Positions 1 to 64,000 of a stretch of DNA of 64,000 nt are shown here, piece after piece. This DNA comes from Bradyrhizobium guangdongense. Lineage in GTDB: Bacteria; Pseudomonadota; Alphaproteobacteria; Rhizobiales; Xanthobacteraceae. Each line of letters begins with the position of its first letter. Position 1 is the stretch's first letter. The notes under the pieces were generated by a model that worked only from the letters and a program-made list of their open reading frames with translations, made no database searches and was not told the origin of the DNA. The stretch covers positions 1-64,000 of the forward strand of contig NZ_PPPT01000018.1 in the NCBI RefSeq assembly GCF_006483445.1. The letters are read 5' to 3'. The position numbers and the translations under genes are program-made.

Positions 1-15
1 CTCCATCCGGGCTAC
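1..15. repeat. Fragment of a dispersed inverted repeat (right end)
   Basis: The first bases contain CATCCGGGCTAC, the same end sequence as the complete inverted repeat near 33831-33916. The rest of the element would lie outside the window. Bases 16-105 show no gene and no clear site. Confidence 0.45.
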
Positions 16-105
16 GGAAAAATGGCCGGGAATGACGGGTATGCCGTAACTCCCCGCCCCGTTTTTCGGCTGGCATCCCGCCTCCGCTGCGGGTACCGAT
101 AGACC

Positions 106-1167
106 ATGAATTCGAAAACCGACTCCGTGCAGTCCTCGGCCGAGGCGCTGCGTTATCCCTGGGAACAGCATCCCGGCCCCGAAGAGGTCGTGGAGGTGCG
201 CCCCGGCGTGTTGTGGGTGCGGCTGAAGCTGCCGTTCCGCCTCAACCATGTGAACATCTACCTGCTCGCCGACGGCGACGGCTATGCGATGATCGACTCC
301 GGCTTCGGCAATGAGGAGACCATCGAGGCCTGGACAAAACTGTTCGACGGACCGCTGAAGGGCGTGCACATCTCGCGGCTGATCGTCACGCATTCCCATC
401 CCGACCATGTCGGCCTCGCCGGCTGGATCGTCGAGCGCTTCAACTGCCCGCTGCAGATGTCGCAGGTCGAGTATCTGCAATCGGTCTATCACCAGAACCG
501 CGGCACCGAAGAGCGCCGCAATGCGCAGCGGCTGTTCTTTCGCCGCCACGGCATGGACGAATCGCTCACCGAGAAGCTGCTCGGCCGCGGCCAGGATTAT
601 CTGAAGCGCGTGTCGGTGCTGCCGCCGTCCTATCACCGCATCTCGCATGGCGACGACGTCGTGATCGGCTCGCGGCGTTTCAAGGTCATCACCGGCGGCG
701 GGCACGCGCTCGACCAGGTGATGCTGTATTGCGCCGACGACAAGCTGTTCCTGTCCGCCGACCAGGTGCTGAGCAAGATCTCGCCGAATGTCAGCGTGTG
801 GGCGGTCGAGCCCGAGCAGAACTCGCTCGGCGAATATCTGGCATCGCTCGCGAGCCTCACCACCACCCTACCCTATGACGTGCTGGTGCTGCCCGGCCAC
901 GGCGTGCCGTTCTACGGCTTGAAGACCCGCATCAAGCAGCTGGCCGACCACCACGAGGACCGCTGCCGGCTGATCGCGGAAGCATGCCGCGAGCAGCCGA
1001 AGACCTCGAAGGATCTGGTGCCGGTCGTGTTCCACAAGCACGTGCTGGACGAGCACCAGATGGGCTTTGCCTCGGGCGAGCTCGTCGCCCACGTCAACTA
1101 CATGCTGGTCGAGGGACGGCTGACGGCCGAGACCAAGGACGGCGTGCTGCAGTTCAGAACGACCTGA
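106..1167 (+). CDS. MBL-fold metallo-hydrolase
   Basis: This is a 353-residue member of the metallo-beta-lactamase fold hydrolases. The zinc-binding motif HSHPDH lies near residues 104-109. Further ligands fit the His in GGGHALDQ, the Asp in LSADQVL and the His in LPGHGVPF. There is no signal peptide, so it is probably cytoplasmic. The length and the C-terminal tail (residues 270-353, helical, basic) fit the glyoxalase-II-like hydrolases that are common in Bradyrhizobium, but the substrate cannot be read from the sequence. It stands alone upstream of hemA on the same strand, with a 220-base gap that holds the hemA control signals, so it is probably not in the hemA transcript. Confidence 0.85.
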   Translation: MNSKTDSVQSSAEALRYPWEQHPGPEEVVEVRPGVLWVRLKLPFRLNHVNIYLLADGDGYAMIDSGFGNEETIEAWTKLFDGPLKGVHISRLIVTHSHPDHVGLAGWIVERFNCPLQMSQVEYLQSVYHQNRGTEERRNAQRLFFRRHGMDESLTEKLLGRGQDYLKRVSVLPPSYHRISHGDDVVIGSRRFKVITGGGHALDQVMLYCADDKLFLSADQVLSKISPNVSVWAVEPEQNSLGEYLASLASLTTTLPYDVLVLPGHGVPFYGLKTRIKQLADHHEDRCRLIAEACREQPKTSKDLVPVVFHKHVLDEHQMGFASGELVAHVNYMLVEGRLTAETKDGVLQFRTT

Positions 1168-1243
1168 AGGTGGACTTCGCCTCGCCCCGCAAGCGTGGCG
1201 AGGGAGCACACGGTCACCGCGGTCGGGGCCTCCTCCACAAAAG

Positions 1244-1259
1244 CTTGATCGGGATCAAG
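1244..1259 (+). promoter_or_regulatory. FNR/FixK-type box upstream of hemA
   Basis: The sequence CTTGATCGGGATCAAG has perfect 7-base arms around GG and contains the full TTGAT-N4-ATCAA pattern of Crp/Fnr-family sites such as those of FixK2 and FnrN. It is centred about 143 bases upstream of the hemA start. Oxygen control of Bradyrhizobium japonicum hemA through an Fnr/FixK-like site is established knowledge. The assignment here rests on the match and the position. Confidence 0.75.
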
Positions 1260-1330
1260 ATGGGTGGTGCCCGGATAGGGCATTTTGCCCAAATGCAGCG
1301 CGGCCCCAATTGTGGGATAGCGCATAGACA

Positions 1331-1351
1331 TTAGAGCTGGAAAAGCTCTAA
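1331..1351 (+). promoter_or_regulatory. Inverted repeat in the hemA leader
   Basis: TTAGAGCT and AGCTCTAA form perfect 8-base arms around a 5-base loop, ending 43 bases before the hemA start. It could be an operator or an RNA hairpin in the leader. It does not match the usual Irr (ICE) motif well. Confidence 0.4.
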
Positions 1352-1394
1352 GAATGGCCGGCCTCGCCGGTCAGGTTCCACACTGGGTATGCCG

Positions 1395-2624
1395 ATGGAT
1401 TACAGCCAGTTTTTCAATAATGCCCTCGATCGCCTCCATGAAGAGCGCCGCTATCGCGTGTTCGCCGATCTGGAGCGCACGGCCGGCCGGTTCCCGCACG
1501 CGGTCTGGCACTCGCCGAAGGGCAAGCGCGACGTCGTGATCTGGTGCTCCAACGACTATCTCGGCATGGGCCAGCACCCGAAGGTGGTCGGCGCCATGGT
1601 GGAAACCGCGACCCGCGTCGGCACCGGCGCAGGCGGCACCCGCAACATCGCCGGCACCCATCACCCGCTGGTGCAGCTCGAGGCCGAGCTCGCCGACCTC
1701 CACGGCAAGGAAGCCGCCCTGCTGTTCACCTCGGGCTACGTCTCGAACCAGACCGGCATTGCGACCATCGCAAAACTCATTCCGAACTGCCTGATCCTGT
1801 CGGACGAGCTGAACCACAATTCGATGATCGAGGGCATCCGCCAGTCGGGCGCCGAGCGGGTCGTGTTCCGCCACAACGATCTCGCGCATCTCGAAGAGCT
1901 GCTGAAGGCCGCCGGTCCCAGCCGTCCCAAGCTGATCGCCTGCGAGAGCCTCTATTCCATGGACGGCGACGTCGCCCCGCTCGCCAAGATCTGCGATCTC
2001 GCCGAGAAATACGGCGCGATGACCTATGTCGACGAAGTGCACGCGGTCGGCATGTACGGCCCGCGCGGCGGCGGCATCGCCGAGCGTGACGGCGTCATGC
2101 ATCGCATCGACATCCTCGAAGGCACGCTGGCCAAGGCGTTCGGCTGCCTTGGCGGCTACATCGCCGGCAATGGCCACATCATCGACGCCGTGCGCTCCTA
2201 TGCGCCGGGCTTCATCTTCACGACCGCATTGCCGCCGGCGATCTGCTCGGCCGCAACCGCCGCGATCAAGCACCTGAAGAGCTCGAGCTGGGAGCGCGAG
2301 CGCCACCAGGACCGCGCCGCCCGCGTCAAGGCGATCCTCAACGCCGCCGGCCTGCCCGTGATGTCGAACGACACGCACATCGTGCCGCTGTTCGTCGGCG
2401 ATCCCGAGAAGTGCAAACAGGCCTCCGACCTGCTGCTGGAAGAGCACGGCATCTACATCCAGCCGATCAACTATCCGACGGTCGCCAAGGGCACCGAGCG
2501 GCTGCGCATCACGCCCTCGCCCTATCATGACGACGGCCTGATCGATCAGCTCGCCGAAGCCCTGCTCCAGGTCTGGGACCGCCTCGGCCTGCCGCTGAAG
2601 CAGAAGTCGCTCGCGGCGGAGTAA
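1395..2624 (+). CDS. hemA: 5-aminolevulinate synthase
   Basis: This enzyme condenses glycine with succinyl-CoA to give 5-aminolevulinate (with PLP), the first step of haem synthesis by the C4 route used in alphaproteobacteria. Starting at the second in-frame ATG (MDYSQFF) gives 409 residues, the length I recall for Bradyrhizobium HemA. An ATG six bases earlier (1389) is also possible. Landmarks are [11 protein letters not shown], the glycine-rich [14 protein letters not shown], the PLP aspartate region [11 protein letters not shown] and the PLP lysine near residue 247 in [10 protein letters not shown]. No strong Shine-Dalgarno is seen. A perfect FNR/FixK-like box lies upstream, suggesting induction at low oxygen, and a 17-base-pair hairpin follows the stop codon. 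Confidence 0.97.
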
Positions 2625-2628
2625 TCGT

Positions 2629-2669
2629 CGTCCTGGCGAAAGCCATGGGTCCTGGCTTTCGCCAGGACG
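2629..2669 (+). terminator. Strong hairpin just downstream of hemA
   Basis: Two perfect 17-base arms (2629-2645 and 2653-2669) surround a 7-base loop, beginning five bases after the hemA stop codon. There is no T-tract, so it is either a Rho-assisted or stabilising 3' hairpin or a small dispersed palindrome. It separates hemA from the sensor kinase gene. Confidence 0.5.
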
Positions 2670-2816
2670 GCATTGGGGTTTGCCGCTTAACGACGATGCC
2701 AGTTCCTGAGATCCTCGGGAAAATGGCTGTCGCTTGCCGCGCGCCATCGCGCTAGATTTGCAGCGGAAAATGAGACGGTCGCGGACTACCCGCGCCCAGA
2801 GGGAGAGCCCGCCGCA

Positions 2817-5800
2817 ATGCTCCATGACTGGGGCGTGATCGCAGCCGCCTTCGGCTATATCGGCTTCCTGTTCCTGGTGGCGAGCCACGGCGACCGCCGC
2901 TCGCCGGCCAAGCCCGGTCGTGTCTCCGGCTTCATCTACCCGCTGTCGCTCGCGATCTACTGCACCTCCTGGACCTTCTTCGGCTCGGTCGGCTTTGCCA
3001 CGCGCACCGCGACGGACTTCCTCGCGATCTATGTCGGCCCGATCCTGATGATCGGGCTCGGCATCGGTGTGCTCCGCCGGGTCATCCAGCTCGCAAAGGC
3101 GCAGAACATCACCTCGATCGCCGACTTCATCGGCGCGCGCTACGGCAAGAGCCAGGCGGTCGCGGCAACCGTCGCGCTGATCGCGATCATCGGCTCGGTG
3201 CCCTATATCGCGCTCCAGCTCAAGGCCGTCGCCTCCTCGCTCGAAACCATTTTGAGCGAAGACCAGGCCTTCTCCCACATCCCGATCCTCGGCGACATGG
3301 CGCTGATGGTGACGCTGGCGATGGCCGCCTTCGCGGTGCTGTTCGGCACCAGGCAGACCGACGCCACCGAACATCAGCACGGGTTGATGCTCGCGGTCGC
3401 GACCGAATCCATCGTCAAGCTGGTCGCCTTCCTCGCCGCCGGCGCCTTCGTCACCTTCTGGATGTTCTCGCCGAACGAATTGATCGAGCGCGCGCTGAAG
3501 ACGCCGGAGGCGCTGCGCGTCATCAACTACTCGCCGTCGATCGGCAACTTCCTCACCATGACGCTGCTGTCGTTCTGCGCCATCATGCTGCTGCCGCGCC
3601 AGTTCCATGTCAGTGTGGTGGAGAATTCGTCGGACGCGGAAGTCTCCCGTGCGCGCTGGCTGTTCCCGCTCTATCTGGTCGCCATCAACCTGTTCGTGAT
3701 CCCGATCGCGCTCGCCGGCCTCGTGACCTTCCCGTTCGGCGCGGTCGACCCCGATATGTACGTGCTGGCGCTGCCGATCGAGGGCGGCAGCGAGGCGCTG
3801 AGTGTCGCGATCTTCGTCGGCGGCCTGTCGGCGGCGACCGCGATGGTGATCGTTGAATGCGTCGCGCTCTCGATCATGGTCTCCAACGACCTCGTGGTGC
3901 CGCTGGTGCTGCAGCGCCGGCCCGAGGGCCGTGCCGGCTCCTCCGACTTCGGCGACTTCCTGCTGCGCTCGCGGCGCTTTGCGATCTTCGCCATCATGGT
4001 GATGGCCTATTTCTATTATCGCGCGCTCGGTAACACCCAGCTCGTGGCGATCGGTCTGTTGTCGTTTGCCGCGATCGCCCAGCTTGCGCCGTCGTTCTTC
4101 GGCGGATTGCTGTGGCGGCGCGCGACCGCGCGCGGCGCCATCGGCGGCATGCTGGTCGGTTTTGCGGTGTGGCTGTACACGCTGTTCGTTCCGAGCTTCC
4201 TCGATTCCTCCACCGCGGGAATCCTGCTGCTCCAGCATGGGCCGTTCGGGATCGAGGCGCTGCGGCCGCAGGCGCTGTTCGGCACCGATCTTCCCCCGCT
4301 GCTGCATGGCGTCGCCTGGTCGCTATCGCTCAACATTCTCACCTATGTCGTGCTGTCGTTGATGCGCGCGCCGACCTCGATCGAGCTGATGCAGGCCGAT
4401 CTGTTCGTGCCCAACACGCTCGCTCCGAGCGCGCCGAGTTTTCGCCGCTGGCGCACCACCGTCACGGTGCAGGACATCCAGAGCACGGTGGCGCAGTATC
4501 TCGGCCCCGACCGCGCCCGGCATTCCTTCGAGGCCTTTGCGGCGCGGCGCAATGCGCGGCTCGAAGCCACGGCGCCCGCGGATTTCGAGCTGCTGCAGCA
4601 TGCCGAGCATCTGATCGCCTCGTCGATCGGGGCTGCCTCCTCGCGCCTCGTGATGTCGCTGCTGCTGCGCAAGCGAACCGTTTCGGCCAGAGCCGCGCTA
4701 AAGCTGCTCGACGATTCCCATGCCGCGCTGCATTTCAACCGCGAGATGCTGCAGACCGCGCTGAACCACGTGCGCCAGGGCATCGCCGTGTTCGACGACG
4801 ATCTCCGGCTCATCTGCTCCAACAGGCAGTTCGGCGACATCCTCGGCGTGCCCATGCATCTCGTGCAGTTCGGCACGCCGCTGCGCGAGATCCTGGAGAT
4901 CATGGAGATCCACGGCCCGACCGACGCGGCCGAGCACGCGGCGGCCGTGGAGCGGCGGCTCGCGGCGTATACGACCGAGAGCGAGCCCTATCTCGAACGC
5001 CTGCCCGACCGCCACATGGTGCTGGAAGTCCTGACCAACCGCATGCCGGGCGGCGGCTTCGTCATCACCTTCACCGACGTGACGCCGTCGTTCGAGGCTG
5101 CCGAAGCGCTGGAGCGCGCCAATGCGACACTGGAAAAGCGCGTCCGCGACCGCACCGAGGAGCTGACCCGGCTGAACTCCGAGCTGGCGCAGGCCAAGAG
5201 CACGGCCGAAGACGCCAACATCTCCAAGACCCGATTCCTCGCCGCGGCGAGCCACGACATCCTGCAGCCGCTCAACGCGGCGCGGCTCTACGTCACGAGC
5301 CTGGTCGAACGGCCGGCCGGCGGCGAGGAGACGCGGCTGGTCGAGAACATCGACGAATCCCTGCAGGCGATCGAGGAGATCCTCGGCGCACTGCTGGACA
5401 TCTCGCGGCTCGACGCCGGCGCGATGACGACGTCGATCACGAGCTTCAAGGTCGGCGACCTCATGCGCTCGCTGGAGATCGAGTTCGCGCCGATCGCGCG
5501 CGCCAAGGGTCTGCGACTGAGCTTCATGCCGTGCTCGCTGGCGGTTCGGTCGGACCGCCTGCTGCTGCGGCGGCTGCTGCAGAACCTGATCTCGAACGCG
5601 ATCAAATACACCCCGCGCGGACGCGTGCTGGTCGGCTGCCGCCGCCACGGCGAGTCGCTGAAGATCTGCGTCTACGACACCGGCGTCGGCATCCCCGTGG
5701 TGAAGCGCGCCGAGATCTTCAAAGAGTTCCACCGCCTCGAGCAGGGCGCGCGGATCGCGCGCGGCCTCGGGCTCGGGCTCTCGATCGTCGAACGTCTGGC

Positions 5801-6326
5801 GCGCGTGCTCGACCACGGCATCGCCATCGACGCCAATGCGAGCGGCGGCTCGGTGTTTTCGGTCACCGTCCCGACCGCCAGCGCCGTCACCCATACCGCG
5901 GCGGTGACGAGCGCGACGCCGCTGGCGCGCACGCCGATCTCCGGCGCGCTGATCGTCTGCATCGAGAACGACGCGGCCATCCTCGACGGCATGCGCACGC
6001 TGCTGAAGGCGTGGGACGCCGAGGTGATCGCGGTCGCCGACCCCGAGTCCGCGATATCGGCCATCGAGGCCGCCGGCCGTCCCGTTACCGGCCTCCTGGT
6101 CGACTACCACCTCGACCGCGGCAACGGCATCGCCGCCATCCGCGACATCCGCCGCAAGTTCGGCGACGCGATCCCGGCGATCCTGATCACCGCCGATCGC
6201 AGCCCGGCCGTGCAGGTCGCGGCGCGCGAGGAGAAGATCGCGGTGCTCAACAAGCCGCTGAAGCCGGCCTCGCTGCGTGCCCTGCTCGGGCAATGGCGCA
6301 CCCAGCAGATGGTGGCGGCGGAATAG
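2817..6326 (+). CDS. Hybrid sensor histidine kinase with an N-terminal sodium/solute-symporter domain (CrbS-like)
   Basis: This 1169-residue inner-membrane kinase begins with a multi-helix SSF/SLC5-type transporter domain (about residues 1-500). A linker region that may be a STAC domain follows, then a PAS segment (about 640-770) and a coiled coil (LEKRVRDRTEELTRLNSEL). The dimerisation box has phospho-acceptor His near residue 813 (ASHDILQPLNAARLY). An HATPase domain follows with NLISNAIKYTPRG and GLGLGLSIV. A C-terminal receiver has its likely phospho-Asp near 1096 (LLVDYHLDRGNG). This architecture matches CrbS, which with the LuxR-type regulator CrbR controls acetate use in Vibrio and Pseudomonas. 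The NarL-type regulator gene converging from the other side is the obvious partner. The ligand here is not known. Confidence 0.9.
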   Translation: MLHDWGVIAAAFGYIGFLFLVASHGDRRSPAKPGRVSGFIYPLSLAIYCTSWTFFGSVGFATRTATDFLAIYVGPILMIGLGIGVLRRVIQLAKAQNITSIADFIGARYGKSQAVAATVALIAIIGSVPYIALQLKAVASSLETILSEDQAFSHIPILGDMALMVTLAMAAFAVLFGTRQTDATEHQHGLMLAVATESIVKLVAFLAAGAFVTFWMFSPNELIERALKTPEALRVINYSPSIGNFLTMTLLSFCAIMLLPRQFHVSVVENSSDAEVSRARWLFPLYLVAINLFVIPIALAGLVTFPFGAVDPDMYVLALPIEGGSEALSVAIFVGGLSAATAMVIVECVALSIMVSNDLVVPLVLQRRPEGRAGSSDFGDFLLRSRRFAIFAIMVMAYFYYRALGNTQLVAIGLLSFAAIAQLAPSFFGGLLWRRATARGAIGGMLVGFAVWLYTLFVPSFLDSSTAGILLLQHGPFGIEALRPQALFGTDLPPLLHGVAWSLSLNILTYVVLSLMRAPTSIELMQADLFVPNTLAPSAPSFRRWRTTVTVQDIQSTVAQYLGPDRARHSFEAFAARRNARLEATAPADFELLQHAEHLIASSIGAASSRLVMSLLLRKRTVSARAALKLLDDSHAALHFNREMLQTALNHVRQGIAVFDDDLRLICSNRQFGDILGVPMHLVQFGTPLREILEIMEIHGPTDAAEHAAAVERRLAAYTTESEPYLERLPDRHMVLEVLTNRMPGGGFVITFTDVTPSFEAAEALERANATLEKRVRDRTEELTRLNSELAQAKSTAEDANISKTRFLAAASHDILQPLNAARLYVTSLVERPAGGEETRLVENIDESLQAIEEILGALLDISRLDAGAMTTSITSFKVGDLMRSLEIEFAPIARAKGLRLSFMPCSLAVRSDRLLLRRLLQNLISNAIKYTPRGRVLVGCRRHGESLKICVYDTGVGIPVVKRAEIFKEFHRLEQGARIARGLGLGLSIVERLARVLDHGIAIDANASGGSVFSVTVPTASAVTHTAAVTSATPLARTPISGALIVCIENDAAILDGMRTLLKAWDAEVIAVADPESAISAIEAAGRPVTGLLVDYHLDRGNGIAAIRDIRRKFGDAIPAILITADRSPAVQVAAREEKIAVLNKPLKPASLRALLGQWRTQQMVAAE

Positions 6327-6355
6327 GGTTCCGGCCGGTCCAGTCAAACTGCGGT

Positions 6356-6378
6356 GAAAACAACCCCATGCACAGTAG
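6356..6378. repeat. 23-base dispersed element, copy 1
   Basis: The 23 bases (starting GAAAACAACCCCATGC and ending ACAGTAG) recur without mismatch at 39866-39888, in an unrelated intergenic region. In both places CGCGC follows within two bases. It lies between the convergent kinase and regulator genes. I see no coding or operator role. Confidence 0.6.
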
Positions 6379-6486
6379 AGCGCGCCTGGGGAAAATATTG
6401 CGCGCTTTTCTGAAAAGGTCTCGCGCGAACAAGGGGGTGGAGTTCGCCAGCAACGATTCAGCGGGAATCATGCGCTTGGCCGCAAA

Positions 6487-7158
6487 TCACTCCGTCGCCG
6501 TTCCCTGCTTCCATTGGCTGCCGGCGATCTTTGCTGCGGCGATCACCGCCTGGGTGCGGCTTTCGACGCCAAGCTTTTGCAGGATCGCGGAGACGTGGGC
6601 CTTGATGGTCGCCTCGGAGACGCCGAGCTCATAGGCGATCTGCTTGTTGAGCAGCCCTTCCGACAGCATCATCAGCACCCGCACCTGTTGCGGGGTGAGC
6701 GTCACCAGCCGGTCGCGCAGCCGCGTCATGTCGGGATCCGCCGGTGCCGACAGGTCGGTATCGGCCGGCACCCAGACGTCCCCCTCCATCACCTTGAGGA
6801 TGGCGTCGCGCAGCGTCTCGACGCCGAATCGCTTTGGAATGAAACCGGAGGCTCCGAAATCCAGCGAACGGCGGATCGTGGCGCTGTCGTCGGAGGCCGA
6901 GACGATCACCACCGGAATCGCCGGATATTGCGCCCGCAAATAGATCAGGCCGGAAAAGCCGGAGATCCCGGGCATCGAGAGATCGAGCAGGATCAGATCG
7001 ACCTCCGAGGTCTCCTCGAGGAGCTTTGTGAGGTCCTCGAACGATCCTGCTTCGTCGATCTTGGCCGTGGTCAGGACGCCCGCCACCGCCTGCCGCAACG
7101 CACCGCGGAACAGGGGATGATCATCGGCAATGACAAGATGGGTTGGAGAAGCGCTCAT
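6487..7158 (-). CDS. NarL/LuxR-family response regulator (CrbR-like)
   Basis: This 223-residue protein has an N-terminal receiver domain with the acidic pair in ADDHP, a phospho-Asp at residue 59 (ILLDLSMPG) and Lys in GFIPKRF. A GerE/LuxR-type helix-turn-helix follows (about 155-215: LTPQQVRVLMMLSEGLLNKQIAYELGVS). It is convergent with the hybrid sensor kinase and is its most likely target. It is divergent from the MHS-family transporter, with a shared 328-base upstream region, so the transporter is a natural candidate for control. This is inference from gene order and from the CrbSR family precedent. Confidence 0.92.
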   Translation of the reverse strand: MSASPTHLVIADDHPLFRGALRQAVAGVLTTAKIDEAGSFEDLTKLLEETSEVDLILLDLSMPGISGFSGLIYLRAQYPAIPVVIVSASDDSATIRRSLDFGASGFIPKRFGVETLRDAILKVMEGDVWVPADTDLSAPADPDMTRLRDRLVTLTPQQVRVLMMLSEGLLNKQIAYELGVSEATIKAHVSAILQKLGVESRTQAVIAAAKIAGSQWKQGTATE

Positions 7159-7486
7159 CGTCCCTTGCTGTCGTTACGCCGAATTTCGGCAAGTGCGGCA
7201 CATGCGGCGGTACGGAATGCCGCACCGGGGGCCTCGCCAATTCTTCCCCGGCCGGCCGTGGCATGCAAGTACACATTATCCCTTTGCTGCAAAGGGGTTA
7301 ATCCACAACCTGCTGCGTGCCTGCGGTATTGAATGGCAGGTCGTCAGGTGTGCGTCAGCGCGCAAGGCCAAAAGTCGTATTGGGGGAGGTTTCACGACGA
7401 TGTTACTTTAGCACAAGGCCCAGACAGATCCGGTGCATCCGGTCGTCCGGGAGATAGCAAACGAATTTTCGGGGAGCGAACTCAAC
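7159..7486. other. Divergent control region between response regulator and transporter
   Basis: No gene is seen here. The region has a short hairpin (CCCTTTG and CAAAGGG arms, 7280-7296) and a purine-rich ribosome binding site GGGGAG at 7471-7476 for the transporter. Promoters for both flanking genes must lie here, but no clear -35/-10 pair stands out. Confidence 0.5.
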
Positions 7487-9151
7487 ATGTCGACGATGGC
7501 AGTGTCTCAAACAGGCGCGGGAGGTATGACGAAGGACGAACGGTTCGTCATTCTCGCCTCTTCGCTCGGTACCGTGTTCGAATGGTACGATTTCTACCTC
7601 TACGGATCGCTTGCCGGCATCATCGGTGCACAGTTCTTCTCGGCCTATCCGCCGGCCACGCGTGACATCTTCGCGCTGCTGGCGTTCGCCGCCGGCTTCC
7701 TGGTCCGTCCCTTCGGCGCCATCGTGTTTGGCCGCGTCGGCGACATCGTCGGCCGCAAATACACCTTCCTCGTCACCATTCTGATCATGGGTCTGTCGAC
7801 CTTCATCGTCGGCCTGCTGCCGAACGCAGCAACCATCGGCATCGCGGCTCCGATCATCCTGATCGCGCTGCGCCTCGCCCAGGGCCTCGCGCTCGGCGGC
7901 GAGTATGGCGGTGCGGCGACCTATGTCGCGGAGCATGCGCCGAACGGCAAGCGCGGCTACTATACCTCCTTCATCCAGACCACCGCGACGCTCGGCCTGT
8001 TCCTGTCGCTGCTGGTGATCCTGTTCACCCGCTCGGCGATCGGCGAAACCGACTTCGCGGCGTGGGGCTGGCGCATTCCGTTCCTGGTCTCGGTGCTGCT
8101 GCTCGGCATCTCCGTCTGGATCCGGCTGCGTCTGAACGAATCGCCGATCTTCCAGAAGATGAAGGACGAAGGTAAGGGCTCGAAGGCGCCGCTGACCGAA
8201 GCCTTCGGCAACTGGCAGAACGGCAAGCTCGTGCTGCTCGCCCTGCTCGGCGGCGTGATGGGCCAGGGCGTGGTCTGGTACACCGGCCAGTTCTACGCGC
8301 TGTTCTTCCTGCAATCGATCCTGAAGGTCGACGGCTACACCGCCAACCTTCTGATCGCCTGGTCGCTGCTGCTCGGCACCGGCTTCTTCATCGTGTTCGG
8401 CGCGCTGTCCGACAAGATCGGCCGCAAGCCGATCATCCTCGGCGGCTGCCTGATCGCGGCGCTGACCTTCTTCCCGATCTTCAAGATGATCACCACCAAC
8501 GCCAACCCGGCGCTGGAGAAGGCGATCGAATCCGCGAAGGTCGAGGTTGTGGCCGATCCCGCAGGCTGCGGCGACCTGTTCAACCCGGTCGGCACCCGCG
8601 TCTTCTCCGCACCGTGCGACACCGCCCGCGCCTTCCTCGCCCAGTCGTCGGTCAAGTACACGACGAGCTACGGTGCGGCCGGCTCCGGCGTGAAGGTCAT
8701 GGTCAACGGCAAGGAAGTGCCCTACGCCAACGCCAAGGACGGCAACCCGGCGGTCACGGCGGCTGTTGCTGCGGCCGGCTATCCCAAGGTGGGCGACGCC
8801 GGCATCGTGAAGATGGCGCATCCGTTCGACATCTTCCGTCCGCAGGTGGCCGCGATCATCGGGCTCTTGTTCATCCTGGTCGTCTACGTGACCATGGTGT
8901 ACGGCCCGATCGCCGCGATGCTGGTCGAACTGTTCCCGACCCGCATCCGCTACACCTCGATGTCGCTGCCCTACCACATCGGCAACGGCTGGTTCGGCGG
9001 CCTCCTGCCCGCGACCGCGTTCGCGATCGTGGCCTCGACCGGCGACATCTATGCAGGTCTCTGGTACCCGATCATCTTCGCGTCCATCACGGTCGTGATC
9101 GGTTTCTTCTTCCTGCCCGAGACCAAGGACGTCGACATCAAGGCGACCTGA
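7487..9151 (+). CDS. MFS transporter of the metabolite:H+ symporter (MHS) type with a long periplasmic insert
   Basis: This is a 554-residue inner-membrane transporter with about 12 helices. The ATG at 7487, preceded by GGGGAG, is preferred over an upstream alternative at 7433. MHS features include FEWYDFYLYG, GDIVGRKYTF and LGGEYGGAATYVAEHAP in the first half, SDKIGRKP in the central loop and LVELFPTRIRYTSMSLPYH near the end. Relatives carry dicarboxylates, shikimate, proline or similar solutes. Between two helices of the second half (about residues 340-455) there is a hydrophilic insert of roughly 115 residues with two cysteines (AGCGD and SAPCD) that could form a disulphide. Typical MHS proteins are about 430 residues. 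It is divergent from the CrbR-like regulator. Confidence 0.88.
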   Translation: MSTMAVSQTGAGGMTKDERFVILASSLGTVFEWYDFYLYGSLAGIIGAQFFSAYPPATRDIFALLAFAAGFLVRPFGAIVFGRVGDIVGRKYTFLVTILIMGLSTFIVGLLPNAATIGIAAPIILIALRLAQGLALGGEYGGAATYVAEHAPNGKRGYYTSFIQTTATLGLFLSLLVILFTRSAIGETDFAAWGWRIPFLVSVLLLGISVWIRLRLNESPIFQKMKDEGKGSKAPLTEAFGNWQNGKLVLLALLGGVMGQGVVWYTGQFYALFFLQSILKVDGYTANLLIAWSLLLGTGFFIVFGALSDKIGRKPIILGGCLIAALTFFPIFKMITTNANPALEKAIESAKVEVVADPAGCGDLFNPVGTRVFSAPCDTARAFLAQSSVKYTTSYGAAGSGVKVMVNGKEVPYANAKDGNPAVTAAVAAAGYPKVGDAGIVKMAHPFDIFRPQVAAIIGLLFILVVYVTMVYGPIAAMLVELFPTRIRYTSMSLPYHIGNGWFGGLLPATAFAIVASTGDIYAGLWYPIIFASITVVIGFFFLPETKDVDIKAT

Positions 9152-9175
9152 TCGAAGGCACGATCGTCAAACACG

Positions 9176-9208
9176 AACCGGCCGCGGTCTCCGCGGCCGG
9201 TTTTGTTT
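9176..9208 (+). terminator. Rho-independent terminator after the MHS transporter
   Basis: Perfect 12-base arms (AACCGGCCGCGG and its complement) with a TCT loop are followed by a T-rich run TTTTGTTTTG. It begins 25 bases after the transporter stop codon. Confidence 0.9.
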
Positions 9209-9213
9209 TGTCC

Positions 9214-9699
9214 CTACCGTTGGCTGCCGATGAATTGCAGCACGACCTCGCGCTGATGCGGGCGGCTGCGATGCTCGATGAGATAGATCCCCTGCCATGT
9301 CCCGAGCGCCAGTGCTCCGTCCAGAACAGGGACCTGGAGCGAGGTTGCAGTCAGCATGGTCTTGATATGTGCCGGCATGTCGTCCGGCCCCTCGAGATCA
9401 TGGACCCACCCGGTGTTCTCAGGCGCCAGCCGCGCCAGCGCGGTGGCGAGATCGACCAGCACGGATGGATCGGCGTTTTCCTGGATCGTCAGCGAGGCGG
9501 AGGTGTGGCGGATGAACAGCGTCAGCGCGCCGTCGCCGGCGCCCGCATCGGCGATGAACGCCCGGGCTTCGCCCGTGAGATCGATGAAGCCGCGGCCGGG
9601 CGTCTGCACGGTGAGGAGAGACGATGTGATGGACGTGGCCTGCACGGTCGATGGTGCGGAGCGGGTCATTGATCTTGCCGACGTCATAAGAGAGCTCAT
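9214..9699 (-). CDS. YjbQ-family protein (UPF0047)
   Basis: The protein belongs to the YjbQ/UPF0047 family of small trimeric metal-binding proteins, some of which have weak thiamine-phosphate synthase activity. The hallmarks are HTSASLTIQENADP, GPDDMPAHIK and LGTWQGIYLIEHR, which supply the conserved metal ligands and catalytic acid. The ATG at 9699 gives 161 residues. In-frame ATGs at 9687 and 9669 are equally credible because none has a clear ribosome binding site, and the family norm of about 140-150 residues favours a later one. It is convergent with the MHS transporter, whose terminator overlaps the gap. Confidence 0.88.
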   Translation of the reverse strand: MSSLMTSARSMTRSAPSTVQATSITSSLLTVQTPGRGFIDLTGEARAFIADAGAGDGALTLFIRHTSASLTIQENADPSVLVDLATALARLAPENTGWVHDLEGPDDMPAHIKTMLTATSLQVPVLDGALALGTWQGIYLIEHRSRPHQREVVLQFIGSQR

Positions 9700-9713
9700 A
9701 GCTGCAGATGAGG

Positions 9714-9833
9714 TGCCGTAGGGTGGGCAAAGCTCCGGCGAAGCTCGCAGAGCGAAGGCGGAAGCGTGCCCACCTCTTCTGTCGCAGTCGAGGATAGATG
9801 GTGGGCACGCTTCGCTTTGCCCACCCTACGGCA
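9714..9833. repeat. Inverted repeat, GTAGGGTGGGCAAAG family
   Basis: Left arm TGCCGTAGGGTGGGCAAAG (9714-9732) and its exact complement (9815-9833) bound the element. Inside are further inverted pieces (GCGTGCCCACC / GGTGGGCACGC). The same arms bound a second copy at 30254-30353, and a related element lies at 36193-36282. Confidence 0.85.
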
Positions 9834-9845
9834 TCTCGCAAGACG

Positions 9846-10364
9846 CTAGATTTTCCCCGACACGTCCTTCTGCACGCGATTGGCCATCTCGATCAACCGC
9901 CGCCAGGCGCGCTCGAGGAACGACATCACGCGATCGACATCCTGGTCGCTCGGCAACGGAATCTCGATCTTGCGTTCGCCGTCCGCGACCTTGGGCTCGC
10001 TCTTCTTCAGCGGATCCGATTTCGGCAGTGCCTCGTCGATCTTGCCCGACACCGTGGGCCCGGCCGCGACTTGCGCCTTCAACTTCTCGACCTCGGCCTG
10101 CAGCCGTCCGATCTCGGCATCGAGCGCGGTGCGCTCGTCAGGCACGGCGTAGCAGGCCCAGCCGGTGCCGTTCTTGCTGCAGGTCGACACCGTGCCGGTG
10201 CGGGTGTCGAGCCGGAGCACGCCCTCCGGCGTCGGCGTCATGGTGTAGCGGCCGTTTTCGGCGTCAGGCGCCGATTGCGCGGTGACGAGGCCGCCACCGA
10301 GCGCGAGCGCGGCGATGGCCGCGATCGCAATCACCGGCTTCGAACATGATGTCGCTGGTCTCAT
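9846..10364 (-). CDS. Secreted or periplasmic coiled-coil protein of unknown function
   Basis: The ATG at 10364 gives 172 residues. Upstream in-frame codons extend the frame to 10760 but look non-coding. An N-terminal hydrophobic segment (IAAIAALALGGGLVTAQSA) looks like a signal peptide. Next comes a short domain with two cysteines (VSTCSKNGTGWACYAVPD). A coiled coil (LDAEIGRLQAEVEKLKAQV) and a charged, Lys-rich C-terminal tail follow. It resembles hypothetical proteins conserved in Bradyrhizobium. I cannot assign a function. It is divergent from the F0 ATP synthase operon. Confidence 0.7.
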   Translation of the reverse strand: MRPATSCSKPVIAIAAIAALALGGGLVTAQSAPDAENGRYTMTPTPEGVLRLDTRTGTVSTCSKNGTGWACYAVPDERTALDAEIGRLQAEVEKLKAQVAAGPTVSGKIDEALPKSDPLKKSEPKVADGERKIEIPLPSDQDVDRVMSFLERAWRRLIEMANRVQKDVSGKI

Positions 10365-10613
10365 CGCATAGCTCCGTCGCGACCATCGCTGGGTTGGATC
10401 AATCCTACACCCGCCCCCTCGCCCGCGCACGGCCCGGACGGGAGTCCATGCAGCCCAGAACGCGTCCGCAGGTTGCGCTACATACCCCTTCGGAGCGAGC
10501 TGCCGAAAGCAGCGAAATCCGCTTCCGACCATGCGTTGCGCACAGGAGCTGCTGCGGTGCGGCGTCACGCTGTGTGCAGCGTCAGCGAATATCGGAATAT
10601 ACACAAATAAATC

Positions 10614-10629
10614 AATGACATAGGTCATT
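10614..10629. promoter_or_regulatory. Palindrome upstream of the atp promoter
   Basis: AATGAC and GTCATT form perfect arms around a 4-base centre. The site lies 21 bases before the -35 element of the predicted atp promoter, a position suited to an activator or repressor. I do not recognise the motif. Confidence 0.4.
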
Positions 10630-10650
10630 TCAACGCAATCGTGACTCGGC

Positions 10651-10679
10651 TTGACTTGGCTAGGTGCCATCAGTATGGT
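10651..10679 (+). promoter_or_regulatory. Predicted sigma-70 promoter of the F0 operon
   Basis: TTGACT (10651-10656) and TATGGT (10674-10679) are separated by 17 bases, 67 bases before the atpI start. Confidence 0.5.
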
Positions 10680-10746
10680 CCGCGCGGCTTTTGAGGGTGG
10701 CGGGCGTAATTTCCATTCAACCGCGCGCGTTTCGGGTCTTCGTTGC

Positions 10747-11121
10747 ATGGCACAGGGCACGGGACACGGCGAGAATGGAGATGGCGGTAAATCTCCCGAG
10801 GAAGCTGCGCTTTCCGCAAGGCTCGGACGTCTTGATCAACGGCTGTCGGATTTACGCGACCGCCAGGTGAAGACGGAGCAACCCGCAGGTGGAAGTGGAG
10901 ATGCGGCGGCCAGAGCCTCGGCGATGGCGCTGGGTTTCCGGCTTTCGTCGGAGTTGGTCGCCGGTGTCGCTGTCGGAGCGGGGATTGGCTGGGGTTTCGA
11001 CCGTTTGCTGTCGACGTCGCCTTTCGGATTCATCGTGTTCATGCTGCTGGGCTTCGTGGCCGGCGTCGTGAACGTGGTGAGGTCGGCCGGCGCGGGTTCA
11101 AGCAGGCGCGGCGGCTCGTAA
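10747..11121 (+). CDS. atpI: F0F1 ATP synthase assembly protein AtpI
   Basis: AtpI is a small membrane protein that aids assembly of the c-ring. The ATG at 10747 (MAQGTGHGE) gives 124 residues: a charged N-terminus (LSARLGRLDQRLSDLRDR) and then two predicted helices (SELVAGVAVGAGIGWGFDRLL and GFIVFMLLGFVAGVVNVVRSA). This fits alphaproteobacterial AtpI. It is the first gene of the atpI-B-E-F'-F cluster. The sequence upstream of this start in the same frame is promoter DNA. Confidence 0.85.
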   Translation: MAQGTGHGENGDGGKSPEEAALSARLGRLDQRLSDLRDRQVKTEQPAGGSGDAAARASAMALGFRLSSELVAGVAVGAGIGWGFDRLLSTSPFGFIVFMLLGFVAGVVNVVRSAGAGSSRRGGS

Positions 11122-11222
11122 CCGGCCAGATGAATTTCGTACCGGTCCCACCGGTACAGCCGGGTCAGGCCCGGCAGACCGAGACCAGCCGGCTCGCCGG
11201 CAGACCAAGAGATGCCGCGCCG

Positions 11223-11972
11223 ATGAAAATTGATCCGATCCACCAGTTCAACATCGAGCCCCTCTTCACGATTGGCCATATCGGCAATCAAACGATCGCC
11301 TTCACCAATTCGTCGCTCTACATGCTGGTGGCGGTTGCCGTCATCTCGATCCTGATGCTGGCGAGCGGCTCGCAGCTCGTTCCGGGGCGCCTGCAGTCGG
11401 TCGCCGAAATCTCCTACGAATTCGTCGCCTCGACCATCCGCTCGACCGCCGGCGCGGAAGGCATGAAGTTCTTCCCGCTGATCTTTTCGCTGTTCATGTT
11501 CATCTGCGTCTCGAACCTGGTCGGCATCATCCCCTACACCTTCACGGTCTCGAGCCATCTGATCGTCACGGTCGGGCTGGCGCTGCTGGTCTTCTTCACC
11601 GTGCTGATCTACGGCGTCGCCAAGAACGGCCTGAAATTCTTCTCGATCTTCGTTCCGCACGGCGTCCCCGGCTACATCCTGCCGCTGGTCATGTTCATCG
11701 AGATCCTGTCGTTCTTCCTGCGGCCGGTCTCGCACAGCATTCGTCTGTTCGCCAACATGCTGGCCGGCCACATCGCGCTGAAGGTGTTCGCGGGCTTCGT
11801 CGCCATGCTGGGCTTCTCGCTCGGCGCCATCGGCTGGGTCGGCGGCGTGCTGCCGCTGGCGCTCACCATCGCGCTGTACGCTCTCGAGATCCTGGTCGCG
11901 TTCCTGCAAGCCTATGTGTTTGCGATCCTGACCTGCATCTACCTCAACGACGCCATTCATCCGGGACACTGA
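11223..11972 (+). CDS. atpB: F0 ATP synthase subunit a
   Basis: Subunit a forms the proton half-channels next to the c-ring. The ATG at 11223 (MKIDPIHQF) gives 249 residues, the usual alphaproteobacterial length. An upstream ATG at 11130 would add 31 residues that look non-coding. The essential arginine is in [12 protein letters not shown], and the final helices carry [18 protein letters not shown]. It lies 101 bases after atpI and 53 bases before atpE in the same operon. Confidence 0.96.
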
Positions 11973-12025
11973 GCGGTCCGGGAAATTTCCACCCACAACC
12001 CTATCTTTCTTCCAAGGAGTCTAAA

Positions 12026-12253
12026 ATGGATCCGGCAGCAGCAAAACTTATCGGCGCGGGCATCGCGTGCATCGGCATGGGCGGCGCGGGCGTCGGCGTG
12101 GGCGTAATCTTCGGCAACTACCTCGCCGCAGCCGTCCGCAACCCGTCGGCTGCTCAGGGCCAGTTCGGCAACCTGATCTTCGGCTTCGCCGTGACCGAAG
12201 CGCTCGGCATCTTCTCGCTGCTGATCGCGCTGCTTCTGCTGTTCGTTTTCTAA
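12026..12253 (+). CDS. atpE: F0 ATP synthase subunit c
   Basis: The 75-residue proton-carrying c-ring subunit has two helices. The first carries the glycine repeat [11 protein letters not shown], the polar loop has [10 protein letters not shown], and the second carries the proton-binding glutamate in [10 protein letters not shown]. An AAGGAG ribosome binding site lies 7 bases before the ATG, as expected for a subunit made in high copy. Confidence 0.97.
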
Positions 12254-12314
12254 AGAACGACTTCTTCCGCGCCGCTTCGTCCGAAGCGGCGCGTGACAGC
12301 AACAGGAGTACTCC

Positions 12315-12881
12315 ATGGCCGAGAGTCATGGCGGGGCCAAAGGCCAGCCGGCCAAAGCCCACACCGAAGCCGACGGCGGTCATCACAGCGGCGGCTTTCC
12401 GCCGTTCGAGAGCAGCACCTTTGCTTCGCAACTGGTGTCGCTCGCGATCTTCTTCGTCCTGCTCTACGTGATCGTGTCCAAGCTCGCTCTGCCGAAGGTC
12501 GGCGGCGCGATCGAGGCGCGTCAGAACAAGATCGAGGGTGACCTCACCGAGGCGCAGAAGCTGAAGGACCAGTCCGACGCGGCGCTGAAGGCCTATGAGA
12601 ACGAGCTCGCTGCGGCGCGCTCGCGGGCGCAGGCAATCGGCAACGAGTCCCGCGACAAGGCGAATGCGCAGGCGGAAGCCGAACGCAAGGCCCTGGAAGA
12701 CCAGTTGGCGAAGAAGCTCGCCGAGGCGGAGAAGACCATCGCCTCGACCCGCACCGCCGCCATGAGCAACGTCCGCGGCATCGCGGCCGATACGGCAAGC
12801 GCGATCGTGCAGCGGCTCACCGGCATCGTTCCGGATGCGGCCTCGCTCAATGCCGCCGTTGACGCGTCCTTGAAGGGTTAG
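12315..12881 (+). CDS. atpF': F0 ATP synthase subunit b'
   Basis: This 188-residue peripheral-stalk subunit starts with a hydrophilic His-rich tail (residues 1-35), followed by one membrane helix ([18 protein letters not shown]) and a long Ala/Lys/Glu coiled coil. Having two different b-type genes in a row (b' then b) is typical of phototrophic and related alphaproteobacteria. The gene is sometimes named atpG. It ends 6 bases before atpF. Confidence 0.94.
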
Positions 12882-12887
12882 TCGAAC

Positions 12888-13373
12888 ATGTTCTTCGATC
12901 CTGAAACCTGGGTCGCCGTTGCCTTCGTGCTCCTGATGGTCGTGTTCGGCTATCTCGGGGTGTTCAAGTCGGCGATGACTGCGCTCGATCATCGCGCCGC
13001 CCGCATCAAGGCGGAGCTCGACGACGCCACGCGCCTGAAGGAAGAGGCCGCCAAGGTGCTCGCCGGCTACAAGGCGCGCAGCGCCACCGCCGAGCGTGAG
13101 GCCGCCGACATCATCGCCAACGCCAAGTCCGAAGCCGAGCGCATCGCGACCGAGGCCAAGGCGAAGGTGGAAGACTTCGTCGCCCGCCGCACCAAGACCG
13201 CTGAGGGCAAGATCGCGCTCGCCGAAGCCCAGGCCGTCGCCGACGTCCGCGCCGCAGCCGCGGAAGCCGCCGTGCAGGCCGCGTCGACGATCCTGTCGCA
13301 GTCGGTCAAGGGCCAGGTCGCCGACGACCTGCTCGCCAAGGGCATCTCCGAGGTTCGGCAGAAGCTGAACTGA
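12888..13373 (+). CDS. atpF: F0 ATP synthase subunit b
   Basis: The second peripheral-stalk subunit has 161 residues: an N-terminal helix ([19 protein letters not shown]) and a long coiled coil to the C-terminus. It is the last gene of the F0 operon and is followed by a clear terminator. The F1 genes (alpha, beta, gamma, delta, epsilon) are not in the window; in this lineage they form a separate operon. Confidence 0.94.
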
Positions 13374-13395
13374 GGGACGCATTCCCCGACAATCA

Positions 13396-13426
13396 AAAAG
13401 CCGGCGCTGATCGCGCCGGCTTTTTT
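13396..13426 (+). terminator. Rho-independent terminator of the F0 operon
   Basis: GCCGGCGC and GCGCCGGC (13400-13407, 13413-13420) flank a 5-base loop and are followed by TTTTTT. It begins about 25 bases after the atpF stop codon. Confidence 0.92.
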
Positions 13427-13437
13427 GTTGAGTCGGT

Positions 13438-13608
13438 CTCTTACCCTCCCCTGGAGGGGGAGGGTCGATCGCGCGCAGCGCGAGCGGGGTGGGGTGATCT
13501 CTCAACTCGGGCAGTGTGCGACGCGGAGGGACCGTCACCCCACCCCGTCACGCAATCTCGCTTCGCTCGATGACGTGCCGACCCTCCCCCTCCAGGGGAG
13601 GGTAAGAG
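13438..13608. repeat. Inverted repeat with 30-base G/C-rich arms
   Basis: The left arm (13438-13467, starting CTCTTACCCTCCCC) is exactly complementary to the right arm (13579-13608). Internal inverted pieces include GGGGTGGGGTGA and TCACCCCACCCC. It fills the gap between the convergent atp operon and the next gene. Confidence 0.85.
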
Positions 13609-13633
13609 AGCAATTCGCTTCTCCGAGCGCGAG

Positions 13634-14302
13634 CTACTTCTTCTTTTTCGGCGCGGCCTTCGAGCCGCCCGCCAGCGCCTGCGGGTCGAAGCCGACGTAG
13701 AAGATGTAGTTGTCAGCAACGGCGGCTGACGGCAACGGATAGACGAGATCCTCGGCGACGAAGGTGAAGGGCACGCTGCCGTCCTCGGACATCGAAACCG
13801 TGGTCCGGTACGCCTTGGAGGCGATCACCTTCTCGCCGATGCCGCCCTGGACGACGGCGATGCGCAGGGGGATATCGACCGATGCCGGCGCGCCGGCGGG
13901 ACCCGCCACGACGCGGCCCTGGATGCCGACCCGCGCGGTGATCTCGCCGCCATTGCGGATGCATTCGCGCGCCATCTTGGTGATCGAGGCCTGGTAGCGG
14001 ACGTCGTTGCTGCCGGCCTGCTTGCCCTGGAGTGAGACCGTATAGGTGGACGCACCGGCACGCACCGTGACCTGGGGACAATCGACCTCAGGCGCCTCAG
14101 CGGGATTGGGCGCGGGCGCGGTCTGGGCCGGCTCATCCGACTTGCCACCGAACAGGCTCTTGAAGCGGTCGGTCAGCGATTGCGCGGCGGCCGGCGAGGC
14201 CGCGGCAAGCGTCACCGCAACGACCAGCGCAATCACGCCACCGCGCCGCGCCCTGCTCGACGATGATCGAAGCTCTCTTGGCATGAACGCCCCGTACTCC
14301 AT
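13634..14302 (-). CDS. Exported hypothetical protein
   Basis: The 222-residue protein has a signal peptide (about residues 20-40, VIALVVAVTLAAASPAAAQ). A Pro/Ala-rich linker and a beta-rich domain with two cysteines (EVDCPQVTV, ARECIRNGG) follow, and the tail is Lys-rich. It looks like a conserved periplasmic or lipid-associated protein of Rhizobiales. I do not recognise a named domain. The ATG at 14302 is preceded by GGGGAG, and an in-frame ATG at 14284 is also possible. It lies about 100 bases downstream of the GNAT gene on the same strand. Confidence 0.75.
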   Translation of the reverse strand: MEYGAFMPRELRSSSSRARRGGVIALVVAVTLAAASPAAAQSLTDRFKSLFGGKSDEPAQTAPAPNPAEAPEVDCPQVTVRAGASTYTVSLQGKQAGSNDVRYQASITKMARECIRNGGEITARVGIQGRVVAGPAGAPASVDIPLRIAVVQGGIGEKVIASKAYRTTVSMSEDGSVPFTFVAEDLVYPLPSAAVADNYIFYVGFDPQALAGGSKAAPKKKK

Positions 14303-14402
14303 GACACTCCCCGGCTCGTGCCCGGATGAAGCGGGTTATATCGCCAAAATCGGCGAACCCAAGGCAGAACCCAAGGCAGCATTAGGCAGACTTTCGGCTT
14401 GG

Positions 14403-14990
14403 TTAGCCGCGAAAATCCTCGTGCAGCAGGCCGAACAGCAGGTGGTCCTGCCAGACCCCGTTGATGCAGAGGTAGCGGCGCGCCAGGCCCTCGCGGGAGA
14501 AGCCGCACTTCTCCAGCACCCGGATCGACGGCGCATTGGTGGGGATGCAGGCGGCCTCCACCCGGTGCAGATTGAGCTCGCCGAACAGGGTCGGCAGCAG
14601 CACCCGCAGCGCAGCCGTCATGTAGCCGCGATGGGCGTGGGGCTGCCCGACCCAGTAGCCGATCGTGCCGGCCTGGACGATGCCGCGGCGGACATTGGCG
14701 AGCGTGATACCGCCGACCATCGCGCCGTCCAGCTCCCGGAACACCAGAAAGGGATAGGAACGGTCCGCGGCGATGTCCTCGGCATAGCGGCGCAGGCGGC
14801 GGCGGAAGCCCGACCGGGTGAGGTCATCCGACGGCCAGATCGGCTCCCAAGGGGTCAGGTAATCGCGGCTCGCTTCACGCAAATGTGCCCATTGCAGAAA
14901 GTCCGACATCTGCGGCGCGCGCAGCAACAGGCCGTTGCCGCGCGGGGCGAGGGCGGCGGGTCCACTGGATGGCAGGCGAAACAGGGCCAT
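14403..14990 (-). CDS. GNAT-family N-acetyltransferase (RimJ-like)
   Basis: The 195-residue protein matches the ribosomal-protein alanine acetyltransferase (RimJ/RimL) branch of GNAT enzymes, which use acetyl-CoA to acetylate protein N-termini or small amines. The acetyl-CoA loop is seen as GYWVGQPHAHRGYMTAAL, and the later motif as NAPSIRVLEKCGFSREG. It lies 41 bases after the M16 peptidase gene and is probably co-transcribed with thrC and the peptidase. The specific substrate is unknown. Confidence 0.88.
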   Translation of the reverse strand: MALFRLPSSGPAALAPRGNGLLLRAPQMSDFLQWAHLREASRDYLTPWEPIWPSDDLTRSGFRRRLRRYAEDIAADRSYPFLVFRELDGAMVGGITLANVRRGIVQAGTIGYWVGQPHAHRGYMTAALRVLLPTLFGELNLHRVEAACIPTNAPSIRVLEKCGFSREGLARRYLCINGVWQDHLLFGLLHEDFRG

Positions 14991-15031
14991 GTGATGCTTC
15001 CCGGGGCGCGTCAGCCCGGTCGGGCGAGGTG

Positions 15032-16321
15032 CTAGTGCAACCGCGCCTTGGCTCGCGCCTTGGTCAATCCTTCCGCAAAAGACACTGCCGTGTCCAGACC
15101 CCTGCCGGCGCCCAATGCAACCACGGCAGGGCGGCTGCGCGACAACAGCGCCCTGGCGGCATTGCGGGTCGATTCGACGGAGACCGCATCGATCCGGGCC
15201 ACCAGCTCCTGCACCGTCTGCGGCCGTCCATAGGCCAGAACGTGCCGCGCGAGCTGCTCGGCCCGCGACGAGCAGCTCTCCAGCGCCATCAACAGGCCGG
15301 CCTTCATCTGCGCCTTGGCGCGGGCGATCTCGGCTTCGGTCAGCGTCTCCACCGAATCATTGATGATGTCGACCACGACCTCCATCATTTCAGGGGCGTC
15401 GGCGGGATCGGTGCCGGTGTAGAGGCCGAAGAACCCGGTATCGGTATAGGGCGCGTGAAAACTGTAGATGGAGTAGCAGAGCCCCCGCTTCTCCCGCACC
15501 TCCTGGAACAGCCGCGACGACATTCCGCCGCCGAGGATGTTGGTAAAGACCTGGAGCGAGAACAGCGACAGATCGGTCTGCGGCACGCCTTCCAGCGCCA
15601 GCGTCAGATGCGCCTGCTCGAGCTCGCGATGCACCACTTTTGCGCCGCCCTTGCCGAACATCGCGGTCTGCGGTTTCGGTCCGGGCGTTCCCTCGAAGCT
15701 CGCAAAGCGCTTCTCGACCTCGGCGACCACCTGCTTGTGATCGACCGCGCCGGCCGCGGCCACCACCATGTCGGGCCCGCGATAATGCGTGGAGAGATAG
15801 CCGCGCAGCGAGTCGCGATTGAAGCTGCGCAAGGTTTTTGCGGTGCCGAGCAGCGAGCGGCCCATCGGCTGGTCCGGGTAGCAGAGCTCGTTGAGATGCT
15901 CGAACACGACGTCGTCGGGCGTGTCCTGCGCGGCGCCGATCTCCTGCACGATGACGTTCTTCTCACGCTCGAGCTCGTCCGGCTCGAAGGCGGGATTGGC
16001 GAGAATGTCGGAGAGCACGTCGAGCGCCAGCGGCACGTCGGCCTTCATCACCCGCGCGTAATAGGACGTCGTCTCGGTCGAGGTGCCGGCGTTGAGGTCG
16101 CCGCCGACGGCCTCGATCTCCTCGACGATCTCGCGCGAGGACCGCCGTGTCGTGCCCTTGAACGCCATGTGTTCCAGGAGATGCGAGATGCCGTGCTCGT
16201 TGGGCTTCTCGTCGCGCCCGCCGACGCCGGCCCAGACGCCGAGCGCCGCGGTCTCGACATGGGGCATGTTGTCGGTGACGACGGTGAGGCCGGAGGGAAG
16301 CTTGGAGATCTCGACGCTCAT
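15032..16321 (-). CDS. M16-family zinc peptidase (mitochondrial processing peptidase-like)
   Basis: The 429-residue protein has the inverted zinc motif HLLEH near residue 48 (GISHLLEHMAFKGT) and the downstream Glu region of pitrilysin-type peptidases. It also has the second-domain signature GGGMSSRLFQEVREKRGL. It resembles the beta subunit of mitochondrial processing peptidase, as is usual for alphaproteobacteria. No signal peptide is seen. The start ATG overlaps the thrC stop codon (ATGA), which fixes the start and shows translational coupling. The frame open further upstream lies inside thrC and is not real. Confidence 0.93.
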   Translation of the reverse strand: MSVEISKLPSGLTVVTDNMPHVETAALGVWAGVGGRDEKPNEHGISHLLEHMAFKGTTRRSSREIVEEIEAVGGDLNAGTSTETTSYYARVMKADVPLALDVLSDILANPAFEPDELEREKNVIVQEIGAAQDTPDDVVFEHLNELCYPDQPMGRSLLGTAKTLRSFNRDSLRGYLSTHYRGPDMVVAAAGAVDHKQVVAEVEKRFASFEGTPGPKPQTAMFGKGGAKVVHRELEQAHLTLALEGVPQTDLSLFSLQVFTNILGGGMSSRLFQEVREKRGLCYSIYSFHAPYTDTGFFGLYTGTDPADAPEMMEVVVDIINDSVETLTEAEIARAKAQMKAGLLMALESCSSRAEQLARHVLAYGRPQTVQELVARIDAVSVESTRNAARALLSRSRPAVVALGAGRGLDTAVSFAEGLTKARAKARLH

Positions 16322-17736
16322 CCGGCTACCCCTTGTTTCGCCGCGCGGCTGACCGACAACACGAATCGCTCGACCTCGGCCTGGTCGTTTTTCATCACCT
16401 TGATGTGTTCGGATTTGGTCATCAATCCGTCGAGCCAGACGGGAAGTTGCGGGCGCACGCCGCAGGCCGCCTCGACCGCATCGGGGAATTTCGCCGGATG
16501 GGCGGTGGACAGCACGATGTTGGGCACGCTGGTGTCGGTGGTGTCGCGGTCCGCCACCGCCAGCGCCACGGCGGTGTGGGGATCGACGAGCTCGCCGGCC
16601 TCGCGCCAGGCGGCGCGGATCGCAGCCGAGGTCTCGGTCTCGTCGGCACGGCCTGCGTCGAATTCCTCGCGGACGGAAGCGAGCGTCGCATCCGGCAGGA
16701 CGAAGCGGCCGGACTGCTTCAGCGACTCCATCAGCCGGCGCACACCGGCAGCGTCGCGCTTGCCGGCCTCGAACAGCAGCCGCTCGAAATTCGAGGAGAT
16801 CTGGATGTCCATCGAGGGCGACGCCGTCGCATGCACCTCGCGGACCTCGTAGATGCCGGTCTTGAGCGTGCGCGCCAGGATGTCGTTGACGTTGGCGGCG
16901 ATGCGCAGGGTGCGCACCGGCAGGCCCATGCGCTTGGCGACGTAGCCGGCAAAGATGTCGCCGAAATTGCCCGTGGGCACGGTGAAATCGACCTTGCGCG
17001 CGGGCGAGCCGACCGCGACGGCTGAGGTGAAATAATAGACAACCTGGGCCACGATGCGCGCCCAGTTGATCGAGTTGACGCCCGACAGCGCGACCTGGTC
17101 GCGGAAGCGGTGATGATTGAACATCGCCTTCACGATGGCCTGGCAATCGTCAAACGTGCCTTCGATCGCGAGCGCATGCACATTGGCAGCGCCCGTCGTC
17201 GTCATCATGCGGCGCTGCACGTCGGAGATGCGGCCGTTCGGAAACAGCACGATGAGGTCGACATTCTCCAGCCCCGCGAAGGCCTCGACCGCGGCGCCGC
17301 CGGTGTCACCCGAGGTCGCGACCACGATGGTGGTGCGCTGGCCGCGCTTGGCGAGCACATGATCCATCAACCGCGAGATGAGCTGCATCGCGACGTCCTT
17401 GAACGCCAGCGTCGGGCCGTGGAACAGCTCGAGCACGAACTGGTTCGGCGACATCTGGCGCAGCGGCACGACCGCGGGATGGCGGAAGGTGGCGTAGGCT
17501 TCGTTGGCCATGCGGCCGAGCTCGGCATCGGAAATCTCGCCGGCCGCGAACGGCCGGATGATTTCGACCGCGACCTCCCAATAGGGGCGGCCGAAGAATT
17601 TTGCGATGGCGTCGTGCGAGAGCTGTGGCCAGGTCACGGGCACGTAGAGGCCGCCGTCGCGGGCAAGCCCGGTCAGCATCACGTCGCGGAAGCCAAGCTC
17701 AGGGGCCTCGCCCCGGGTCGAAAGATATCGCGTCAA
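16318..17736 (-). CDS. thrC: Threonine synthase
   Basis: This PLP enzyme converts O-phospho-L-homoserine to L-threonine. The TTG at 17736 (reading MTRYLSTRGEAP) with GGAGGG just before it gives 472 residues, the usual size of long-form ThrC. A TTG at 17748 overlaps that ribosome binding site and is less likely. The PLP lysine is in LAFKDVAMQLI, and the phosphate-binding region includes ATSGDTGGAAVEAF. It is the first gene of the thrC-M16-GNAT operon. Confidence 0.96.
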   Translation of the reverse strand: MTRYLSTRGEAPELGFRDVMLTGLARDGGLYVPVTWPQLSHDAIAKFFGRPYWEVAVEIIRPFAAGEISDAELGRMANEAYATFRHPAVVPLRQMSPNQFVLELFHGPTLAFKDVAMQLISRLMDHVLAKRGQRTTIVVATSGDTGGAAVEAFAGLENVDLIVLFPNGRISDVQRRMMTTTGAANVHALAIEGTFDDCQAIVKAMFNHHRFRDQVALSGVNSINWARIVAQVVYYFTSAVAVGSPARKVDFTVPTGNFGDIFAGYVAKRMGLPVRTLRIAANVNDILARTLKTGIYEVREVHATASPSMDIQISSNFERLLFEAGKRDAAGVRRLMESLKQSGRFVLPDATLASVREEFDAGRADETETSAAIRAAWREAGELVDPHTAVALAVADRDTTDTSVPNIVLSTAHPAKFPDAVEAACGVRPQLPVWLDGLMTKSEHIKVMKNDQAEVERFVLSVSRAAKQGVAG

Positions 17737-18144
17737 ACCGCCCTCCAAAGGCCGGCCTTTTGCCTAAACCTTTGATTTTAATGAATTTACTTGTTTCGTG
17801 CGCCACAAGCTCGGCGGCACCATAAAGCGTTTTGCAGCATCGGGAAACCGCTTCGGCGTCGCGCCGGCGTCCCGGAAACGATCAAGAAAAAGGGCTGCGG
17901 GGTCGCCGCAGCCCTCTCCTGGAAGGGTCTGTCGTTATTTGTGCAGACCTACTTATCCCTCGTCCGGGTCGCATCCCCGTCAAATCGCGAGCCGTGAGCT
18001 ATCGTCGGCCGTCATCAGATCGTCAAGAGCAAAAACGGCCGATCCGGCGCAATGTTCCGAATTTTCCCGAACGGGCACGTGCTCGATTTTTGCTTTCACG
18101 CGTTTGCTTGACGCGAACCGGAGCCCACTTCGCTCGAAAACGCT
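17737..18144. other. Intergenic region between thrC and a response regulator
   Basis: No gene is supported here. It contains the promoter side of thrC (A/T-rich, about 17765-17790) and a hairpin listed separately. The remainder (about 17930-18140) shows nothing clear. Confidence 0.5.
17886..17916 (-). terminator. Rho-independent terminator on the minus strand
   Basis: Read on the minus strand, GGGCTGCGG and its complement flank a short loop and are followed by TTTTTCTT. It lies about 230 bases downstream of the response regulator gene and could end its transcript or that of a small RNA in this gap. Confidence 0.7.
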
Positions 18145-18789
18145 TCAGTCCAGTCCCATCGCCACCGCGATGCGGATCAGGTCGGAATGGTTCTTGGCGT
18201 TGAGCTTCTGCTTGAGCAGCGAGGTGGTGTTGGCGACCGTCTTGTAGGAAATGCCGAGCGCCTCGGCGACCTCGACGATCTTGTCGCCGCGGCCGAGCAA
18301 TCGAAGAATCTCCAATTCGCGCGGCGTCATCTGCGAGGCCGGATTGGCCTTGATCGCAGCGCCCGAGAACGTCACGGCTTCGGCCAACTGCGGCGAGATG
18401 AAGTTGTCGCCGGCAACGACCTTGCGCACCGCCTTCAGCAGGATCTTGGGATCGTCGCCCTTGGAGACGTAGCCCTGCGCGCCGAGCTCGACGGCGCGCA
18501 CCACGAAGGCCGGATCGTCGTTCATGCTGAACATGATGATCTTGGCATCCGGATCATCCTTGCGGATGCGGCGCATCAGCTCGAAGCCGGACACGTCGGG
18601 CAGGCCGATGTCGATCACGGTGACGTCGGGGCGCTTGCTGATATAGGCGCGGTGACCGGATTTGGCGTCGATCGCCTCATCGATCCGGATCGACTGGTCG
18701 ACGGCGAGGAGAGTTCGGCAACCGGACAAGACTACGGGATGGTCGTCGACGATCAAAACCCTGGTCGCAGGCCTGGCGGTGTCTTGCAT
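18145..18789 (-). CDS. NarL/LuxR-family response regulator without an adjacent kinase
   Basis: The 214-residue protein has a receiver domain (VDDHP, phospho-Asp at residue 60 in VIDIGLPD, Lys in YVSKGDD). A LuxR-type helix-turn-helix follows (about 145-205: LTPRE-like MTPRELEILRLLGRGDKIVEVAEALGIS, given in part). No sensor kinase gene lies nearby, so its partner must be elsewhere. It differs clearly from the CrbR-like regulator in the same window. Confidence 0.92.
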   Translation of the reverse strand: MQDTARPATRVLIVDDHPVVLSGCRTLLAVDQSIRIDEAIDAKSGHRAYISKRPDVTVIDIGLPDVSGFELMRRIRKDDPDAKIIMFSMNDDPAFVVRAVELGAQGYVSKGDDPKILLKAVRKVVAGDNFISPQLAEAVTFSGAAIKANPASQMTPRELEILRLLGRGDKIVEVAEALGISYKTVANTTSLLKQKLNAKNHSDLIRIAVAMGLD

Positions 18790-18950
18790 TGCGCGCTCTC
18801 TTTTCCTGACTGATAACGCGTCGGGAACAAATAGAAAGTGCGAATTCTGCCACCTCCGTTAGAATTGACCTAATGTGACAATGCCGTCCTGCGGATTGCT
18901 GCAGCGATTGCGGTGCTCGGCTCGATGTGAACGGGCGTCCACTTTGCTCG

Positions 18951-19316
18951 CTAACACGCGCAGCAATCGGCCGGGTTCTGCTGCGCGGGTTCGCATAGCG
19001 TACGGACGATCTTGCCGTCATCGCCGAAGCCGAACAGCGCACGGATGCGCAAGGAGCCGGCGACGGAATATTCGAGCTCCACGCCCTCAGGCGCAGGGCT
19101 GATGTCCTCGAGGCCGACGCCGGTGAAGGAGAAGGCGCTGATCTTCGGCTCCCAATAGGCGCCGATCTCGTTGCGGCCGTGATAGACCTGCGCGCCGTCG
19201 CATTGGCATTCCAGCTCGGCATCGTCGGCGTAGAGATCGAGCATCGAGGCGAGGTCGCCCTTGCGGCAGGCGTCCAGCCAATCCACGACGATGCCCATCT
19301 GGTCGATATCGTTCAC
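18951..19316 (-). CDS. NTF2/SnoaL-like protein with a cysteine-rich tail
   Basis: The 121-residue protein fits the cone-shaped NTF2-like fold (MGIVVDWLDACRKGDLASMLDLYADDAELECQ). The start is GTG at 19316, preceded by AGGGA, or the ATG at 19298. Six cysteines are notable: ECQCDG in the core, one in LCEPA, and a C-terminal CCAC. Such tails can bind metal, but this is only suggested by the spacing. It lies between the cox/SURF1 cluster and the solo response regulator. Its function is unknown. Confidence 0.75.
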   Translation of the reverse strand: MNDIDQMGIVVDWLDACRKGDLASMLDLYADDAELECQCDGAQVYHGRNEIGAYWEPKISAFSFTGVGLEDISPAPEGVELEYSVAGSLRIRALFGFGDDGKIVRTLCEPAQQNPADCCAC

Positions 19317-19431
19317 GCGTCCGTCCCTGGTGCCGCGAAAGGAAAATGCGCGCGCGGCTTAGGATCATTGTCGTGAACATGCGCTGAATGGGGAAGACCG
19401 GACAATCCCGGGTTTCGGCTCCGGAACCGGC

Positions 19432-20187
19432 TCAGGCCCGCCGCCGCCCCCTCGCCCAGACGCCGAATGCGATCAGCACGGCGCCCGCGAGCGAGAACCA
19501 GGTGATGGCGTATTGCAGATGGTCGTCCTTCAGATGCACGTCGAGCGGGCCGGGCCGCGGGATGTTGTTGGCGGGCGCGGGCCGCTCCAGGTCGACATAG
19601 AACGGCGCGACCGCGCCCCAGCCCAGCGCGCTCGCCATCAGATGCTGATCGCGCACGAACCAGAGCCGCGCGATGCGGTTCTCGGCCGGCGTCAGCCAGC
19701 CCGGCTGTTCCGGGAAACGCAGGTAGCCGGTCAGCGTTACGGGCTCGCCGGTGACGAGCTTCTTCGCCGCGCGGTCCTGCAACGCGCGGTCCTGCATCGT
19801 GTTCTCGACGAAGCCGGCGTCGATCACGACTATCTCCCCGCTCGGCAGCCGTGCGGGCAGAAAGGCCCAGGTGCCGGGGCCCGAGGCATCCTTCCGCACC
19901 GCGGAGCCGGAGCTGTAGACCATCGCATCGGGCAGCGGCGCATAGGTCGCCGTGAAGGTGACACGGCGAAACTCGTCGCTGGCCGCATTCAGCCTGCTCC
20001 ATTGCGCGGATGGCGGCAGCGCGACTGGCGCCGTCGCGAGGCGCTCGGTGAGTGCGGCGATCAGCTCGTGCTTGGCGGTACGGCGCTGCAATTGCCAGAC
20101 GCCGAGTGCGATGAGGGCCGCCATCATGGCGAGCGTGAACAGGGCAAAGCCGGCAATCGCCGGCTTGCGCGGAGACGTGCCGTTCAT
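19432..20187 (-). CDS. SURF1-family cytochrome oxidase assembly protein
   Basis: SURF1 helps insert haem into subunit I of haem-copper oxidases. The ATG at 20187 overlaps the DUF983 stop codon (ATGA) and gives 251 residues. There is one helix at each end (IAGFALFTLAMMAALIALGVWQL and TWFSLAGAVLIAFGVWARG) around a periplasmic domain containing GTWAFLPARLPSGEIVVIDAGFV. It closes the cox gene cluster. Confidence 0.92.
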   Translation of the reverse strand: MNGTSPRKPAIAGFALFTLAMMAALIALGVWQLQRRTAKHELIAALTERLATAPVALPPSAQWSRLNAASDEFRRVTFTATYAPLPDAMVYSSGSAVRKDASGPGTWAFLPARLPSGEIVVIDAGFVENTMQDRALQDRAAKKLVTGEPVTLTGYLRFPEQPGWLTPAENRIARLWFVRDQHLMASALGWGAVAPFYVDLERPAPANNIPRPGPLDVHLKDDHLQYAITWFSLAGAVLIAFGVWARGRRRA

Positions 20188-20570
20188 TTCGGGCGATCGA
20201 TCAACTGGCCCGGCGCCGCCTTGTGGTGGAATTGCAGCGCGATCAAGAGCGACTTCATCGCGCGCAGCGGCAGCAGCGTGGTCGCAAGGATCAGCGGCAG
20301 CCACAGCACCGCATGCAGCCAGTACGGCGGCTGGTACTTGACCTCGACGATCAGCGCCGCGGCCACCACGACCGCGCCGGCCAGCATGATGATGAAGATC
20401 GCGGGCCCGTCGCCGGTGTCGATGAAGGCGTAGTCGAGGCCGCAGCGGTCGCAGGCGGGCGCGAGCGTCAGAAAGCCCGCATACATCTTGCCCTGGCCGC
20501 AGCGCGGACATTTGCAGGCGAGCCCGCGCATCGCGCTCTGCAGGACGGTGGTGGGAGGATAGTCGGTCAT
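20184..20570 (-). CDS. DUF983 membrane protein with zinc-ribbon cysteines
   Basis: The 128-residue protein has two CxxC pairs in its first third (CPRCGQGK and CDRCGLDY), which suggest a small zinc ribbon. Two membrane helices follow (AIFIIMLAGAVVVAAALIV and WLHAVLWLPLILATTLLPL). DUF983 genes commonly sit between coxC and SURF1 in alphaproteobacteria, as here, so a role in oxidase assembly is plausible but unproven. Confidence 0.9.
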   Translation of the reverse strand: MTDYPPTTVLQSAMRGLACKCPRCGQGKMYAGFLTLAPACDRCGLDYAFIDTGDGPAIFIIMLAGAVVVAAALIVEVKYQPPYWLHAVLWLPLILATTLLPLRAMKSLLIALQFHHKAAPGQLIDRPK

Positions 20571-20599
20571 ACCAGCTCCTTCCCCTCTCCTGTTAAACG

Positions 20600-20628
20600 A
20601 AAGGGGCGGCCATCGCGGCCGCCCCTTT
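20600..20628 (-). terminator. Hairpin between coxC and the DUF983 gene
   Basis: AAAGGGGCGGCC and GGCCGCCCCTTT surround a 5-base loop. On the minus strand it lies just after coxC. The following run CGTTTAAC is only weakly T-rich, so termination may be partial, allowing some read-through into DUF983 and SURF1. Confidence 0.55.
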
Positions 20629-20648
20629 GTAGCATGATCAATCTTCGC

Positions 20649-21545
20649 CTAGTGCGCGCCGTGCGCCATGACCTCGGCACCGCGTCCCCAGACGTAGATG
20701 CAGAGGAACAGGAACAGCCACACCACGTCGACGAAGTGCCAGTACCAGGCGGCAAACTCGAAGCCGAGGTGCTGCTTCGGCGTGAAGTGGCCGGCATAGG
20801 CGCGCGCCAGGCACACGGTCAGGAACACGGTACCGACCAGCACGTGGAAACCGTGGAAGCCGGTCGCCATGAAGAAGGTCGCGCCATAGACGTTGCCCGC
20901 GAACGAGAACGCGGCGTGGCCGTATTCATAGGCCTGCACGCAGGTGAAGGCGGCGCCGAGCACAATGGTGAGAATCAGGCCGTATTTCAGGCCCTGGCGA
21001 TCGTTCTCCAGGAGCGCGTGATGCGCCCAGGTCACCGTGGTGCCCGAGGTCAGCAGGATCAGCGTGTTGAGCAGCGGCAGGTGCCAGGGATCGAAGGTCT
21101 CGATGCCCTTCGGCGGCCAGGTGCCCGGCACGGCGCAGGCGCCGGCCTGGGTGCCGAGGCCGCAACCGAACACGGCGTCACGGGTGGCGTGGACGGCGTC
21201 GGCCGGGAACAAAGCGGCGTTGAAATAGGCCCAGAACCAGGCCACGAAGAACATCACCTCGGAGGCGATGAACAGGATCATGCCGTAACGGTGATGAAGC
21301 TGCACGACGCGGGTGTGGTCGCCCTTGTACTGGGCTTCCTTGATCACGTCGCCCCACCAGCTTGCCATCGTGTAGAGCACGCCGATGGTGCCGATGCCGA
21401 ACACGATCGGCGCACCCTTGAACATGTGGTGCATCCACGCGATGGCGCCGACCGCCATGATGAAGGCCGACACCGAGCCGACGGCCGGCCACGGAGAGGG
21501 ATCGACCAGGTGGTAATCGTGTTGCTTGCCGTGCGCGGTTGCCAT
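20649..21545 (-). CDS. coxC: Cytochrome c oxidase subunit III
   Basis: This 298-residue subunit of the aa3-type terminal oxidase has about seven membrane helices. The ATG at 21545 ([14 protein letters not shown]) is preceded by AAGGAG, and an upstream extension to 21599 looks non-coding. Typical segments are [42 protein letters not shown] and the C-terminal [18 protein letters not shown]. It lies 81 bases after ctaG. Confidence 0.96.
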
Positions 21546-21626
21546 TGCGGTCAGTCTCCTTAGCCCGTGCCGTGAGGCACTTGTCCCCTCAAATTCCAAT
21601 CACCGTGATCCCTGAGATCGCGGCGA

Positions 21627-22277
21627 TCAAAGATTACCCTTGCGTCTGTCGTTCTCGCCCGAGGCGAGCGGCTTCACCACCGGATCGCGGACGGGATAGA
21701 ACGTGTAGGAAAGCGTGATCGTGCCGAGCCCGTCATTGTCGTGATCATCCGCGAGCGACGGATCGACATAGAACACCACAGGCATCTCCCGCTTCTCGCC
21801 GGGCGCCATGGTCTGCTCGGTGAAGCAGAAACAGTTGATCTTCTGGAAATAGGATCCGACCGTCAGCGGCGCGACGTTGTAGGCCGCCTGCCCCGCCGTG
21901 GTCCGCGCCGCCTGGTTGGTCACGGTGTAGTAGACGGTGACGACCTGGCCGACATTGACCTCGATCTCGGTCTGCTCCGGCTCGAACTTCCAGGGCAGGC
22001 CCGGCGCGACGTTGGAATCGAAGCGCACCGCGATCTTGCGCGCGAGCGGGCCGGTCGTGGGCGCCGACGTTGCGACCTGCGTGGTGCCGTTGAAGCCGGT
22101 GGCGCGGCAGAACCAGTTGTAGAAGGGCACGGCGGCGTAGGATGCGCCGACCATGAGCGCGACGACGAGGCCGCAGATCGAGGCGACCATCGCGTCACGA
22201 CCCAGCCCCTTGAAGGGCCCGCGGCGCGTTGCCAGCTTGGGCGTCACATCCTGCGCTATGGTCGGTTTCTGATCCAT
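21627..22277 (-). CDS. ctaG: Cytochrome c oxidase assembly protein CtaG (Cox11)
   Basis: This membrane-anchored copper chaperone inserts CuB into subunit I. Its 216 residues comprise an N-terminal helix ([27 protein letters not shown]) and a periplasmic beta domain with the copper-binding CFCF motif (INCFCFTEQ). The C-terminus has [10 protein letters not shown]. It lies 8 bases after the small membrane protein gene and belongs to the cox operon. Confidence 0.95.
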
Positions 22278-22285
22278 TTCTCTCG

Positions 22286-22450
22286 TTACATCGGCCGTAT
22301 CAGCACCGCTGGTCCCTTGACCATGGTGACTGCGAAGAACAGCAGCACGAGCACGCCGAGTGCGAGCGCGATCGCGATCGAACGCTGACGGCGGCTCTTT
22401 TTCTGCGCGTCCGTGAGGACGATTCCATCTGGCTCTGACTTGTCGGCCAT
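22286..22450 (-). CDS. Small single-helix membrane protein of the cox operon (CoxF-like)
   Basis: The ATG at 22450 gives 54 residues: a charged start ([23 protein letters not shown]) and one hydrophobic helix ([20 protein letters not shown]). It sits 7 bases after ctaB and 8 bases before ctaG. A gene of this size and position (coxF) is known in rhizobial cox operons. The reading frame can be extended upstream to 22699, but that part is antisense-like noise within ctaB. Confidence 0.82.
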
Positions 22451-22457
22451 GCCTCGA

Positions 22458-23402
22458 TCATGCGCCCCCAACCATCGGAGCAAGCGCGCGGACCACGACC
22501 TCGAGCAGCAGGGTCGCGAACAGCACGAACAGGTAAAGGATGGAGAACGCAAACAGCTTGCGCGTCGCGCGCAGCGACTGGCTGCGCTCGCGGCGAATAT
22601 AGACGTTGATGGCGAGCACCAGCATGCCGGCGCCGAGCACCAGCGAGGTGACGCCGTAGATCGCGTCGAAATAGCCGAGCGCCCAGGGCGCCGCCGCAAC
22701 TGCGATCAGGACGATGGTGTAGAGCAGGATCTGCAGCCGGGTGGCATCGGGGCCGGCGACGTTCGGCAGCATCGGAATGCCGGCGCGCGCATAGTCGTCG
22801 GAGCGGAACAGCGCCAGCGCCCAGAAGTGCGGCGGGGTCCAGAAGAAGATGATGGCGAACAGCAGCAGCGGCTCGACGTCGACGGTCCCCGTCACGGCGG
22901 CCCAGGCCACGACAGGCGGCAGCGCACCGGCGGCGCCGCCGATCACGATGTTCTGCGCAGTCCAGCGCTTCAGGCCCATCGTGTAGATCACGACGTAGAA
23001 GAAGATGGTGAAGGCGAGCAGCGCGCCTGCGATCCAGTTGACGAGGATGCCGAGCGTCATCACCGAGAAGAAGGACAGCGTCAGGCCGAAGGCCATCGCC
23101 TCGCCGCTGGTGACGCGGCCGCGCGGGATCGGCCGGTTCGCCGTGCGCGACATCTTCGAGTCGATATCGCCCTCGAGCGCCATGTTCAGCGCGCCGGACG
23201 CACCGGCGCCGACGGCGATGCAGAGCAGCGCAGTGATCGCCAGCACGGGATGGAAATGCCCGGGTGCCATCGCCATGCCGACCAGCGCGGTGAAGATCAC
23301 GAGCGACATCACGCGCGGCTTCAGGAGCGCGATGTAATCGCCAGGCTCCGCTTCGGAGATCCGGGGATTGATGTCGACGGCGTTGTGGTCGAGGACGGAC
23401 AC
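22458..23402 (-). CDS. ctaB: Protoheme IX farnesyltransferase (haem O synthase)
   Basis: This UbiA-type prenyltransferase adds a farnesyl group to haem B on the way to haem A. It has 314 residues, starts with GTG ([10 protein letters not shown]), and is predicted to have about eight to nine helices. The prenyl-diphosphate-binding Asp-rich motif is in [17 protein letters not shown]. It follows coxA after a strong hairpin. Confidence 0.94.
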
Positions 23403-23428
23403 TTAATTGAACTCGCTTCCTGATAGAG

Positions 23429-23455
23429 CCGCGGCGCCCGTGACGGGCGCCGCGG
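23429..23455 (-). promoter_or_regulatory. Strong intercistronic hairpin between coxA and ctaB
   Basis: CCGCGGCGCCCG and its exact complement flank a 3-base loop. There is no T-tract. In this position it could stabilise the 3' end of the coxBA message or attenuate read-through, so that the assembly genes are made in lower amounts. Confidence 0.6.
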
Positions 23456-23464
23456 AGTTCTTGC

Positions 23465-25144
<1,680 letters not shown>

Positions 25145-25165
25145 TTAGTCCCCTCAACCCGACGC

Positions 25166-26008
25166 TTACTGCGTCGGGCCCGCGGCCGAAGCGAAGGTGC
25201 TCGTGCCGCCGCTCGCATATTTCTTCTTCGCGGTCTCGACCCAGGAGGCGAACTCCTGGTCGCTGACCACGCGAATCGCGATCGGCATGAAGGCGTGGTC
25301 CTTGCCGCACAGTTCCGAGCACTGGCCGTAATACATGCCCACCTTGGTGGCCTTGAACCAGGTCTCGTTCAGGCGGCCCGGAATGGCGTCGATCTTGACG
25401 CCGAAGGCCGGCAGCGCGAAGGCGTGGATGACGTCGGCGCCGGTGGTCTGGACGCGAATCACCTTGTTGACCGGCACGACCATCTCGTTGTCGACGCCGA
25501 GCAGGCGCGGCTGCTTGTCCTGCGCCATCAGCGAATCGAACTCGAACTTGCCGTTATCGGGATAAGCGTAGGACCAGTACCACTGCTTCCCGGTGGCCTT
25601 CACGGTGAGGTCCGCCTTCGGAATGTCCAGCTCGAGGAACAGCAGGCGGAACGACGGCACCGAGATGCCGACCAGGATCAGCACCGGGATCAGCGTCCAG
25701 GCCACTTCGATCAGCGTGTTGTGGGTGGTGCGCGACGGCACCGGATTGGCGCGGGCGTTGAACTTCACCACCACGATCACCAGCAGCGCCAGCACGAACA
25801 GCGTGATGACGGTGATGAGCACGAACAGGAAATTGTGGAACCAGACGATGTTGTCCATCACCGGCGAACCGGAGGGCTGCAGCGTCCATTCCCACGGCGA
25901 CGGCTGACCCAGCTCGCCCGCGAGGGCTGCGCCGCCAGCGGCCATCATCACGCCCGCTACGGCCAATCCCAGCAAGTGCCGGCCCATCCGGCCCATCGAC
26001 ATCCTCAT
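25166..26008 (-). CDS. coxB: Cytochrome c oxidase subunit II
   Basis: This subunit carries the CuA centre that accepts electrons from cytochrome c. The 280 residues include a signal peptide (LLGLAVAGVMMAAGGAALAGE), two membrane helices (about 50-110), the aromatic GKQWYWSYAYPD, and the CuA motif CSELCGKDHAFMPIAI. It is the first gene of the cox operon, so the operon promoter must lie in 26009-26514. Confidence 0.97.
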   Translation of the reverse strand: MRMSMGRMGRHLLGLAVAGVMMAAGGAALAGELGQPSPWEWTLQPSGSPVMDNIVWFHNFLFVLITVITLFVLALLVIVVVKFNARANPVPSRTTHNTLIEVAWTLIPVLILVGISVPSFRLLFLELDIPKADLTVKATGKQWYWSYAYPDNGKFEFDSLMAQDKQPRLLGVDNEMVVPVNKVIRVQTTGADVIHAFALPAFGVKIDAIPGRLNETWFKATKVGMYYGQCSELCGKDHAFMPIAIRVVSDQEFASWVETAKKKYASGGTSTFASAAGPTQ

Positions 26009-26514
26009 GCCGTTCGCGCTCCCCTCAAGAAATTACCCCAATGCATTCCGCCCATCGTCGGGGAATGCTTTTCACGATCCGCCCTCTGACAAACCGCCTC
26101 TCAAGAATACCTCTAAGAGACACGCCTCTCAGAGACTTGGGCCAGATCGCTAGAACGCCGAAATCAGCCTCTCAAACCATAATTCTTGATCTATCGCAAT
26201 GCAGTCTTGAGGCCTGTCTGTCAGCCATCACACGCAAGATATTTCCCAGTAACTTCAGACAAAAATACCGTTCCCGGTGGCGCCGCGGCTTGACAGCAGG
26301 ATTGCCCGCTGTAGGCACAGCCGAGCTGGTCGGCCGGAACCTGATTCGTGCGGGCTTGAGGCGGGCGCGCGGCGCGATATTTGCTTGCGAATCGCCTTCA
26401 AGACGCCGTCATTTCCCGTATCAGTTCCGATAGTTCGACCGAAACGACCCAGGCGAGCGGTACGACCTGGCAGACCTGCAAGGCGAACAAGGCGCGATCA
26501 GAGGGATTGACCCG
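26009..26514. other. Divergent control region between coxB and ialB
   Basis: It is less GC-rich than its surroundings and holds no supported gene. A frame at 26041-26433 lacks protein-like composition. Features seen are a hairpin with GCATTCC/GGAATGC arms (26043-26068), a cluster of CCTCT motifs listed separately, and a weak plus-strand promoter (TTGACA at 26290, 16-base spacer, TAGGCA) for ialB. Confidence 0.5.
26084..26172 (-). promoter_or_regulatory. Cluster of AGAGG motifs upstream of coxB
   Basis: On the coxB strand, AGAGG occurs at least five times in about 90 bases (plus-strand CCTCT near 26084, 26097, 26110, 26125 and 26168), several as TGAGAGG. Three are spaced 13-15 bases apart. 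It lies in the likely promoter or leader of the cox operon. Its role is unknown. Confidence 0.35.
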
Positions 26515-27048
26515 ATGGGGCTCTCGAAACTCAGGGGATACCCGGTGCGACGCTGGAATATGCTGGCCGGCCTGCTGGCCGCCTCCGCCCTCCTCGCCCT
26601 TCCCGGCCTCGCCCATGCGCAGGGCGCGGTGCGCTCGGTGCATGGCGACTGGCAGATCCGCTGCGACACCCCGCCGGGCGCCCAGGCCGAGCAATGCGCC
26701 CTGATCCAGAGTGTCGTCGCCGAAGACCGTTCCAACGCCGGCCTGACCGTGATCGTGCTCAAGACCGCCGACCAGAAGAGCCGCCTGATGCGGGTGGTCG
26801 CGCCGCTCGGCGTGCTGCTGCCCTCCGGCCTCGGCCTCAAGCTCGACAACCAGGACGTCGGCCGCGCCGGTTTCGTCCGCTGCCTGCCCAATGGCTGCGT
26901 CGCCGAGGTCGTGATGGACGACAAGCTCCTCGGCCAGCTCCGCAGCGCCAAGACCGCGACCTTCATCATCTTCGAGACCCCGGAAGAAGGAATCGGCTTC
27001 CCGCTCAGCCTGAACGGGCTCGGCGACGGGTATGACAAGCTGCCGTAG
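26515..27048 (+). CDS. IalB-family (invasion-associated locus B) periplasmic protein
   Basis: The 177-residue exported protein has a signal peptide (MLAGLLAASALLALPGLAHAQG) and an IalB fold. Conserved elements are VHGDWQIRCDT with a paired cysteine in AEQCALIQ, then LRVVAPLGVLLP (as MRVVAPLGVLLP) and the second cysteine pair VRCLPNGCVAEV. In Bartonella the family aids erythrocyte entry, but in Rhizobiales it is widespread and its role is unclear. The C-terminal LP and stop codon lie in CTGCCGTAGGG, which resembles the end of a dispersed repeat. Confidence 0.9.
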   Translation: MGLSKLRGYPVRRWNMLAGLLAASALLALPGLAHAQGAVRSVHGDWQIRCDTPPGAQAEQCALIQSVVAEDRSNAGLTVIVLKTADQKSRLMRVVAPLGVLLPSGLGLKLDNQDVGRAGFVRCLPNGCVAEVVMDDKLLGQLRSAKTATFIIFETPEEGIGFPLSLNGLGDGYDKLP

Positions 27049-27103
27049 GGCGGCTGGCGCTTTCTTGCGCACTGGGCCGGGACAACGGAGTGCACCTCAC
27101 TCG

Positions 27104-27179
27104 TCATTGCGAGCGTAGCGAAGCAATCCAGGTTCGTTCCGCAGAGGCAGTCTGAATTGCTTCGCTACGCTCGCAATGA
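27104..27179. repeat. Inverted repeat, TCATTGCGAGCG family
   Basis: Perfect 24-base arms (27104-27127 and 27156-27179, beginning TCATTGCGAGCGTAGC) flank a 28-base centre. A second member with G/C variants is at 61774-61853. Confidence 0.9.
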
Positions 27180-27294
27180 AGGGGTGATATCGGACGATTT
27201 CGAATCATGTCGTTTCCGTAATGTGTTTGGACCGCCCCTCGCCGAACGCATCTGAAACCATTATCTTGCCGCACATCCCTCCGACAACGGACGC

Positions 27295-28725
27295 ATGATG
27301 ACCAATCCCGCCACCACCTCCCTGCTTGAGCGCGCCAATCTCGACCGCGACCAGGTCCGCAACGAAGTCGCGCGCGGGCTGGCCGGCGCCGACGACGGCG
27401 AACTGTTCCTCGAATACAGCCAGACCGAAGCGCTGATGTTCGACAATGGCCGGCTGAAGCAGGCGACCTACGACACCTCGCAGGGGTTTGGCCTGCGCGC
27501 CGTCAAGGACGATGCGGTCGGCTACGCGCATTCCTCCGACGTGTCGCTGCCGGCGCTGATCCGCGCCGCCGATGCGGTCGCAGCCGTGCGCGGCGGCTAC
27601 TCCGGCAGCTTTGCGGCTCCCCCGCCGCACACCAATGTGCGGCTCTATGCCGACGACAATCCGCTCGATGCGCCGGGCTTCGAGACCAAGGTGAAGCTGC
27701 TCGCGGAGATCGATGCTTACCTGCGCGACAAGGATCCGCGGGTGCGGCAGGTCAGCGTCAGCTTAGGGGCGACCTGGCAGGTCGTCGAGATCCTGCGGCC
27801 GGACGGCGAGAGCTATCGCGACATCCGTCCGCTGGTGCGCGTGAACGTCTCGGTCGTCGCGGGTCAGGGCGACCGGCAGGAAAGCGGCAGCAAGGGTTAT
27901 GGCGGTCGCGCCGGCTATGCCGAATTCATCGAGAGCCGCAACTGGCGCGACGCCGCCGACGGCGCGCTGCGCGAGGCGCTGGTGAACCTCGAATCCGTGC
28001 CGGCACCGGCCGGCGAGATGGACGTGGTGTTAGGGGCCGGCTGGCCCGGCGTGATGCTGCATGAAGCCGTCGGTCACGGCCTCGAAGGCGATTTCAACCG
28101 CAAGAAGACCTCGGCCTTTGCCGGCCTGATGGGCCAGCAGGTCGCGGCCAAGGGCGTGACTGTCGTGGACGACGGCACCATGGCCTCGCGGCGCGGCTCG
28201 CTCTCGATCGACGACGAGGGCACGCCGACCAACCGCACCGTGCTGATCGAGGACGGCATCCTCGTCGGCTACATGCAGGACCGCCAGAACGCGCGCCTGA
28301 TGAACATGAAGCCGACCGGCAACGGGCGCCGCCAGGGCTATGCCCATGTGCCGATGCCGCGCATGACCAACACCTACATGCTGGCGGGCGACCGCGATCC
28401 GGCCGAGATTCTCGCGTCGGTGAAGAACGGCGTCTATGCCGCGAATTTCGGCGGCGGCCAGGTCGACATCACCTCGGGCAAATACGTGTTCCAGTGCACC
28501 GAGGCCTACAAGATCGAGAACGGCAAGATCGGCGCGCCCCTGAAGGGCGCCATGCTGATCGGCAACGGGCCGACCGATTTGCATCGCATTCGCATGATCG
28601 GCAACGATCTCGCGCTCGATACCGGCATCGGCACCTGCGGCAAGAACGGACAGGGCGTTCCCGTCGGCGTCGGCCAGCCGTCGCTGCTGATGGAGCGCAT
28701 CACGGTTGGAGGCACTGGCGGATGA
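27295..28725 (+). CDS. tldD: Metalloprotease TldD
   Basis: TldD, usually with TldE/PmbA, processes small modified peptides and unfolded proteins. The 476 residues include the HExxxH zinc motif in MLHEAVGHGLEGDFNRKK, followed by the conserved region TVVDDGTMASRRGSLSIDDEG and the C-terminal MIGNDLALDTGIGTCGKNGQGVPVGVGQPSL (seen in parts). Two ATGs in a row (27295, 27298) are equivalent candidate starts. Its stop overlaps the lepB start (ATGA). No tldE/pmbA is in the window. Confidence 0.94.
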   Translation: MMTNPATTSLLERANLDRDQVRNEVARGLAGADDGELFLEYSQTEALMFDNGRLKQATYDTSQGFGLRAVKDDAVGYAHSSDVSLPALIRAADAVAAVRGGYSGSFAAPPPHTNVRLYADDNPLDAPGFETKVKLLAEIDAYLRDKDPRVRQVSVSLGATWQVVEILRPDGESYRDIRPLVRVNVSVVAGQGDRQESGSKGYGGRAGYAEFIESRNWRDAADGALREALVNLESVPAPAGEMDVVLGAGWPGVMLHEAVGHGLEGDFNRKKTSAFAGLMGQQVAAKGVTVVDDGTMASRRGSLSIDDEGTPTNRTVLIEDGILVGYMQDRQNARLMNMKPTGNGRRQGYAHVPMPRMTNTYMLAGDRDPAEILASVKNGVYAANFGGGQVDITSGKYVFQCTEAYKIENGKIGAPLKGAMLIGNGPTDLHRIRMIGNDLALDTGIGTCGKNGQGVPVGVGQPSLLMERITVGGTGG

Positions 28726-29492
28726 GCGTTGAGAAAGTGGCGAGCACGAAAAAGAGCGGTAGCTGGCGCGGCCAGCTCGTGCAGCTCGCCGGCATCGTTG
28801 CAGCCGTGTTCATCGCCAAGGGCGCGCTCGCCGAGCCGTTCTACGTGCCGTCGGGCTCGATGGAGCCGACGCTGCTGATCGGCGATGCGCTGCTGGCGTC
28901 GAAATTCCCCTATGGCTACGGCACCTCCTCGCTGCCGATCCAGATCAACCTGCCGGAAACCGGTCGCGTGTTCGCCGAGACGCCGAAGCAGGGCGACGTC
29001 GTCGTGTTCCGCTGGCCCGGCGACCGTTCGCAGGCCTGGGTCAAGCGCGTGGTCGGATTGCCCGGCGATCGCATCCAGATCCGGCAGGGCCAGCTCTTCA
29101 TCAACGATCGTCCCTGCGAGCTGAAACCCGACGGCGTCGGACAGGCCGAGGACGACAATGGCGGCAGCGAGCCCGCCTATCGCTATATCGAGACGCTGCC
29201 GAACGGCGTGTCGCATCTCATCTTCAAGATGCGCGACAACGGCCCGCTCGACAACACGCCGGAGATCAAGGTGCCGGCAGGGCATCTGTTCGTGCTCGGC
29301 GACAACAGAGACAACTCAGCGGACAGCCGCGTGCCCCTGCGCTCCGGCGGCGTCGGCCTGTTGCCGGTCGACAATCTCGTCGGCCGCGCCGATGCGGTGC
29401 TCGGCTCCTGGGATCTCGGTATGCGCAGCCAGCCGGTGTGGACCTGGCTCTCCGGCTTCCGTCCCTCGCGGTTTTTTACCGCGGTGAAGTAA
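28722..29492 (+). CDS. lepB: Signal peptidase I
   Basis: This inner-membrane peptidase cleaves Sec signal peptides. The ATG at 28722 overlaps the tldD stop and gives 256 residues. There is one N-terminal helix (QLAGIVAAVFIAKGALAEPF). The catalytic Ser is in PSGSMEPTLLIGD and the general-base Lys in WVKRVVGLPGDRI. The late box is LGDNRDNSADSR. Alphaproteobacteria usually have lepB near acpS, era and rnc, so this tldD-linked gene may be a second copy, as is known in Bradyrhizobium (SipS/SipF). Confidence 0.94.
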   Translation: MSVEKVASTKKSGSWRGQLVQLAGIVAAVFIAKGALAEPFYVPSGSMEPTLLIGDALLASKFPYGYGTSSLPIQINLPETGRVFAETPKQGDVVVFRWPGDRSQAWVKRVVGLPGDRIQIRQGQLFINDRPCELKPDGVGQAEDDNGGSEPAYRYIETLPNGVSHLIFKMRDNGPLDNTPEIKVPAGHLFVLGDNRDNSADSRVPLRSGGVGLLPVDNLVGRADAVLGSWDLGMRSQPVWTWLSGFRPSRFFTAVK

Positions 29493-29500
29493 CCCTTCTT

Positions 29501-29646
29501 CTCGCCTCTCCCCGCTTGCGGGGAGAGCCCGAATTCGATCGCAGATCGAATTCGGGTGAGGGGGACTCTCCGCGAGTCCAACTCTGACCACCCCCGCGGA
29601 GACTCCCCCTCACCCCACCCTCTCCCCGCAAGCGGGGCGAGGGAGC
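29501..29646. repeat. Composite inverted repeat with CTCTCCCCGC ends
   Basis: Outer arms CTCGCC..CTCTCCCCGCTTGCGGGG and CCCCGCAAGCGGGGCGAG bound a nested hairpin with perfect 13-base arms (CCCGAATTCGATC, 29528-29540, and its complement at 29544-29556). It shares the GGGTGAGGGGGACTCTCCGC segment with the element at 58819-59008. Confidence 0.8.
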
Positions 29647-29685
29647 CTTGCGCCTTCCGTTTGGCGCGCATTGGTGTGACTGCGC

Positions 29686-30261
29686 ATGACCCGCGACGAA
29701 TTCCTCGCACTTGCCCTACGGAATCCGATCAACGTCGCGATCGCGGATGAACTAACGCGGCTCGCGCTGCCCGATGCCTGGCTCGTCTCCGGCTGCCTGG
29801 TGCAGACCGCGTGGAACGTGCTCACGGGCCGCGCTGTCGATCACGGCATCGCCGATTACGACGTGTTCTATTTCGACCCCGACACATCATGGGAGGCGGA
29901 GGATGCGGTGATCCGCGCCTTACAGGCGCGGCTTGCGCATCTCGCGGTCAAGGTCGAAGCGCGCAACCAGGCGCGCGTGCATCTCTGGTACCCGCAGAAG
30001 CACGGCCTGCCCTACCCACAGCTCGCATGTTCAACCGACGGCATCGATCGCTTCCTCACGCAGAACACGCAAGTCGGCATCAGAAAGACGGAAGACGGCT
30101 ACGACGTCTATGCACCGCACGGTTTTGACGACGTCGCGGGCCTGGTGGCGCGGCCCAATCCGGGGCCGAATTTTTCGGTGGCGAATTACGATGCCAAGGT
30201 CGCGCGGTGGAAGGCGCTGTGGCCGGAGCTCACGGTGATTGCGGCGAAGGAGATGCCGTAG
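29686..30261 (+). CDS. Nucleotidyltransferase-like protein (NTP_transf_6 family)
   Basis: The 191-residue protein resembles the COG3575-type family distantly related to nucleotidyltransferases. The likely core is LVSGCLVQTAWN, then the acidic ADYDVFYFDPDTSWEAED. KHGLPYPQL and FLTQNTQVGIRK follow. Substrate and role are unknown. Its last two codons and stop (ATGCCGTAG) overlap the left arm of the dispersed inverted repeat at 30254, so the repeat forms its present C-terminus. Confidence 0.82.
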   Translation: MTRDEFLALALRNPINVAIADELTRLALPDAWLVSGCLVQTAWNVLTGRAVDHGIADYDVFYFDPDTSWEAEDAVIRALQARLAHLAVKVEARNQARVHLWYPQKHGLPYPQLACSTDGIDRFLTQNTQVGIRKTEDGYDVYAPHGFDDVAGLVARPNPGPNFSVANYDAKVARWKALWPELTVIAAKEMP

Positions 30262-30353
30262 GGTGGGCAAAGGCGCGCTTGCGCCGTGCCCACCATCCAT
30301 CGGCAATCGCGGTGACAGTGGTGGGCACGCTTCGCTTTGCCCACCCTACGGCA
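30254..30353. repeat. Inverted repeat, GTAGGGTGGGCAAAG family, second copy
   Basis: The 19-base arms (30254-30272 and 30335-30353) are identical to those of the element at 9714-9833. The inner parts are shorter and differ. It separates the convergent nucleotidyltransferase-like and PAN-domain genes. Confidence 0.88.
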
Positions 30354-30365
30354 CCGAGTTTCGGG

Positions 30366-30932
30366 CTATCGCACCACGCCCGAAATAAACCCTGCCTTCC
30401 GTCGCGGCGGCTTGATCTCTTTCTTCAGGAAGCAGCGCGCGTCGCTGCCGGTGTAGCCGGGGCGCGCATAGGTGAAGGCTCGGCACTTGTTGTCGGCGGT
30501 GCAGGCGGCCTTGCAAGCGTCCTCGCCCTCATCGGGCTTCAGCGCGAAATTGCGCAAGTCCCCGCCGGGGCGGTCGATCGAGTTCTCGACCCCTTCAATG
30601 CGCGGCTCGATGACGCCGGCACCGCGCACGCCGGAGATGCAGCAGCTTTCGGGAACGCGCGGCGGCACGGTGTTCTTCAGCCAGCACACCGCCCTGCCGC
30701 CTTCGCGATCGGGATAGGCGAAACTCCAGGCCCGACACTTGCGGTCGCGTTCGCAGAGCAGCGCGCAATCCTCGGGGTCGCCGGAGGCCACAGGCGTGCT
30801 GGCATAGTCGCCGCCCGGACGGTCGAACGCCGTCTGCGCCCCCGCAAGCGAGGGCGCCAGCGCGGCCACGAGCAGCAGCGCGCACGCCAAAACCTTTGCC
30901 TTGAAGGCCCCTGCGAGGTGGCCTTTCCCCAT
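30366..30932 (-). CDS. Exported protein with two PAN/Apple-like domains
   Basis: From the ATG at 30932 the protein has 188 residues; an ATG at 30983 is also in frame. A signal peptide (KVLACALLLVAALAPSLAGAQ) is followed by two similar units. Each starts with an FDRPGGDY / IDRPGGDL motif and continues with a Cys pattern (EDCALLCERDRKCRAWSF..CWLK and DACKAACTADNKCRAFTY..CFLKK). PAN/Apple domains bind proteins or carbohydrates outside the cytoplasm. A membrane or cell-wall adhesive role is possible but not shown. Confidence 0.85.
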   Translation of the reverse strand: MGKGHLAGAFKAKVLACALLLVAALAPSLAGAQTAFDRPGGDYASTPVASGDPEDCALLCERDRKCRAWSFAYPDREGGRAVCWLKNTVPPRVPESCCISGVRGAGVIEPRIEGVENSIDRPGGDLRNFALKPDEGEDACKAACTADNKCRAFTYARPGYTGSDARCFLKKEIKPPRRKAGFISGVVR

Positions 30933-31044
30933 CAGAACAGCTTTCGAGTTATTGAACGCATTGCCCTTTTTGCAGCCGGTCATTTGATCGCCGCAAACCT
31001 GTATGGGCGATGAACGGCGCCAAGGGCGCAATCAGACGATTGAA

Positions 31045-31075
31045 CTAGAGCGGCTGCCGATGGACGGCGCTCTAG
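31045..31075 (-). terminator. Hairpin overlapping the gshA stop codon
   Basis: CTAGAGCG and CGCTCTAG form 8-base arms around 15 bases. The arm nearest the gene contains the TAG stop of gshA (31072-31074). There is no T-tract. It may define the 3' end of the gshA message. Confidence 0.5.
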
Positions 31076-32442
31076 AACGCGTATTCCGCGTAAGCCGGTT
31101 CCACAGAACCCTTCCAGGGCCCGTTGAACTTCTCCAGCAGTTCCTCGGCCGGCGTCCGACCGGAATCGATGATGCGGTCGAGCGGTTCAAGGTGACGGGT
31201 TTCGTCACGGCCGAGATGGTCGATCTTGCCGCGGCGCCGCAGGCCGGCATGGGCCAGGACAAGGCATTCCTTGGCGATCTCGAAGAGATAGCGGTCCTTG
31301 ATGCGCGCCTTGAAGCCCAAGCGCGGCACATCGTCGCGCAGCGCCTGACGCTCATGCGCACTCCAGTGCTTGACCAGGTCCCAGGCCGCATCGAGCGCAA
31401 CGTCGTCATAGAGCAGCCCGACCCAGAAGGCCGGCAGTGCCGGCAGCCGGCCCCAGGGACCGCCATCCGAGCCGCGCATCTCGAGATAGCGCTTCAGCCG
31501 CACCTCGGGGAAAATCGTCGAGAGATGGTTGGCCCAGTCCGACAGCGTCGGGCGCTCGCCGGGGAAGAAATTGTTGCGGCCCTCGAAGAAGGCGCGGAAC
31601 GACGAGCCTGACACGTCGATGTAATCGTCGCCGCGCTTGACGAAATACATGGGCACGTCGAGCGCGTAGTCGACATAGCGCTCGAAGCCCATGCCGTCCT
31701 CGAATGCCCAGGGCAGCATGCCCGCACGCGCGTTGTCAGTGTCGCGCCAGATTTCGGAACGGAAGGAGAGGAAGCCGTTCGGCTTGCCTTCGGTGAAGGG
31801 CGAATTGGCGAACAGCGCAGTGCCGATCGGCTGCAGCGCCAGCGACACCCGCAGCTTCTTGACCATGTCGGCTTCGGAGGAGAAGTCGAGATTGGTCTGC
31901 ACGGTACAGGTCCGGTACATCATGTCGATGCCGTACTTGCCGACCTTCGGCATGTAGTTCGTCATGATCTTGTAGCGGCCCTTGGGCATGACCGGAATCT
32001 CGGCGCGCGACCAGGACGGCGTCATGCCGAGGCCGAGGAAGCCGATGCCGAGCGGCGTTGCGATCTCACGCACCTGCGCCAGATGCGCCATCAGCTCGCT
32101 CTGGGTCTGGTGCACGGTCTCAACCGGCGCGCCCGACAATTCGAACTGTCCGCCCGGCTCGAGCGAGATCGCGCCGCCGCCGGTGACGTCGTAGAGGCCG
32201 ATGATGTTGCCCTTCTCCATGATCGGCTCCCAGCCGAGCAGGAGCTTCATGCCGTCGAGCAGCGCGCCGATGCCGCGCGCGCCCTCATAGGGCACGGGAC
32301 GCAAGCCCTCGAGCGTGAACGGGGTCTTCTCGTGCTCGGTGCCGATGCGGAATTCGCTGCTCGGCTTGCAGCCCTCCTCGAACCACGCGACGAGTTCGTC
32401 GCGCGATTGCAGCGGCGTCATATCGATCTGGTCTCGCGCCAT
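31072..32442 (-). CDS. gshA: Glutamate-cysteine ligase
   Basis: This enzyme forms gamma-glutamylcysteine from glutamate and cysteine with ATP, the first step of glutathione synthesis. The 456-residue protein is of the plant/alphaproteobacterial class, with FRIGTEHEKTPF near the N-terminus. SLEPGGQFELSGAP and the cysteine-bearing MMYRTCTVQTNLDFSSE region follow. The start ATG at 32442 is the only good one. It lies 96 bases downstream of the MarR-family gene on the same strand and near a glutathione S-transferase, which suggests a thiol-metabolism neighbourhood. Confidence 0.95.
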   Translation of the reverse strand: MARDQIDMTPLQSRDELVAWFEEGCKPSSEFRIGTEHEKTPFTLEGLRPVPYEGARGIGALLDGMKLLLGWEPIMEKGNIIGLYDVTGGGAISLEPGGQFELSGAPVETVHQTQSELMAHLAQVREIATPLGIGFLGLGMTPSWSRAEIPVMPKGRYKIMTNYMPKVGKYGIDMMYRTCTVQTNLDFSSEADMVKKLRVSLALQPIGTALFANSPFTEGKPNGFLSFRSEIWRDTDNARAGMLPWAFEDGMGFERYVDYALDVPMYFVKRGDDYIDVSGSSFRAFFEGRNNFFPGERPTLSDWANHLSTIFPEVRLKRYLEMRGSDGGPWGRLPALPAFWVGLLYDDVALDAAWDLVKHWSAHERQALRDDVPRLGFKARIKDRYLFEIAKECLVLAHAGLRRRGKIDHLGRDETRHLEPLDRIIDSGRTPAEELLEKFNGPWKGSVEPAYAEYAF

Positions 32443-32538
32443 ATCAAACTCTAATCAAAAGCGCTTCGACCGAATGCGCGAGGTGACAGTGAAGTCCGCG
32501 AACCCCGGGGGTCGCGGACGTTGTGGTGTGATGCGGGA

Positions 32539-33027
32539 TCATCGGGCCGTGGTGCTTTCGTTGACCGGCGGCAGTTTCATCTCGCCGCAGGAGCAGCCGA
32601 GACGGTCGAGCAGACCGCTCAGCTTGACCGCGTCCGCATCCGACAGCTTCGAGCCGACATATTTTTCGATCGCGGCGGAATAGGCACCCCACATCCGCTT
32701 CTGCAATTCGCGTCCGGCCTCGGTGATCTCGACGAACTGGCCGCGCTTGTCGATCTTGCATTCGCGGCGCGAGGCCAAGCCCTCGTCGACCAGGCGGTCG
32801 ATCAGGCGCGAGGTCGAATATTGCGGGATCAGCATCTGCCGCTCTAGCTCGACCGGGCGCAGCTCACCGGTCGGCGCGCGCGACAGTTCCAAAAGCGCGT
32901 CATACCAGGCGAGTGGCGGGAAGCCCGCCTTCTTCAGGTCCTGTTCCACGCAGTCGAGCACCCGGCTCTGCACCCGCATCAGGCGGATCCAGGCGGAGGT
33001 CGCCTCGGTCGATGGTTTGCGCTTCAT
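32539..33027 (-). CDS. MarR-family transcriptional regulator with C-terminal cysteines
   Basis: The 162-residue protein has a winged helix typical of MarR (LERQMLIPQYSTSRLIDRLVDEGLASRRECKIDKRGQFVEIT). Cysteines are found in the wing (ECKIDKRG) and as CSCGEM near the end, so redox or electrophile sensing is possible. It is divergent from a glutathione S-transferase gene. Two palindromes lie in the 125-base gap and are the likely operators for autoregulation and for control of the transferase. Confidence 0.92.
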   Translation of the reverse strand: MKRKPSTEATSAWIRLMRVQSRVLDCVEQDLKKAGFPPLAWYDALLELSRAPTGELRPVELERQMLIPQYSTSRLIDRLVDEGLASRRECKIDKRGQFVEITEAGRELQKRMWGAYSAAIEKYVGSKLSDADAVKLSGLLDRLGCSCGEMKLPPVNESTTAR

Positions 33028-33063
33028 GGTCCCGTTCTCAGTCGTATGCTCACTCTACCGCAC

Positions 33064-33081
33064 TTGATGCATATGCATCAA
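33064..33081. promoter_or_regulatory. Palindromic operator, proximal to the MarR gene
   Basis: TTGATGCATATGCATCAA is a perfect 18-base palindrome in the divergent MarR/GST promoter region. Length and symmetry suit a MarR dimer. Confidence 0.7.
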
Positions 33082-33093
33082 TCTTGACTATTC

Positions 33094-33107
33094 CATGCAG
33101 GTGCATG
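33094..33107. promoter_or_regulatory. Second palindrome, proximal to the GST gene
   Basis: CATGCA and TGCATG flank GG. It shares the TGCAT core with the 18-base palindrome, with the centres 28 bases apart, so two dimers could bind on nearly the same face of the helix. Confidence 0.6.
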
Positions 33108-33152
33108 TAGTCATTCTTTCGCCGTCACCAACGGCCTTGAGGAGAAAATTCC

Positions 33153-33767
33153 ATGAAACTCTACTATTCCCCCGGCGCATGCTCGCTGTCCCCCCACATC
33201 GCGCTCCTGGAAGCGGGACTGCCCTATGACCTGGTCAAGGTCGATATCCGCGCCAAGAAGCTCGAAAACGGTGAAGACTATCTGAAGGTGAATCCCAAGG
33301 GCCAGGTCCCTGCGCTGGGCCTTGATAGCGGTGAGATCGTGACCGAAGGGCCGGTCATTGTCCAGATGATCGCCGATCAGGCCGCTGCGAAAGCGCTGGC
33401 GCCGGCGCACGGCAGTTCCGAACGCTACAAGCTGCTGGAGTGGCTGAACTTCCTCACGTCGGAGGTGCACAAGAGCTTTGGTCCGATGTTCGCGCCCGCG
33501 CTGAACGACGATGCGAAAGCGTTCTTCAGGGATCGTGTCATGGGCAAGCTCAAATATGTCGACAGCCAGCTTGCTAACAGCGACTACCTCATGGGCAAGC
33601 AGTTCACGGTCGCCGACGGCTACCTCTTCACCATGCTGACCTGGGCCGACCGGATGAAGTTCGACTTCTCCGCGATGCCGCACCTCGCCGCCTACAAGGC
33701 CCGCGTCGCCGCGCGGCCGCAGGTGCAGGAAGCCTTGAAGCGGGAAGGCCTCGCGCAGGCGAAGTAA
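33153..33767 (+). CDS. Glutathione S-transferase (beta-like)
   Basis: The 204-residue cytosolic enzyme conjugates glutathione to electrophiles. The N-terminal thioredoxin-like domain has Cys10 in MKLYYSPGACSLSPHIAL, the residue used by beta-class bacterial GSTs, and the cis-Pro region GQVPALGL. The helical C-terminal domain has MGKQFTVADGYLFTML. A ribosome binding site GAGGAG precedes the ATG by 8 bases. It is divergent from the MarR regulator. Confidence 0.94.
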   Translation: MKLYYSPGACSLSPHIALLEAGLPYDLVKVDIRAKKLENGEDYLKVNPKGQVPALGLDSGEIVTEGPVIVQMIADQAAAKALAPAHGSSERYKLLEWLNFLTSEVHKSFGPMFAPALNDDAKAFFRDRVMGKLKYVDSQLANSDYLMGKQFTVADGYLFTMLTWADRMKFDFSAMPHLAAYKARVAARPQVQEALKREGLAQAK

Positions 33768-33790
33768 GCGCACCCTAGGCGCGACAATCG

Positions 33791-33820
33791 AAAGGCCGGA
33801 TCGACGATCCGGCCTTTTTT
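33791..33820 (+). terminator. Rho-independent terminator after the GST gene
   Basis: AAAGGCCGGATC and GATCCGGCCTTT form the stem, followed by TTTTTTGTTTT. It begins 23 bases after the GST stop codon. Confidence 0.92.
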
Positions 33821-33830
33821 GTTTTGACGC

Positions 33831-33916
33831 GTAGCCCGGATGAAGCGCAGCGTAATCCGGGGTGTTCGCGCAACTGAGAGACTGTCCCGGATTTCGCTGC
33901 GCTTCATCCGGGCTAC
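33831..33916. repeat. Inverted repeat, GTAGCCCGGATGAAGCGCAGCG family
   Basis: Perfect 22-base arms (33831-33852 and 33895-33916) surround a 42-base centre. Repeats with this end sequence are widespread in proteobacteria. A fragment of a related copy begins the window. Confidence 0.88.
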
Positions 33917-33930
33917 AATCACATCGAGGG

Positions 33931-36138
33931 CTACGCCGCCTTCTTCGGTGCGAACCGGCCGTAGAAGGTTTCGCCCTTGGCGGCCATCTCCACCAGCAGC
34001 TTCGGCGGCGTGAAACGGGAGCCGTATTTGGCTTCGAGCCTGTGGCAGAGCTCGACGAACTTCTTAGGTCCCATGAAGTCGATATAGGACAGCGTGCCGC
34101 CGGTGAACGGCGCAAAGCCGAAGCCGAGGATCGAGCCGACATCCGCCTCGCGCGGGTCGGTGATGACGTTGTCCTCGACCGTACGCGCGGCTTCGACCGC
34201 CTGCACCACCAGGAAGCGCTGCTTCAGCTCCTCGACGTCGAGGGTGTCGGGGTCGAGCTGCTTCGGCTGCAGCGCCGACAGGCCCGGCCACAGGCTCTTC
34301 TGACCCTTGCCCTCGGGATAGTCATAGAAGCCCTTCTTGTTCTTGCGGCCGAGGCGGCCCTGCTTCTCGACCATCTCCACCATCAGCTTCTTCTGATCGG
34401 GGTTGATGGCGTTGGGGCCGAGATCGGCTTCCGTCGCCTTCATGATCTTCAGCCCGAGGTCGAGCGCGACCTCGTCGGACAGCGAGAGCGGGCCCACCGG
34501 CATGCCGGCCATCTTGGCGCAGTTCTCGATCATCGCGGGCGGCACGCCTTCGAGGAACATCTCGTTGCCCTCGGCGACGTAACGGCCGACGCAGCGGTTG
34601 GCGAAGAAGCCTCTGGAGTCGTTGACCACGATCGGCGTCTTGCCGATCTGCCGGACGTAATCGAGTGCCGTCGCCAGCGCGAGATCGCCGGTGTTCTTGC
34701 CGAGGATGATCTCGACCAGCATCATCTTCTCGACCGGCGAGAAGAAGTGGATGCCGACGAACTTGCCCTGGTCCTTGAAGGATTCGGCGAGCGAGGTGAT
34801 TGGCAGCGTGGACGTGTTCGACGCGAACACCACCTCGGGCTTGAGATATTCCTGCGCCTTGGCAAACGTGTCGGCCTTGACCTTGCGGTCCTCGAACACG
34901 GCCTCGATTACGAGGTCGACGTCCTTCAATGCCGCATAGTCCGCGGTCGGCGTGATGCGCGCGAGCAGTGCTTCGGCATCCGTGGGCTTGGCGCGGCCCT
35001 TCTTGATCTGATCCTCGATCACCTTCTGCGCATGCGCCTTGCCCTTGTCGGCGCTTTCCTGGTCGCGGTCGATCAGGACGACGTCGAGGCCGGCACGGGC
35101 CGAGACGTAGCCGACGCTCGCGCCCATGAAGCCGGCGCCGATCACGGCGATCTTCTTCACCTTGGTCGGAGCGACGTCCTTCGGACGGCGCGCGCCCTTG
35201 TTCAGCTCCTGCATCGACAGGAACAGGCTGCGGATCATCGCAGCGGCTTCCTTCGAGCGCAGCACCGAGGTGAAGTAGCGCGACTCCACGCGCAGCGCGG
35301 CGTCGATCGGCAACTGCAGGCCTTCATAGACGCAGCTCATGATGGCGCGCGCGGCCGGATAGTTGTCGTAGGTCTCGCGGCGATAGATCGCGTTGCCGGC
35401 CGGGAACATCATCATGCCGTTCTTGGAGAACACCGGGCCGCCGGGCAGCTTGAAGCCCTTCTCGTCCCAGGGCGCGACGGCCTTGCCGCCGCCCTTGATC
35501 CAGTCCTTTGCCGCCTTGACGAGGTCGGCCGCCGGCACGATGGCGTGGATCAGATTGAGTGCCTTGGCCTTGTCGAGCGTGACCGGGTCGCCCTTGAGCA
35601 AAATGGTCATCGCATCCTGCGGCGGCACCAGGCGCGGCACGCGCTGCGTACCGCCGGCGCCGGGGAACAGGCCGACCTTGACCTCGGGCAGGCCGAGGCG
35701 GGTCTTGGGATTTTCGGCCGCCACGCGATAGTGGCAGCACAGCGTGATCTCAAAGCCGCCGCCCAGTGCGAGGCCGTTGATCGCGGCGGCCCACGGCTTG
35801 CCCGACGTCTCGATCGAGCGCAGCACCAGCGAGAAGCGGCGGCTCTGGTCGAACAGCATCTGGTTCGCGGCGGTCTCGCCCTGCTCCTTCAAAACCTTGG
35901 CATAGGCCTGGTTCATGCCTTCGAGCATGGAGAGATCGGCACCGGCGCAGAACGCGTCCTTGGCCGAGGTGATGACGACGCCTTTCACCGCGGCGTCGGC
36001 CGTGGTCGCCTTCACGATCGCGTCGAGCTCGCTGGTCGAGGTCTCGTCGAGCACGTTCATCGAACGGCCCGGAATGTCCCAGGTGACGAGCGCGATGCCG
36101 TCGGCGTCGGCCTCAACCTTGAAGTTCTTGTAAGTCAT
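33931..36138 (-). CDS. fadJ: Fatty-acid oxidation fusion: enoyl-CoA hydratase / 3-hydroxyacyl-CoA dehydrogenase
   Basis: This 735-residue enzyme carries out the hydration and NAD-dependent dehydrogenation steps of beta-oxidation. The N-terminal crotonase domain (about 1-190) has SAKDAFCAGADLSML and the oxyanion region ALGGGFEITLCCHYRVA. The NAD-binding domain begins near 324 (IAVIGAGFMGASVGYVSA). Dehydrogenase motifs follow in FVGIHFFSPVEKMMLVEI, NDSRGFFANRC and FVRGVPP-like FLEGVPPAMIE. A good ribosome binding site (GAGGAG) precedes the ATG. It is the third gene of the beta-oxidation cluster, separated from the thiolase gene by an inverted repeat. Confidence 0.94.
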   Translation of the reverse strand: MTYKNFKVEADADGIALVTWDIPGRSMNVLDETSTSELDAIVKATTADAAVKGVVITSAKDAFCAGADLSMLEGMNQAYAKVLKEQGETAANQMLFDQSRRFSLVLRSIETSGKPWAAAINGLALGGGFEITLCCHYRVAAENPKTRLGLPEVKVGLFPGAGGTQRVPRLVPPQDAMTILLKGDPVTLDKAKALNLIHAIVPAADLVKAAKDWIKGGGKAVAPWDEKGFKLPGGPVFSKNGMMMFPAGNAIYRRETYDNYPAARAIMSCVYEGLQLPIDAALRVESRYFTSVLRSKEAAAMIRSLFLSMQELNKGARRPKDVAPTKVKKIAVIGAGFMGASVGYVSARAGLDVVLIDRDQESADKGKAHAQKVIEDQIKKGRAKPTDAEALLARITPTADYAALKDVDLVIEAVFEDRKVKADTFAKAQEYLKPEVVFASNTSTLPITSLAESFKDQGKFVGIHFFSPVEKMMLVEIILGKNTGDLALATALDYVRQIGKTPIVVNDSRGFFANRCVGRYVAEGNEMFLEGVPPAMIENCAKMAGMPVGPLSLSDEVALDLGLKIMKATEADLGPNAINPDQKKLMVEMVEKQGRLGRKNKKGFYDYPEGKGQKSLWPGLSALQPKQLDPDTLDVEELKQRFLVVQAVEAARTVEDNVITDPREADVGSILGFGFAPFTGGTLSYIDFMGPKKFVELCHRLEAKYGSRFTPPKLLVEMAAKGETFYGRFAPKKAA

Positions 36139-36192
36139 GTTGTGCTCCTCGGTGCCGCAGCCGATCTCAGGCGCGGCGGTTGACTGTGATCT

Positions 36193-36282
36193 CGTAGGGT
36201 GGGTTAGCCGAAGGCGTAACCCACCTCTTTGCTTCGCGCGGAGAGAGAAGCGGTGGGTTACGCTTCGCTAACCCACCCTACG
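36193..36282. repeat. Inverted repeat inside the beta-oxidation cluster
   Basis: CGTAGGGTGGGTTAGC and its exact complement (36193-36208, 36267-36282) bound the element. Inside, GCGTAACCCACC pairs with GGTGGGTTACGC. It is a variant of the GTAGGGTGGGCAAAG family and ends 4 bases from the thiolase stop codon. Confidence 0.88.
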
Positions 36283-36285
36283 CAG

Positions 36286-37494
36286 TTACACCCGCTCGAT
36301 GATGGTGGCGGTACCCATGCCGCCGCCGATGCACAGCGTCACCAGCGCGGTGGACTTGTTGGTGCGCTCGAGCTCGTCGAGCACGGTGCCCAGGATCATC
36401 GCGCCGGTGGCACCGAGCGGATGACCAAGAGCAATCGCGCCGCCATTGACGTTGATCTTGGCGTTGTCGATGTCGAAGGCCTGGATGTAGCGCAGCACGA
36501 CGGAGGCGAAGGCCTCGTTGAGCTCGAACAGGTCGATGTCCGACGTCTTCATGCCGGAGCGCGCGAACAGCTTTTCGGTGACGTCGACCGGACCGGTCAG
36601 CATCATCGCCGGCTCGGAGCCGATATTGGCGAAGGCGCGGATTTTTGCGCGCGGCTTCAGGCCATACTTGCTGCCGGCTTCCTTGCTGCCGAGCAGCACG
36701 GCGCCTGCGCCATCGACGATGCCCGACGAATTGCCGGCATGGTGCACGTAGTTGACGCGCTCGATTTCGGGATGGGACTGGATCGCGACACCGTCAAAGC
36801 CGCCCATCTGGGCCATCATCGTGAACGACGGCTGCAATTGCGCCAGCGACTGCATCGTCGTGGTCGGACGCATGTGCTCGTCCTTGGCGAGGATGGTGAG
36901 GCCGTTGATGTCCTTCACCGGCACGACCGACTTGTTGAAGCGGCCTTCGTCCCAGGCCTTGGCCGCGCGCTGCTGGCTCTGCACCGCATAGGCGTCGACG
37001 TCGTCGCGCGAGAATCCGTACTTGGTGGCGATCAGATCGGCCGAGACGCCCTGCGGCATGAAGTAGGCCGGCACCGCCATCGAGGGATCCATCGGCCAGG
37101 CGCCGCCGGACGCGCCGATGCCGACGCGGCTCATGGACTCGGCACCGCCGCCGATCACGAGCTCGTGCTGGCCGCTCATCACCTGGGCTGCGGCAAAGTT
37201 CACGGCATCGAGGCCGGAGGCGCAGAAGCGGCTGATCTGCACGCCGGGGACGGCCTCGCCGAGGCCCGCCTTCAGCGCCGCAAAGCGCGCGATGTCCGAG
37301 CCGGCTTCGCCGACGGGATCGACCACGCCGAGGATGACGTCGTCAACCGAGTCTTCCGGCAGGTTGTTGCGATCCTTGAGCGCCTTCAGCGGCACGGTGG
37401 CGAGCGCAAGCGCGGTCACCTCGTGCAGCGCGCCGTCGGCCTTGCCGCGGCCGCGCGGGGTTCTGACGTGGTCGTAAATGAATGCCTCAGGCAT
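36286..37494 (-). CDS. fadA: Acetyl-CoA C-acyltransferase (thiolase)
   Basis: The thiolase cleaves 3-ketoacyl-CoA with CoA in the last step of beta-oxidation. The ATG at 37494, preceded by AGGAGG, gives 402 residues; the frame open to 37797 overlaps the acyl-CoA dehydrogenase gene and is not real. The nucleophilic cysteine is in [14 protein letters not shown]. Later motifs are [18 protein letters not shown] (histidine) and the second active cysteine in [14 protein letters not shown]. It lies 55 bases after the acyl-CoA dehydrogenase gene. Confidence 0.95.
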
Positions 37495-37549
37495 GACGCC
37501 CTCCTGGTCTGATGTTCGTATTGTGGTTGGTAGCGGCGGCGGAAACAGC

Positions 37550-39340
37550 TCAGAACGCTTCCGCCGGCAATTCCATCGTGGTGGCGCAGCCGGTCTGGAT
37601 GCGCGCCAGATGCAGCGCGGTTTCCGGCAGCATCCGCTCCATGAAGAAGCGGCCGGTGACGAGTTTTGTCGAGAGATAGGGCGTGGTACCGCCCTCGGCA
37701 ATCTTGCCTTGCGTGACCTTGGCCATCTTCGCCCACATGTAGCCGAGCGCGACGAGACCGAAGAGATGCATGTAGTCGGTCGCGGCAGCACCCGCATTGT
37801 CGGGCTTCATCATCGCGTTCTGCATCAGCCAGGTGGTGGCCTGCTGCAGATGGCCGAGCGAGGTCGACAGCGCGGTAACGAAGGGCTTCATCGCCTCGTC
37901 GCCGCCGTTCTCCTTGGCAAAGCCCATGACCTCGCCGAAGAAGGCCATGATGGCGCGGCCGCCGTCGCGCGGCAGCTTGCGGCCGACGAGGTCGAGCGCC
38001 TGAATGCCGTTGGCACCTTCGTAGATCATCGCGATGCGGGCATCGCGCACGAACTGCTCCATGCCGTGCTCGGCGATGTAGCCGTGACCGCCGAACATCT
38101 GCTGGGCCTGCACCGCGTTGGCAAAGCCGATCTCGGTGAGATAGCCTTTCAGCACCGGCGTCATCAGGCCCATGTGGTCGTCGGCGGCCTGGCGGTCCTT
38201 GGGATCCTCGGAACGGTGGGCGACGTCGCTCTTCAGCGCGGTCCAGACCACGAAGGCGCGCGCGGCCTCGTTGAAGGCACGGATGGTGAGCAGCGTGCGG
38301 CGCACGTCGGGATGCACGATGATGGGGTCGGCGGCCTTGTCCGGCGCCTTGACGCCGGTCAGCGAACGGCCCTGCAGGCGCTCGCGCGCATAGGCCACCG
38401 CGTTCTGATAGGCGACCTCGGACTGCGCGAGACCCTGCACGGCGACGCCGAGACGGGCCTCGTTCATCATCACGAACATGCCCTGCATGCCCTTGTTCTC
38501 TTCGCCGATCAGCCAGCCGGTGGCGTTGTCGTAGTTCATCACACAGGTGGAATTGCCGTGGATGCCCATCTTGTGCTCGATCGAGCCGCAGGTGACGCCG
38601 TTGCGCGCACCCACGCTGCCGTCGGCATTGACCAGGTTCTTCGGCACCACGAACAGCGAGACGCCCTTGATGCCGGCGGGCGCGCCCTCGATGCGGGCGA
38701 GCACGAGGTGGATGATGTTTTCCGTGAGATCATGCTCGCCGGCGGAGATGAAGATCTTGGTGCCCGTGATCTTGAAGCTGCCGTCGGCCTGACGCACGGC
38801 CTTGGTGCGCAAGAGGCCGAGATCGGTGCCGCAATGCGGCTCGGTGAGGTTCATGGTGCCGGTCCACTCGCCGGCGACCATCTTCGGCACGTAGGTCTTC
38901 TTCTGCTCCGGCGAACCGTGGACGATCAGCGCCGCGGTCGCACCCATGGTGAGACCGCCATACATCGAGAACGCCATGTTGGCGGAGATCTGGAATTCAT
39001 TGACCGCCTGAGAGAGCGTCACCGGCAGGCCCTGCCCGCCATATTCCGTCGGCGCCGACAGACCGAGCCAGCCGCCTTCGGCGACTTGCTTGAAGGCCTC
39101 CTTGAAACCCTTGGGCGTGGCGACGCTGCCGTCATCGGCGCGCTTGCAGCCTTCGAGGTCGCCGACGCGATTGAGCGGCTGCAGCACCTCTTCGGCGAGC
39201 TTGGCCGCTTCGCCGAGGATGGCTTCGCGCACGTCGCTGGAAGCGTCGGTGAAGCCGGGCAGATTGTCGTAGCGATCGATCTGGAAGACGTCGTTGAACA
39301 GGAAGTTCACGTCTTCGACGGGGGCTTTATAGATCGGCAT
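37550..39340 (-). CDS. Acyl-CoA dehydrogenase (long form with C-terminal domain)
   Basis: The 596-residue FAD enzyme introduces the first double bond in beta-oxidation. FAD and substrate motifs include [19 protein letters not shown], and the catalytic Glu region is [22 protein letters not shown]. The extra C-terminal helical domain is usual for the 590-600-residue class found in Rhizobiales, which is different from E. coli FadE. GGAGAACGCC precedes the ATG. It is the first of the three beta-oxidation genes. Confidence 0.94.
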
Positions 39341-39457
39341 GGCGTTCTCCCGGCACGGGGCCTTCAGGTGTTGGAGGTATTTTTGGACAACCTGCGGCGC
39401 AGCGCTCCGATCGCGAGCTTATCGTCTTCTGCAACCGCAGGGCAGGTAATCATCGTG

Positions 39458-39838
39458 TCATTGGGCGGCGAGTTGCTCCGCCATCATTTTGTGCAGCATG
39501 TTGATGGCCTTGAGCGGACGCACCATGACCTTGAAATGCGTGATGCGGCCGTCGGCGTCGAAGCTGATGATGTCGACACCGTTGATCTCGATGCCGTCGA
39601 TCATGGTCTTGAATTCGAGCACGGCGCCGCTGGCGCTGGTCCATTCGCCCAGATAGGTGAAGTGCGGACCGCCCAAGACCTTGTCGGCGCTGGCGAGATA
39701 TTTGAAGGTGATGTCGCGTCCGCGCTGCGGGGTGTGCACGACGGGACTCTCGAACACGGCGTCGGGATGCAGGAGGTCCCAGAGCGCGGTCCGGTCATGG
39801 GACTTGATGTAGGCGTACCATTTGTCGAGGCCGGTCAT
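39458..39838 (-). CDS. NTF2/SnoaL-like protein
   Basis: The ATG at 39838 (MTGLDKWYAYIKSHDRTALW) gives 126 residues, preceded by GAGGAGG. The fold family includes ketosteroid isomerase and polyketide cyclases (LHPDAVFESPVVHTPQRG, GIEINGVDIISFDADGRITHFKVMVRPLKAI). It lies 118 bases upstream of the acyl-CoA dehydrogenase gene and divergently from the PadR regulator, so a role with an acyl or aromatic CoA intermediate is possible. No catalytic residues can be assigned with confidence. Confidence 0.85.
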   Translation of the reverse strand: MTGLDKWYAYIKSHDRTALWDLLHPDAVFESPVVHTPQRGRDITFKYLASADKVLGGPHFTYLGEWTSASGAVLEFKTMIDGIEINGVDIISFDADGRITHFKVMVRPLKAINMLHKMMAEQLAAQ

Positions 39839-39865
39839 GGTCAGGGTGCCTCCTCGGGCAAGCTT

Positions 39866-39888
39866 GAAAACAACCCCATGCACAGTAG
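39866..39888. repeat. 23-base dispersed element, copy 2
   Basis: It is identical over 23 bases to 6356-6378 and in the same orientation. It lies between the NTF2-like gene and the palindromic site next to padR. Confidence 0.6.
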
Positions 39889-39927
39889 CGCGCAGGCCGA
39901 CGCCGCCGGGTCCAAGGCCCGCCGTCA

Positions 39928-39961
39928 TATGCACATTGACGCATATGCGCCGATGTGCATA
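39928..39961. promoter_or_regulatory. Concentric palindrome, likely PadR operator
   Basis: Outer arms TATGCACAT (39928-39936) and ATGTGCATA (39953-39961) are perfect complements. Exactly centred within them is a second palindrome, CGCATATGCG (39940-39949). The site lies 43 bases before padR and about 90 bases before the divergent NTF2-like gene, as expected for a regulator of both. Confidence 0.65.
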
Positions 39962-40003
39962 AAGTCAAGTCAAATGCTCGGATAGTCAGAAGGAGCCGGT
40001 GTC

Positions 40004-40597
40004 ATGGCGCTGGGCGACGCAATTCTCGCATGCCTGACGGAACGTCCGATGACGGGCTACGAGCTCGCCAAGACCTTCGATTCCTCGATCGGCTTCTTCT
40101 GGAAGGCCGACCACCAGCAGATCTATCGCGAGCTCTCCAAACTGCGCGACCGCGGCTACATCCAGGGCCGGGAGGTCGTGCAATCAGGCAAGCCCAACAA
40201 GCTCGTATATACGCTCACCCAGGAGGGCCGAACAGCGCTGCGGCACTGGGCCGCGCGGCCGAGCACGCCGGCCTCGAACAAGGACGATTTGCTGGTGCGC
40301 TTCCACGCGCTCGACAGCGTCGACCTCGAGCCGCTGCGCGCCGATCTGATGGCCCGCCTCGAGCACCACCGCGACCGCTCCGAACGCTACGAACGCATCC
40401 TGAAGAAGCGTTTTCCCGACGGAACCGCGCAGGAAGCTGCAGATATCGGCAATCTGCTGCTGCTCAAGCTCGGCTCACGGCACGAGCAGATGGTGGCGGA
40501 ATGGTGCGAAGAGGCGATCGACGCGCTGTCGGGGCTGACCGGGCACGGGGCTGGCACCGTGGTGCCAATGGAGGATGGGAAACGGGAGAAGGGTTAG
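40004..40597 (+). CDS. PadR-family transcriptional regulator
   Basis: The 197-residue protein has an N-terminal winged helix of PadR type (ILACLTERPMTGYELAKTFDSSIGFFWKADHQQIYRELSKLRDRGYI, given by its boundaries near residues 6-52). The C-terminal Vir-like helical dimerisation domain is about residues 95-180. An AGAAGGAG ribosome binding site precedes the ATG. It is divergent from the NTF2-like gene and the beta-oxidation genes beyond it, with a concentric palindrome in the gap, so repression of that cluster and of itself is the natural hypothesis. The ligand may be an acyl or phenolic CoA compound, but nothing in the sequence proves it. Confidence 0.93.
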   Translation: MALGDAILACLTERPMTGYELAKTFDSSIGFFWKADHQQIYRELSKLRDRGYIQGREVVQSGKPNKLVYTLTQEGRTALRHWAARPSTPASNKDDLLVRFHALDSVDLEPLRADLMARLEHHRDRSERYERILKKRFPDGTAQEAADIGNLLLLKLGSRHEQMVAEWCEEAIDALSGLTGHGAGTVVPMEDGKREKG

Positions 40598-40615
40598 CGG
40601 TCGCTGCAACCACAT

Positions 40616-40709
40616 CGTCATGGCCGGGCCTGTCCCGGCCACCCACGACCTTCGTTCCACAGGTTCGTCGGCAAGAACGTGGATGCCCGGGACAAGCCCG
40701 GGCATGACG
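40616..40709. repeat. Inverted repeat, CGTCATGGCCGGG family
   Basis: Ends CGTCATGGCCGGGCCTGTCC and GGACAAGCCCGGGCATGACG form imperfect arms of about 32 bases. The family recurs at 44403-44434 (half) and 44769-44855 (complete). Confidence 0.85.
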
Positions 40710-40744
40710 GCGGAACCAACTTTAGGACGCCGCCGTCGGGTTCC

Positions 40745-40759
40745 TTAACCCGTTATTTA
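40745..40759 (+). promoter_or_regulatory. CtrA-like site upstream of the PodJL gene
   Basis: TTAA-CCCGTTA-TTTA matches the CtrA consensus TTAA-N7-TTAA in seven of eight positions and lies 126 bases upstream of the start. CtrA controls many cell-cycle and polarity genes in alphaproteobacteria. This is a single motif match. Confidence 0.4.
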
Positions 40760-40885
40760 CCGTAACGGACAAAAGTCGGATTTCGAGGCAGACGACCTGC
40801 GCCGTTTTCGGTTTTCTTTACAACCGGGACTCGTGGGAAGGCTGCAGGCGCTGGGTGGGCGCCGGAGTCGGAACCGGACAGAGTC

Positions 40886-43800
40886 ATGAATTCGCGCGTA
40901 TCGTGGAGTGTTGACGGCATCGATCCATCCGTCAGGGAGCGGGCCGAGGCCGCTGCGCGCCGCGCCGGCATGTCACTCAACGATTGGCTGACCTCCACGC
41001 TCGGCGAAACCGCGCCGCCGAATTTCCGCGCGCCTTACGATCCCTATCAGCAGCAGCAGCTCCCCAGCCAGGAAAGCCGCGACGTCGCCGACATCCATCA
41101 GCGGTTAGACGCGATCACAAGGCAGATCGAAACCATTTCAAAGCCCGCCGCGCCGCGCGCCGACGTCTCGCGCGAGCAGGGCGTTGCCCGCCAACTGAAC
41201 GATGCGATCTCGCGGCTCGATGCGCGGCTGTCGCAGATCTCGAAGCCGCAAGGACCTGCGCGCCCCGCGCCGGTCGAAACGCGTCAGCGCCAGGCCGAGG
41301 CCGTCGAGCGCGCCGCAGCCCAGGTCTATCGCAGCTCGCCGCCGCTCTCGCCCGCCTCGCTCGATGTCGCCGTCGCCGAGATCGCGGCCCGCCAGAACGA
41401 GCTCGACAACTTTGCGCCGCGACAGATGCCGCCGCGCGCGGTCCCCCCGATTGCGCCGATGGCGGCGCCCTATGCGCCGCCGCAGCAGACCTACATGCCT
41501 CCGCCGGCTTACATGCCGCCGCAGGCGACTTACGCGCCGCAGCCTGCCTATAATCCGCAGCCCGCCTACGCCCCTCCCCCTGCGCCACCGCCGCCGGGCC
41601 CGGACTTCTCTGCGCTCGAACGGCACCTGATCAAGATCACGAGCCAGATCGAGTCGCTGCAGCGACCGGACAACATCGAGCAGTCGATCGCCGCCTTCCG
41701 CAGCGAGCTCGCTGAAATCCGTCACGCCATCACCGAGGCGATGCCGCGCCGCGCGATCGAATCGATCGAGAACGAGATCCGCTCGCTGCACCGGCGCATC
41801 GACGAGACACGCTCCTCGGGCAGCTCGGATGGCCAGGCGCTCGCCGGCGTCGAGCGCGCGCTGTCCGAAATCCGCGAGGCGCTGCGCACGCTGATGCCGG
41901 CCGAGCAGCTCCGCGGCTACGACGAGGCGATCCGCAATCTCGGCGCCAAGCTCGACATGATCCTGCGCGCCAGCGACGATCCCTCGACGGTGCGGCAGCT
42001 CGAAGACGCCATCGGCGCGCTGCGCGCCATCGTCTCCAACGTCGCCTCCAACGAGGCGCTGGGCCGGCTCGCCGACGACGTGCAATTGCTGTCGTCAAAA
42101 GTCGAGCAGATCAGCCGCGTGTCGAGCAACAGTAACGGCAACGGCAATGCCGAAGGCTTCGCCATCCTCGAGCAGCGGCTCGCGGCGCTGACCGAGGCGC
42201 TGGAGGCGCGCGAGCGCCGGCCGGCCGAAAGCTTCAGCACCGAGCACCTCGAAGGCGCGATCCGCGCGCTGTCCGACCGCTTCGACCGCATGCAGGTCGG
42301 CAACGATTCCGCCTCGACCTTCGCGCATCTCGAACAGCGCGTCTCTTACCTGCTGGAGCGGATCGAAGCCGCCTCCGATCCGCGCAACGGCAATTTGAGC
42401 CGCGTCGAGGACGGGCTGCACGACATCCTCAGGCATCTCGAGCGGCAGCAGGCGACGTACGCCGCGCTCGCCGAGAGCCGCAACACCGCGTCGCAGCCGG
42501 ACCCCGGCATGTTCGACATGGTCAAGCGGGAACTCTCCGACATCCGCTTCAGCCAGTCCGAGACCAACCGCTCGACGCAGGATTCGCTCGAAGCCGTGCA
42601 CTCGACGCTCGGCCACGTCGTCGATCGCCTCGCCATGATCGAGGGCGACCTGCGCGCAGTTCGCACCGCACCGCCCGCACCCGCACCTCAGACGTTCGCG
42701 CCGTCGATGCCGATCGAGCAGCCGATGGCGCGCGCGGCGATGCCGCAGCAGGCGCCGAAATACGATCCCAAGCCGGACATGAAACCGGAGCTGCAGAACC
42801 CTGCCGCGGCCCAGGGCGTGCCCCAGGGTCCAGGTCAGGGCGCTTTCGTTGCCGCGCCGCGCGAATTCCACGCCGCGACGCCTGCCGCCCCAATGCCTCC
42901 GCCGATGCCGATGGCTGCACCGTTGGCGCCTCCGGTGCCGCCGCGCGCGATCAGCGAAATTCTGGAGCCGCATACGGCGCCCGCGCGCGCCGCGATCGCG
43001 CCCGAGCTGCCGCCGGATCATCCGCTCGAGCCGGGCACGCGCCCGGGCGGCCGGCCCGCCACGCCGTCCGAGCGCATTGCCGCATCCGAGAACGCAATCA
43101 GCGAAATTCCCTCCGCTCCGAAAGAGCCGGTGTCCTCGTCGAGCTTCATCGCGGCCGCCCGCCGCGCGGCGCAGGCCGCCGCGGCACAGCCTCCGGAGAA
43201 GCAGGGCCGTGCCGCCAAGGCAGCCGCCGCAGGCAAGGCCAAGGGCGCAGAGGGTCCGTCCACCATCACGTCAAAAATCCGCTCCCTGCTGGTCGGCGCG
43301 AGCGTGGTCGTGATCGTGCTCGGCACCTTCAAGATGGCGATGAACCTGCTGGAAGGCGGCAGCACCACACCGCCGCTGCCCGCGATGGAGAATTCGTCCG
43401 GTGCGCCCGCATCGCAGACGCTGACACCCGCCGACACCGGCGCACGGCCGTCGGCGCCCGAACAGATCACGCCGTCGATGACCTCGCCGACGCCGCTCGG
43501 CAAGCAGTCGCTGAACAATCCGCCGCCCGCGAGCACCGCCCCGGGCGCGCAAGTGGCGATCCCGACAGCACCTGCCGCTGCTGCGCCGCCGCTGGCCCCC
43601 GCGGACATCACTGGCGCGATCCCGACGACGACGCCGTCACGCGCCAGGCTCGGCCAGGTGCAGGTGCCACCGACCGAGCGCCTGCCCGACGGCATCGGCG
43701 GACCCGTGCTGCGCGCCGCCGCGATGAAGGGCGACGCCACGGCCGCCTACGAGATCGGCGTGCGCTTTGCCGAGGGCAAGGGCGTCGCGACCAATTACGA

Positions 43801-44392
43801 CGAAGCCGTCAAATGGTACGACCGCGCCGCGCAGGCCGGCGTGGTGCCGGCCACCTTCCGCCTCGGCACGCTCTATGAGAAGGGCCTGGGCGTGAAGAAG
43901 GACGCCGACATCGCACGGCGCTACTACACGCAGGCCGCAGAGCGCGGCAACGCCAAGGCGATGCACAATCTCGCGGTGCTCGACGCCGACGGCGGCGGAC
44001 GCGGCGCGAACTACAAGAGCGCAGCGACCTGGTTCCGCAAAGCCGCCGATCGCGGCGTCGCCGACAGCCAGTTCAACCTCGGCATCCTCTATGCCCGCGG
44101 CATCGGCGTCGAACAGAACCTCGCCGAGTCCTACAAATGGTTCAGCCTCGCCGCCGCGCAGGGCGACTCGGATGCGTCGGCCAAGCGCGACGATGTGGCC
44201 AAGCGCCTCGACCCGCAGTCGCTCGCCGCCGCAAAACTCGCGATCCAGACGTTCAGCGCCGAGCCGCAGCCCGATGACGCCGTCAACGTGGCCTCGCCCG
44301 CTGGTGGCTGGGACAGCGCGCCCGCGCAGGCCGGCACCAAGCCCGCGCCGAAGCCGGTCGCGACCAAGCGCGCGGCGTCCGCGGCGCATTAG
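40886..44392 (+). CDS. PodJL-type polar localisation protein with Sel1 repeats
   Basis: The 1168-residue protein starts with a ribbon-helix-helix-like patch (IDPSVRERAEAAARRAGMSLNDWL). A Pro/Tyr-rich region (about 170-235) and a long series of coiled coils (about 245-590) follow. After a Pro/Ala-rich linker there is one membrane helix near 797-820 (SLLVGASVVVIVLGTFKMAM) and a second disordered linker. The C-terminal part (about 938-1110) has at least four Sel1-type repeats (for example AVKWYDRAAQAGVVPATFRLGTLYEKGLG). This order matches PodJ of Caulobacter and PodJL of Rhizobiales, where the cytoplasmic part recruits polar proteins and the periplasmic Sel1 part meets the cell wall. A peptidoglycan-binding end was not seen. 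Confidence 0.88.
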   Translation: MNSRVSWSVDGIDPSVRERAEAAARRAGMSLNDWLTSTLGETAPPNFRAPYDPYQQQQLPSQESRDVADIHQRLDAITRQIETISKPAAPRADVSREQGVARQLNDAISRLDARLSQISKPQGPARPAPVETRQRQAEAVERAAAQVYRSSPPLSPASLDVAVAEIAARQNELDNFAPRQMPPRAVPPIAPMAAPYAPPQQTYMPPPAYMPPQATYAPQPAYNPQPAYAPPPAPPPPGPDFSALERHLIKITSQIESLQRPDNIEQSIAAFRSELAEIRHAITEAMPRRAIESIENEIRSLHRRIDETRSSGSSDGQALAGVERALSEIREALRTLMPAEQLRGYDEAIRNLGAKLDMILRASDDPSTVRQLEDAIGALRAIVSNVASNEALGRLADDVQLLSSKVEQISRVSSNSNGNGNAEGFAILEQRLAALTEALEARERRPAESFSTEHLEGAIRALSDRFDRMQVGNDSASTFAHLEQRVSYLLERIEAASDPRNGNLSRVEDGLHDILRHLERQQATYAALAESRNTASQPDPGMFDMVKRELSDIRFSQSETNRSTQDSLEAVHSTLGHVVDRLAMIEGDLRAVRTAPPAPAPQTFAPSMPIEQPMARAAMPQQAPKYDPKPDMKPELQNPAAAQGVPQGPGQGAFVAAPREFHAATPAAPMPPPMPMAAPLAPPVPPRAISEILEPHTAPARAAIAPELPPDHPLEPGTRPGGRPATPSERIAASENAISEIPSAPKEPVSSSSFIAAARRAAQAAAAQPPEKQGRAAKAAAAGKAKGAEGPSTITSKIRSLLVGASVVVIVLGTFKMAMNLLEGGSTTPPLPAMENSSGAPASQTLTPADTGARPSAPEQITPSMTSPTPLGKQSLNNPPPASTAPGAQVAIPTAPAAAAPPLAPADITGAIPTTTPSRARLGQVQVPPTERLPDGIGGPVLRAAAMKGDATAAYEIGVRFAEGKGVATNYDEAVKWYDRAAQAGVVPATFRLGTLYEKGLGVKKDADIARRYYTQAAERGNAKAMHNLAVLDADGGGRGANYKSAATWFRKAADRGVADSQFNLGILYARGIGVEQNLAESYKWFSLAAAQGDSDASAKRDDVAKRLDPQSLAAAKLAIQTFSAEPQPDDAVNVASPAGGWDSAPAQAGTKPAPKPVATKRAASAAH

Positions 44393-44402
44393 TCGCATAC
44401 TC

Positions 44403-44434
44403 CGTCATGGCCGGGCTTGTCCCGGCCATCCACG
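44403..44434. repeat. Half element of the CGTCATGGCCGGG repeat family
   Basis: Only one arm (CGTCATGGCCGGGCTTGTCC.., 32 bases) is present, directly after the PodJL gene. In frame it reads MAGLVPAIHV, which can mislead the start call of the following gene. Confidence 0.8.
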
Positions 44435-44451
44435 TGCGTCAACATACGACC

Positions 44452-44742
44452 ATGCATGGCGGATGGGTCTACATCCTGGCGAGCGCACCAAACGGCGTTT
44501 TGTATGTCGGCGTGACGAGCGACCTTGTTCGCCGCACTTACGAACATCGAAACGGACTCGTTCCCGGGTTCACGAAGAAGTACGGGGTCAAGCTGCTCGT
44601 CTATTTCGAGCGTTATGAGGACATTCAGACGGCCCTCCAACGCGAACACAACATCAAGCACTGGTCGCGGACGTGGAAGGTAAGGCTGATCCTCAGAGAC
44701 AATCCGGAATGGAAGGATTTGTACGACACGATCGTGCAGTGA
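44452..44742 (+). CDS. GIY-YIG domain protein
   Basis: The 96-residue single-domain member of the UPF0213-like GIY-YIG family shows WVYILASAPNGVLYVGVT at the N-terminus, the conserved Arg in LVRRTYEHRNGLVPGF and the late Glu/Asn region. The family has a nuclease fold, but the cellular role of these short proteins is unclear. The ATG at 44452 is chosen because codons from 44407 are part of a dispersed repeat. Genes of this family often sit next to repeats in rhizobial genomes. Confidence 0.9.
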   Translation: MHGGWVYILASAPNGVLYVGVTSDLVRRTYEHRNGLVPGFTKKYGVKLLVYFERYEDIQTALQREHNIKHWSRTWKVRLILRDNPEWKDLYDTIVQ

Positions 44743-45101
44743 CGTGGGGCGACGCGATCCATCCCGCCTCATGGCCGGGCATGTCCCGGCCATCCACGAC
44801 CTTCCGGGCCAATTGCACCAAAGAACGTGGATGCCCGGGACAAGCCCGGGCATGACGAGCCTCAGGAGCGTACCGTTGCCCGTGAATGACCACGCCACGC
44901 GTTAATCTCAATTCTTCACCACGGCCGCATTCGTGATCGGCGCCGCGGTGAATAATGCGCCTCCCGCGACAATTCGTGGTCCCGCAGGCGGACAAATTCC
45001 GCTATGCAGGGACGCGGCAATCGTTCCGCCTTCCGCGAGCATTCCGCAATCTCGTTTGAGCATGATCGTCACGCTCGACGGCCTCGCCGGAACCCGAACG
45101 A
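44743..45101. other. Intergenic region with one repeat
   Basis: It contains the complete inverted repeat at 44769-44855. The rest (44856-45101) shows no gene, hairpin or clear promoter. Confidence 0.5.
44769..44855. repeat. Complete inverted repeat, CGTCATGGCCGGG family
   Basis: Arms of about 30 bases (44769-44798 and 44826-44855) share the GCCCGGGACAAGCCCGGGCA core with the element at 40616-40709. Confidence 0.85.
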
Positions 45102-46019
45102 ATGCAGCTCTACCTTCCCGTCGCTGATATTCCGGTCAACATCCTGCTGGTGCTCGCGATGGGCGCCGCGGTCGGCTTCGTCTCCGGCATGTTCGGGATC
45201 GGCGGCGGCTTCCTGATGACGCCGCTATTGATCTTCATCGGCATCGCGCCGGCGGTGGCGGTGGCCTCCGTCGCAAGCCACATCGCGGCCTCGTCCTTCT
45301 CCGGCGCGATCTCCTATTGGCGGCGGCGCGCCATTGATCCCGCGCTCGCAACCGTCTTGCTGACCGGCGGCGTCACCGGAACGGCGCTCGGCGTGTGGAC
45401 GTTCACGCAGCTTCGCGCACTCGGCCAGCTCGATTTGATGATCGCGCTCTCCTACGTCATGCTGCTCTCCGCGGTCGGCGGCCTGATGTTCTGGGAAGGC
45501 CTGCGCGCGATGATGCGGACGCGAAGCGGCGCGATCCCGCCCCGCCGCACCCATTACTGGATCCATGCCCTGCCGCTGAAGATGCGGTTCAAGCGGTCAA
45601 AGATCTATCTCTCGGTGATCCCGATCGTGGTGGTCGGCCTCGTGATCGGCTTCATCGGCGCCATCATGGGCATCGGCGGCGCCTTCATCCTGGTCCCGGT
45701 CATGATCTACATGCTGCGCGTGCCGACCTCGACCGTCATCGGCACCTCGATGATCCTGACGCTGGTCACGATGCTGTTTGCGACCATGCTGCATGCGGTG
45801 ACCAATCATCTGGTCGACGCCGTGCTGGCACTGATCCTGATGATCGGCGGCGTCACCGGCGCGCAGTTCGGCGCGCGCGCCGGCCAGAAGATCCGCGGCG
45901 AGCAATTGCGCCTGCTGCTGGGCTTTCTGATCCTCTGCGTCGGCATCCGCTTCGCAATCGAGCTCGTGATCCGCCCGGAAGACCTCTTCACCATCCGCGA
46001 GACGGGAGTGAGCGGATGA
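45102..46019 (+). CDS. TauE/SafE-family sulfite/anion exporter
   Basis: The 305-residue membrane protein has about eight helices in two repeats, each with the glycine-rich family signature (GFVSGMFGIGGGFLMTPLLIF and GFIGAIMGIGGAFILVPVMIY, quoted in part). The family exports sulfite, sulfoacetate or similar organosulfur anions. The stop overlaps the ATG of the next gene (ATGA), so the two are translationally coupled. TauE with a TIGR02186 partner is a recurrent pair in alphaproteobacteria. Confidence 0.92.
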   Translation: MQLYLPVADIPVNILLVLAMGAAVGFVSGMFGIGGGFLMTPLLIFIGIAPAVAVASVASHIAASSFSGAISYWRRRAIDPALATVLLTGGVTGTALGVWTFTQLRALGQLDLMIALSYVMLLSAVGGLMFWEGLRAMMRTRSGAIPPRRTHYWIHALPLKMRFKRSKIYLSVIPIVVVGLVIGFIGAIMGIGGAFILVPVMIYMLRVPTSTVIGTSMILTLVTMLFATMLHAVTNHLVDAVLALILMIGGVTGAQFGARAGQKIRGEQLRLLLGFLILCVGIRFAIELVIRPEDLFTIRETGVSG

Positions 46020-46789
46020 TGAAGCGCGCGCTGATCGCGGCCTGTCTCCTGCTCGCGCCCTGCACTGCCGCGCGCGCGGAACGGCTGATCGTCTCGGTCT
46101 CCAACCACCGCGTCACGGTGACGCCGAACTATTCCGGCGAGGAGCTGGTGCTGTTCGGCTCGGTAGAGAAGGATGCCGCGACGCCGGCCGATCGCACCGC
46201 CTATGACCTCGTCGTGACCGTGATGGGCCCGCGCGCCGACATGGTGACGCGGCGCAAGGAGCGCACGTTTGGCATCTGGATCAACACCGACTACCGGCAA
46301 TTCTTGCAGGTGCCGACCTATCTGGCGCTGTTCGCCAATCGTCCGTTCGACGCCATCACCTCGCCCGAGGTCGCGCGTCGCCAGCAGATCGGGCTCAACA
46401 ACGTGCTGCTGACCCAGCGCGTCAGCGGCGACTTTGGTGACGTGGTGCCGAACGATGTGTTCCGAAGCGCGTTCATCCGGCTGCGCACCCAGCACGGGCT
46501 CTATCGCGAGGACGGTGCGGCGGTGACGTTCCTGACGCCGACCCTGTTCCGCACCGGCATCCCGCTGCCGGGGGAGGTGCCGATCGGCACCTACCAGGTC
46601 GAGATCAAGCTGTTTGCGAACGGCGCGCTGGTGACCAAGACCGAAACCGCGTTCGAGATCGTGAAGGTCGGTTTCGAGCAGTTCGTCGCGACCAGCGCGC
46701 GGCAGAACGGGTTTGGGTATGGATTGGTGACGGCCACGATGGCGCTGTTGACGGGTTGGCTGGCGTCGATCGTGTTTCGAAAGGATTGA
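46016..46789 (+). CDS. TIGR02186-family membrane-anchored periplasmic protein
   Basis: The start at 46016 (MMKRALIAACLLLAPCTAARA) overlaps the TauE stop and gives 257 residues. A signal peptide is followed by a beta-rich periplasmic domain (RVTVTPNYSGEELVLFGSVEK) and a C-terminal helix (VTATMALLTGWLASIVFRKD) that anchors it. It is found with TauE/SafE exporters, where it may serve the transporter from the periplasmic side. Its molecular function is not known. Confidence 0.88.
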   Translation: MMKRALIAACLLLAPCTAARAERLIVSVSNHRVTVTPNYSGEELVLFGSVEKDAATPADRTAYDLVVTVMGPRADMVTRRKERTFGIWINTDYRQFLQVPTYLALFANRPFDAITSPEVARRQQIGLNNVLLTQRVSGDFGDVVPNDVFRSAFIRLRTQHGLYREDGAAVTFLTPTLFRTGIPLPGEVPIGTYQVEIKLFANGALVTKTETAFEIVKVGFEQFVATSARQNGFGYGLVTATMALLTGWLASIVFRKD

Positions 46790-46798
46790 GTCGGGACA

Positions 46799-46901
46799 AA
46801 GCATGATCCGGAAAAGTGCGCAGCGGTTTTCCGAGAAGATCATGCTCAAACAAAAGAGCTAAAGCGCGATGACGATTCGACCTGAAGCCATCGCGCTTTA
46901 G
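46799..46901. repeat. Rhizobiales intergenic repeat (GCATGATCCGGAAAAGTG family)
   Basis: The left part (about 46799-46846) contains GCATGATCCGGAAAAG and its near complement CGAGAAGATCATGC. The right part is a hairpin with perfect 13-base arms CTAAAGCGCGATG (46859-46871) and CATCGCGCTTTAG (46889-46901). Similar sequences are very common in Rhizobiales genomes. The right arm contains the TAA stop codon of the convergent ABC permease gene. Confidence 0.82.
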
Positions 46902-47665
46902 CGCGCAGCCGCCTGCCAGGCGAGCAGGCGCTGCTCGACGACCGACATCGCGACTGAGGTGAGATAGCCGGTGGCGCCGAGCAGGATGACCCCGGCGAAC
47001 AGGTCGGCGGAGCGGAACGCACGGGCCGACAGCAGCACCCAGTGGCCAAGCCCGTCGAGCCCGGCCAGGATCTCGCAAACCACCGACAGGATCAGCGCGA
47101 CGGTCAGGCTGAGCCGCATGCCGGCCAGAATGTCGGGCAGCGCCGACGGCAGCGCGATCTTCGCGATCACCGCCATGCGCGACATCTGCAAGGCGCGGGC
47201 GACCTCGTAGAGCCGCGGCTCGACCGCGGCAAAGCCGTGAATTGTCGCGAGCATGATGGGCCAGATCGCACCGAAGGCGATGACGAACAAGGCCATGCCC
47301 TGTGTCAGCCCGAGCATCGCGATCGCAACCGGGATGATCGCCGAGACCGGCAACGGTCGTAGGAATTCCAACGACGGCGCGACATAGGCCCGCATCAGCT
47401 TCGACGATCCGATCAGCGCGCCGAGCGCAATGCCGGCGATCGAGGCGGCGAGCCAGCCATAGGCCATGTGCTCGAGCGTGCCGATGAGCTTGCTGGCGAG
47501 GTCGCCGCTCGAAAAGCCGCGCACCAGCGCAGTCCAGGCGCGATCCGGACCGGGCAGGAACACCGGCGACACCAGCTTCAGGTTGGCGACGAGCTGCCAA
47601 GCCGCGATGAAGCCGGCTGCGACGAGGATGCTGGCGACGCGCCAGAGGATCGCCGCGCGATTCAT
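46898..47665 (-). CDS. ABC transporter permease (SsuC/TauC-like), second permease
   Basis: The 255-residue permease has about six helices and the cytoplasmic EAA-type loop (YEVARALQMSRMAVIAKIALPSALPDILAGMRLS, in part). It is of the nitrate/sulfonate/taurine type. Its ATG overlaps the stop of the first permease gene. It is clearly different in sequence from that permease, so the importer probably works as a heterodimer, while most SsuC/TauC-type importers use one permease gene. The stop codon is supplied by the arm of a dispersed repeat. Confidence 0.92.
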   Translation of the reverse strand: MNRAAILWRVASILVAAGFIAAWQLVANLKLVSPVFLPGPDRAWTALVRGFSSGDLASKLIGTLEHMAYGWLAASIAGIALGALIGSSKLMRAYVAPSLEFLRPLPVSAIIPVAIAMLGLTQGMALFVIAFGAIWPIMLATIHGFAAVEPRLYEVARALQMSRMAVIAKIALPSALPDILAGMRLSLTVALILSVVCEILAGLDGLGHWVLLSARAFRSADLFAGVILLGATGYLTSVAMSVVEQRLLAWQAAAR

Positions 47666-48426
47666 GTGTTGTCTCCGGCGAGTGCCGCGCGGCCGAACAG
47701 GCGGCGCTGGGCGGCGATCAACAGGATGTTGAGCGCGTAGCCGATCACCCCGATCCAGACGAGATAGGCGAGCATCAGGTCGGCGCGCAGCGCCTGCTGC
47801 GCCAGCATGATGCCGGCACCTAGGCCGAGCGGATTGATCGCGATCTCGACGGTGACGGCGACGATCAGCGCGATGCCGGCCGACAGGCGGAAGGCGACGA
47901 ATATCCGCGGCAATGCTGCGGGGATGACGATCTTTGCGATGCGTTGCGCCGGCGACAACCGCAATGCGCGCGACACCTCCATCAAACGCGGCTCGATGCT
48001 GCGCACCGCAGCCCGCGTCAGGATGAGCATCGGCCAGACGCAGGCAAAGGCCACGATCACGATCTCCATGCGGTAGCCGAAGCCGAGCGAAATGAGCGCG
48101 ATCGGCAGCAGCGCGATCGAGGGGATCGGGCGGATCGCCTCGATCGTCACCTCCATCAGCCGGTCGAGCGGCCTCGAAATCCCGAACGCCACGCCGAGCA
48201 TGAGGCCGATGCCGCCACCGGCCGCGAGCCCCACGAAGGCCGCGAACAGCGTGTCACGGGTGGCGGCCAGGATGGAGAGATCGCCGATCGCGGCGCCCAG
48301 CGCCACCACGATCGCACTCGGCGGCGCGAGGCTGTCGCTCTGGAGGTGGCTGAGGCGCGCCCACAATTCGAACGCCAGCAATGCCGCCGCCGGCAACAGA
48401 ACGGGTTTGGCGCGCGCAAGGGTCAA
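47662..48426 (-). CDS. ABC transporter permease (SsuC/TauC-like), first permease
   Basis: This 254-residue permease has about six helices and an EAA loop (LMEVSRALRLSPAQRIAKIVIPAALPRIFVAFRLS, in part). The start codon is TTG at 48426, overlapping the ATPase gene stop as TTGA. It pairs with the second permease encoded directly downstream. Confidence 0.9.
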   Translation of the reverse strand: MTLARAKPVLLPAAALLAFELWARLSHLQSDSLAPPSAIVVALGAAIGDLSILAATRDTLFAAFVGLAAGGGIGLMLGVAFGISRPLDRLMEVTIEAIRPIPSIALLPIALISLGFGYRMEIVIVAFACVWPMLILTRAAVRSIEPRLMEVSRALRLSPAQRIAKIVIPAALPRIFVAFRLSAGIALIVAVTVEIAINPLGLGAGIMLAQQALRADLMLAYLVWIGVIGYALNILLIAAQRRLFGRAALAGDNT

Positions 48427-49229
48427 TGTTCGGTCGCCTTGATGAAGTCGAACAATTGCCGGCGCAACCTCAAAAACTCCGGATGCTCGCGCGTGGCGAG
48501 CTGGTCGCGCGGGCGCGGCAGGTTGACGTCGATCTCGATGCCGATCCGCCCCGGATGCGGCAACAAACCAATGACACGGTCGCCGAGATAGATGGCCTCG
48601 TCGAGATCATGGGTCACGAAGATCACGGTGGTGCGGCTCGCCTGGGTCAGCGACAGCACTTCGTCCTGAAGGCCCTGCCGCGTCATCGCATCCAGCGCGC
48701 CGAACGGTTCGTCCATCAGCAGCGTCGTCGGCTCCTGCGCAAGGCAGCGCGCGATCTGCAAGCGCTGCTGCATCCCGCCCGACATCTCGGTCGGGTATTT
48801 GTCGGCGTGGCCGGGCAGGCCGACCTTGCGCAGCAGGGCGTCGATGCGCCCGTTGCGCTCGCGCGAGGGCACGCGGCTCGCTTCGAGCGCCAGCGAGATG
48901 TTGCCGGCGGCCGTCCGCCACGGCAGCAGTGCCTTGCCATAATCCTGGAACACGACCGCGACCTCGCGCCGCGGCTCGGTCATCGGTTCGCCGTTGAAGG
49001 TCACGGCGCCCTCGCTCGGCCGGTAAAGGCCGGCCGCGAGCCGCAACGCCGTCGTCTTGCCGCACCCGGAAGCCCCGACGATGCAAACGAACTCGCCCGG
49101 CCGCACCTCCAGATCGAGTTGCTCGATGATGGTCTTGCCGCCGAGACGCAGAGTCGTACCGTTGAAGGCGATCAGGGGTGTGCCACGCCGCGCTGCTTTC
49201 GCCTCATCGAGCCTTGCTACGACGCTCAT
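48423..49229 (-). CDS. ABC transporter ATP-binding protein (SsuB/TauB-like)
   Basis: The 268-residue ATPase has Walker A GASGCGKTT, a Q-loop in AVVFQDYGKALLPW, signature MSGGMQQR, Walker B TLLMDEPFGALD and the H-loop in IFVTHDLDEA. It energises import through the two permeases. The ATG overlaps the stop of the regulator gene upstream, so the whole module is coupled. Confidence 0.94.
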   Translation of the reverse strand: MSVVARLDEAKAARRGTPLIAFNGTTLRLGGKTIIEQLDLEVRPGEFVCIVGASGCGKTTALRLAAGLYRPSEGAVTFNGEPMTEPRREVAVVFQDYGKALLPWRTAAGNISLALEASRVPSRERNGRIDALLRKVGLPGHADKYPTEMSGGMQQRLQIARCLAQEPTTLLMDEPFGALDAMTRQGLQDEVLSLTQASRTTVIFVTHDLDEAIYLGDRVIGLLPHPGRIGIEIDVNLPRPRDQLATREHPEFLRLRRQLFDFIKATEH

Positions 49230-49930
49230 GAGGTCTCCTTGTCATCAGGCGGATAGACGAAATTGATGGTCGAGCGCAGATGCGCCGCCAGCATGTCCTG
49301 TGCAGCCGGCAGATCGCGCGCAAGCACACAATCGGCGAGCATCTGGTGGCTGCGGATGAAATCCTCGCCGCTGTCGATCGCGCGCATCATGACGCGGCGA
49401 TAGCGATAGGCCTGGTCGTAGAGGTCGGAATGGGCGGCCAGCATCCGTTGCGAACCGCAAGCCGCGAGCAGCGCCGTGTGAAAACCCTTGTGCAGGTGGT
49501 CGAAATCGGCGGCGCCCTCGCGGAACTCGTTGCCGGTGCGCTCGATATGCCGGCGCATGCGGTGCAGCGCGCTCAGGATGCCGGCTTCCCAGGCGTCATC
49601 GCCGTGGATGATGGCGAGGCGGATGGCGGCGATCTCGACCGCCGTGCGCATGCAGGTGATATCGGCGAGATCGTCACGGCTGACCTCGGCGACACGAAAA
49701 CCGCGCTGGCCGATGGCGACGATCAGCCCGCGCGACATCAACCGCGAGAGGCCTTCGCGCAGCGGCGTAGCGCCGATCTCGTAGCGCTGCACCAGGTCGA
49801 CGATGCCAAGCCGCGCTCCCGGCGCGAGGCGTCCCGCCAGGATGTCCTGCTCGACGAGACTTGCGGCACGTTCGCTCAGCGTGCTGGCCTCGCCGGTGGG
49901 ACGTTCAAGCGGGCGTTCGACGGCCGGCAT
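49226..49930 (-). CDS. GntR-family regulator with FCD domain
   Basis: The 234-residue protein has an N-terminal winged helix (LVEQDILAGRLAPGARLGIVDLVQRYEIGATPLREGLSRL, residues about 25-85) and a C-terminal FCD helical bundle with metal/ligand residues (Asp in ADFDHLHKGFH, further His near HSDLYDQ and HQMLADC). FCD regulators usually sense carboxylic acids. The gene is inside the transporter operon, between the binding protein and ATPase genes, so it probably controls this operon and the divergent FAH/cyclase genes. Confidence 0.93.
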   Translation of the reverse strand: MPAVERPLERPTGEASTLSERAASLVEQDILAGRLAPGARLGIVDLVQRYEIGATPLREGLSRLMSRGLIVAIGQRGFRVAEVSRDDLADITCMRTAVEIAAIRLAIIHGDDAWEAGILSALHRMRRHIERTGNEFREGAADFDHLHKGFHTALLAACGSQRMLAAHSDLYDQAYRYRRVMMRAIDSGEDFIRSHQMLADCVLARDLPAAQDMLAAHLRSTINFVYPPDDKETS

Positions 49931-49940
49931 CGCGGGATCC

Positions 49941-50893
49941 TCAGTTCAGCACGAGCTTCGAGGGATCGAGCTTCGATTGCAGCATCTTCTGCGTCGTCAT
50001 GACATCGATCCACCAGACGAGGTTGCCTGGCTTGAGATTGGGCTCGGCCTGGTTCGGCGGCGTCGCCTTGACGAGATCGAGGGGCTGCTTCGTGAATTTT
50101 GCGATCGCAGCGGACGCTTTCTCACGGTCGCCGTTGACGATGACCGCGGCTTCCGCGATCGCCTCACGGAATTTTTTCACGGCGGCGGCATTCTTCTCGG
50201 CCCATTCGCGCGATGCGGCGTAGAAGATGATCGGATCGGTGCGCGCGAGATCGTTGGCATAGCGCGCGCCGACCGAGCCGAGCCCGGCGTTGGTCATGCG
50301 CGTCACGAATGGCTCAGCGGTCAGCACCGCGTCGACGCCGCCCGATTTGATGATGTCGGCCATGGTCGGGAACGTCACTTCGACGAAGTTGACGCTCTTG
50401 GGGTCGACGCCCTTCTCGACCAGCCATTGACGAACAGCACGTGCAGGAAGGCGTTCAGCCCGGGCGCGCCGACTTTCTTGCCGACGAAATCCTTCGGCTC
50501 CTTGATGGTGATGCCGTTGCGGACGAAGGCCGTGATCGCGGTGTTGGAGGTCGGGTTCATCACGGTTGCGCCGGCGATCGCGACGAGGTCGAGACCGCCG
50601 TCGGCGGCTTGCAGAAAAACGGTGGAGGTCGGGCCGCCGATCTGAATCGAGTTCGACAGGATCGCCGCTGGGATATTCGAATTGATCGCGATCGGGGTCA
50701 TCTCGACGTCGAGTCCGTGCTTTTTGAAGATGCCCTCGTCGACCGCGACCATCGCGGAGGCGCAGTCGGTCGTCGCGGTGCAGCCGACCTGAATCTTCGT
50801 CTGCGCAACGGCGCCGGCCGTCGCGGCCAAGGACACGCCGAGACCGAGTGCGAAAGCCGTCAAAACCCGCGTTACCTGGCTACACCCCACCAC
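49941..50893 (-). pseudogene. ABC transporter substrate-binding protein, frameshifted
   Basis: The gene starts at GTG 50893 (GGAGGG just upstream) with a signal peptide (VLTAFALGLGVSLAATAGAVAQ), then VGCTATTDCASAMVAVDEGIFKKHGLDVEM, a nitrate/sulfonate/taurine-type (NMT1/THI5-like) binding protein. After FLHVLFV, near 50428-50436, the frame breaks. Reading on in that frame gives SRRASTPRAST and a stop at 50375. A one-base shift restores a good sequence (WLVEKGVDPKSVNFVEVTFPTMADIIKSGG.., shown in part) that continues to the true end at 49941. One base is missing (or two added). Both halves keep protein-like composition, so the lesion is recent or is a sequencing error. Confidence 0.88.
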
Positions 50894-50978
50894 GCTTCCC
50901 TCCAGTTATATTCTTTGCTCTTGATTATCGATATTTTCTTTGATCATATATTTACAACAATAGCAAGGGGTGCCCAAG
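50894..50978. promoter_or_regulatory. AT-rich divergent promoter of the transporter and FAH genes
   Basis: About 60 bases (50905-50963) are strongly AT-rich in an otherwise GC-rich region, with short palindromes such as ATCGAT and TGATCA. This is the probable site of both promoters and of binding by the GntR/FCD regulator. No single operator can be fixed. Confidence 0.5.
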
Positions 50979-51968
50979 GTGAAGCTCGCAACATTCAAAT
51001 CGGACGGTCGGGACAAGATCGGCCTCGTCCATGCCCACGACAGCCAGCTGTTTGATCTCGCCGCGGCGGACGCGCGGGAGGGGCAAAATGATCCGGCCTT
51101 TGCGTCGATGCTGGCGCTGATCGATGCCGGTCCGCGCGCGCTCGACCGGGCTGCGGCGTTGTTTGAGAAGCACGGGCGGGACCCGGCGTTGTCGGCGGCG
51201 GTCAGCGATGTCGCCATTCTCGCGCCGGTGCCGGAGCCGAGGCAGATGCGCGACGGCATGTCGTTTCCGTTGCACATCCTGCAGGCGCCGCGCGGGCAGC
51301 GAAAGCTCGCCGCGCGCGCCAAGGGGGACACGGCCGAGCTGGCACGGATCGATGCCGAACCGCTCGGCGAGCTGCCCGAGGTCTATCGCAAGCAGCCGAT
51401 CTTCTACATCACCAACCGCTTCAGCGTCCGCGGCACCAATACGACGGTGAAATGGCCGCGCTACAGCAAGGTGATGGACTACGAGCTCGAGTTCGGGATC
51501 ATCACCAGGAACAAGGGCGCAAACATCTCCGCGGCGAAGGCCAGGGATCACATCTTCGGCTACACCATCTTCAACGATTTCTCGGCACGCGACGCGCAGC
51601 GAATCGAGATGGAGGGCCGGCTCGGTCCGGCCAAGGGCAAGAGTTTTGACGGCGGCAATGTGATGGGACCCTGGATCGTGACGCCGGACGAGATTGGCGA
51701 TCCCTACAAGCTGAAGATGGAAGCGCGCGTCAACGGCGAGACCCGCTCAAAGGGTGTCTCCGACGGCATGCTGTTCTCGTTCGAGGAGATCATCGCCCAC
51801 GTCACGCAGGACGAGACGCTGATGCCCGGCGAATTCATCGGCTCCGGCACCGTCGGCAATGGTTGCGGGCTCGAGCTCGGCTGGTATCTCGAGCATGGCG
51901 ACACGGTCGAGCTCGAGGTCGAGAAGATCGGCATTTTGAAGAACCGGGTCGAGCGGCAGGACGTCTAG
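50979..51968 (+). CDS. Fumarylacetoacetate hydrolase (FAH) family protein
   Basis: FAH-family enzymes hydrolyse, decarboxylate or isomerise beta-diketo acids with a Mg or Mn ion. The GTG at 50979 (MKLATFKSDGRDKIGLVH), with AAGGGG 8 bases upstream, gives 329 residues; a GTG at 50970 overlaps that site. Metal-ligand motifs are visible in DYELEFGIITRN and GYTIFNDFSARDAQ, with the later FDGGNVMGPWIVTPDE. It is the first of two catabolic genes divergent from the ABC importer, so it may act on the imported compound. Confidence 0.92.
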   Translation: MKLATFKSDGRDKIGLVHAHDSQLFDLAAADAREGQNDPAFASMLALIDAGPRALDRAAALFEKHGRDPALSAAVSDVAILAPVPEPRQMRDGMSFPLHILQAPRGQRKLAARAKGDTAELARIDAEPLGELPEVYRKQPIFYITNRFSVRGTNTTVKWPRYSKVMDYELEFGIITRNKGANISAAKARDHIFGYTIFNDFSARDAQRIEMEGRLGPAKGKSFDGGNVMGPWIVTPDEIGDPYKLKMEARVNGETRSKGVSDGMLFSFEEIIAHVTQDETLMPGEFIGSGTVGNGCGLELGWYLEHGDTVELEVEKIGILKNRVERQDV

Positions 51969-52010
51969 ACCGCTCGGCGACTGACAACAACAATCCATCG
52001 AGGAAACGCC

Positions 52011-52787
52011 ATGGCGCGAAAGCTGATCGACATCTCCGTTCCCCTGCAAAACGACGTGCCCGCCGATCCGCCGGGGGCCCATCCGACGATCCAGTACATC
52101 GATCATCAGCAAGGCCTGCCGCGCATGCTGCAGTTCTTCGACGGGTTGAAGGCTGCGGATCTGCCGGACGGACAAGGCTGGGCCGTCGAGCAGGTCTCGC
52201 TGTCGACCCACAACGGAACCCATCTCGACGCACCCTGGCACTTTCATCCCACGATGAACCGTGGCGAGCGCGCCTGGACCATCGACGAGGTGCCGCTGGA
52301 GTGGTGCTTCCAGCCCGGCGTGAAGCTCGATTTCCGCCACCTTCCCGACGGCTACGTCGCCACTGCCGCAGATGTCGAGGCCGAGCTCAAGCGCATCGGT
52401 CATGAGTTGAGGCCGCTCGACATCGTCGTCGTCAACACCAGCGCCGGCGCCAAATATGGTCGGCAGGACTACGTCACCTCAGGCTGCGGCATGGGCTATG
52501 AGGCGACCATGTACCTGCTCGAGCGCGGCGTGCGGCTGACCGGCATCGACGGCTGGAGCTGGGACGCGCCGTTCGTCTACACCGCGAAGAAATATGCCGA
52601 GACCAAGGACGCCAGCCTGATCTGGGAGGGCCACAAGGCTGGCCGTCATATCGGCTATTGTCACCTCGAAAAGCTGCACAATCTCGAACTGCTGCCGTCG
52701 ACAGGCTTCACGGTGTCGTGCTTCCCGGTCAAGATCGAACGCGCCTCGGCAGGGTGGACGCGAGCGGTCGCGATCCTCGAGGGCTAG
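52011..52787 (+). CDS. Cyclase-family (kynurenine formamidase-like) metal hydrolase
   Basis: The 258-residue protein has the family signature STHNGTHLDAPWHF, with the His/Asp/His metal ligands. Further conserved segments are YVTSGCGMGYEATMYLLERGV and the C-terminal GFTVSCFPVKIERASAGWTRAVAI (in part). Relatives hydrolyse formamides, cyclic amides or lactones. It lies 42 bases after the FAH gene and is very likely in its operon. Confidence 0.92.
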   Translation: MARKLIDISVPLQNDVPADPPGAHPTIQYIDHQQGLPRMLQFFDGLKAADLPDGQGWAVEQVSLSTHNGTHLDAPWHFHPTMNRGERAWTIDEVPLEWCFQPGVKLDFRHLPDGYVATAADVEAELKRIGHELRPLDIVVVNTSAGAKYGRQDYVTSGCGMGYEATMYLLERGVRLTGIDGWSWDAPFVYTAKKYAETKDASLIWEGHKAGRHIGYCHLEKLHNLELLPSTGFTVSCFPVKIERASAGWTRAVAILEG

Positions 52788-52828
52788 ACCAGACGACCGT
52801 TCGCTCGCAAAGAGGGGCGTGGCAACAG

Positions 52829-53599
52829 CTACGCCTCGATCACCGTCGGTACGCCGGGCTCGAGCAGCCGCAATCGCGGACCGAAGCCGAGGACGTCAAA
52901 GGTCTTGCGCAGATCCTCGCTGCTTTGGCGAAAGTGCTTCCAGCCTTCGGTATGCACGGGCACGATCATGGCGTCGGGAAAGGCGCGCGCGGTCTCGATG
53001 GTGTCGTTGGTGTCCATGGTGACGTGGAACGGCCCGCGCGTCTGCGCGGCGCCGGCGAAGGGCAGCACCACGCCGCATTTGAAGCGGCGCGCGACTTCGG
53101 CGACGCCGTCGAACCAGGTGGTGTCGCCGCTGATATAGACCGGGCGCGTGTCCTTGTTGCTGGAGGAGACGACGAAGCCGATGACGTCACCGGCGAGCGG
53201 CTCGATGCCGGCCGGGCCGTGACGCGCGGGCGTCGCCGTGATCGTCAGTCTTGCACCGTCGCGATTACGGATCTCGGTCGTATCCCAGGGCGCGAAACCT
53301 TCGACATGGCCGCCCAGCCGTTTGGCGCCGATTTGCGTCGTCAGCACGCGCTTCACTTTCGTGAGCAGCTCGCGGCCGGAATTGTCGAGATTGTCGGAAT
53401 GCTGGTCGTGGCTGAGCAGGACGGCATCGACCGGGCCGATGGCATCGGCCTTGAGCGCGGGGCCGATGGTCTTCTCCAGCGTCACATGCGGCAGTTGATA
53501 GGCGCCCGGCGCGTCGAAGGTGGGATCGGTGAGCAGGCGAAAACCGTCGATCTCGATGAGCGCGGTCGGACCGCCGATCAGCGTGATGGATATGGACAT
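52829..53599 (-). CDS. UlaG-like MBL-fold hydrolase
   Basis: The 256-residue protein is of the UlaG-type metallo-beta-lactamase fold (about 230-260 residues, no signal peptide). The metal motif is LLSHDQHSDNLD; other ligands fit TPARHGP, ISGDTTW and PVHTEGW. UlaG itself is an ascorbate-6-phosphate lactonase, but the substrate here is unknown. GGAGTCCATC precedes the ATG. It lies 12 bases after the EamA exporter gene and is probably co-transcribed with it. Confidence 0.9.
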   Translation of the reverse strand: MSISITLIGGPTALIEIDGFRLLTDPTFDAPGAYQLPHVTLEKTIGPALKADAIGPVDAVLLSHDQHSDNLDNSGRELLTKVKRVLTTQIGAKRLGGHVEGFAPWDTTEIRNRDGARLTITATPARHGPAGIEPLAGDVIGFVVSSSNKDTRPVYISGDTTWFDGVAEVARRFKCGVVLPFAGAAQTRGPFHVTMDTNDTIETARAFPDAMIVPVHTEGWKHFRQSSEDLRKTFDVLGFGPRLRLLEPGVPTVIEA

Positions 53600-53611
53600 G
53601 ATGGACTCCGG

Positions 53612-54529
53612 TTACGAAGCGGGGTTTGAGGCTGCGGGGCGCGTCACGAGATAAATGCCGAGCGCGACGGGAATGATTCCGAGCAGGTCGCGCGCCTCGA
53701 TGTGCTCGCCGAGCACGAGGAAGGCGAACAGCATGCCGAGCGGCGGCATCAGGAAGTGATAGCTGCTGGCCACAGTGGCGCCGCACACTTTCAGGAGATG
53801 GAACCAGAGCAGAGAGGCGAGGATCGAGCCGCCGAGCACCAGGAAGGCGAAGGCACCTAACAGGCCTGATGTGAACTGGATCGCGTGAACGTCGGCAAAG
53901 GTCAGCGCAACAGGCGTCAGCACGATGCCGGCGGCGAGATTCTGGATGCCGTTGCCGAGCCACAGCGAGCCCTTCGGCGCGAACAGCTTGAACAAAATTG
54001 TGCCGGCGACGATCGAGGCGAGCGATGCCAACGTGAACACGATGCCGTGAAAGCTGTCCGTACCAACCGACAGGCGATGCCAGACGATGAAGGTGACGCC
54101 GACGACGCCCAGCAAAAGACCGCCCGCCTTGCGCCAGGTCATGCCTTCGCCAAGGAACAGAGCCGCGAGCGCCGCCGTGAACACGGGATTGGCCGACACG
54201 ATCAATCCGCCGAGGCCGGCGGAGACCGATTGCAGGCCGGTGTAGCCGAGCCCCAGATAGAGCGCGTTGTTGGCAATGCCGAGCACCGCGAACATCGCGG
54301 CGTCGCGCCAGGACATCGACCAGCCGCCGCGCTGGAACGCGGAGATGCCGAGGATCAAAATGCCGGCGAGCGAGAAGCGCGCGGCGAGCAGGATCAGCGG
54401 CGGGCAATGGGTGACGCCGATCTTGCCGGCGACGAAGGCGTAGCTCCAGAGCAGGCAGAACACGCCGATGTAGAGCGGCAGCGGGTTGAATCGGGTGCGG
54501 GGGACGGCAATCGAAGGCGCAAGCGACAT
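53612..54529 (-). CDS. EamA-family (DMT) exporter
   Basis: The 305-residue membrane protein has two EamA units and about ten helices. The ATG at 54529 (MSLAPSIAV) with GGAGA 7 bases upstream is chosen; 54535 is too close to that site. DMT transporters export amino acids, metabolites or drugs. It is divergent from a LysR regulator gene, a frequent arrangement in which the regulator controls the exporter. Confidence 0.92.
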   Translation of the reverse strand: MSLAPSIAVPRTRFNPLPLYIGVFCLLWSYAFVAGKIGVTHCPPLILLAARFSLAGILILGISAFQRGGWSMSWRDAAMFAVLGIANNALYLGLGYTGLQSVSAGLGGLIVSANPVFTAALAALFLGEGMTWRKAGGLLLGVVGVTFIVWHRLSVGTDSFHGIVFTLASLASIVAGTILFKLFAPKGSLWLGNGIQNLAAGIVLTPVALTFADVHAIQFTSGLLGAFAFLVLGGSILASLLWFHLLKVCGATVASSYHFLMPPLGMLFAFLVLGEHIEARDLLGIIPVALGIYLVTRPAASNPAS

Positions 54530-54624
54530 GGGCATTCTCCTGACCCTCGATCTAGGAGCGCACCTTGCCATTTGGAAATTAAATGATTAACTTGCCTGCA
54601 GTGGAAATTCGAATGGAGCCCGCC

Positions 54625-55488
54625 ATGCTCGATCTGGAGCTTTTGCGCAGCTTCGTCTCGGTGGTCGATGCCGGCGGCTTCACCCGCGCCGGTGAGCGCG
54701 TCCATCGCACCCAGTCGACCGTCAGCCAGCAGATCAAGCGGCTGGAAGAGGATGTCGGCCAAATGCTGCTGCACCGTGACGGCAAGGACGTGCGCCCGAC
54801 CGAAGCCGGCGAGCGGCTGCTGTCTTACGCACGGCGGCTGCTGTCGCTCGCCGAAGAAGCGCGCGACGTGCTGCAGCAGCCGGGCAACGAGGGCGCGGTC
54901 AGGCTCGGCATTCCCGAGGACTTTGCCGCCTACCGTCTCGCAAAATTGCTCGGCGCGTTCTCGCGCTCGCATCCCGGCCTGCGGCTCGACGTGCGCGCCG
55001 ACCAGAGCAAGCATCTCAAGCGCGATCTCGAACGCGGCGAGCTCGACCTTGCGCTGTTCAAGCGTGCGGCCGGCGAAGGTGGTGCGATCGCGGTGTGGCC
55101 CGAGCGCGTGCACTGGGTCACCAGCAAAAGCCACCCGATCCAGGCCAACGTGACATCCGTGCCGCTGATCGGCTTTCCGCTCGGCTGCCTCTACCGCGCC
55201 GGCGCCATCCATGCGCTGGAGAGCGCGGGCCGCCCCTGGCACATGGCCTATACGTCGTCGAGCCTCTCGGGCATCCAGGCCGCGGTCGCCGCCGGCATGG
55301 GCTTGAGCATCTTGTCGGAAATGGCGATTCAGGCCGATCACCGCGTGCTGACGGCAAAGGACGGGTTTGCGCCGATCAACAAGACGGAAGTGGCGCTGAT
55401 GGCCGCGCCGGGTGCGAGCCCGGCGACGCTGCGGCTCGCGGATAAGCTTGCGGAATTTTGCGACAATTTGCAGGCGAAGGCGGCTTAG
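54625..55488 (+). CDS. LysR-family transcriptional regulator
   Basis: The 287-residue protein starts at the ATG 54625 (MLDLELLRSFVSVVDAGGFTRAG) with GGAG 6 bases upstream, the usual LysR start; an ATG at 54583 adds 14 residues. The helix-turn-helix is at residues 18-45 (HRTQSTVSQQIKRLEE), followed by the co-inducer domain. It probably regulates the divergent EamA and UlaG-like genes. Its stop overlaps the convergent pdeM stop by three bases. Confidence 0.93.
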   Translation: MLDLELLRSFVSVVDAGGFTRAGERVHRTQSTVSQQIKRLEEDVGQMLLHRDGKDVRPTEAGERLLSYARRLLSLAEEARDVLQQPGNEGAVRLGIPEDFAAYRLAKLLGAFSRSHPGLRLDVRADQSKHLKRDLERGELDLALFKRAAGEGGAIAVWPERVHWVTSKSHPIQANVTSVPLIGFPLGCLYRAGAIHALESAGRPWHMAYTSSSLSGIQAAVAAGMGLSILSEMAIQADHRVLTAKDGFAPINKTEVALMAAPGASPATLRLADKLAEFCDNLQAKAA

Positions 55489-56156
55489 GAACACCGCGAT
55501 GCGGCGATGGCGTGGACGCGGCGGTCGCCGAGCAGGTGTGCTGTGAAATGGCGCGCACCGAAAATTTTGGCGAAGGCGGCGTCGCGGATGCTGAGGCCGC
55601 CGGTATAGGCGCCGAAGGCGGGCATGATCGCGCGCATCCCGTCGGAGGCAAAGCAGCGCCGCTCCATCGAGCGGCCGCGCGCGGAAACGCGGGCCTTTGG
55701 ATGCAGATGGCCGGCGATCTCGCCGGCAGCGCCGGTCGGCTCATGACGGAACGTGATCGGGCCGACGATGACCTCGTCGGCAATGGTGCCGCCGAGATCG
55801 CGCGGCAGCGCGGGATCGTGATTGCCTGAAATCCAGATCCAGTCGCGGCCGGACTGAAGCGCTGTGACCGCATCGCGATCGTCGTCGGAAAGGCGCTCAT
55901 GCGCGGTGCGATCGTGAAAGCTGTCGCCGAGCGCGATGACCGTGCGCGGATCGTGCCGCGCGATCACGGCGGCAAGGCGGCTCAGCGTGGCAACGGTGTC
56001 GAATGGCGGCAGCAGCACGCCGCGCGTCGCAAAACTCGAGCCCTTTTCCAGATGCAGGTCGGAGACGACGAGCAGGCGCTCCTCTTCCCAGAACAGCGTG
56101 CCGGAAAGATCGGCGGCGAACGTCACGCCTGATACGGTGACCCTGGACACGCGCAT
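55485..56156 (-). CDS. pdeM: Ligase-associated DNA damage response endonuclease PdeM
   Basis: PdeM is a calcineurin-fold phosphoesterase from the Lhr/ligase-associated repair set. The ATG at 56156 gives 223 residues; a GTG at 56195 is possible. Metal-binding motifs are VVSDLHLEKGSSFATRG, ALGDSFHD, SGNHDPALP and AGHLHPKARV. It lies downstream of the Lhr-type helicase gene on the same strand with a 56-base gap, as expected for this set. The partner ligase and exonuclease genes are not in the window. Confidence 0.93.
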   Translation of the reverse strand: MRVSRVTVSGVTFAADLSGTLFWEEERLLVVSDLHLEKGSSFATRGVLLPPFDTVATLSRLAAVIARHDPRTVIALGDSFHDRTAHERLSDDDRDAVTALQSGRDWIWISGNHDPALPRDLGGTIADEVIVGPITFRHEPTGAAGEIAGHLHPKARVSARGRSMERRCFASDGMRAIMPAFGAYTGGLSIRDAAFAKIFGARHFTAHLLGDRRVHAIAASRCS

Positions 56157-56212
56157 GTCGTCATCGTCCCCCGAAACCAATGCGCCTGCCGTCACGTCTT
56201 AAATCCCGCAGT

Positions 56213-58774
56213 TTATCCCATCGCCTCCCGCACGAGCTCCTCGGCGGCTTCCGCCAACAGCTCGTCGGATGCTTCGCCATAAACTGACTCGCGGCCGATT
56301 TCCAGCAGGGCGGGCACGGCGAGCGGGGAGACGCGGTCGAGTTCCCTGTGGGTGATACGGCCCTGGATGCGGGCGAGCATGTCGCCGAGCCGGCGGAGGT
56401 CGAGCAGGCCGGTGGCGGCATCGGCGCGCGCGGCGCGCAGCAGCACGTGATCGGCCTGGTGTTTTCGCAGGACGTCGTAGACCAGATCGGTCGAGAACAG
56501 CACCTGTCGCCTGCTCTTCTCCTCGCCGGTGAAGCGGCGTTCGATCAGGCCAGAGATGATGGCGCAATTGCGGAAGGTGCGTTTCATCAGCGCCGACTCC
56601 GCGAGCCAGGCTTCGAGATCGTCGCCCAGCATGTCCGGGCTGAAGAGAGCATCGAGATCGAGCTGTCCGTTGCGGATCATGAAGGAGGCATCGCCCAGCC
56701 CCCAGATCGCGACAGAATATTCGTTGGCGACAAAGCCGAGCGGCCGGGCGCGGGCGCGCTCCAGCCGGCGCGTCAGGAGCATGCCGAGCGTCTGGTGCGC
56801 GAGCCGGCCTTCGAAGGGATAGCAGATGAGATAGTGCTTGTTGCCGCGTGGAAAGGTCTCGACCAGCAGCTCGCGCACGCCGGGCACGTGCGAGACGTCC
56901 TTCTGCAAACGCAGCCAGTCGCGCACCTGCTCGGGCAGGCCGCGCCAGGCGCGCCCGTCGTCGAGCAGCTTTCGCACGCGCTCCGCAAGATAGGTCGAGA
57001 GCGGAAATTTGCCACCCATATAGGACGGCACTTTTGGATCCTTGTCATGCGCGCGCGAGACATAGACCTGGTCCTCGGCCAGCGCCTCGTAGCGCACGAC
57101 CTCGCCGCCGAACACAAAGGTGTCGCCGGGACTGAGGCCTTCGATAAAGACCTCCTCGATCTCGCCGAGTACGCGGCCGCCACGGGCGATTGCGCCTGTC
57201 GAGCCCGAGCCGGTCGAGCGCGAGCGCACCAGCCGCACCTTCAGCATCGTCTCCTCGACGATGGTCCCGACATTGAGGCGGTAGCTCTGCCGCACGCGGG
57301 GATTGGCGACGCGCCAGCGGCCCTGCTTGTCCTGCTTGATACGTGCGAAGCGCTCATAGGTCTTCAGCGCATAGCCGCCGGTGGCGACGAAATCGACGAC
57401 ATCGTCAAAGTCGTTGCGCGCAAGGTTTGCGTAAGGCGCTGCGGTCCGCACCTCCTTGTAGAGCTCGTCGGAGAGAAACGGCTCGCCGCAGGCACATCCC
57501 AGCACATGCTGCGCCAGCACGTCGAGCGCGCCTAGGCGCAAGGGCGGCGTGTCCTGCGCATTCTCGGCGATGGCATCGATCGCGACACGGCATTCCAGCA
57601 CCTCGAAGCGATTGGCGGGCACCAGCACCGCGCGCGAGGCTTCGTCAAAGCGGTGATTGGCGCGGCCGATCCGCTGCATCAGCCGCGACGAGCCCTTGGG
57701 CGCGCCGATATTGATGACGAGATCGACATCGCCCCAGTCGACGCCGAGATCGAGCGAGGAGGTGCAGACTACGCCGCGCAGGCGTCCCGCCGCCATCGCG
57801 TCCTCGACCTTGCGGCGCTGCGCGACGTCGAGAGAGCCGTGATGCAGCGCGATCGCAAGGCCATCGTCGTTCATGCGCCAGAGGTCCTGGAACAGCATCT
57901 CGGCCTGGCTGCGGGTGTTGACGAAGACCAGCGTGGTCTTGTTCTGCTTGATCAGCTCGTAGACTTCGGGAAGGGCGTGACGCGCGGAGTGGCCGGACCA
58001 CGGCAGGCGCTCGCGCGTATCGAGCATCTCGACGACGGGCGGGGCAGCACCTCCGGCGGTGACGATGTCGGCCGACTGCGCCCGGCCGTCCGGTTGCGGC
58101 ATCAGGAAGCGTGCCAGCGATTCCGGCTCGGCAACGGTCGCCGACAATCCGATGGCGCGCATCTGCGGCGCCAGCCGCCACAGGCGCGCAAGGCCGAGCG
58201 ACAGGAGATCACCGCGCTTGGAGGTGACGAGCGCATGCAGCTCGTCGAGCACGATGCGCCTGAGCGAGGAGAACAGGAACGGTCCGTCGTCGGACGACAG
58301 CAGCAGCGCGAGCTGCTCCGGCGTGGTCAGCAACACGTCGGGTGGATAGCGGCGCTGGCGCTGGCGGCGCGACACTGGCGTGTCGCCTGTGCGGGTCTCG
58401 ACCTTGATCGGCAGGCCCATCTCGGCGATGGGCCGCTCGAGATTGCGCGCGATGTCGACGGCGAGCGCCTTCAGCGGCGAGATGTAGAGCGTGTGCAGGC
58501 CGCCCGCGCGCTGCACGGCGCGGCCGGTGGAAACGACGTTGCTCTTGTCACTTCGGGGGGACGAGAGCTCCACCAGCGTCGGCAAGAATCCCGCCAGCGT
58601 CTTGCCGGCGCCGGTCGGCGCGATCAGCAATGCGGAGCGATCCTCGCGCGCCTTCTCCAGCAGCGCGATCTGATGTTCGCGCGGCGACCAGCCGCGGCCC
58701 GCGAACCAGCGCAGGAAGCGGTCGGGCAGCAGCGCGGCCGGCTCGGCCGATAATGTGAGGATGCGGGGCGGCAC
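56213..58774 (-). CDS. Ligase-associated DNA damage response DEXH-box helicase (Lhr-like)
   Basis: The 853-residue superfamily-2 helicase starts with GTG at 58774. Motif I is APTGAGKTLAGFLP, motif Ia YISPLKALAVD, motif II VLDELHAL, motif III LSATVAEPE and motif VI QRIGRANHRFD. The Lhr winged-helix and DUF4145-like C-terminal parts follow to residue 853. Such proteins translocate 3'-5' on single-stranded DNA. Together with PdeM they mark the ligase-associated repair module. Confidence 0.94.
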   Translation of the reverse strand: MPPRILTLSAEPAALLPDRFLRWFAGRGWSPREHQIALLEKAREDRSALLIAPTGAGKTLAGFLPTLVELSSPRSDKSNVVSTGRAVQRAGGLHTLYISPLKALAVDIARNLERPIAEMGLPIKVETRTGDTPVSRRQRQRRYPPDVLLTTPEQLALLLSSDDGPFLFSSLRRIVLDELHALVTSKRGDLLSLGLARLWRLAPQMRAIGLSATVAEPESLARFLMPQPDGRAQSADIVTAGGAAPPVVEMLDTRERLPWSGHSARHALPEVYELIKQNKTTLVFVNTRSQAEMLFQDLWRMNDDGLAIALHHGSLDVAQRRKVEDAMAAGRLRGVVCTSSLDLGVDWGDVDLVINIGAPKGSSRLMQRIGRANHRFDEASRAVLVPANRFEVLECRVAIDAIAENAQDTPPLRLGALDVLAQHVLGCACGEPFLSDELYKEVRTAAPYANLARNDFDDVVDFVATGGYALKTYERFARIKQDKQGRWRVANPRVRQSYRLNVGTIVEETMLKVRLVRSRSTGSGSTGAIARGGRVLGEIEEVFIEGLSPGDTFVFGGEVVRYEALAEDQVYVSRAHDKDPKVPSYMGGKFPLSTYLAERVRKLLDDGRAWRGLPEQVRDWLRLQKDVSHVPGVRELLVETFPRGNKHYLICYPFEGRLAHQTLGMLLTRRLERARARPLGFVANEYSVAIWGLGDASFMIRNGQLDLDALFSPDMLGDDLEAWLAESALMKRTFRNCAIISGLIERRFTGEEKSRRQVLFSTDLVYDVLRKHQADHVLLRAARADAATGLLDLRRLGDMLARIQGRITHRELDRVSPLAVPALLEIGRESVYGEASDELLAEAAEELVREAMG

Positions 58775-58818
58775 GGCTTAAGAGGTAAGGCGTGCGCAGG
58801 GCTTCGTCGAGGGGCACC

Positions 58819-59008
58819 CTTCACCTCGCCCCGCTTGCGGGGAGAGCATAGGCCGCCTTCGGCGGCCGTTTTCAAGAACGCCGAAGCGAAAGCTTCGGCT
58901 ATGCGCGAAGCGATCGGGTGAGGGGGACTCTCCGCGAGTCCAACTCTCACCGTGATTGCGGAAGCAGCCCCTCACCCCAACCCTCTCCCCGTAAGAACGG
59001 GGAGAGGG
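58819..59008. repeat. Composite inverted repeat with CTCGCCCCGC ends
   Basis: It shares CCTCGCCCCGCTTGCGGGGAG and the GGGTGAGGGGGACTCTCCGC segment with the element at 29501-29646. Internal pairs include GGCCGCCTTCGGCGGCC and GAAGCGAAAGCTTCG. It fills the gap between the helicase start and the binding-protein gene. Confidence 0.8.
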
Positions 59009-59020
59009 GGAGGAAGAAGA

Positions 59021-60193
59021 TCACTTCATCGGGCACTTGTCGTGGAAGCGGTCCTGGTCGTCCTTGACGATGGTGGCGACGGTCTTCAGCGCGAGCTGGC
59101 CTTCGGCATCCTTGACCACGTCCTGGAGATAGAAGTTCTGGATCGGGATGTGGTTGTTGCCGAACTTGAACGCGCCGCGCACGGATTTGAAGGTCGCCTT
59201 TTCCATCGCGGCCTTCATCTCGTCCTTCTTGCTGGTATCGCCATTGACGGCGACGACCGCGCTGTTGATGAGCTGGGCCGCGTCATAGGACTGCGCGCCG
59301 TAGAAGCTCGGGCGCAGGCCGGTGTACTTCTTGCGATAGTCGGCGACGTAGCGCTTGTTCTCCTCGTTCGGCAGGTCGTTGACCCATTGCTGCGCGCCGG
59401 GAACGCCGAGGGCATTCTCCTTCTGGAGCGGCAGCGAGAGCTCATCGATGGTGAAGGCGGTGTAGAGCGGAATCTGCTGCTTGATGCCGGCCTGGCTGTA
59501 CTGATTGAGGAACTGCACGCCGGCAGCGCCCGGATAGAACACGAAGATCGCTTCCGCCTTGGAGTTGCGCGCCTTGGAGAGTTCGGCGGAGAAGTCGAGC
59601 TGGCTCGGCCACACCGTGTATTCCTCGCCGATCACCTCGCCCTTGAAGGTGCTCTTCACGCCGGCCAGCATATCCTTGCCCGCGGCATAGTTGGGGCCGA
59701 TCAGGAACACGCTCTTGATGCCCTTCTGGTTCATGTAGAGGCCCATCGCCTGCGGCGTCTGATCGTTCTGCCAGGAGGTCGAGAACACGTAGGGCGAACA
59801 CAATTCGCCGGCGAGCTGCGACGGGCCCGCGTTGGCAACGACCATCATCGTCTTCGCATCGATCACCGGCTTCAATGAGGCGAGCAGCACGTTGGACCAG
59901 ATGTAGCCGGCGATGAAATCGACCTTGTCGGACTGGATCAGTTTTTCGGTCTTCTGCTTGCCGACGTCAGGCTTCTGCTGGTCGTCCTCGTAGATTACCT
60001 CGACCGGCTTGCCGCCCATCTTGCGGCCGAGATGGTCGAGCGCGAGCTCGAACGAGTTGCGCATGTCGTTGCCGATCACGGCGGTCGGGCCGCTGAAGGT
60101 CGAGACGAAACCGATCTTGATGGTGTCGCCGGCGAAAGCCGGGCTTGCCAGCGCGAGCGCAGCCGCGCCCGCCAGCCAGAATGCTGTCCTCAT
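59021..60193 (-). CDS. Branched-chain amino-acid-type ABC substrate-binding protein (orphan)
   Basis: The ATG at 60193, preceded by GAGGAGGGG, gives 390 residues. The signal peptide (FWLAGAAALALASPAFAG) is followed by a periplasmic type-I binding fold (IKIGFVSTFSGPTAVIGNDM, IGPNYAAGKDMLAGV, AIFVFYPGAAGVQFLNQY). It belongs to the LivK-like group, many of which bind aromatic or other organic acids in Bradyrhizobium. No permease or ATPase gene is beside it, so its partner components are elsewhere. Confidence 0.92.
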   Translation of the reverse strand: MRTAFWLAGAAALALASPAFAGDTIKIGFVSTFSGPTAVIGNDMRNSFELALDHLGRKMGGKPVEVIYEDDQQKPDVGKQKTEKLIQSDKVDFIAGYIWSNVLLASLKPVIDAKTMMVVANAGPSQLAGELCSPYVFSTSWQNDQTPQAMGLYMNQKGIKSVFLIGPNYAAGKDMLAGVKSTFKGEVIGEEYTVWPSQLDFSAELSKARNSKAEAIFVFYPGAAGVQFLNQYSQAGIKQQIPLYTAFTIDELSLPLQKENALGVPGAQQWVNDLPNEENKRYVADYRKKYTGLRPSFYGAQSYDAAQLINSAVVAVNGDTSKKDEMKAAMEKATFKSVRGAFKFGNNHIPIQNFYLQDVVKDAEGQLALKTVATIVKDDQDRFHDKCPMK

Positions 60194-60494
60194 AACCACT
60201 CCCCTCCTCATTATCGTTCCCTGAAGATGGGCGATCGCCCCCTCCGGATACCTGTTTAGGGCGCGAAATCGTGTGAGCCGTCAATGGCTCGGCGCCGATC
60301 CCTGCACCATAATTCGTATGAATCGTTAATGGCAAGAACTATAGTTCTACTTCCTTGGGTGAGGACTGCGGCGCTTTTTCGCGCCCTCATCAATACGCGA
60401 CGCCTATCCGTCAATTGATGACGGCTATTGGACCGCGGGCCCCGGTCCGCACTTAAATGCGGACGAGACCCCTCACGCGAATCGAGGCCGCTCC
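60194..60494. other. Divergent control region between binding protein and NDH-2
   Basis: About 300 bases without a gene. The AT-rich middle part (60300-60355) contains a perfect palindrome listed separately. The two promoters probably lie on each side of it. Confidence 0.5.
60335..60348. promoter_or_regulatory. Palindrome in the divergent promoter region
   Basis: AGAACTATAGTTCT is a perfect 14-base palindrome. It lies 142 bases before the binding-protein start and 147 before the ndh start. The regulator is unknown. Confidence 0.5.
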
Positions 60495-61760
60495 ATGACT
60501 GGGAATCCACACCGCGTCGTCATCGTCGGGGCCGGCTTTGGCGGGCTGGAGACGACCTATCGGCTGGCCGGCAGCGGCGTCGCGATCACGCTGATCGACC
60601 GCCGCAACCACCATTTGTTTCAGCCGCTGCTCTACCAGGTCGCGACCGCCTCGCTCGCGACCAGCGATATCGCCTGGCCGGTACGCCATCTCATGCGCGA
60701 CCGCCCTGAGGTCACGACGCTGTTTGCGACCGCCAGCGGCGTCGATAGCGCGCGCAAGAGCGTGCAACTCGAGGACGGCAGCGAGGTGCCCTACGACACG
60801 CTGGTGCTCGCGACCGGCGCGCGCCACGCCTATTTCGGTCATGACGAGTGGGAGCAATGGGCGCCGGGATTGAAGACGCTGGAGGACGCCACCACGCTGC
60901 GGCGTCACATCCTTGTCGCCTTCGAGCGCGCCGAGCGCGAGACCGACCCGGCACGGCGCGCGGCACGGCTCACCTTTGTCATCGTCGGCGCAGGTCCGAC
61001 CGGCGTGGAGCTCGCCGGCACCATCGCGGAGATGGCGCACCACACGCTGCCCGGCGATTTCCGCAACATCGACACGCGCAAGGCGCGCGTCATCCTGATC
61101 GAGGCCGGCCCGCGCGTGCTCGCGGGCTTTGCCGACGATCTCTCGGCTTACGCGCTCGCGTCGCTGGAAAAGATCGGCGTCGAGGTCGTGCTGGGACAGG
61201 CCGTCACCGAGATCGACCGCGAGGGCGTGGTGTATGGCGGCGTGAGGCTGAATGCGAAGACAAAAATCTGGGCCGCCGGCGTGCGCGCCTCGCCCGCCGC
61301 GGAATGGCTGGGCGCGCCGGCCGACCGCGCCGGGCGCGTGCAGGTCGCCGACGATCTCACGATCCCCGGCCATCCCGAGATCTTTGCGATCGGCGACACC
61401 GTCTCGATCAACGCCTGGGAGGGCAAGCCGGTGCCGGGCATCGCGCCGGCGGCGAAGCAGCAGGGCCGTCACGTCGCCGATACGATCAAGGCGCGCTTAC
61501 GCGGCGCGAGCGCCGGCCCGTTCCGCTACAAGCACGCCGGAAGTCTTGCGCAGATCGGCAAGCGGCTCGCCGTAATCGATTTCGGCAAATTCAAGCTGCG
61601 CGGCACCATCGCGTGGTGGATCTGGGGCATCGCGCACATCTACTTCCTGATCGGCCTGCGGCATCGCATGGCGGTGGCGCTGAGCTGGCTCTGGATCTAC
61701 GTCCGCGATCAGCGTGCGGCGCGGCTGATCACGCAGGGCAGCAGCAAGGTGGTGGGGTAG
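60495..61760 (+). CDS. ndh: Type II NADH dehydrogenase (NDH-2)
   Basis: This 421-residue monotopic flavoprotein oxidises NADH and reduces quinone without pumping protons. The FAD-binding site is VVIVGAGFGGLETTYRL, the second dinucleotide site VIVGAGPTGVELAGTIAEM and the late FAD motif IFAIGDTVSI. The C-terminus (IWGIAHIYFLIGLRHRMAVALSWLW, in part) has the amphipathic or membrane-binding helix usual for NDH-2. It is divergent from the LivK-like gene. Confidence 0.93.
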   Translation: MTGNPHRVVIVGAGFGGLETTYRLAGSGVAITLIDRRNHHLFQPLLYQVATASLATSDIAWPVRHLMRDRPEVTTLFATASGVDSARKSVQLEDGSEVPYDTLVLATGARHAYFGHDEWEQWAPGLKTLEDATTLRRHILVAFERAERETDPARRAARLTFVIVGAGPTGVELAGTIAEMAHHTLPGDFRNIDTRKARVILIEAGPRVLAGFADDLSAYALASLEKIGVEVVLGQAVTEIDREGVVYGGVRLNAKTKIWAAGVRASPAAEWLGAPADRAGRVQVADDLTIPGHPEIFAIGDTVSINAWEGKPVPGIAPAAKQQGRHVADTIKARLRGASAGPFRYKHAGSLAQIGKRLAVIDFGKFKLRGTIAWWIWGIAHIYFLIGLRHRMAVALSWLWIYVRDQRAARLITQGSSKVVG

Positions 61761-61773
61761 GCTCTCCCCTCCC

Positions 61774-61853
61774 CGTCATTGCGAGCGCAGCGAAGCAATC
61801 CAGAATCTCTATGCGGAAGCAGTCTGGATTGCTTCGCTGCGCTCGCAATGACG
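61774..61853. repeat. Inverted repeat, TCATTGCGAGCG family, second copy
   Basis: Perfect 31-base arms (61774-61804 and 61823-61853) surround an 18-base centre. The arms match the 27104-27179 element apart from a T/C change in GCG(T/C)AGC and in the flanking bases. It lies 13 bases after the ndh stop and could end transcription. Confidence 0.92.
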
Positions 61854-61989
61854 ATGGGACGCAAAGCTTAACGCCGTGAGCGTCAAGTAGTTAACGCCAA
61901 AAAATATCGCCTCGCGGCACCTCGCCGACGTCCTTGAAAGCATCTCTCCCCATCACTTAATCCGCCGCGCATTGCAACAGGAGGCATCC

Positions 61990-62787
61990 ATGTTCGTCAT
62001 GGAATTTGTCGCCGAACATCCTTATGTCACCATCATCGTCGTTGCGGTGGTCGCGTATGTGCTCGGCAGCATTCGCGTCGCCAATCAGTATGAACGCAGC
62101 GTCGTGTTCCGGCTGGGCAAGTTCAACCGCACTGCTGGCCCCGGCCTTTATCTCGTCTGGTCCTTCATCGAATGGCAGACCAAGATTGACCTGCGCACCA
62201 TCACGGCCAATGTCGAGCAGCAGGAGAGCATCACGCGGGACAACGTGCCGATCAAGGTCGATGCCGTGGTCTGGTATCACATCGTCGACCCCGAGCTCGC
62301 CGTGATCGAGGTCAAGGCCGTCTCGAACGCGGTCGAGCAGGTCTCGCTGACGACGTTGCGCACCGTGCTCGGTCAGCATACGCTGGACGAGATCTTGAAG
62401 GCGCAGGACACCATTGCCGACATCATGCAGAAGGCGATCGACGCGACCACCAAGCCGTGGGGCGTCCAGGTCGAGCTGGTGCAGATGAAGAGCGTGGAGA
62501 TCCCGCCCAGCATGCAACGTGCGCTGGCCCAGGAAGCGGAAGCCTTGCGCGAGAAGCGCGCCCGCCTGATCAAGGCCGAGGCCGAGCTCGACGCCGCCGA
62601 GCAGCTTCGTCAGGCCGCCGAAGTGATCATGCAGAACCCCGCCGGCCTGGAGCTGCGCCGCATGCAGATGATCACCGAGGTCGGCGCCGAGCAGAACACC
62701 ATGACCCTGGTGATGATGCCGAGCGAGTTCGTGTCGATGGCACGCGGGATCGCGGATGCTGCGAAGGCAGTGGTGGCGAAGGGGTGA
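61990..62787 (+). CDS. Slipin-family (SPFH/band 7) membrane protein
   Basis: From the ATG at 61990, preceded by AGGAGG, the protein has 265 residues. A single N-terminal membrane helix (VTIIVVAVVAYVLGSIRVA) is followed by the SPFH domain (YERSVVFRLGKFNRTAGPGLYLVWSF, RTVLGQHTLDEIL) and a coiled coil (LIKAEAELDAAEQLRQAAEV). Slipins form membrane microdomain scaffolds. No NfeD-type partner gene is adjacent. Confidence 0.93.
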   Translation: MFVMEFVAEHPYVTIIVVAVVAYVLGSIRVANQYERSVVFRLGKFNRTAGPGLYLVWSFIEWQTKIDLRTITANVEQQESITRDNVPIKVDAVVWYHIVDPELAVIEVKAVSNAVEQVSLTTLRTVLGQHTLDEILKAQDTIADIMQKAIDATTKPWGVQVELVQMKSVEIPPSMQRALAQEAEALREKRARLIKAEAELDAAEQLRQAAEVIMQNPAGLELRRMQMITEVGAEQNTMTLVMMPSEFVSMARGIADAAKAVVAKG

Positions 62788-62949
62788 GGGTCTCGTGTCC
62801 CGGACGCGGTGCGGCATCCGGGCGATGCGAAGCATCGTCCCGTATGACGCGCCGCAGAGCCGGGACCCAGAGACGTGGGCCCCGGCTCTGCATCGCACCG
62901 CTACGCGCTGCGCTGCGTCCGGGGCACGAATTTGAGTGGCTTCGCCGCC

Positions 62950-64000
62950 TTACGGCGCCTTGCAGACGAAGTTCGCGGCGTCCTCGCTGTCGCCCTGTCC
63001 GGAATAGGCGGCGTAGGCCGGGTACGGACACAGCGGCCGCGTGCGGTTCGGGCTCCACGTGGCCGGGACTTCCTTGTTCGCCGGATTGGCTGACACGATG
63101 ATGCGCTCGGGCGCCTTGCCGTTCTCCACCCAGTCGGTCAGCGCGGTGAGCGCATCGAACTTGTCGAGCGCGACGCCGCCGCCGCAATGCGTTTCGCCGG
63201 GGATGGTGAAGAGGCGCGCGAGACCGCCGGCGCGTCCTTGCAGGTTCTTGTCCAGCCGGCCGTACCAGCGAATGCTGTCGTTCACGGAGAAGACCGGGTC
63301 GGCCTGACCGTGATAGATCAGCATCTTGCCGCCGGACTTCTGCAACCCTGCGAGCTTGGGATCGTCGACGTCGGGCGGGGTCATGAAGTCCATCGCCGAC
63401 TCCGTGAATGTGCCGTCCTTGGCAAAAATCTTTGGCGCGTCCTTGTCGAAATCATACGCCTTGAGGGCATCGATCAGCTTGTCGCTGCTGCCCTCCACCG
63501 CAACCGGCGGTGTCGAGAAGATGTAGTTCAGCGACGCCGCGCCCATGGTGGCGATGATCGGATAATTGTTCCAGGGCGCGACCGGGCTCTCGACCTTCCA
63601 GGCGCGCCAGTTGCCGGTGCCGATGCCGCCATCGAGCGGCCAGTCGGAATAGAGCGCCTCGCCCTTCGAATTCTTCGGGCCGGCGAGGCTCGTCTTCAGC
63701 GCCTCCACCTTGGCTTCAGGAAGACAGGCATTGGTCTGACCGGGCGCGCAGGTGAGGCTCTTGAGGTCGAACGCCTTCTGGCACGCCGCGAGATTCGCGG
63801 TCAGGCCGTCCTTGACACCGTCGAGCGCATCGCAGGCCTCGGTGATACGCGAAGCGACGAGCTGCGCGTCCTCCCTGGTGATCGATTTGCGCAGATCGGG
63901 ATCGGCCTTGAGAAACGCCTGCACGTCCCAGGCATGCTGGATCGCGGCGCGCGGCAGGTCGAAGCCGGGATTGCCGACGAGGAAGCCGTCATAATTCTCG
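62950..64000 (-). CDS. Tannase/feruloyl esterase family protein, N-terminus outside the window
   Basis: The frame is open to the window edge and reads ENYDGFLVGNPGFDLPRAAI at its beginning, a typical internal sequence of this family, so the start and the nucleophile Ser lie beyond base 64000. Acid and base residues fit the Asp in YHGQADPVFSV and the His in PGETHCGGG. Cysteines in ACDALDGVKDG, AACQKAF, LTCAPGQTNACLPEA and FVCKAP suit the known disulphides. Relatives are exported esterases acting on gallate, ferulate or similar esters of plant phenolics. It ends near a repeat-like stretch after the slipin gene. Confidence 0.9.
   Translation of the reverse strand, partial: ENYDGFLVGNPGFDLPRAAIQHAWDVQAFLKADPDLRKSITREDAQLVASRITEACDALDGVKDGLTANLAACQKAFDLKSLTCAPGQTNACLPEAKVEALKTSLAGPKNSKGEALYSDWPLDGGIGTGNWRAWKVESPVAPWNNYPIIATMGAASLNYIFSTPPVAVEGSSDKLIDALKAYDFDKDAPKIFAKDGTFTESAMDFMTPPDVDDPKLAGLQKSGGKMLIYHGQADPVFSVNDSIRWYGRLDKNLQGRAGGLARLFTIPGETHCGGGVALDKFDALTALTDWVENGKAPERIIVSANPANKEVPATWSPNRTRPLCPYPAYAAYSGQGDSEDAANFVCKAP

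Follow-up and report, generated by a model that had tools for sequence, protein, structure and literature searches.

Here we describe a divergent seven-gene module in a window of 64,000 nucleotides from Bradyrhizobium guangdongense (the whole stretch of DNA that was analysed), which comprises a two-permease ABC importer, a GntR/FCD regulator, and FAH-family and cyclase-family hydrolases. An earlier note had named these parts, with which the coordinates and Pfam domains agree, and its reading of an uptake-and-breakdown module is supported by gene content, order and conservation. We tentatively propose, as a reading somewhat short of probable, that the module is an operon for the regulated breakdown of a small enol-lactone, with the 4-hydroxy-2-pyrones (triacetic acid lactone) as the most likely class. 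The features of the locus are as follows.

46898-47665, minus strand: ABC permease 1 (PF00528, 65.6 bits)
47662-48426, minus strand: ABC permease 2 (PF00528, 80.4 bits)
48423-49229, minus strand: ABC ATPase (PF00005)
49226-49930, minus strand: GntR/FCD transcription regulator, within the importer operon (PF00392 and PF07729)
49941-50893, minus strand: NMT1/SsuA-type substrate-binding protein, split by a frameshift near 50427 (PF09084, PF13379)
50926-50950, no strand: operator-like site TATCGATATTTTnnnTGATCATATA in the divergent gap (conserved and genome-unique)
50970-51968, plus strand: FAH-family hydrolase, start probably at 50979 (PF01557, 193.4 bits)
52011-52787, plus strand: cyclase-family metal-dependent hydrolase, proposed ring-opening enzyme (PF04199, 132.9 bits)

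Gene order and conservation of the module

The same gene set, which the earlier note had proposed to look for in other genomes, was found complete and in identical order at 61 of the 80 named FAH loci, from Bradyrhizobium to Rhodobacterales, and the arrangement is thus not a matter of chance. All seven genes also occur in one order on Terrarubrum and Haematobacter plasmids. Co-conservation of the two halves holds in one direction only. Close relatives of the FAH gene are accessory (58 of 195 Bradyrhizobium genomes), and where one is present a cyclase gene lies within 2.5 kb in 55 of the 58 genomes and a permease gene within 8 kb in 53 of the 58 (both counts among the matches listed). The cyclase, by contrast, was detected at E <= 1e-60 in 188 of the 195 genomes, which makes it near-core in Bradyrhizobium, and it is often found without FAH or importer. 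Outside the genus, 6 of 15 cyclase loci had no FAH, FahA or BKACE gene nearby, and 5 of 23 annotated plasmid loci had none annotated in the stretch shown (loci chosen by hand, with an incomplete gene table). As a rough estimate of chance pairing, the 23 FAH candidates seen at first look in 6.75 Mb would leave one in about 5% of 15-kb stretches taken at random. Pairs of cyclase and FAH are seen again in different orders and in Actinomycetota, in the company of ABC, MFS, TRAP and Liv-type transporters.

Importer, regulator and divergent gap

The four-base overlaps described in the earlier note are present at the permease/permease/ATPase/regulator junctions, and 10 bases separate the regulator gene from the binding-protein gene. 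The permeases share only 35% identity with each other. Both have separate orthologs in distant operons, at 70% identity (permease 1) and 67% (permease 2) in Terrarubrum and at 51-54% for both in Variovorax/Aminobacter, and two permeases are therefore the rule for this importer type. Two permeases are unusual in SsuABC/TauABC importers, so that an earlier remark on the oddity of the pair stands, as general background, for Ssu/Tau importers and does not extend to the family of this importer. The operon resembles SsuABC/TauABC in its NMT1/SsuA-type binding protein and its related permease and ATPase; it differs in having two dissimilar permeases, a regulator inside the operon, and permease scores far under the equivalog cut-offs (SsuC, 100.9 and 86 bits versus 347; TauC, 92 and 64.5 bits versus 342). 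The top NCBIfam models for the ATPase are of nitrate/sulfonate type, with scores under those models' cut-offs.

The binding protein is matched by PF09084 in its N half (44.3 bits) and by PF13379 in its C half (35.2 bits), and its gene is read as two open reading frames (50375-50893 and 49941-50378). One base is missing near 50427 that is present in 10 of 10 aligned relatives. Judged from these aligned sequences, the frameshift is private to the window copy, which is a pseudogene unless the lost base reflects an error in the draft assembly.

The regulator scores under the cut-off of the CsiR model (148.6 versus 218 bits). Upstream of FAH, the sequence at 50926-50950 has no second match in the genome when up to three mismatches are allowed, and the core of this operator-like site occurs at 60 of the 64 loci that carry the regulator and at 0 of the 16 that do not, compared with 156 of 5314 matched control windows (2.9%). 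Because the gap site is genome-unique and tracks the presence of the regulator, the footprint speaks for binding of the regulator to the divergent promoter region, on which the earlier note had staked its reading, and suggests that the GntR/FCD protein binds the divergent-gap site. A scan of 46700-53000 for sigma-70-like promoters gave 0 sites, with 0.7 expected.

The two hydrolases and their exchanged partners

Membership of the FAH superfamily is indicated by the PF01557 match together with a matching predicted fold (AlphaFold model, pLDDT 88). In comparisons of this predicted model, the closest solved fold is YisK (Z 36.1 over 293 residues, r.m.s.d. 2.0), which we take to be an oxaloacetate decarboxylase; fumarylacetoacetase gave Z 32.4 (5ti1) and 31.8 (1qcn). 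The start of the gene is better placed at the GTG at 50979, because annotated relatives begin there and the upstream GTG is not conserved in several relatives (for example, at loci L004, L008, L011 and L017). The motifs RD-x6-H, D[YF]ELE and FNDFSARD are present in 28 of 29 rows of the FAH alignment (window counted twice), and the profile alignment is compatible with more than one D/H register; in fumarylacetoacetase, the catalytic residues are presumably Asp/His and the metal residues Glu-x-Glu/Asp. Fumarylacetoacetase (EC 3.7.1.2, whose substrates include further 3,5- and 2,4-dioxo acids) is like the window FAH in that its fold matches nearly the whole model, in that the same cleavage of a 3,5-dioxo acid is proposed for the latter, and in that true FahA replaces FAH in Variovorax and Aminobacter. 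The window FAH differs in its length (about 330 amino acids versus about 440) and scores under the cut-off of the fumarylacetoacetase equivalog TIGR01266 (58.9 versus 375.3 bits). Given that score, and with YisK as the nearest solved fold, another FAH chemistry is possible.

The cyclase is 63-89% identical to 13 relatives from varied gene contexts, and the metal motif HxG[TA]HxDxPxH is found in all 34 rows of its alignment (window counted twice). Its structure prediction was set aside (mean pLDDT 45.8). In a tree of 83 cyclase sequences (FastTree, midpoint root, several supports low), FahA-partnered cyclases cluster, joined by one partnerless sequence (L185), as do most cyclases with a Sphingobium/Burkholderia-type FAH; the module and lone cyclases of Bradyrhizobium are intermixed, and no dated gain or loss was drawn from the tree.

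The cyclase is kept while the uptake and cutting enzymes are exchanged. Cyclases 67-73% identical to it adjoin either a fumarylacetoacetase (TIGR01266 in 4 of 4 scanned FahA-type partners, 431-527 bits versus a cut-off of 375) or a 3,5-dioxohexanoate enzyme (NF053538 in 3 of 3 scanned BKACE partners, 514-552 bits versus a cut-off of 430). An enzyme that stands in for FAH next to a related cyclase would thus, by family name, cleave 3,5-dioxo acids, and the 'cyclic or diketo compound' and the 'lactone' that had been suggested from the sequence alone both fit the present findings. In Chelatococcus, Sphingopyxis and Porphyrobacter the place of FAH next to the cyclase is taken by BKACE, which belongs to another protein family and, by its name, uses acetyl-CoA. 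An excerpt of a published study reports BKACE15 to be active on 3,5-dioxohexanoate (PMC11961710). The family name is not specific, because NF053538 members also occur apart from the cyclase: 6 of 11 places over the cut-off were examined, and none of the 6 has a cyclase in the stretch. One of these lies in the window's own genome and is not counted for the module, since it is away from it and beside other ABC genes.

Genes for the use of acetoacetate also lie close to some of these loci. In Aminobacter SR38, the orthologous importer, cyclase and FahA genes adjoin a divergent acetoacetate-CoA ligase gene, and genes for 3-oxoacid CoA-transferase A/B are found close by on a plasmid of Rhodococcus. 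A gene for an SMP-30 lactonase is an immediate neighbour in Aminobacter, Chelatococcus, Azospirillum and at locus L056. The window genome encodes one acetoacetyl-CoA synthetase over the cut-off, at another place.

Candidate pathway and alternative substrates

In the pathway that we infer, with its reactions, substrate and direction of regulation, the importer would take up a small enol-lactone (a 4-hydroxy-2-pyrone or a similar compound), and the cyclase-family enzyme would hydrolyse the ring at its metal site, giving a 3,5-dioxo acid. This acid would be split by the FAH-family enzyme through hydrolysis of a C-C bond that lies between its keto groups, yielding acetoacetate and a carboxylate, the latter being acetate if the substrate were triacetic acid lactone, which appears to be the simplest fit. 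Acetoacetate would be converted to acetoacetyl-CoA by an enzyme encoded elsewhere, and the GntR/FCD protein would control both divergent transcripts from the one gap site. Published passages on the LumW/LumY/LumX end of riboflavin catabolism likewise describe the opening of a pyrone that ends as acetoacetate and another acid (PMC12746152); there, however, a 40 kDa cobalt hydrolase is followed by a hydratase and an aldolase, and the passages assign no role to the FAH of that system (LumV). In the open-access literature, a scope within which absence is not proven, we found nothing on this operon, on a degradation gene cluster with cyclase and FAH, on the combination of cyclase and BKACE, or on bacterial catabolism of triacetic acid lactone.

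It is possible, although unlikely, that the module degrades a fragment left by ring fission when flavonoids or other aromatic compounds are broken down, whether extracellularly or through other genes, with the cyclase opening the lactone of the fragment and FAH cutting it. In fde-like plasmid clusters, cyclases 66-71% identical to that of the window have FAH nearby and, in the manner of fdeC/D/E, genes for a VOC dioxygenase, a Rieske protein and an FAD-oxidoreductase; others carry VOC and FAD genes without Rieske. Because such clusters pair it with ring-cleaving oxygenases, the cyclase may act on a product of aromatic ring fission and not on a simple pyrone. Bradyrhizobium is legume-associated, and the fde (naringenin) cluster of Herbaspirillum seropedicae presumably contains both a cyclase and an FAH gene; published passages on fdeE/fdeC and flavonoid catabolism, as far as they extend, point the same way. 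The window differs from these clusters in its ABC importer and GntR regulator, and its FAH is only 27-35% identical to theirs. With two B. anthina proteins as queries, no linked relative of the VOC dioxygenase or of the FAD monooxygenase (oxidoreductase) was found in the 64 kb window at 1e-8, and the importer-linked operons examined carry no oxygenase gene.

An improbable alternative is that the cyclase is an amidohydrolase of isatin hydrolase or kynurenine formamidase type, acting on a cyclic amide or an N-formyl compound. Its closest solved sequences are indeed isatin hydrolase A (3e-6) and kynurenine formamidase (6e-4), with which it shares the PF04199 family and the metal motif, but it scores far under the cut-off of the kynurenine formamidase (arylformamidase) model TIGR03035 (35.9 versus 223.05 bits), and the enzymes that take the place of FAH bear names that refer to dioxo acids rather than amides. 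The GLQC/GLAS signature of isatin hydrolase, as given in an excerpt of PMC6117287, is absent from all 34 rows of the cyclase alignment; the cyclic amide raised in the earlier note therefore gains no support, and cyclic amide and isatin substrates were set aside. It is very improbable that the cyclase has an unrelated near-core function, for example one linked to microoxia, and that the FAH-importer half merely settled alongside it: the distribution of the cyclase, often alone or beside TRAP genes, and the rise in microoxia of the B. diazoefficiens cyclase blr6059, which lies beside a CRP/FNR gene (a table in PMC6515984), would fit, but the cyclase follows FAH in 61 of 61 complete modules and the pair recurs with the varied transporters listed above.

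Returning to the enol-lactone operon, we advance with considerable doubt a wider claim, that bacteria open 4-hydroxy-2-pyrones with this cyclase, in a widespread two-step route from pyrone to 3,5-dioxo acid and on to acetoacetate and an acid, with uptake by ABC, TRAP, MFS or Liv-type transporters, cutting by FAH, fumarylacetoacetase or BKACE, and ring-opening near-core in Bradyrhizobium. The cyclase would then provide a sequence for triacetate lactonase, which we take to be EC 3.1.1.38 and which is, to our knowledge, an activity without an assigned gene. If true, a reaction class would be named for a very conserved uncharacterised cyclase, carried by nearly all of the Bradyrhizobium genomes sampled, and there would be a breakdown route for polyketide-type pyrones in soil and rhizosphere.

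Layout and conservation of the module

The gene list and coordinates proposed earlier for the module (46898–52787) were confirmed by an ORF check and Pfam, as were its overlaps, which are of four bases at three importer-operon junctions; the regulator and binding-protein genes are spaced by 10 bases. The binding-protein reading frame is interrupted near 50427, where one base present in 10/10 aligned relatives is missing, and the gene for the FAH-family hydrolase (FAH) probably starts at 50979. Neighbouring genes encode a TauE-type permease, a metallo-beta-lactamase-fold protein, an EamA transporter and a LysR regulator. BKACE, SMP-30, VOC and FAD-oxidoreductase sequences of related operons, used as queries, found no relative in the 64-kb window at 1e-8. 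Within 44389–44995, a GIY-YIG ORF (44407–44742) opens, by eye, with a MAGLVPAIHV-like peptide; this seems repeated in overlapping ORFs and is perhaps a repeated palindromic element.

When the gene set was sought in other genomes, the complete order (permease, permease, ATPase, regulator, binding protein / FAH, cyclase) was recovered in 61 of the 80 named FAH loci, comprising 57 plain loci and 4 with an extra or doubled match. Partial sets were two short contigs running from ATPase to cyclase and one locus with regulator, FAH and cyclase; FAH and cyclase only were found in 3 loci and FAH alone in 13. Complete-module hosts include Bradyrhizobium, Tardiphaga, Rhizobium, Neorhizobium, Oryzicola, Corticibacterium, Tianweitania, Gemmobacter and Haematobacter. 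The module also occurs in L132, a record named Frankia sp. RB7, and that name looks wrong.

Of the 195 Bradyrhizobium genomes, 58 have an FAH of 80% identity or more. Among the matches listed, a cyclase lies within 2.5 kb of it in at least 55 of the 58 and a permease within 8 kb in at least 53; in G179, one of the three others, the cyclase was present when the locus (L040) was inspected. For the five genomes in which no permease was listed within 8 kb, the permease lies on a different contig in three and gave no match at 1e-60 in two. The earlier note's expectation that the two halves are co-conserved thus held for FAH, which comes with cyclase and permease, but only in part for the cyclase, which is near-core (188/195 genomes at E <= 1e-60, mostly single copy) and often occurs without the module.

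An operator-like site in the divergent gap

The divergent gap contains the following feature:

50926–50950, operator-like site TATCGATATTTTnnnTGATCATATA, the genome's sole match at <=3 mismatches

We searched for its core, ATCGATA, in either orientation up to 250 bases upstream of FAH. The core was present in 60/64 regulator-bearing loci, which do not count as 64 independent events because many come from one genus, versus 0/16 loci without the regulator; the other four regulator loci carry TTATCGACA. Control windows of equal size elsewhere in the same loci contained it in 156/5314 cases (2.9%; 2.6% in regulator loci and 4.3% in other loci), and an earlier one-orientation count gave 52/56 versus 2.0%. 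Because the core tracks regulator presence, there is good comparative evidence for the site as a candidate operator of the GntR/FCD regulator. In one Bradyrhizobium locus (L155), regulator, operator-like site, FAH and cyclase are kept, and no adjoining importer gene was found.

Partner swapping and the proposed chemistry

The predicted FAH model (pLDDT 88) matches YisK with Z 36.1 and full-length fumarylacetoacetases with Z about 32 over nearly the whole length. The PF04199 metal motif is present in 34/34 cyclase alignment rows; the isatin-hydrolase signature, sought in the same rows, is absent.

Partner swapping is the strongest clue to chemistry. Related cyclases (63–89% identical to the module's) adjoin three partner types: the module FAH type, true fumarylacetoacetase (FahA) in Variovorax and Aminobacter (TIGR01266 above cut-off in 4/4 scanned), and the NF053538 3,5-dioxohexanoate enzyme in Chelatococcus, Sphingopyxis and Porphyrobacter (3/3 scanned above cut-off). 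The whole importer (two permeases, binding protein and ATPase) has orthologs in the Aminobacter operon (51–61%, Variovorax/Aminobacter pair), which adjoins a divergent acetoacetate-CoA ligase gene. From family name or known specificity, we take the substitute enzymes to convert 3,5-dioxo acids to acetoacetate or its CoA ester. By analogy, we infer that the module's FAH would likewise act on a 3,5-dioxo acid, yielding acetoacetate or its CoA ester. The ring that hydrolyses to such an acid is a 4-hydroxy-2-pyrone, so in the proposed path the cyclase would hydrolyse this ring open; triacetic acid lactone would be the smallest case. Because fde-like clusters link the cyclase with ring oxygenases, the physiological ring may be larger than a simple pyrone.

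The pairing is incomplete. Among 15 non-genus cyclase loci from a phylum draw (L054 and L068 included), FAH or FahA lies within about 7.5 kb in 9, and neither does in 6. Of 23 annotated plasmid loci chosen by us, 17 have FAH, FahA or BKACE, and an eighteenth (L209) has an FAH relative annotated as 2-keto-4-pentenoate hydratase; five have none of the three annotated in the stretch shown, two of them (L203, L210) surrounded by transposase genes. NF053538 scored above cut-off at 11 places in 10/22 genomes searched, and at 6 of these 11, inspected, the stretch held no cyclase.

Elsewhere in the genome of the window, a 3,5-dioxohexanoate-type enzyme gene (G000:C279:25447-26358, L214) lies next to ABC ATPase genes that differ from those of the module. 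A second FAH paralog, 73–78% identical and without cyclase, occurs in L042–L049; its immediate neighbours are enoyl-CoA hydratase and CoA-transferase III genes in L046, and 3-hydroxyacyl-CoA dehydrogenase and MFS genes in L042.

The cyclase outside the module

In 20 inspected cyclase stretches outside the module, the cyclase stands alone between DUF192 and carbamoyltransferase genes in 7, adjoins a CRP-type gene in 8 and has other surroundings in 5. By comparison, seven of the CRP-type stretches have TRAP DctP; in the eighth, L086, DctM was seen by Pfam. In L080–L088 except L087, the near-core ortholog is divergent from TRAP genes, beside CRP/FNR and Mla-type genes. By gene order alone, this TRAP–CRP arrangement matches that of B. 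diazoefficiens blr6059, which a table in PMC6515984 gives as a microoxia-induced cyclase family protein (protein log2 change 1.5, transcript 2.6-fold). In L071 and L072 the genes before the cyclase encode RidA, acyl-CoA dehydrogenase and a fused FAD/Oxidored_FMN protein, so the same cyclase may serve a different pathway there.

The DUF192–carbamoyltransferase site holds the whole module in L036, L038 and L039, and in L035 and L037 the module lies next to the same CRP-type gene. Since forms with and without the module share these sites, gene order indicates that the cyclase is the constant part, around which the uptake and cutting genes would have been gained, lost or swapped.
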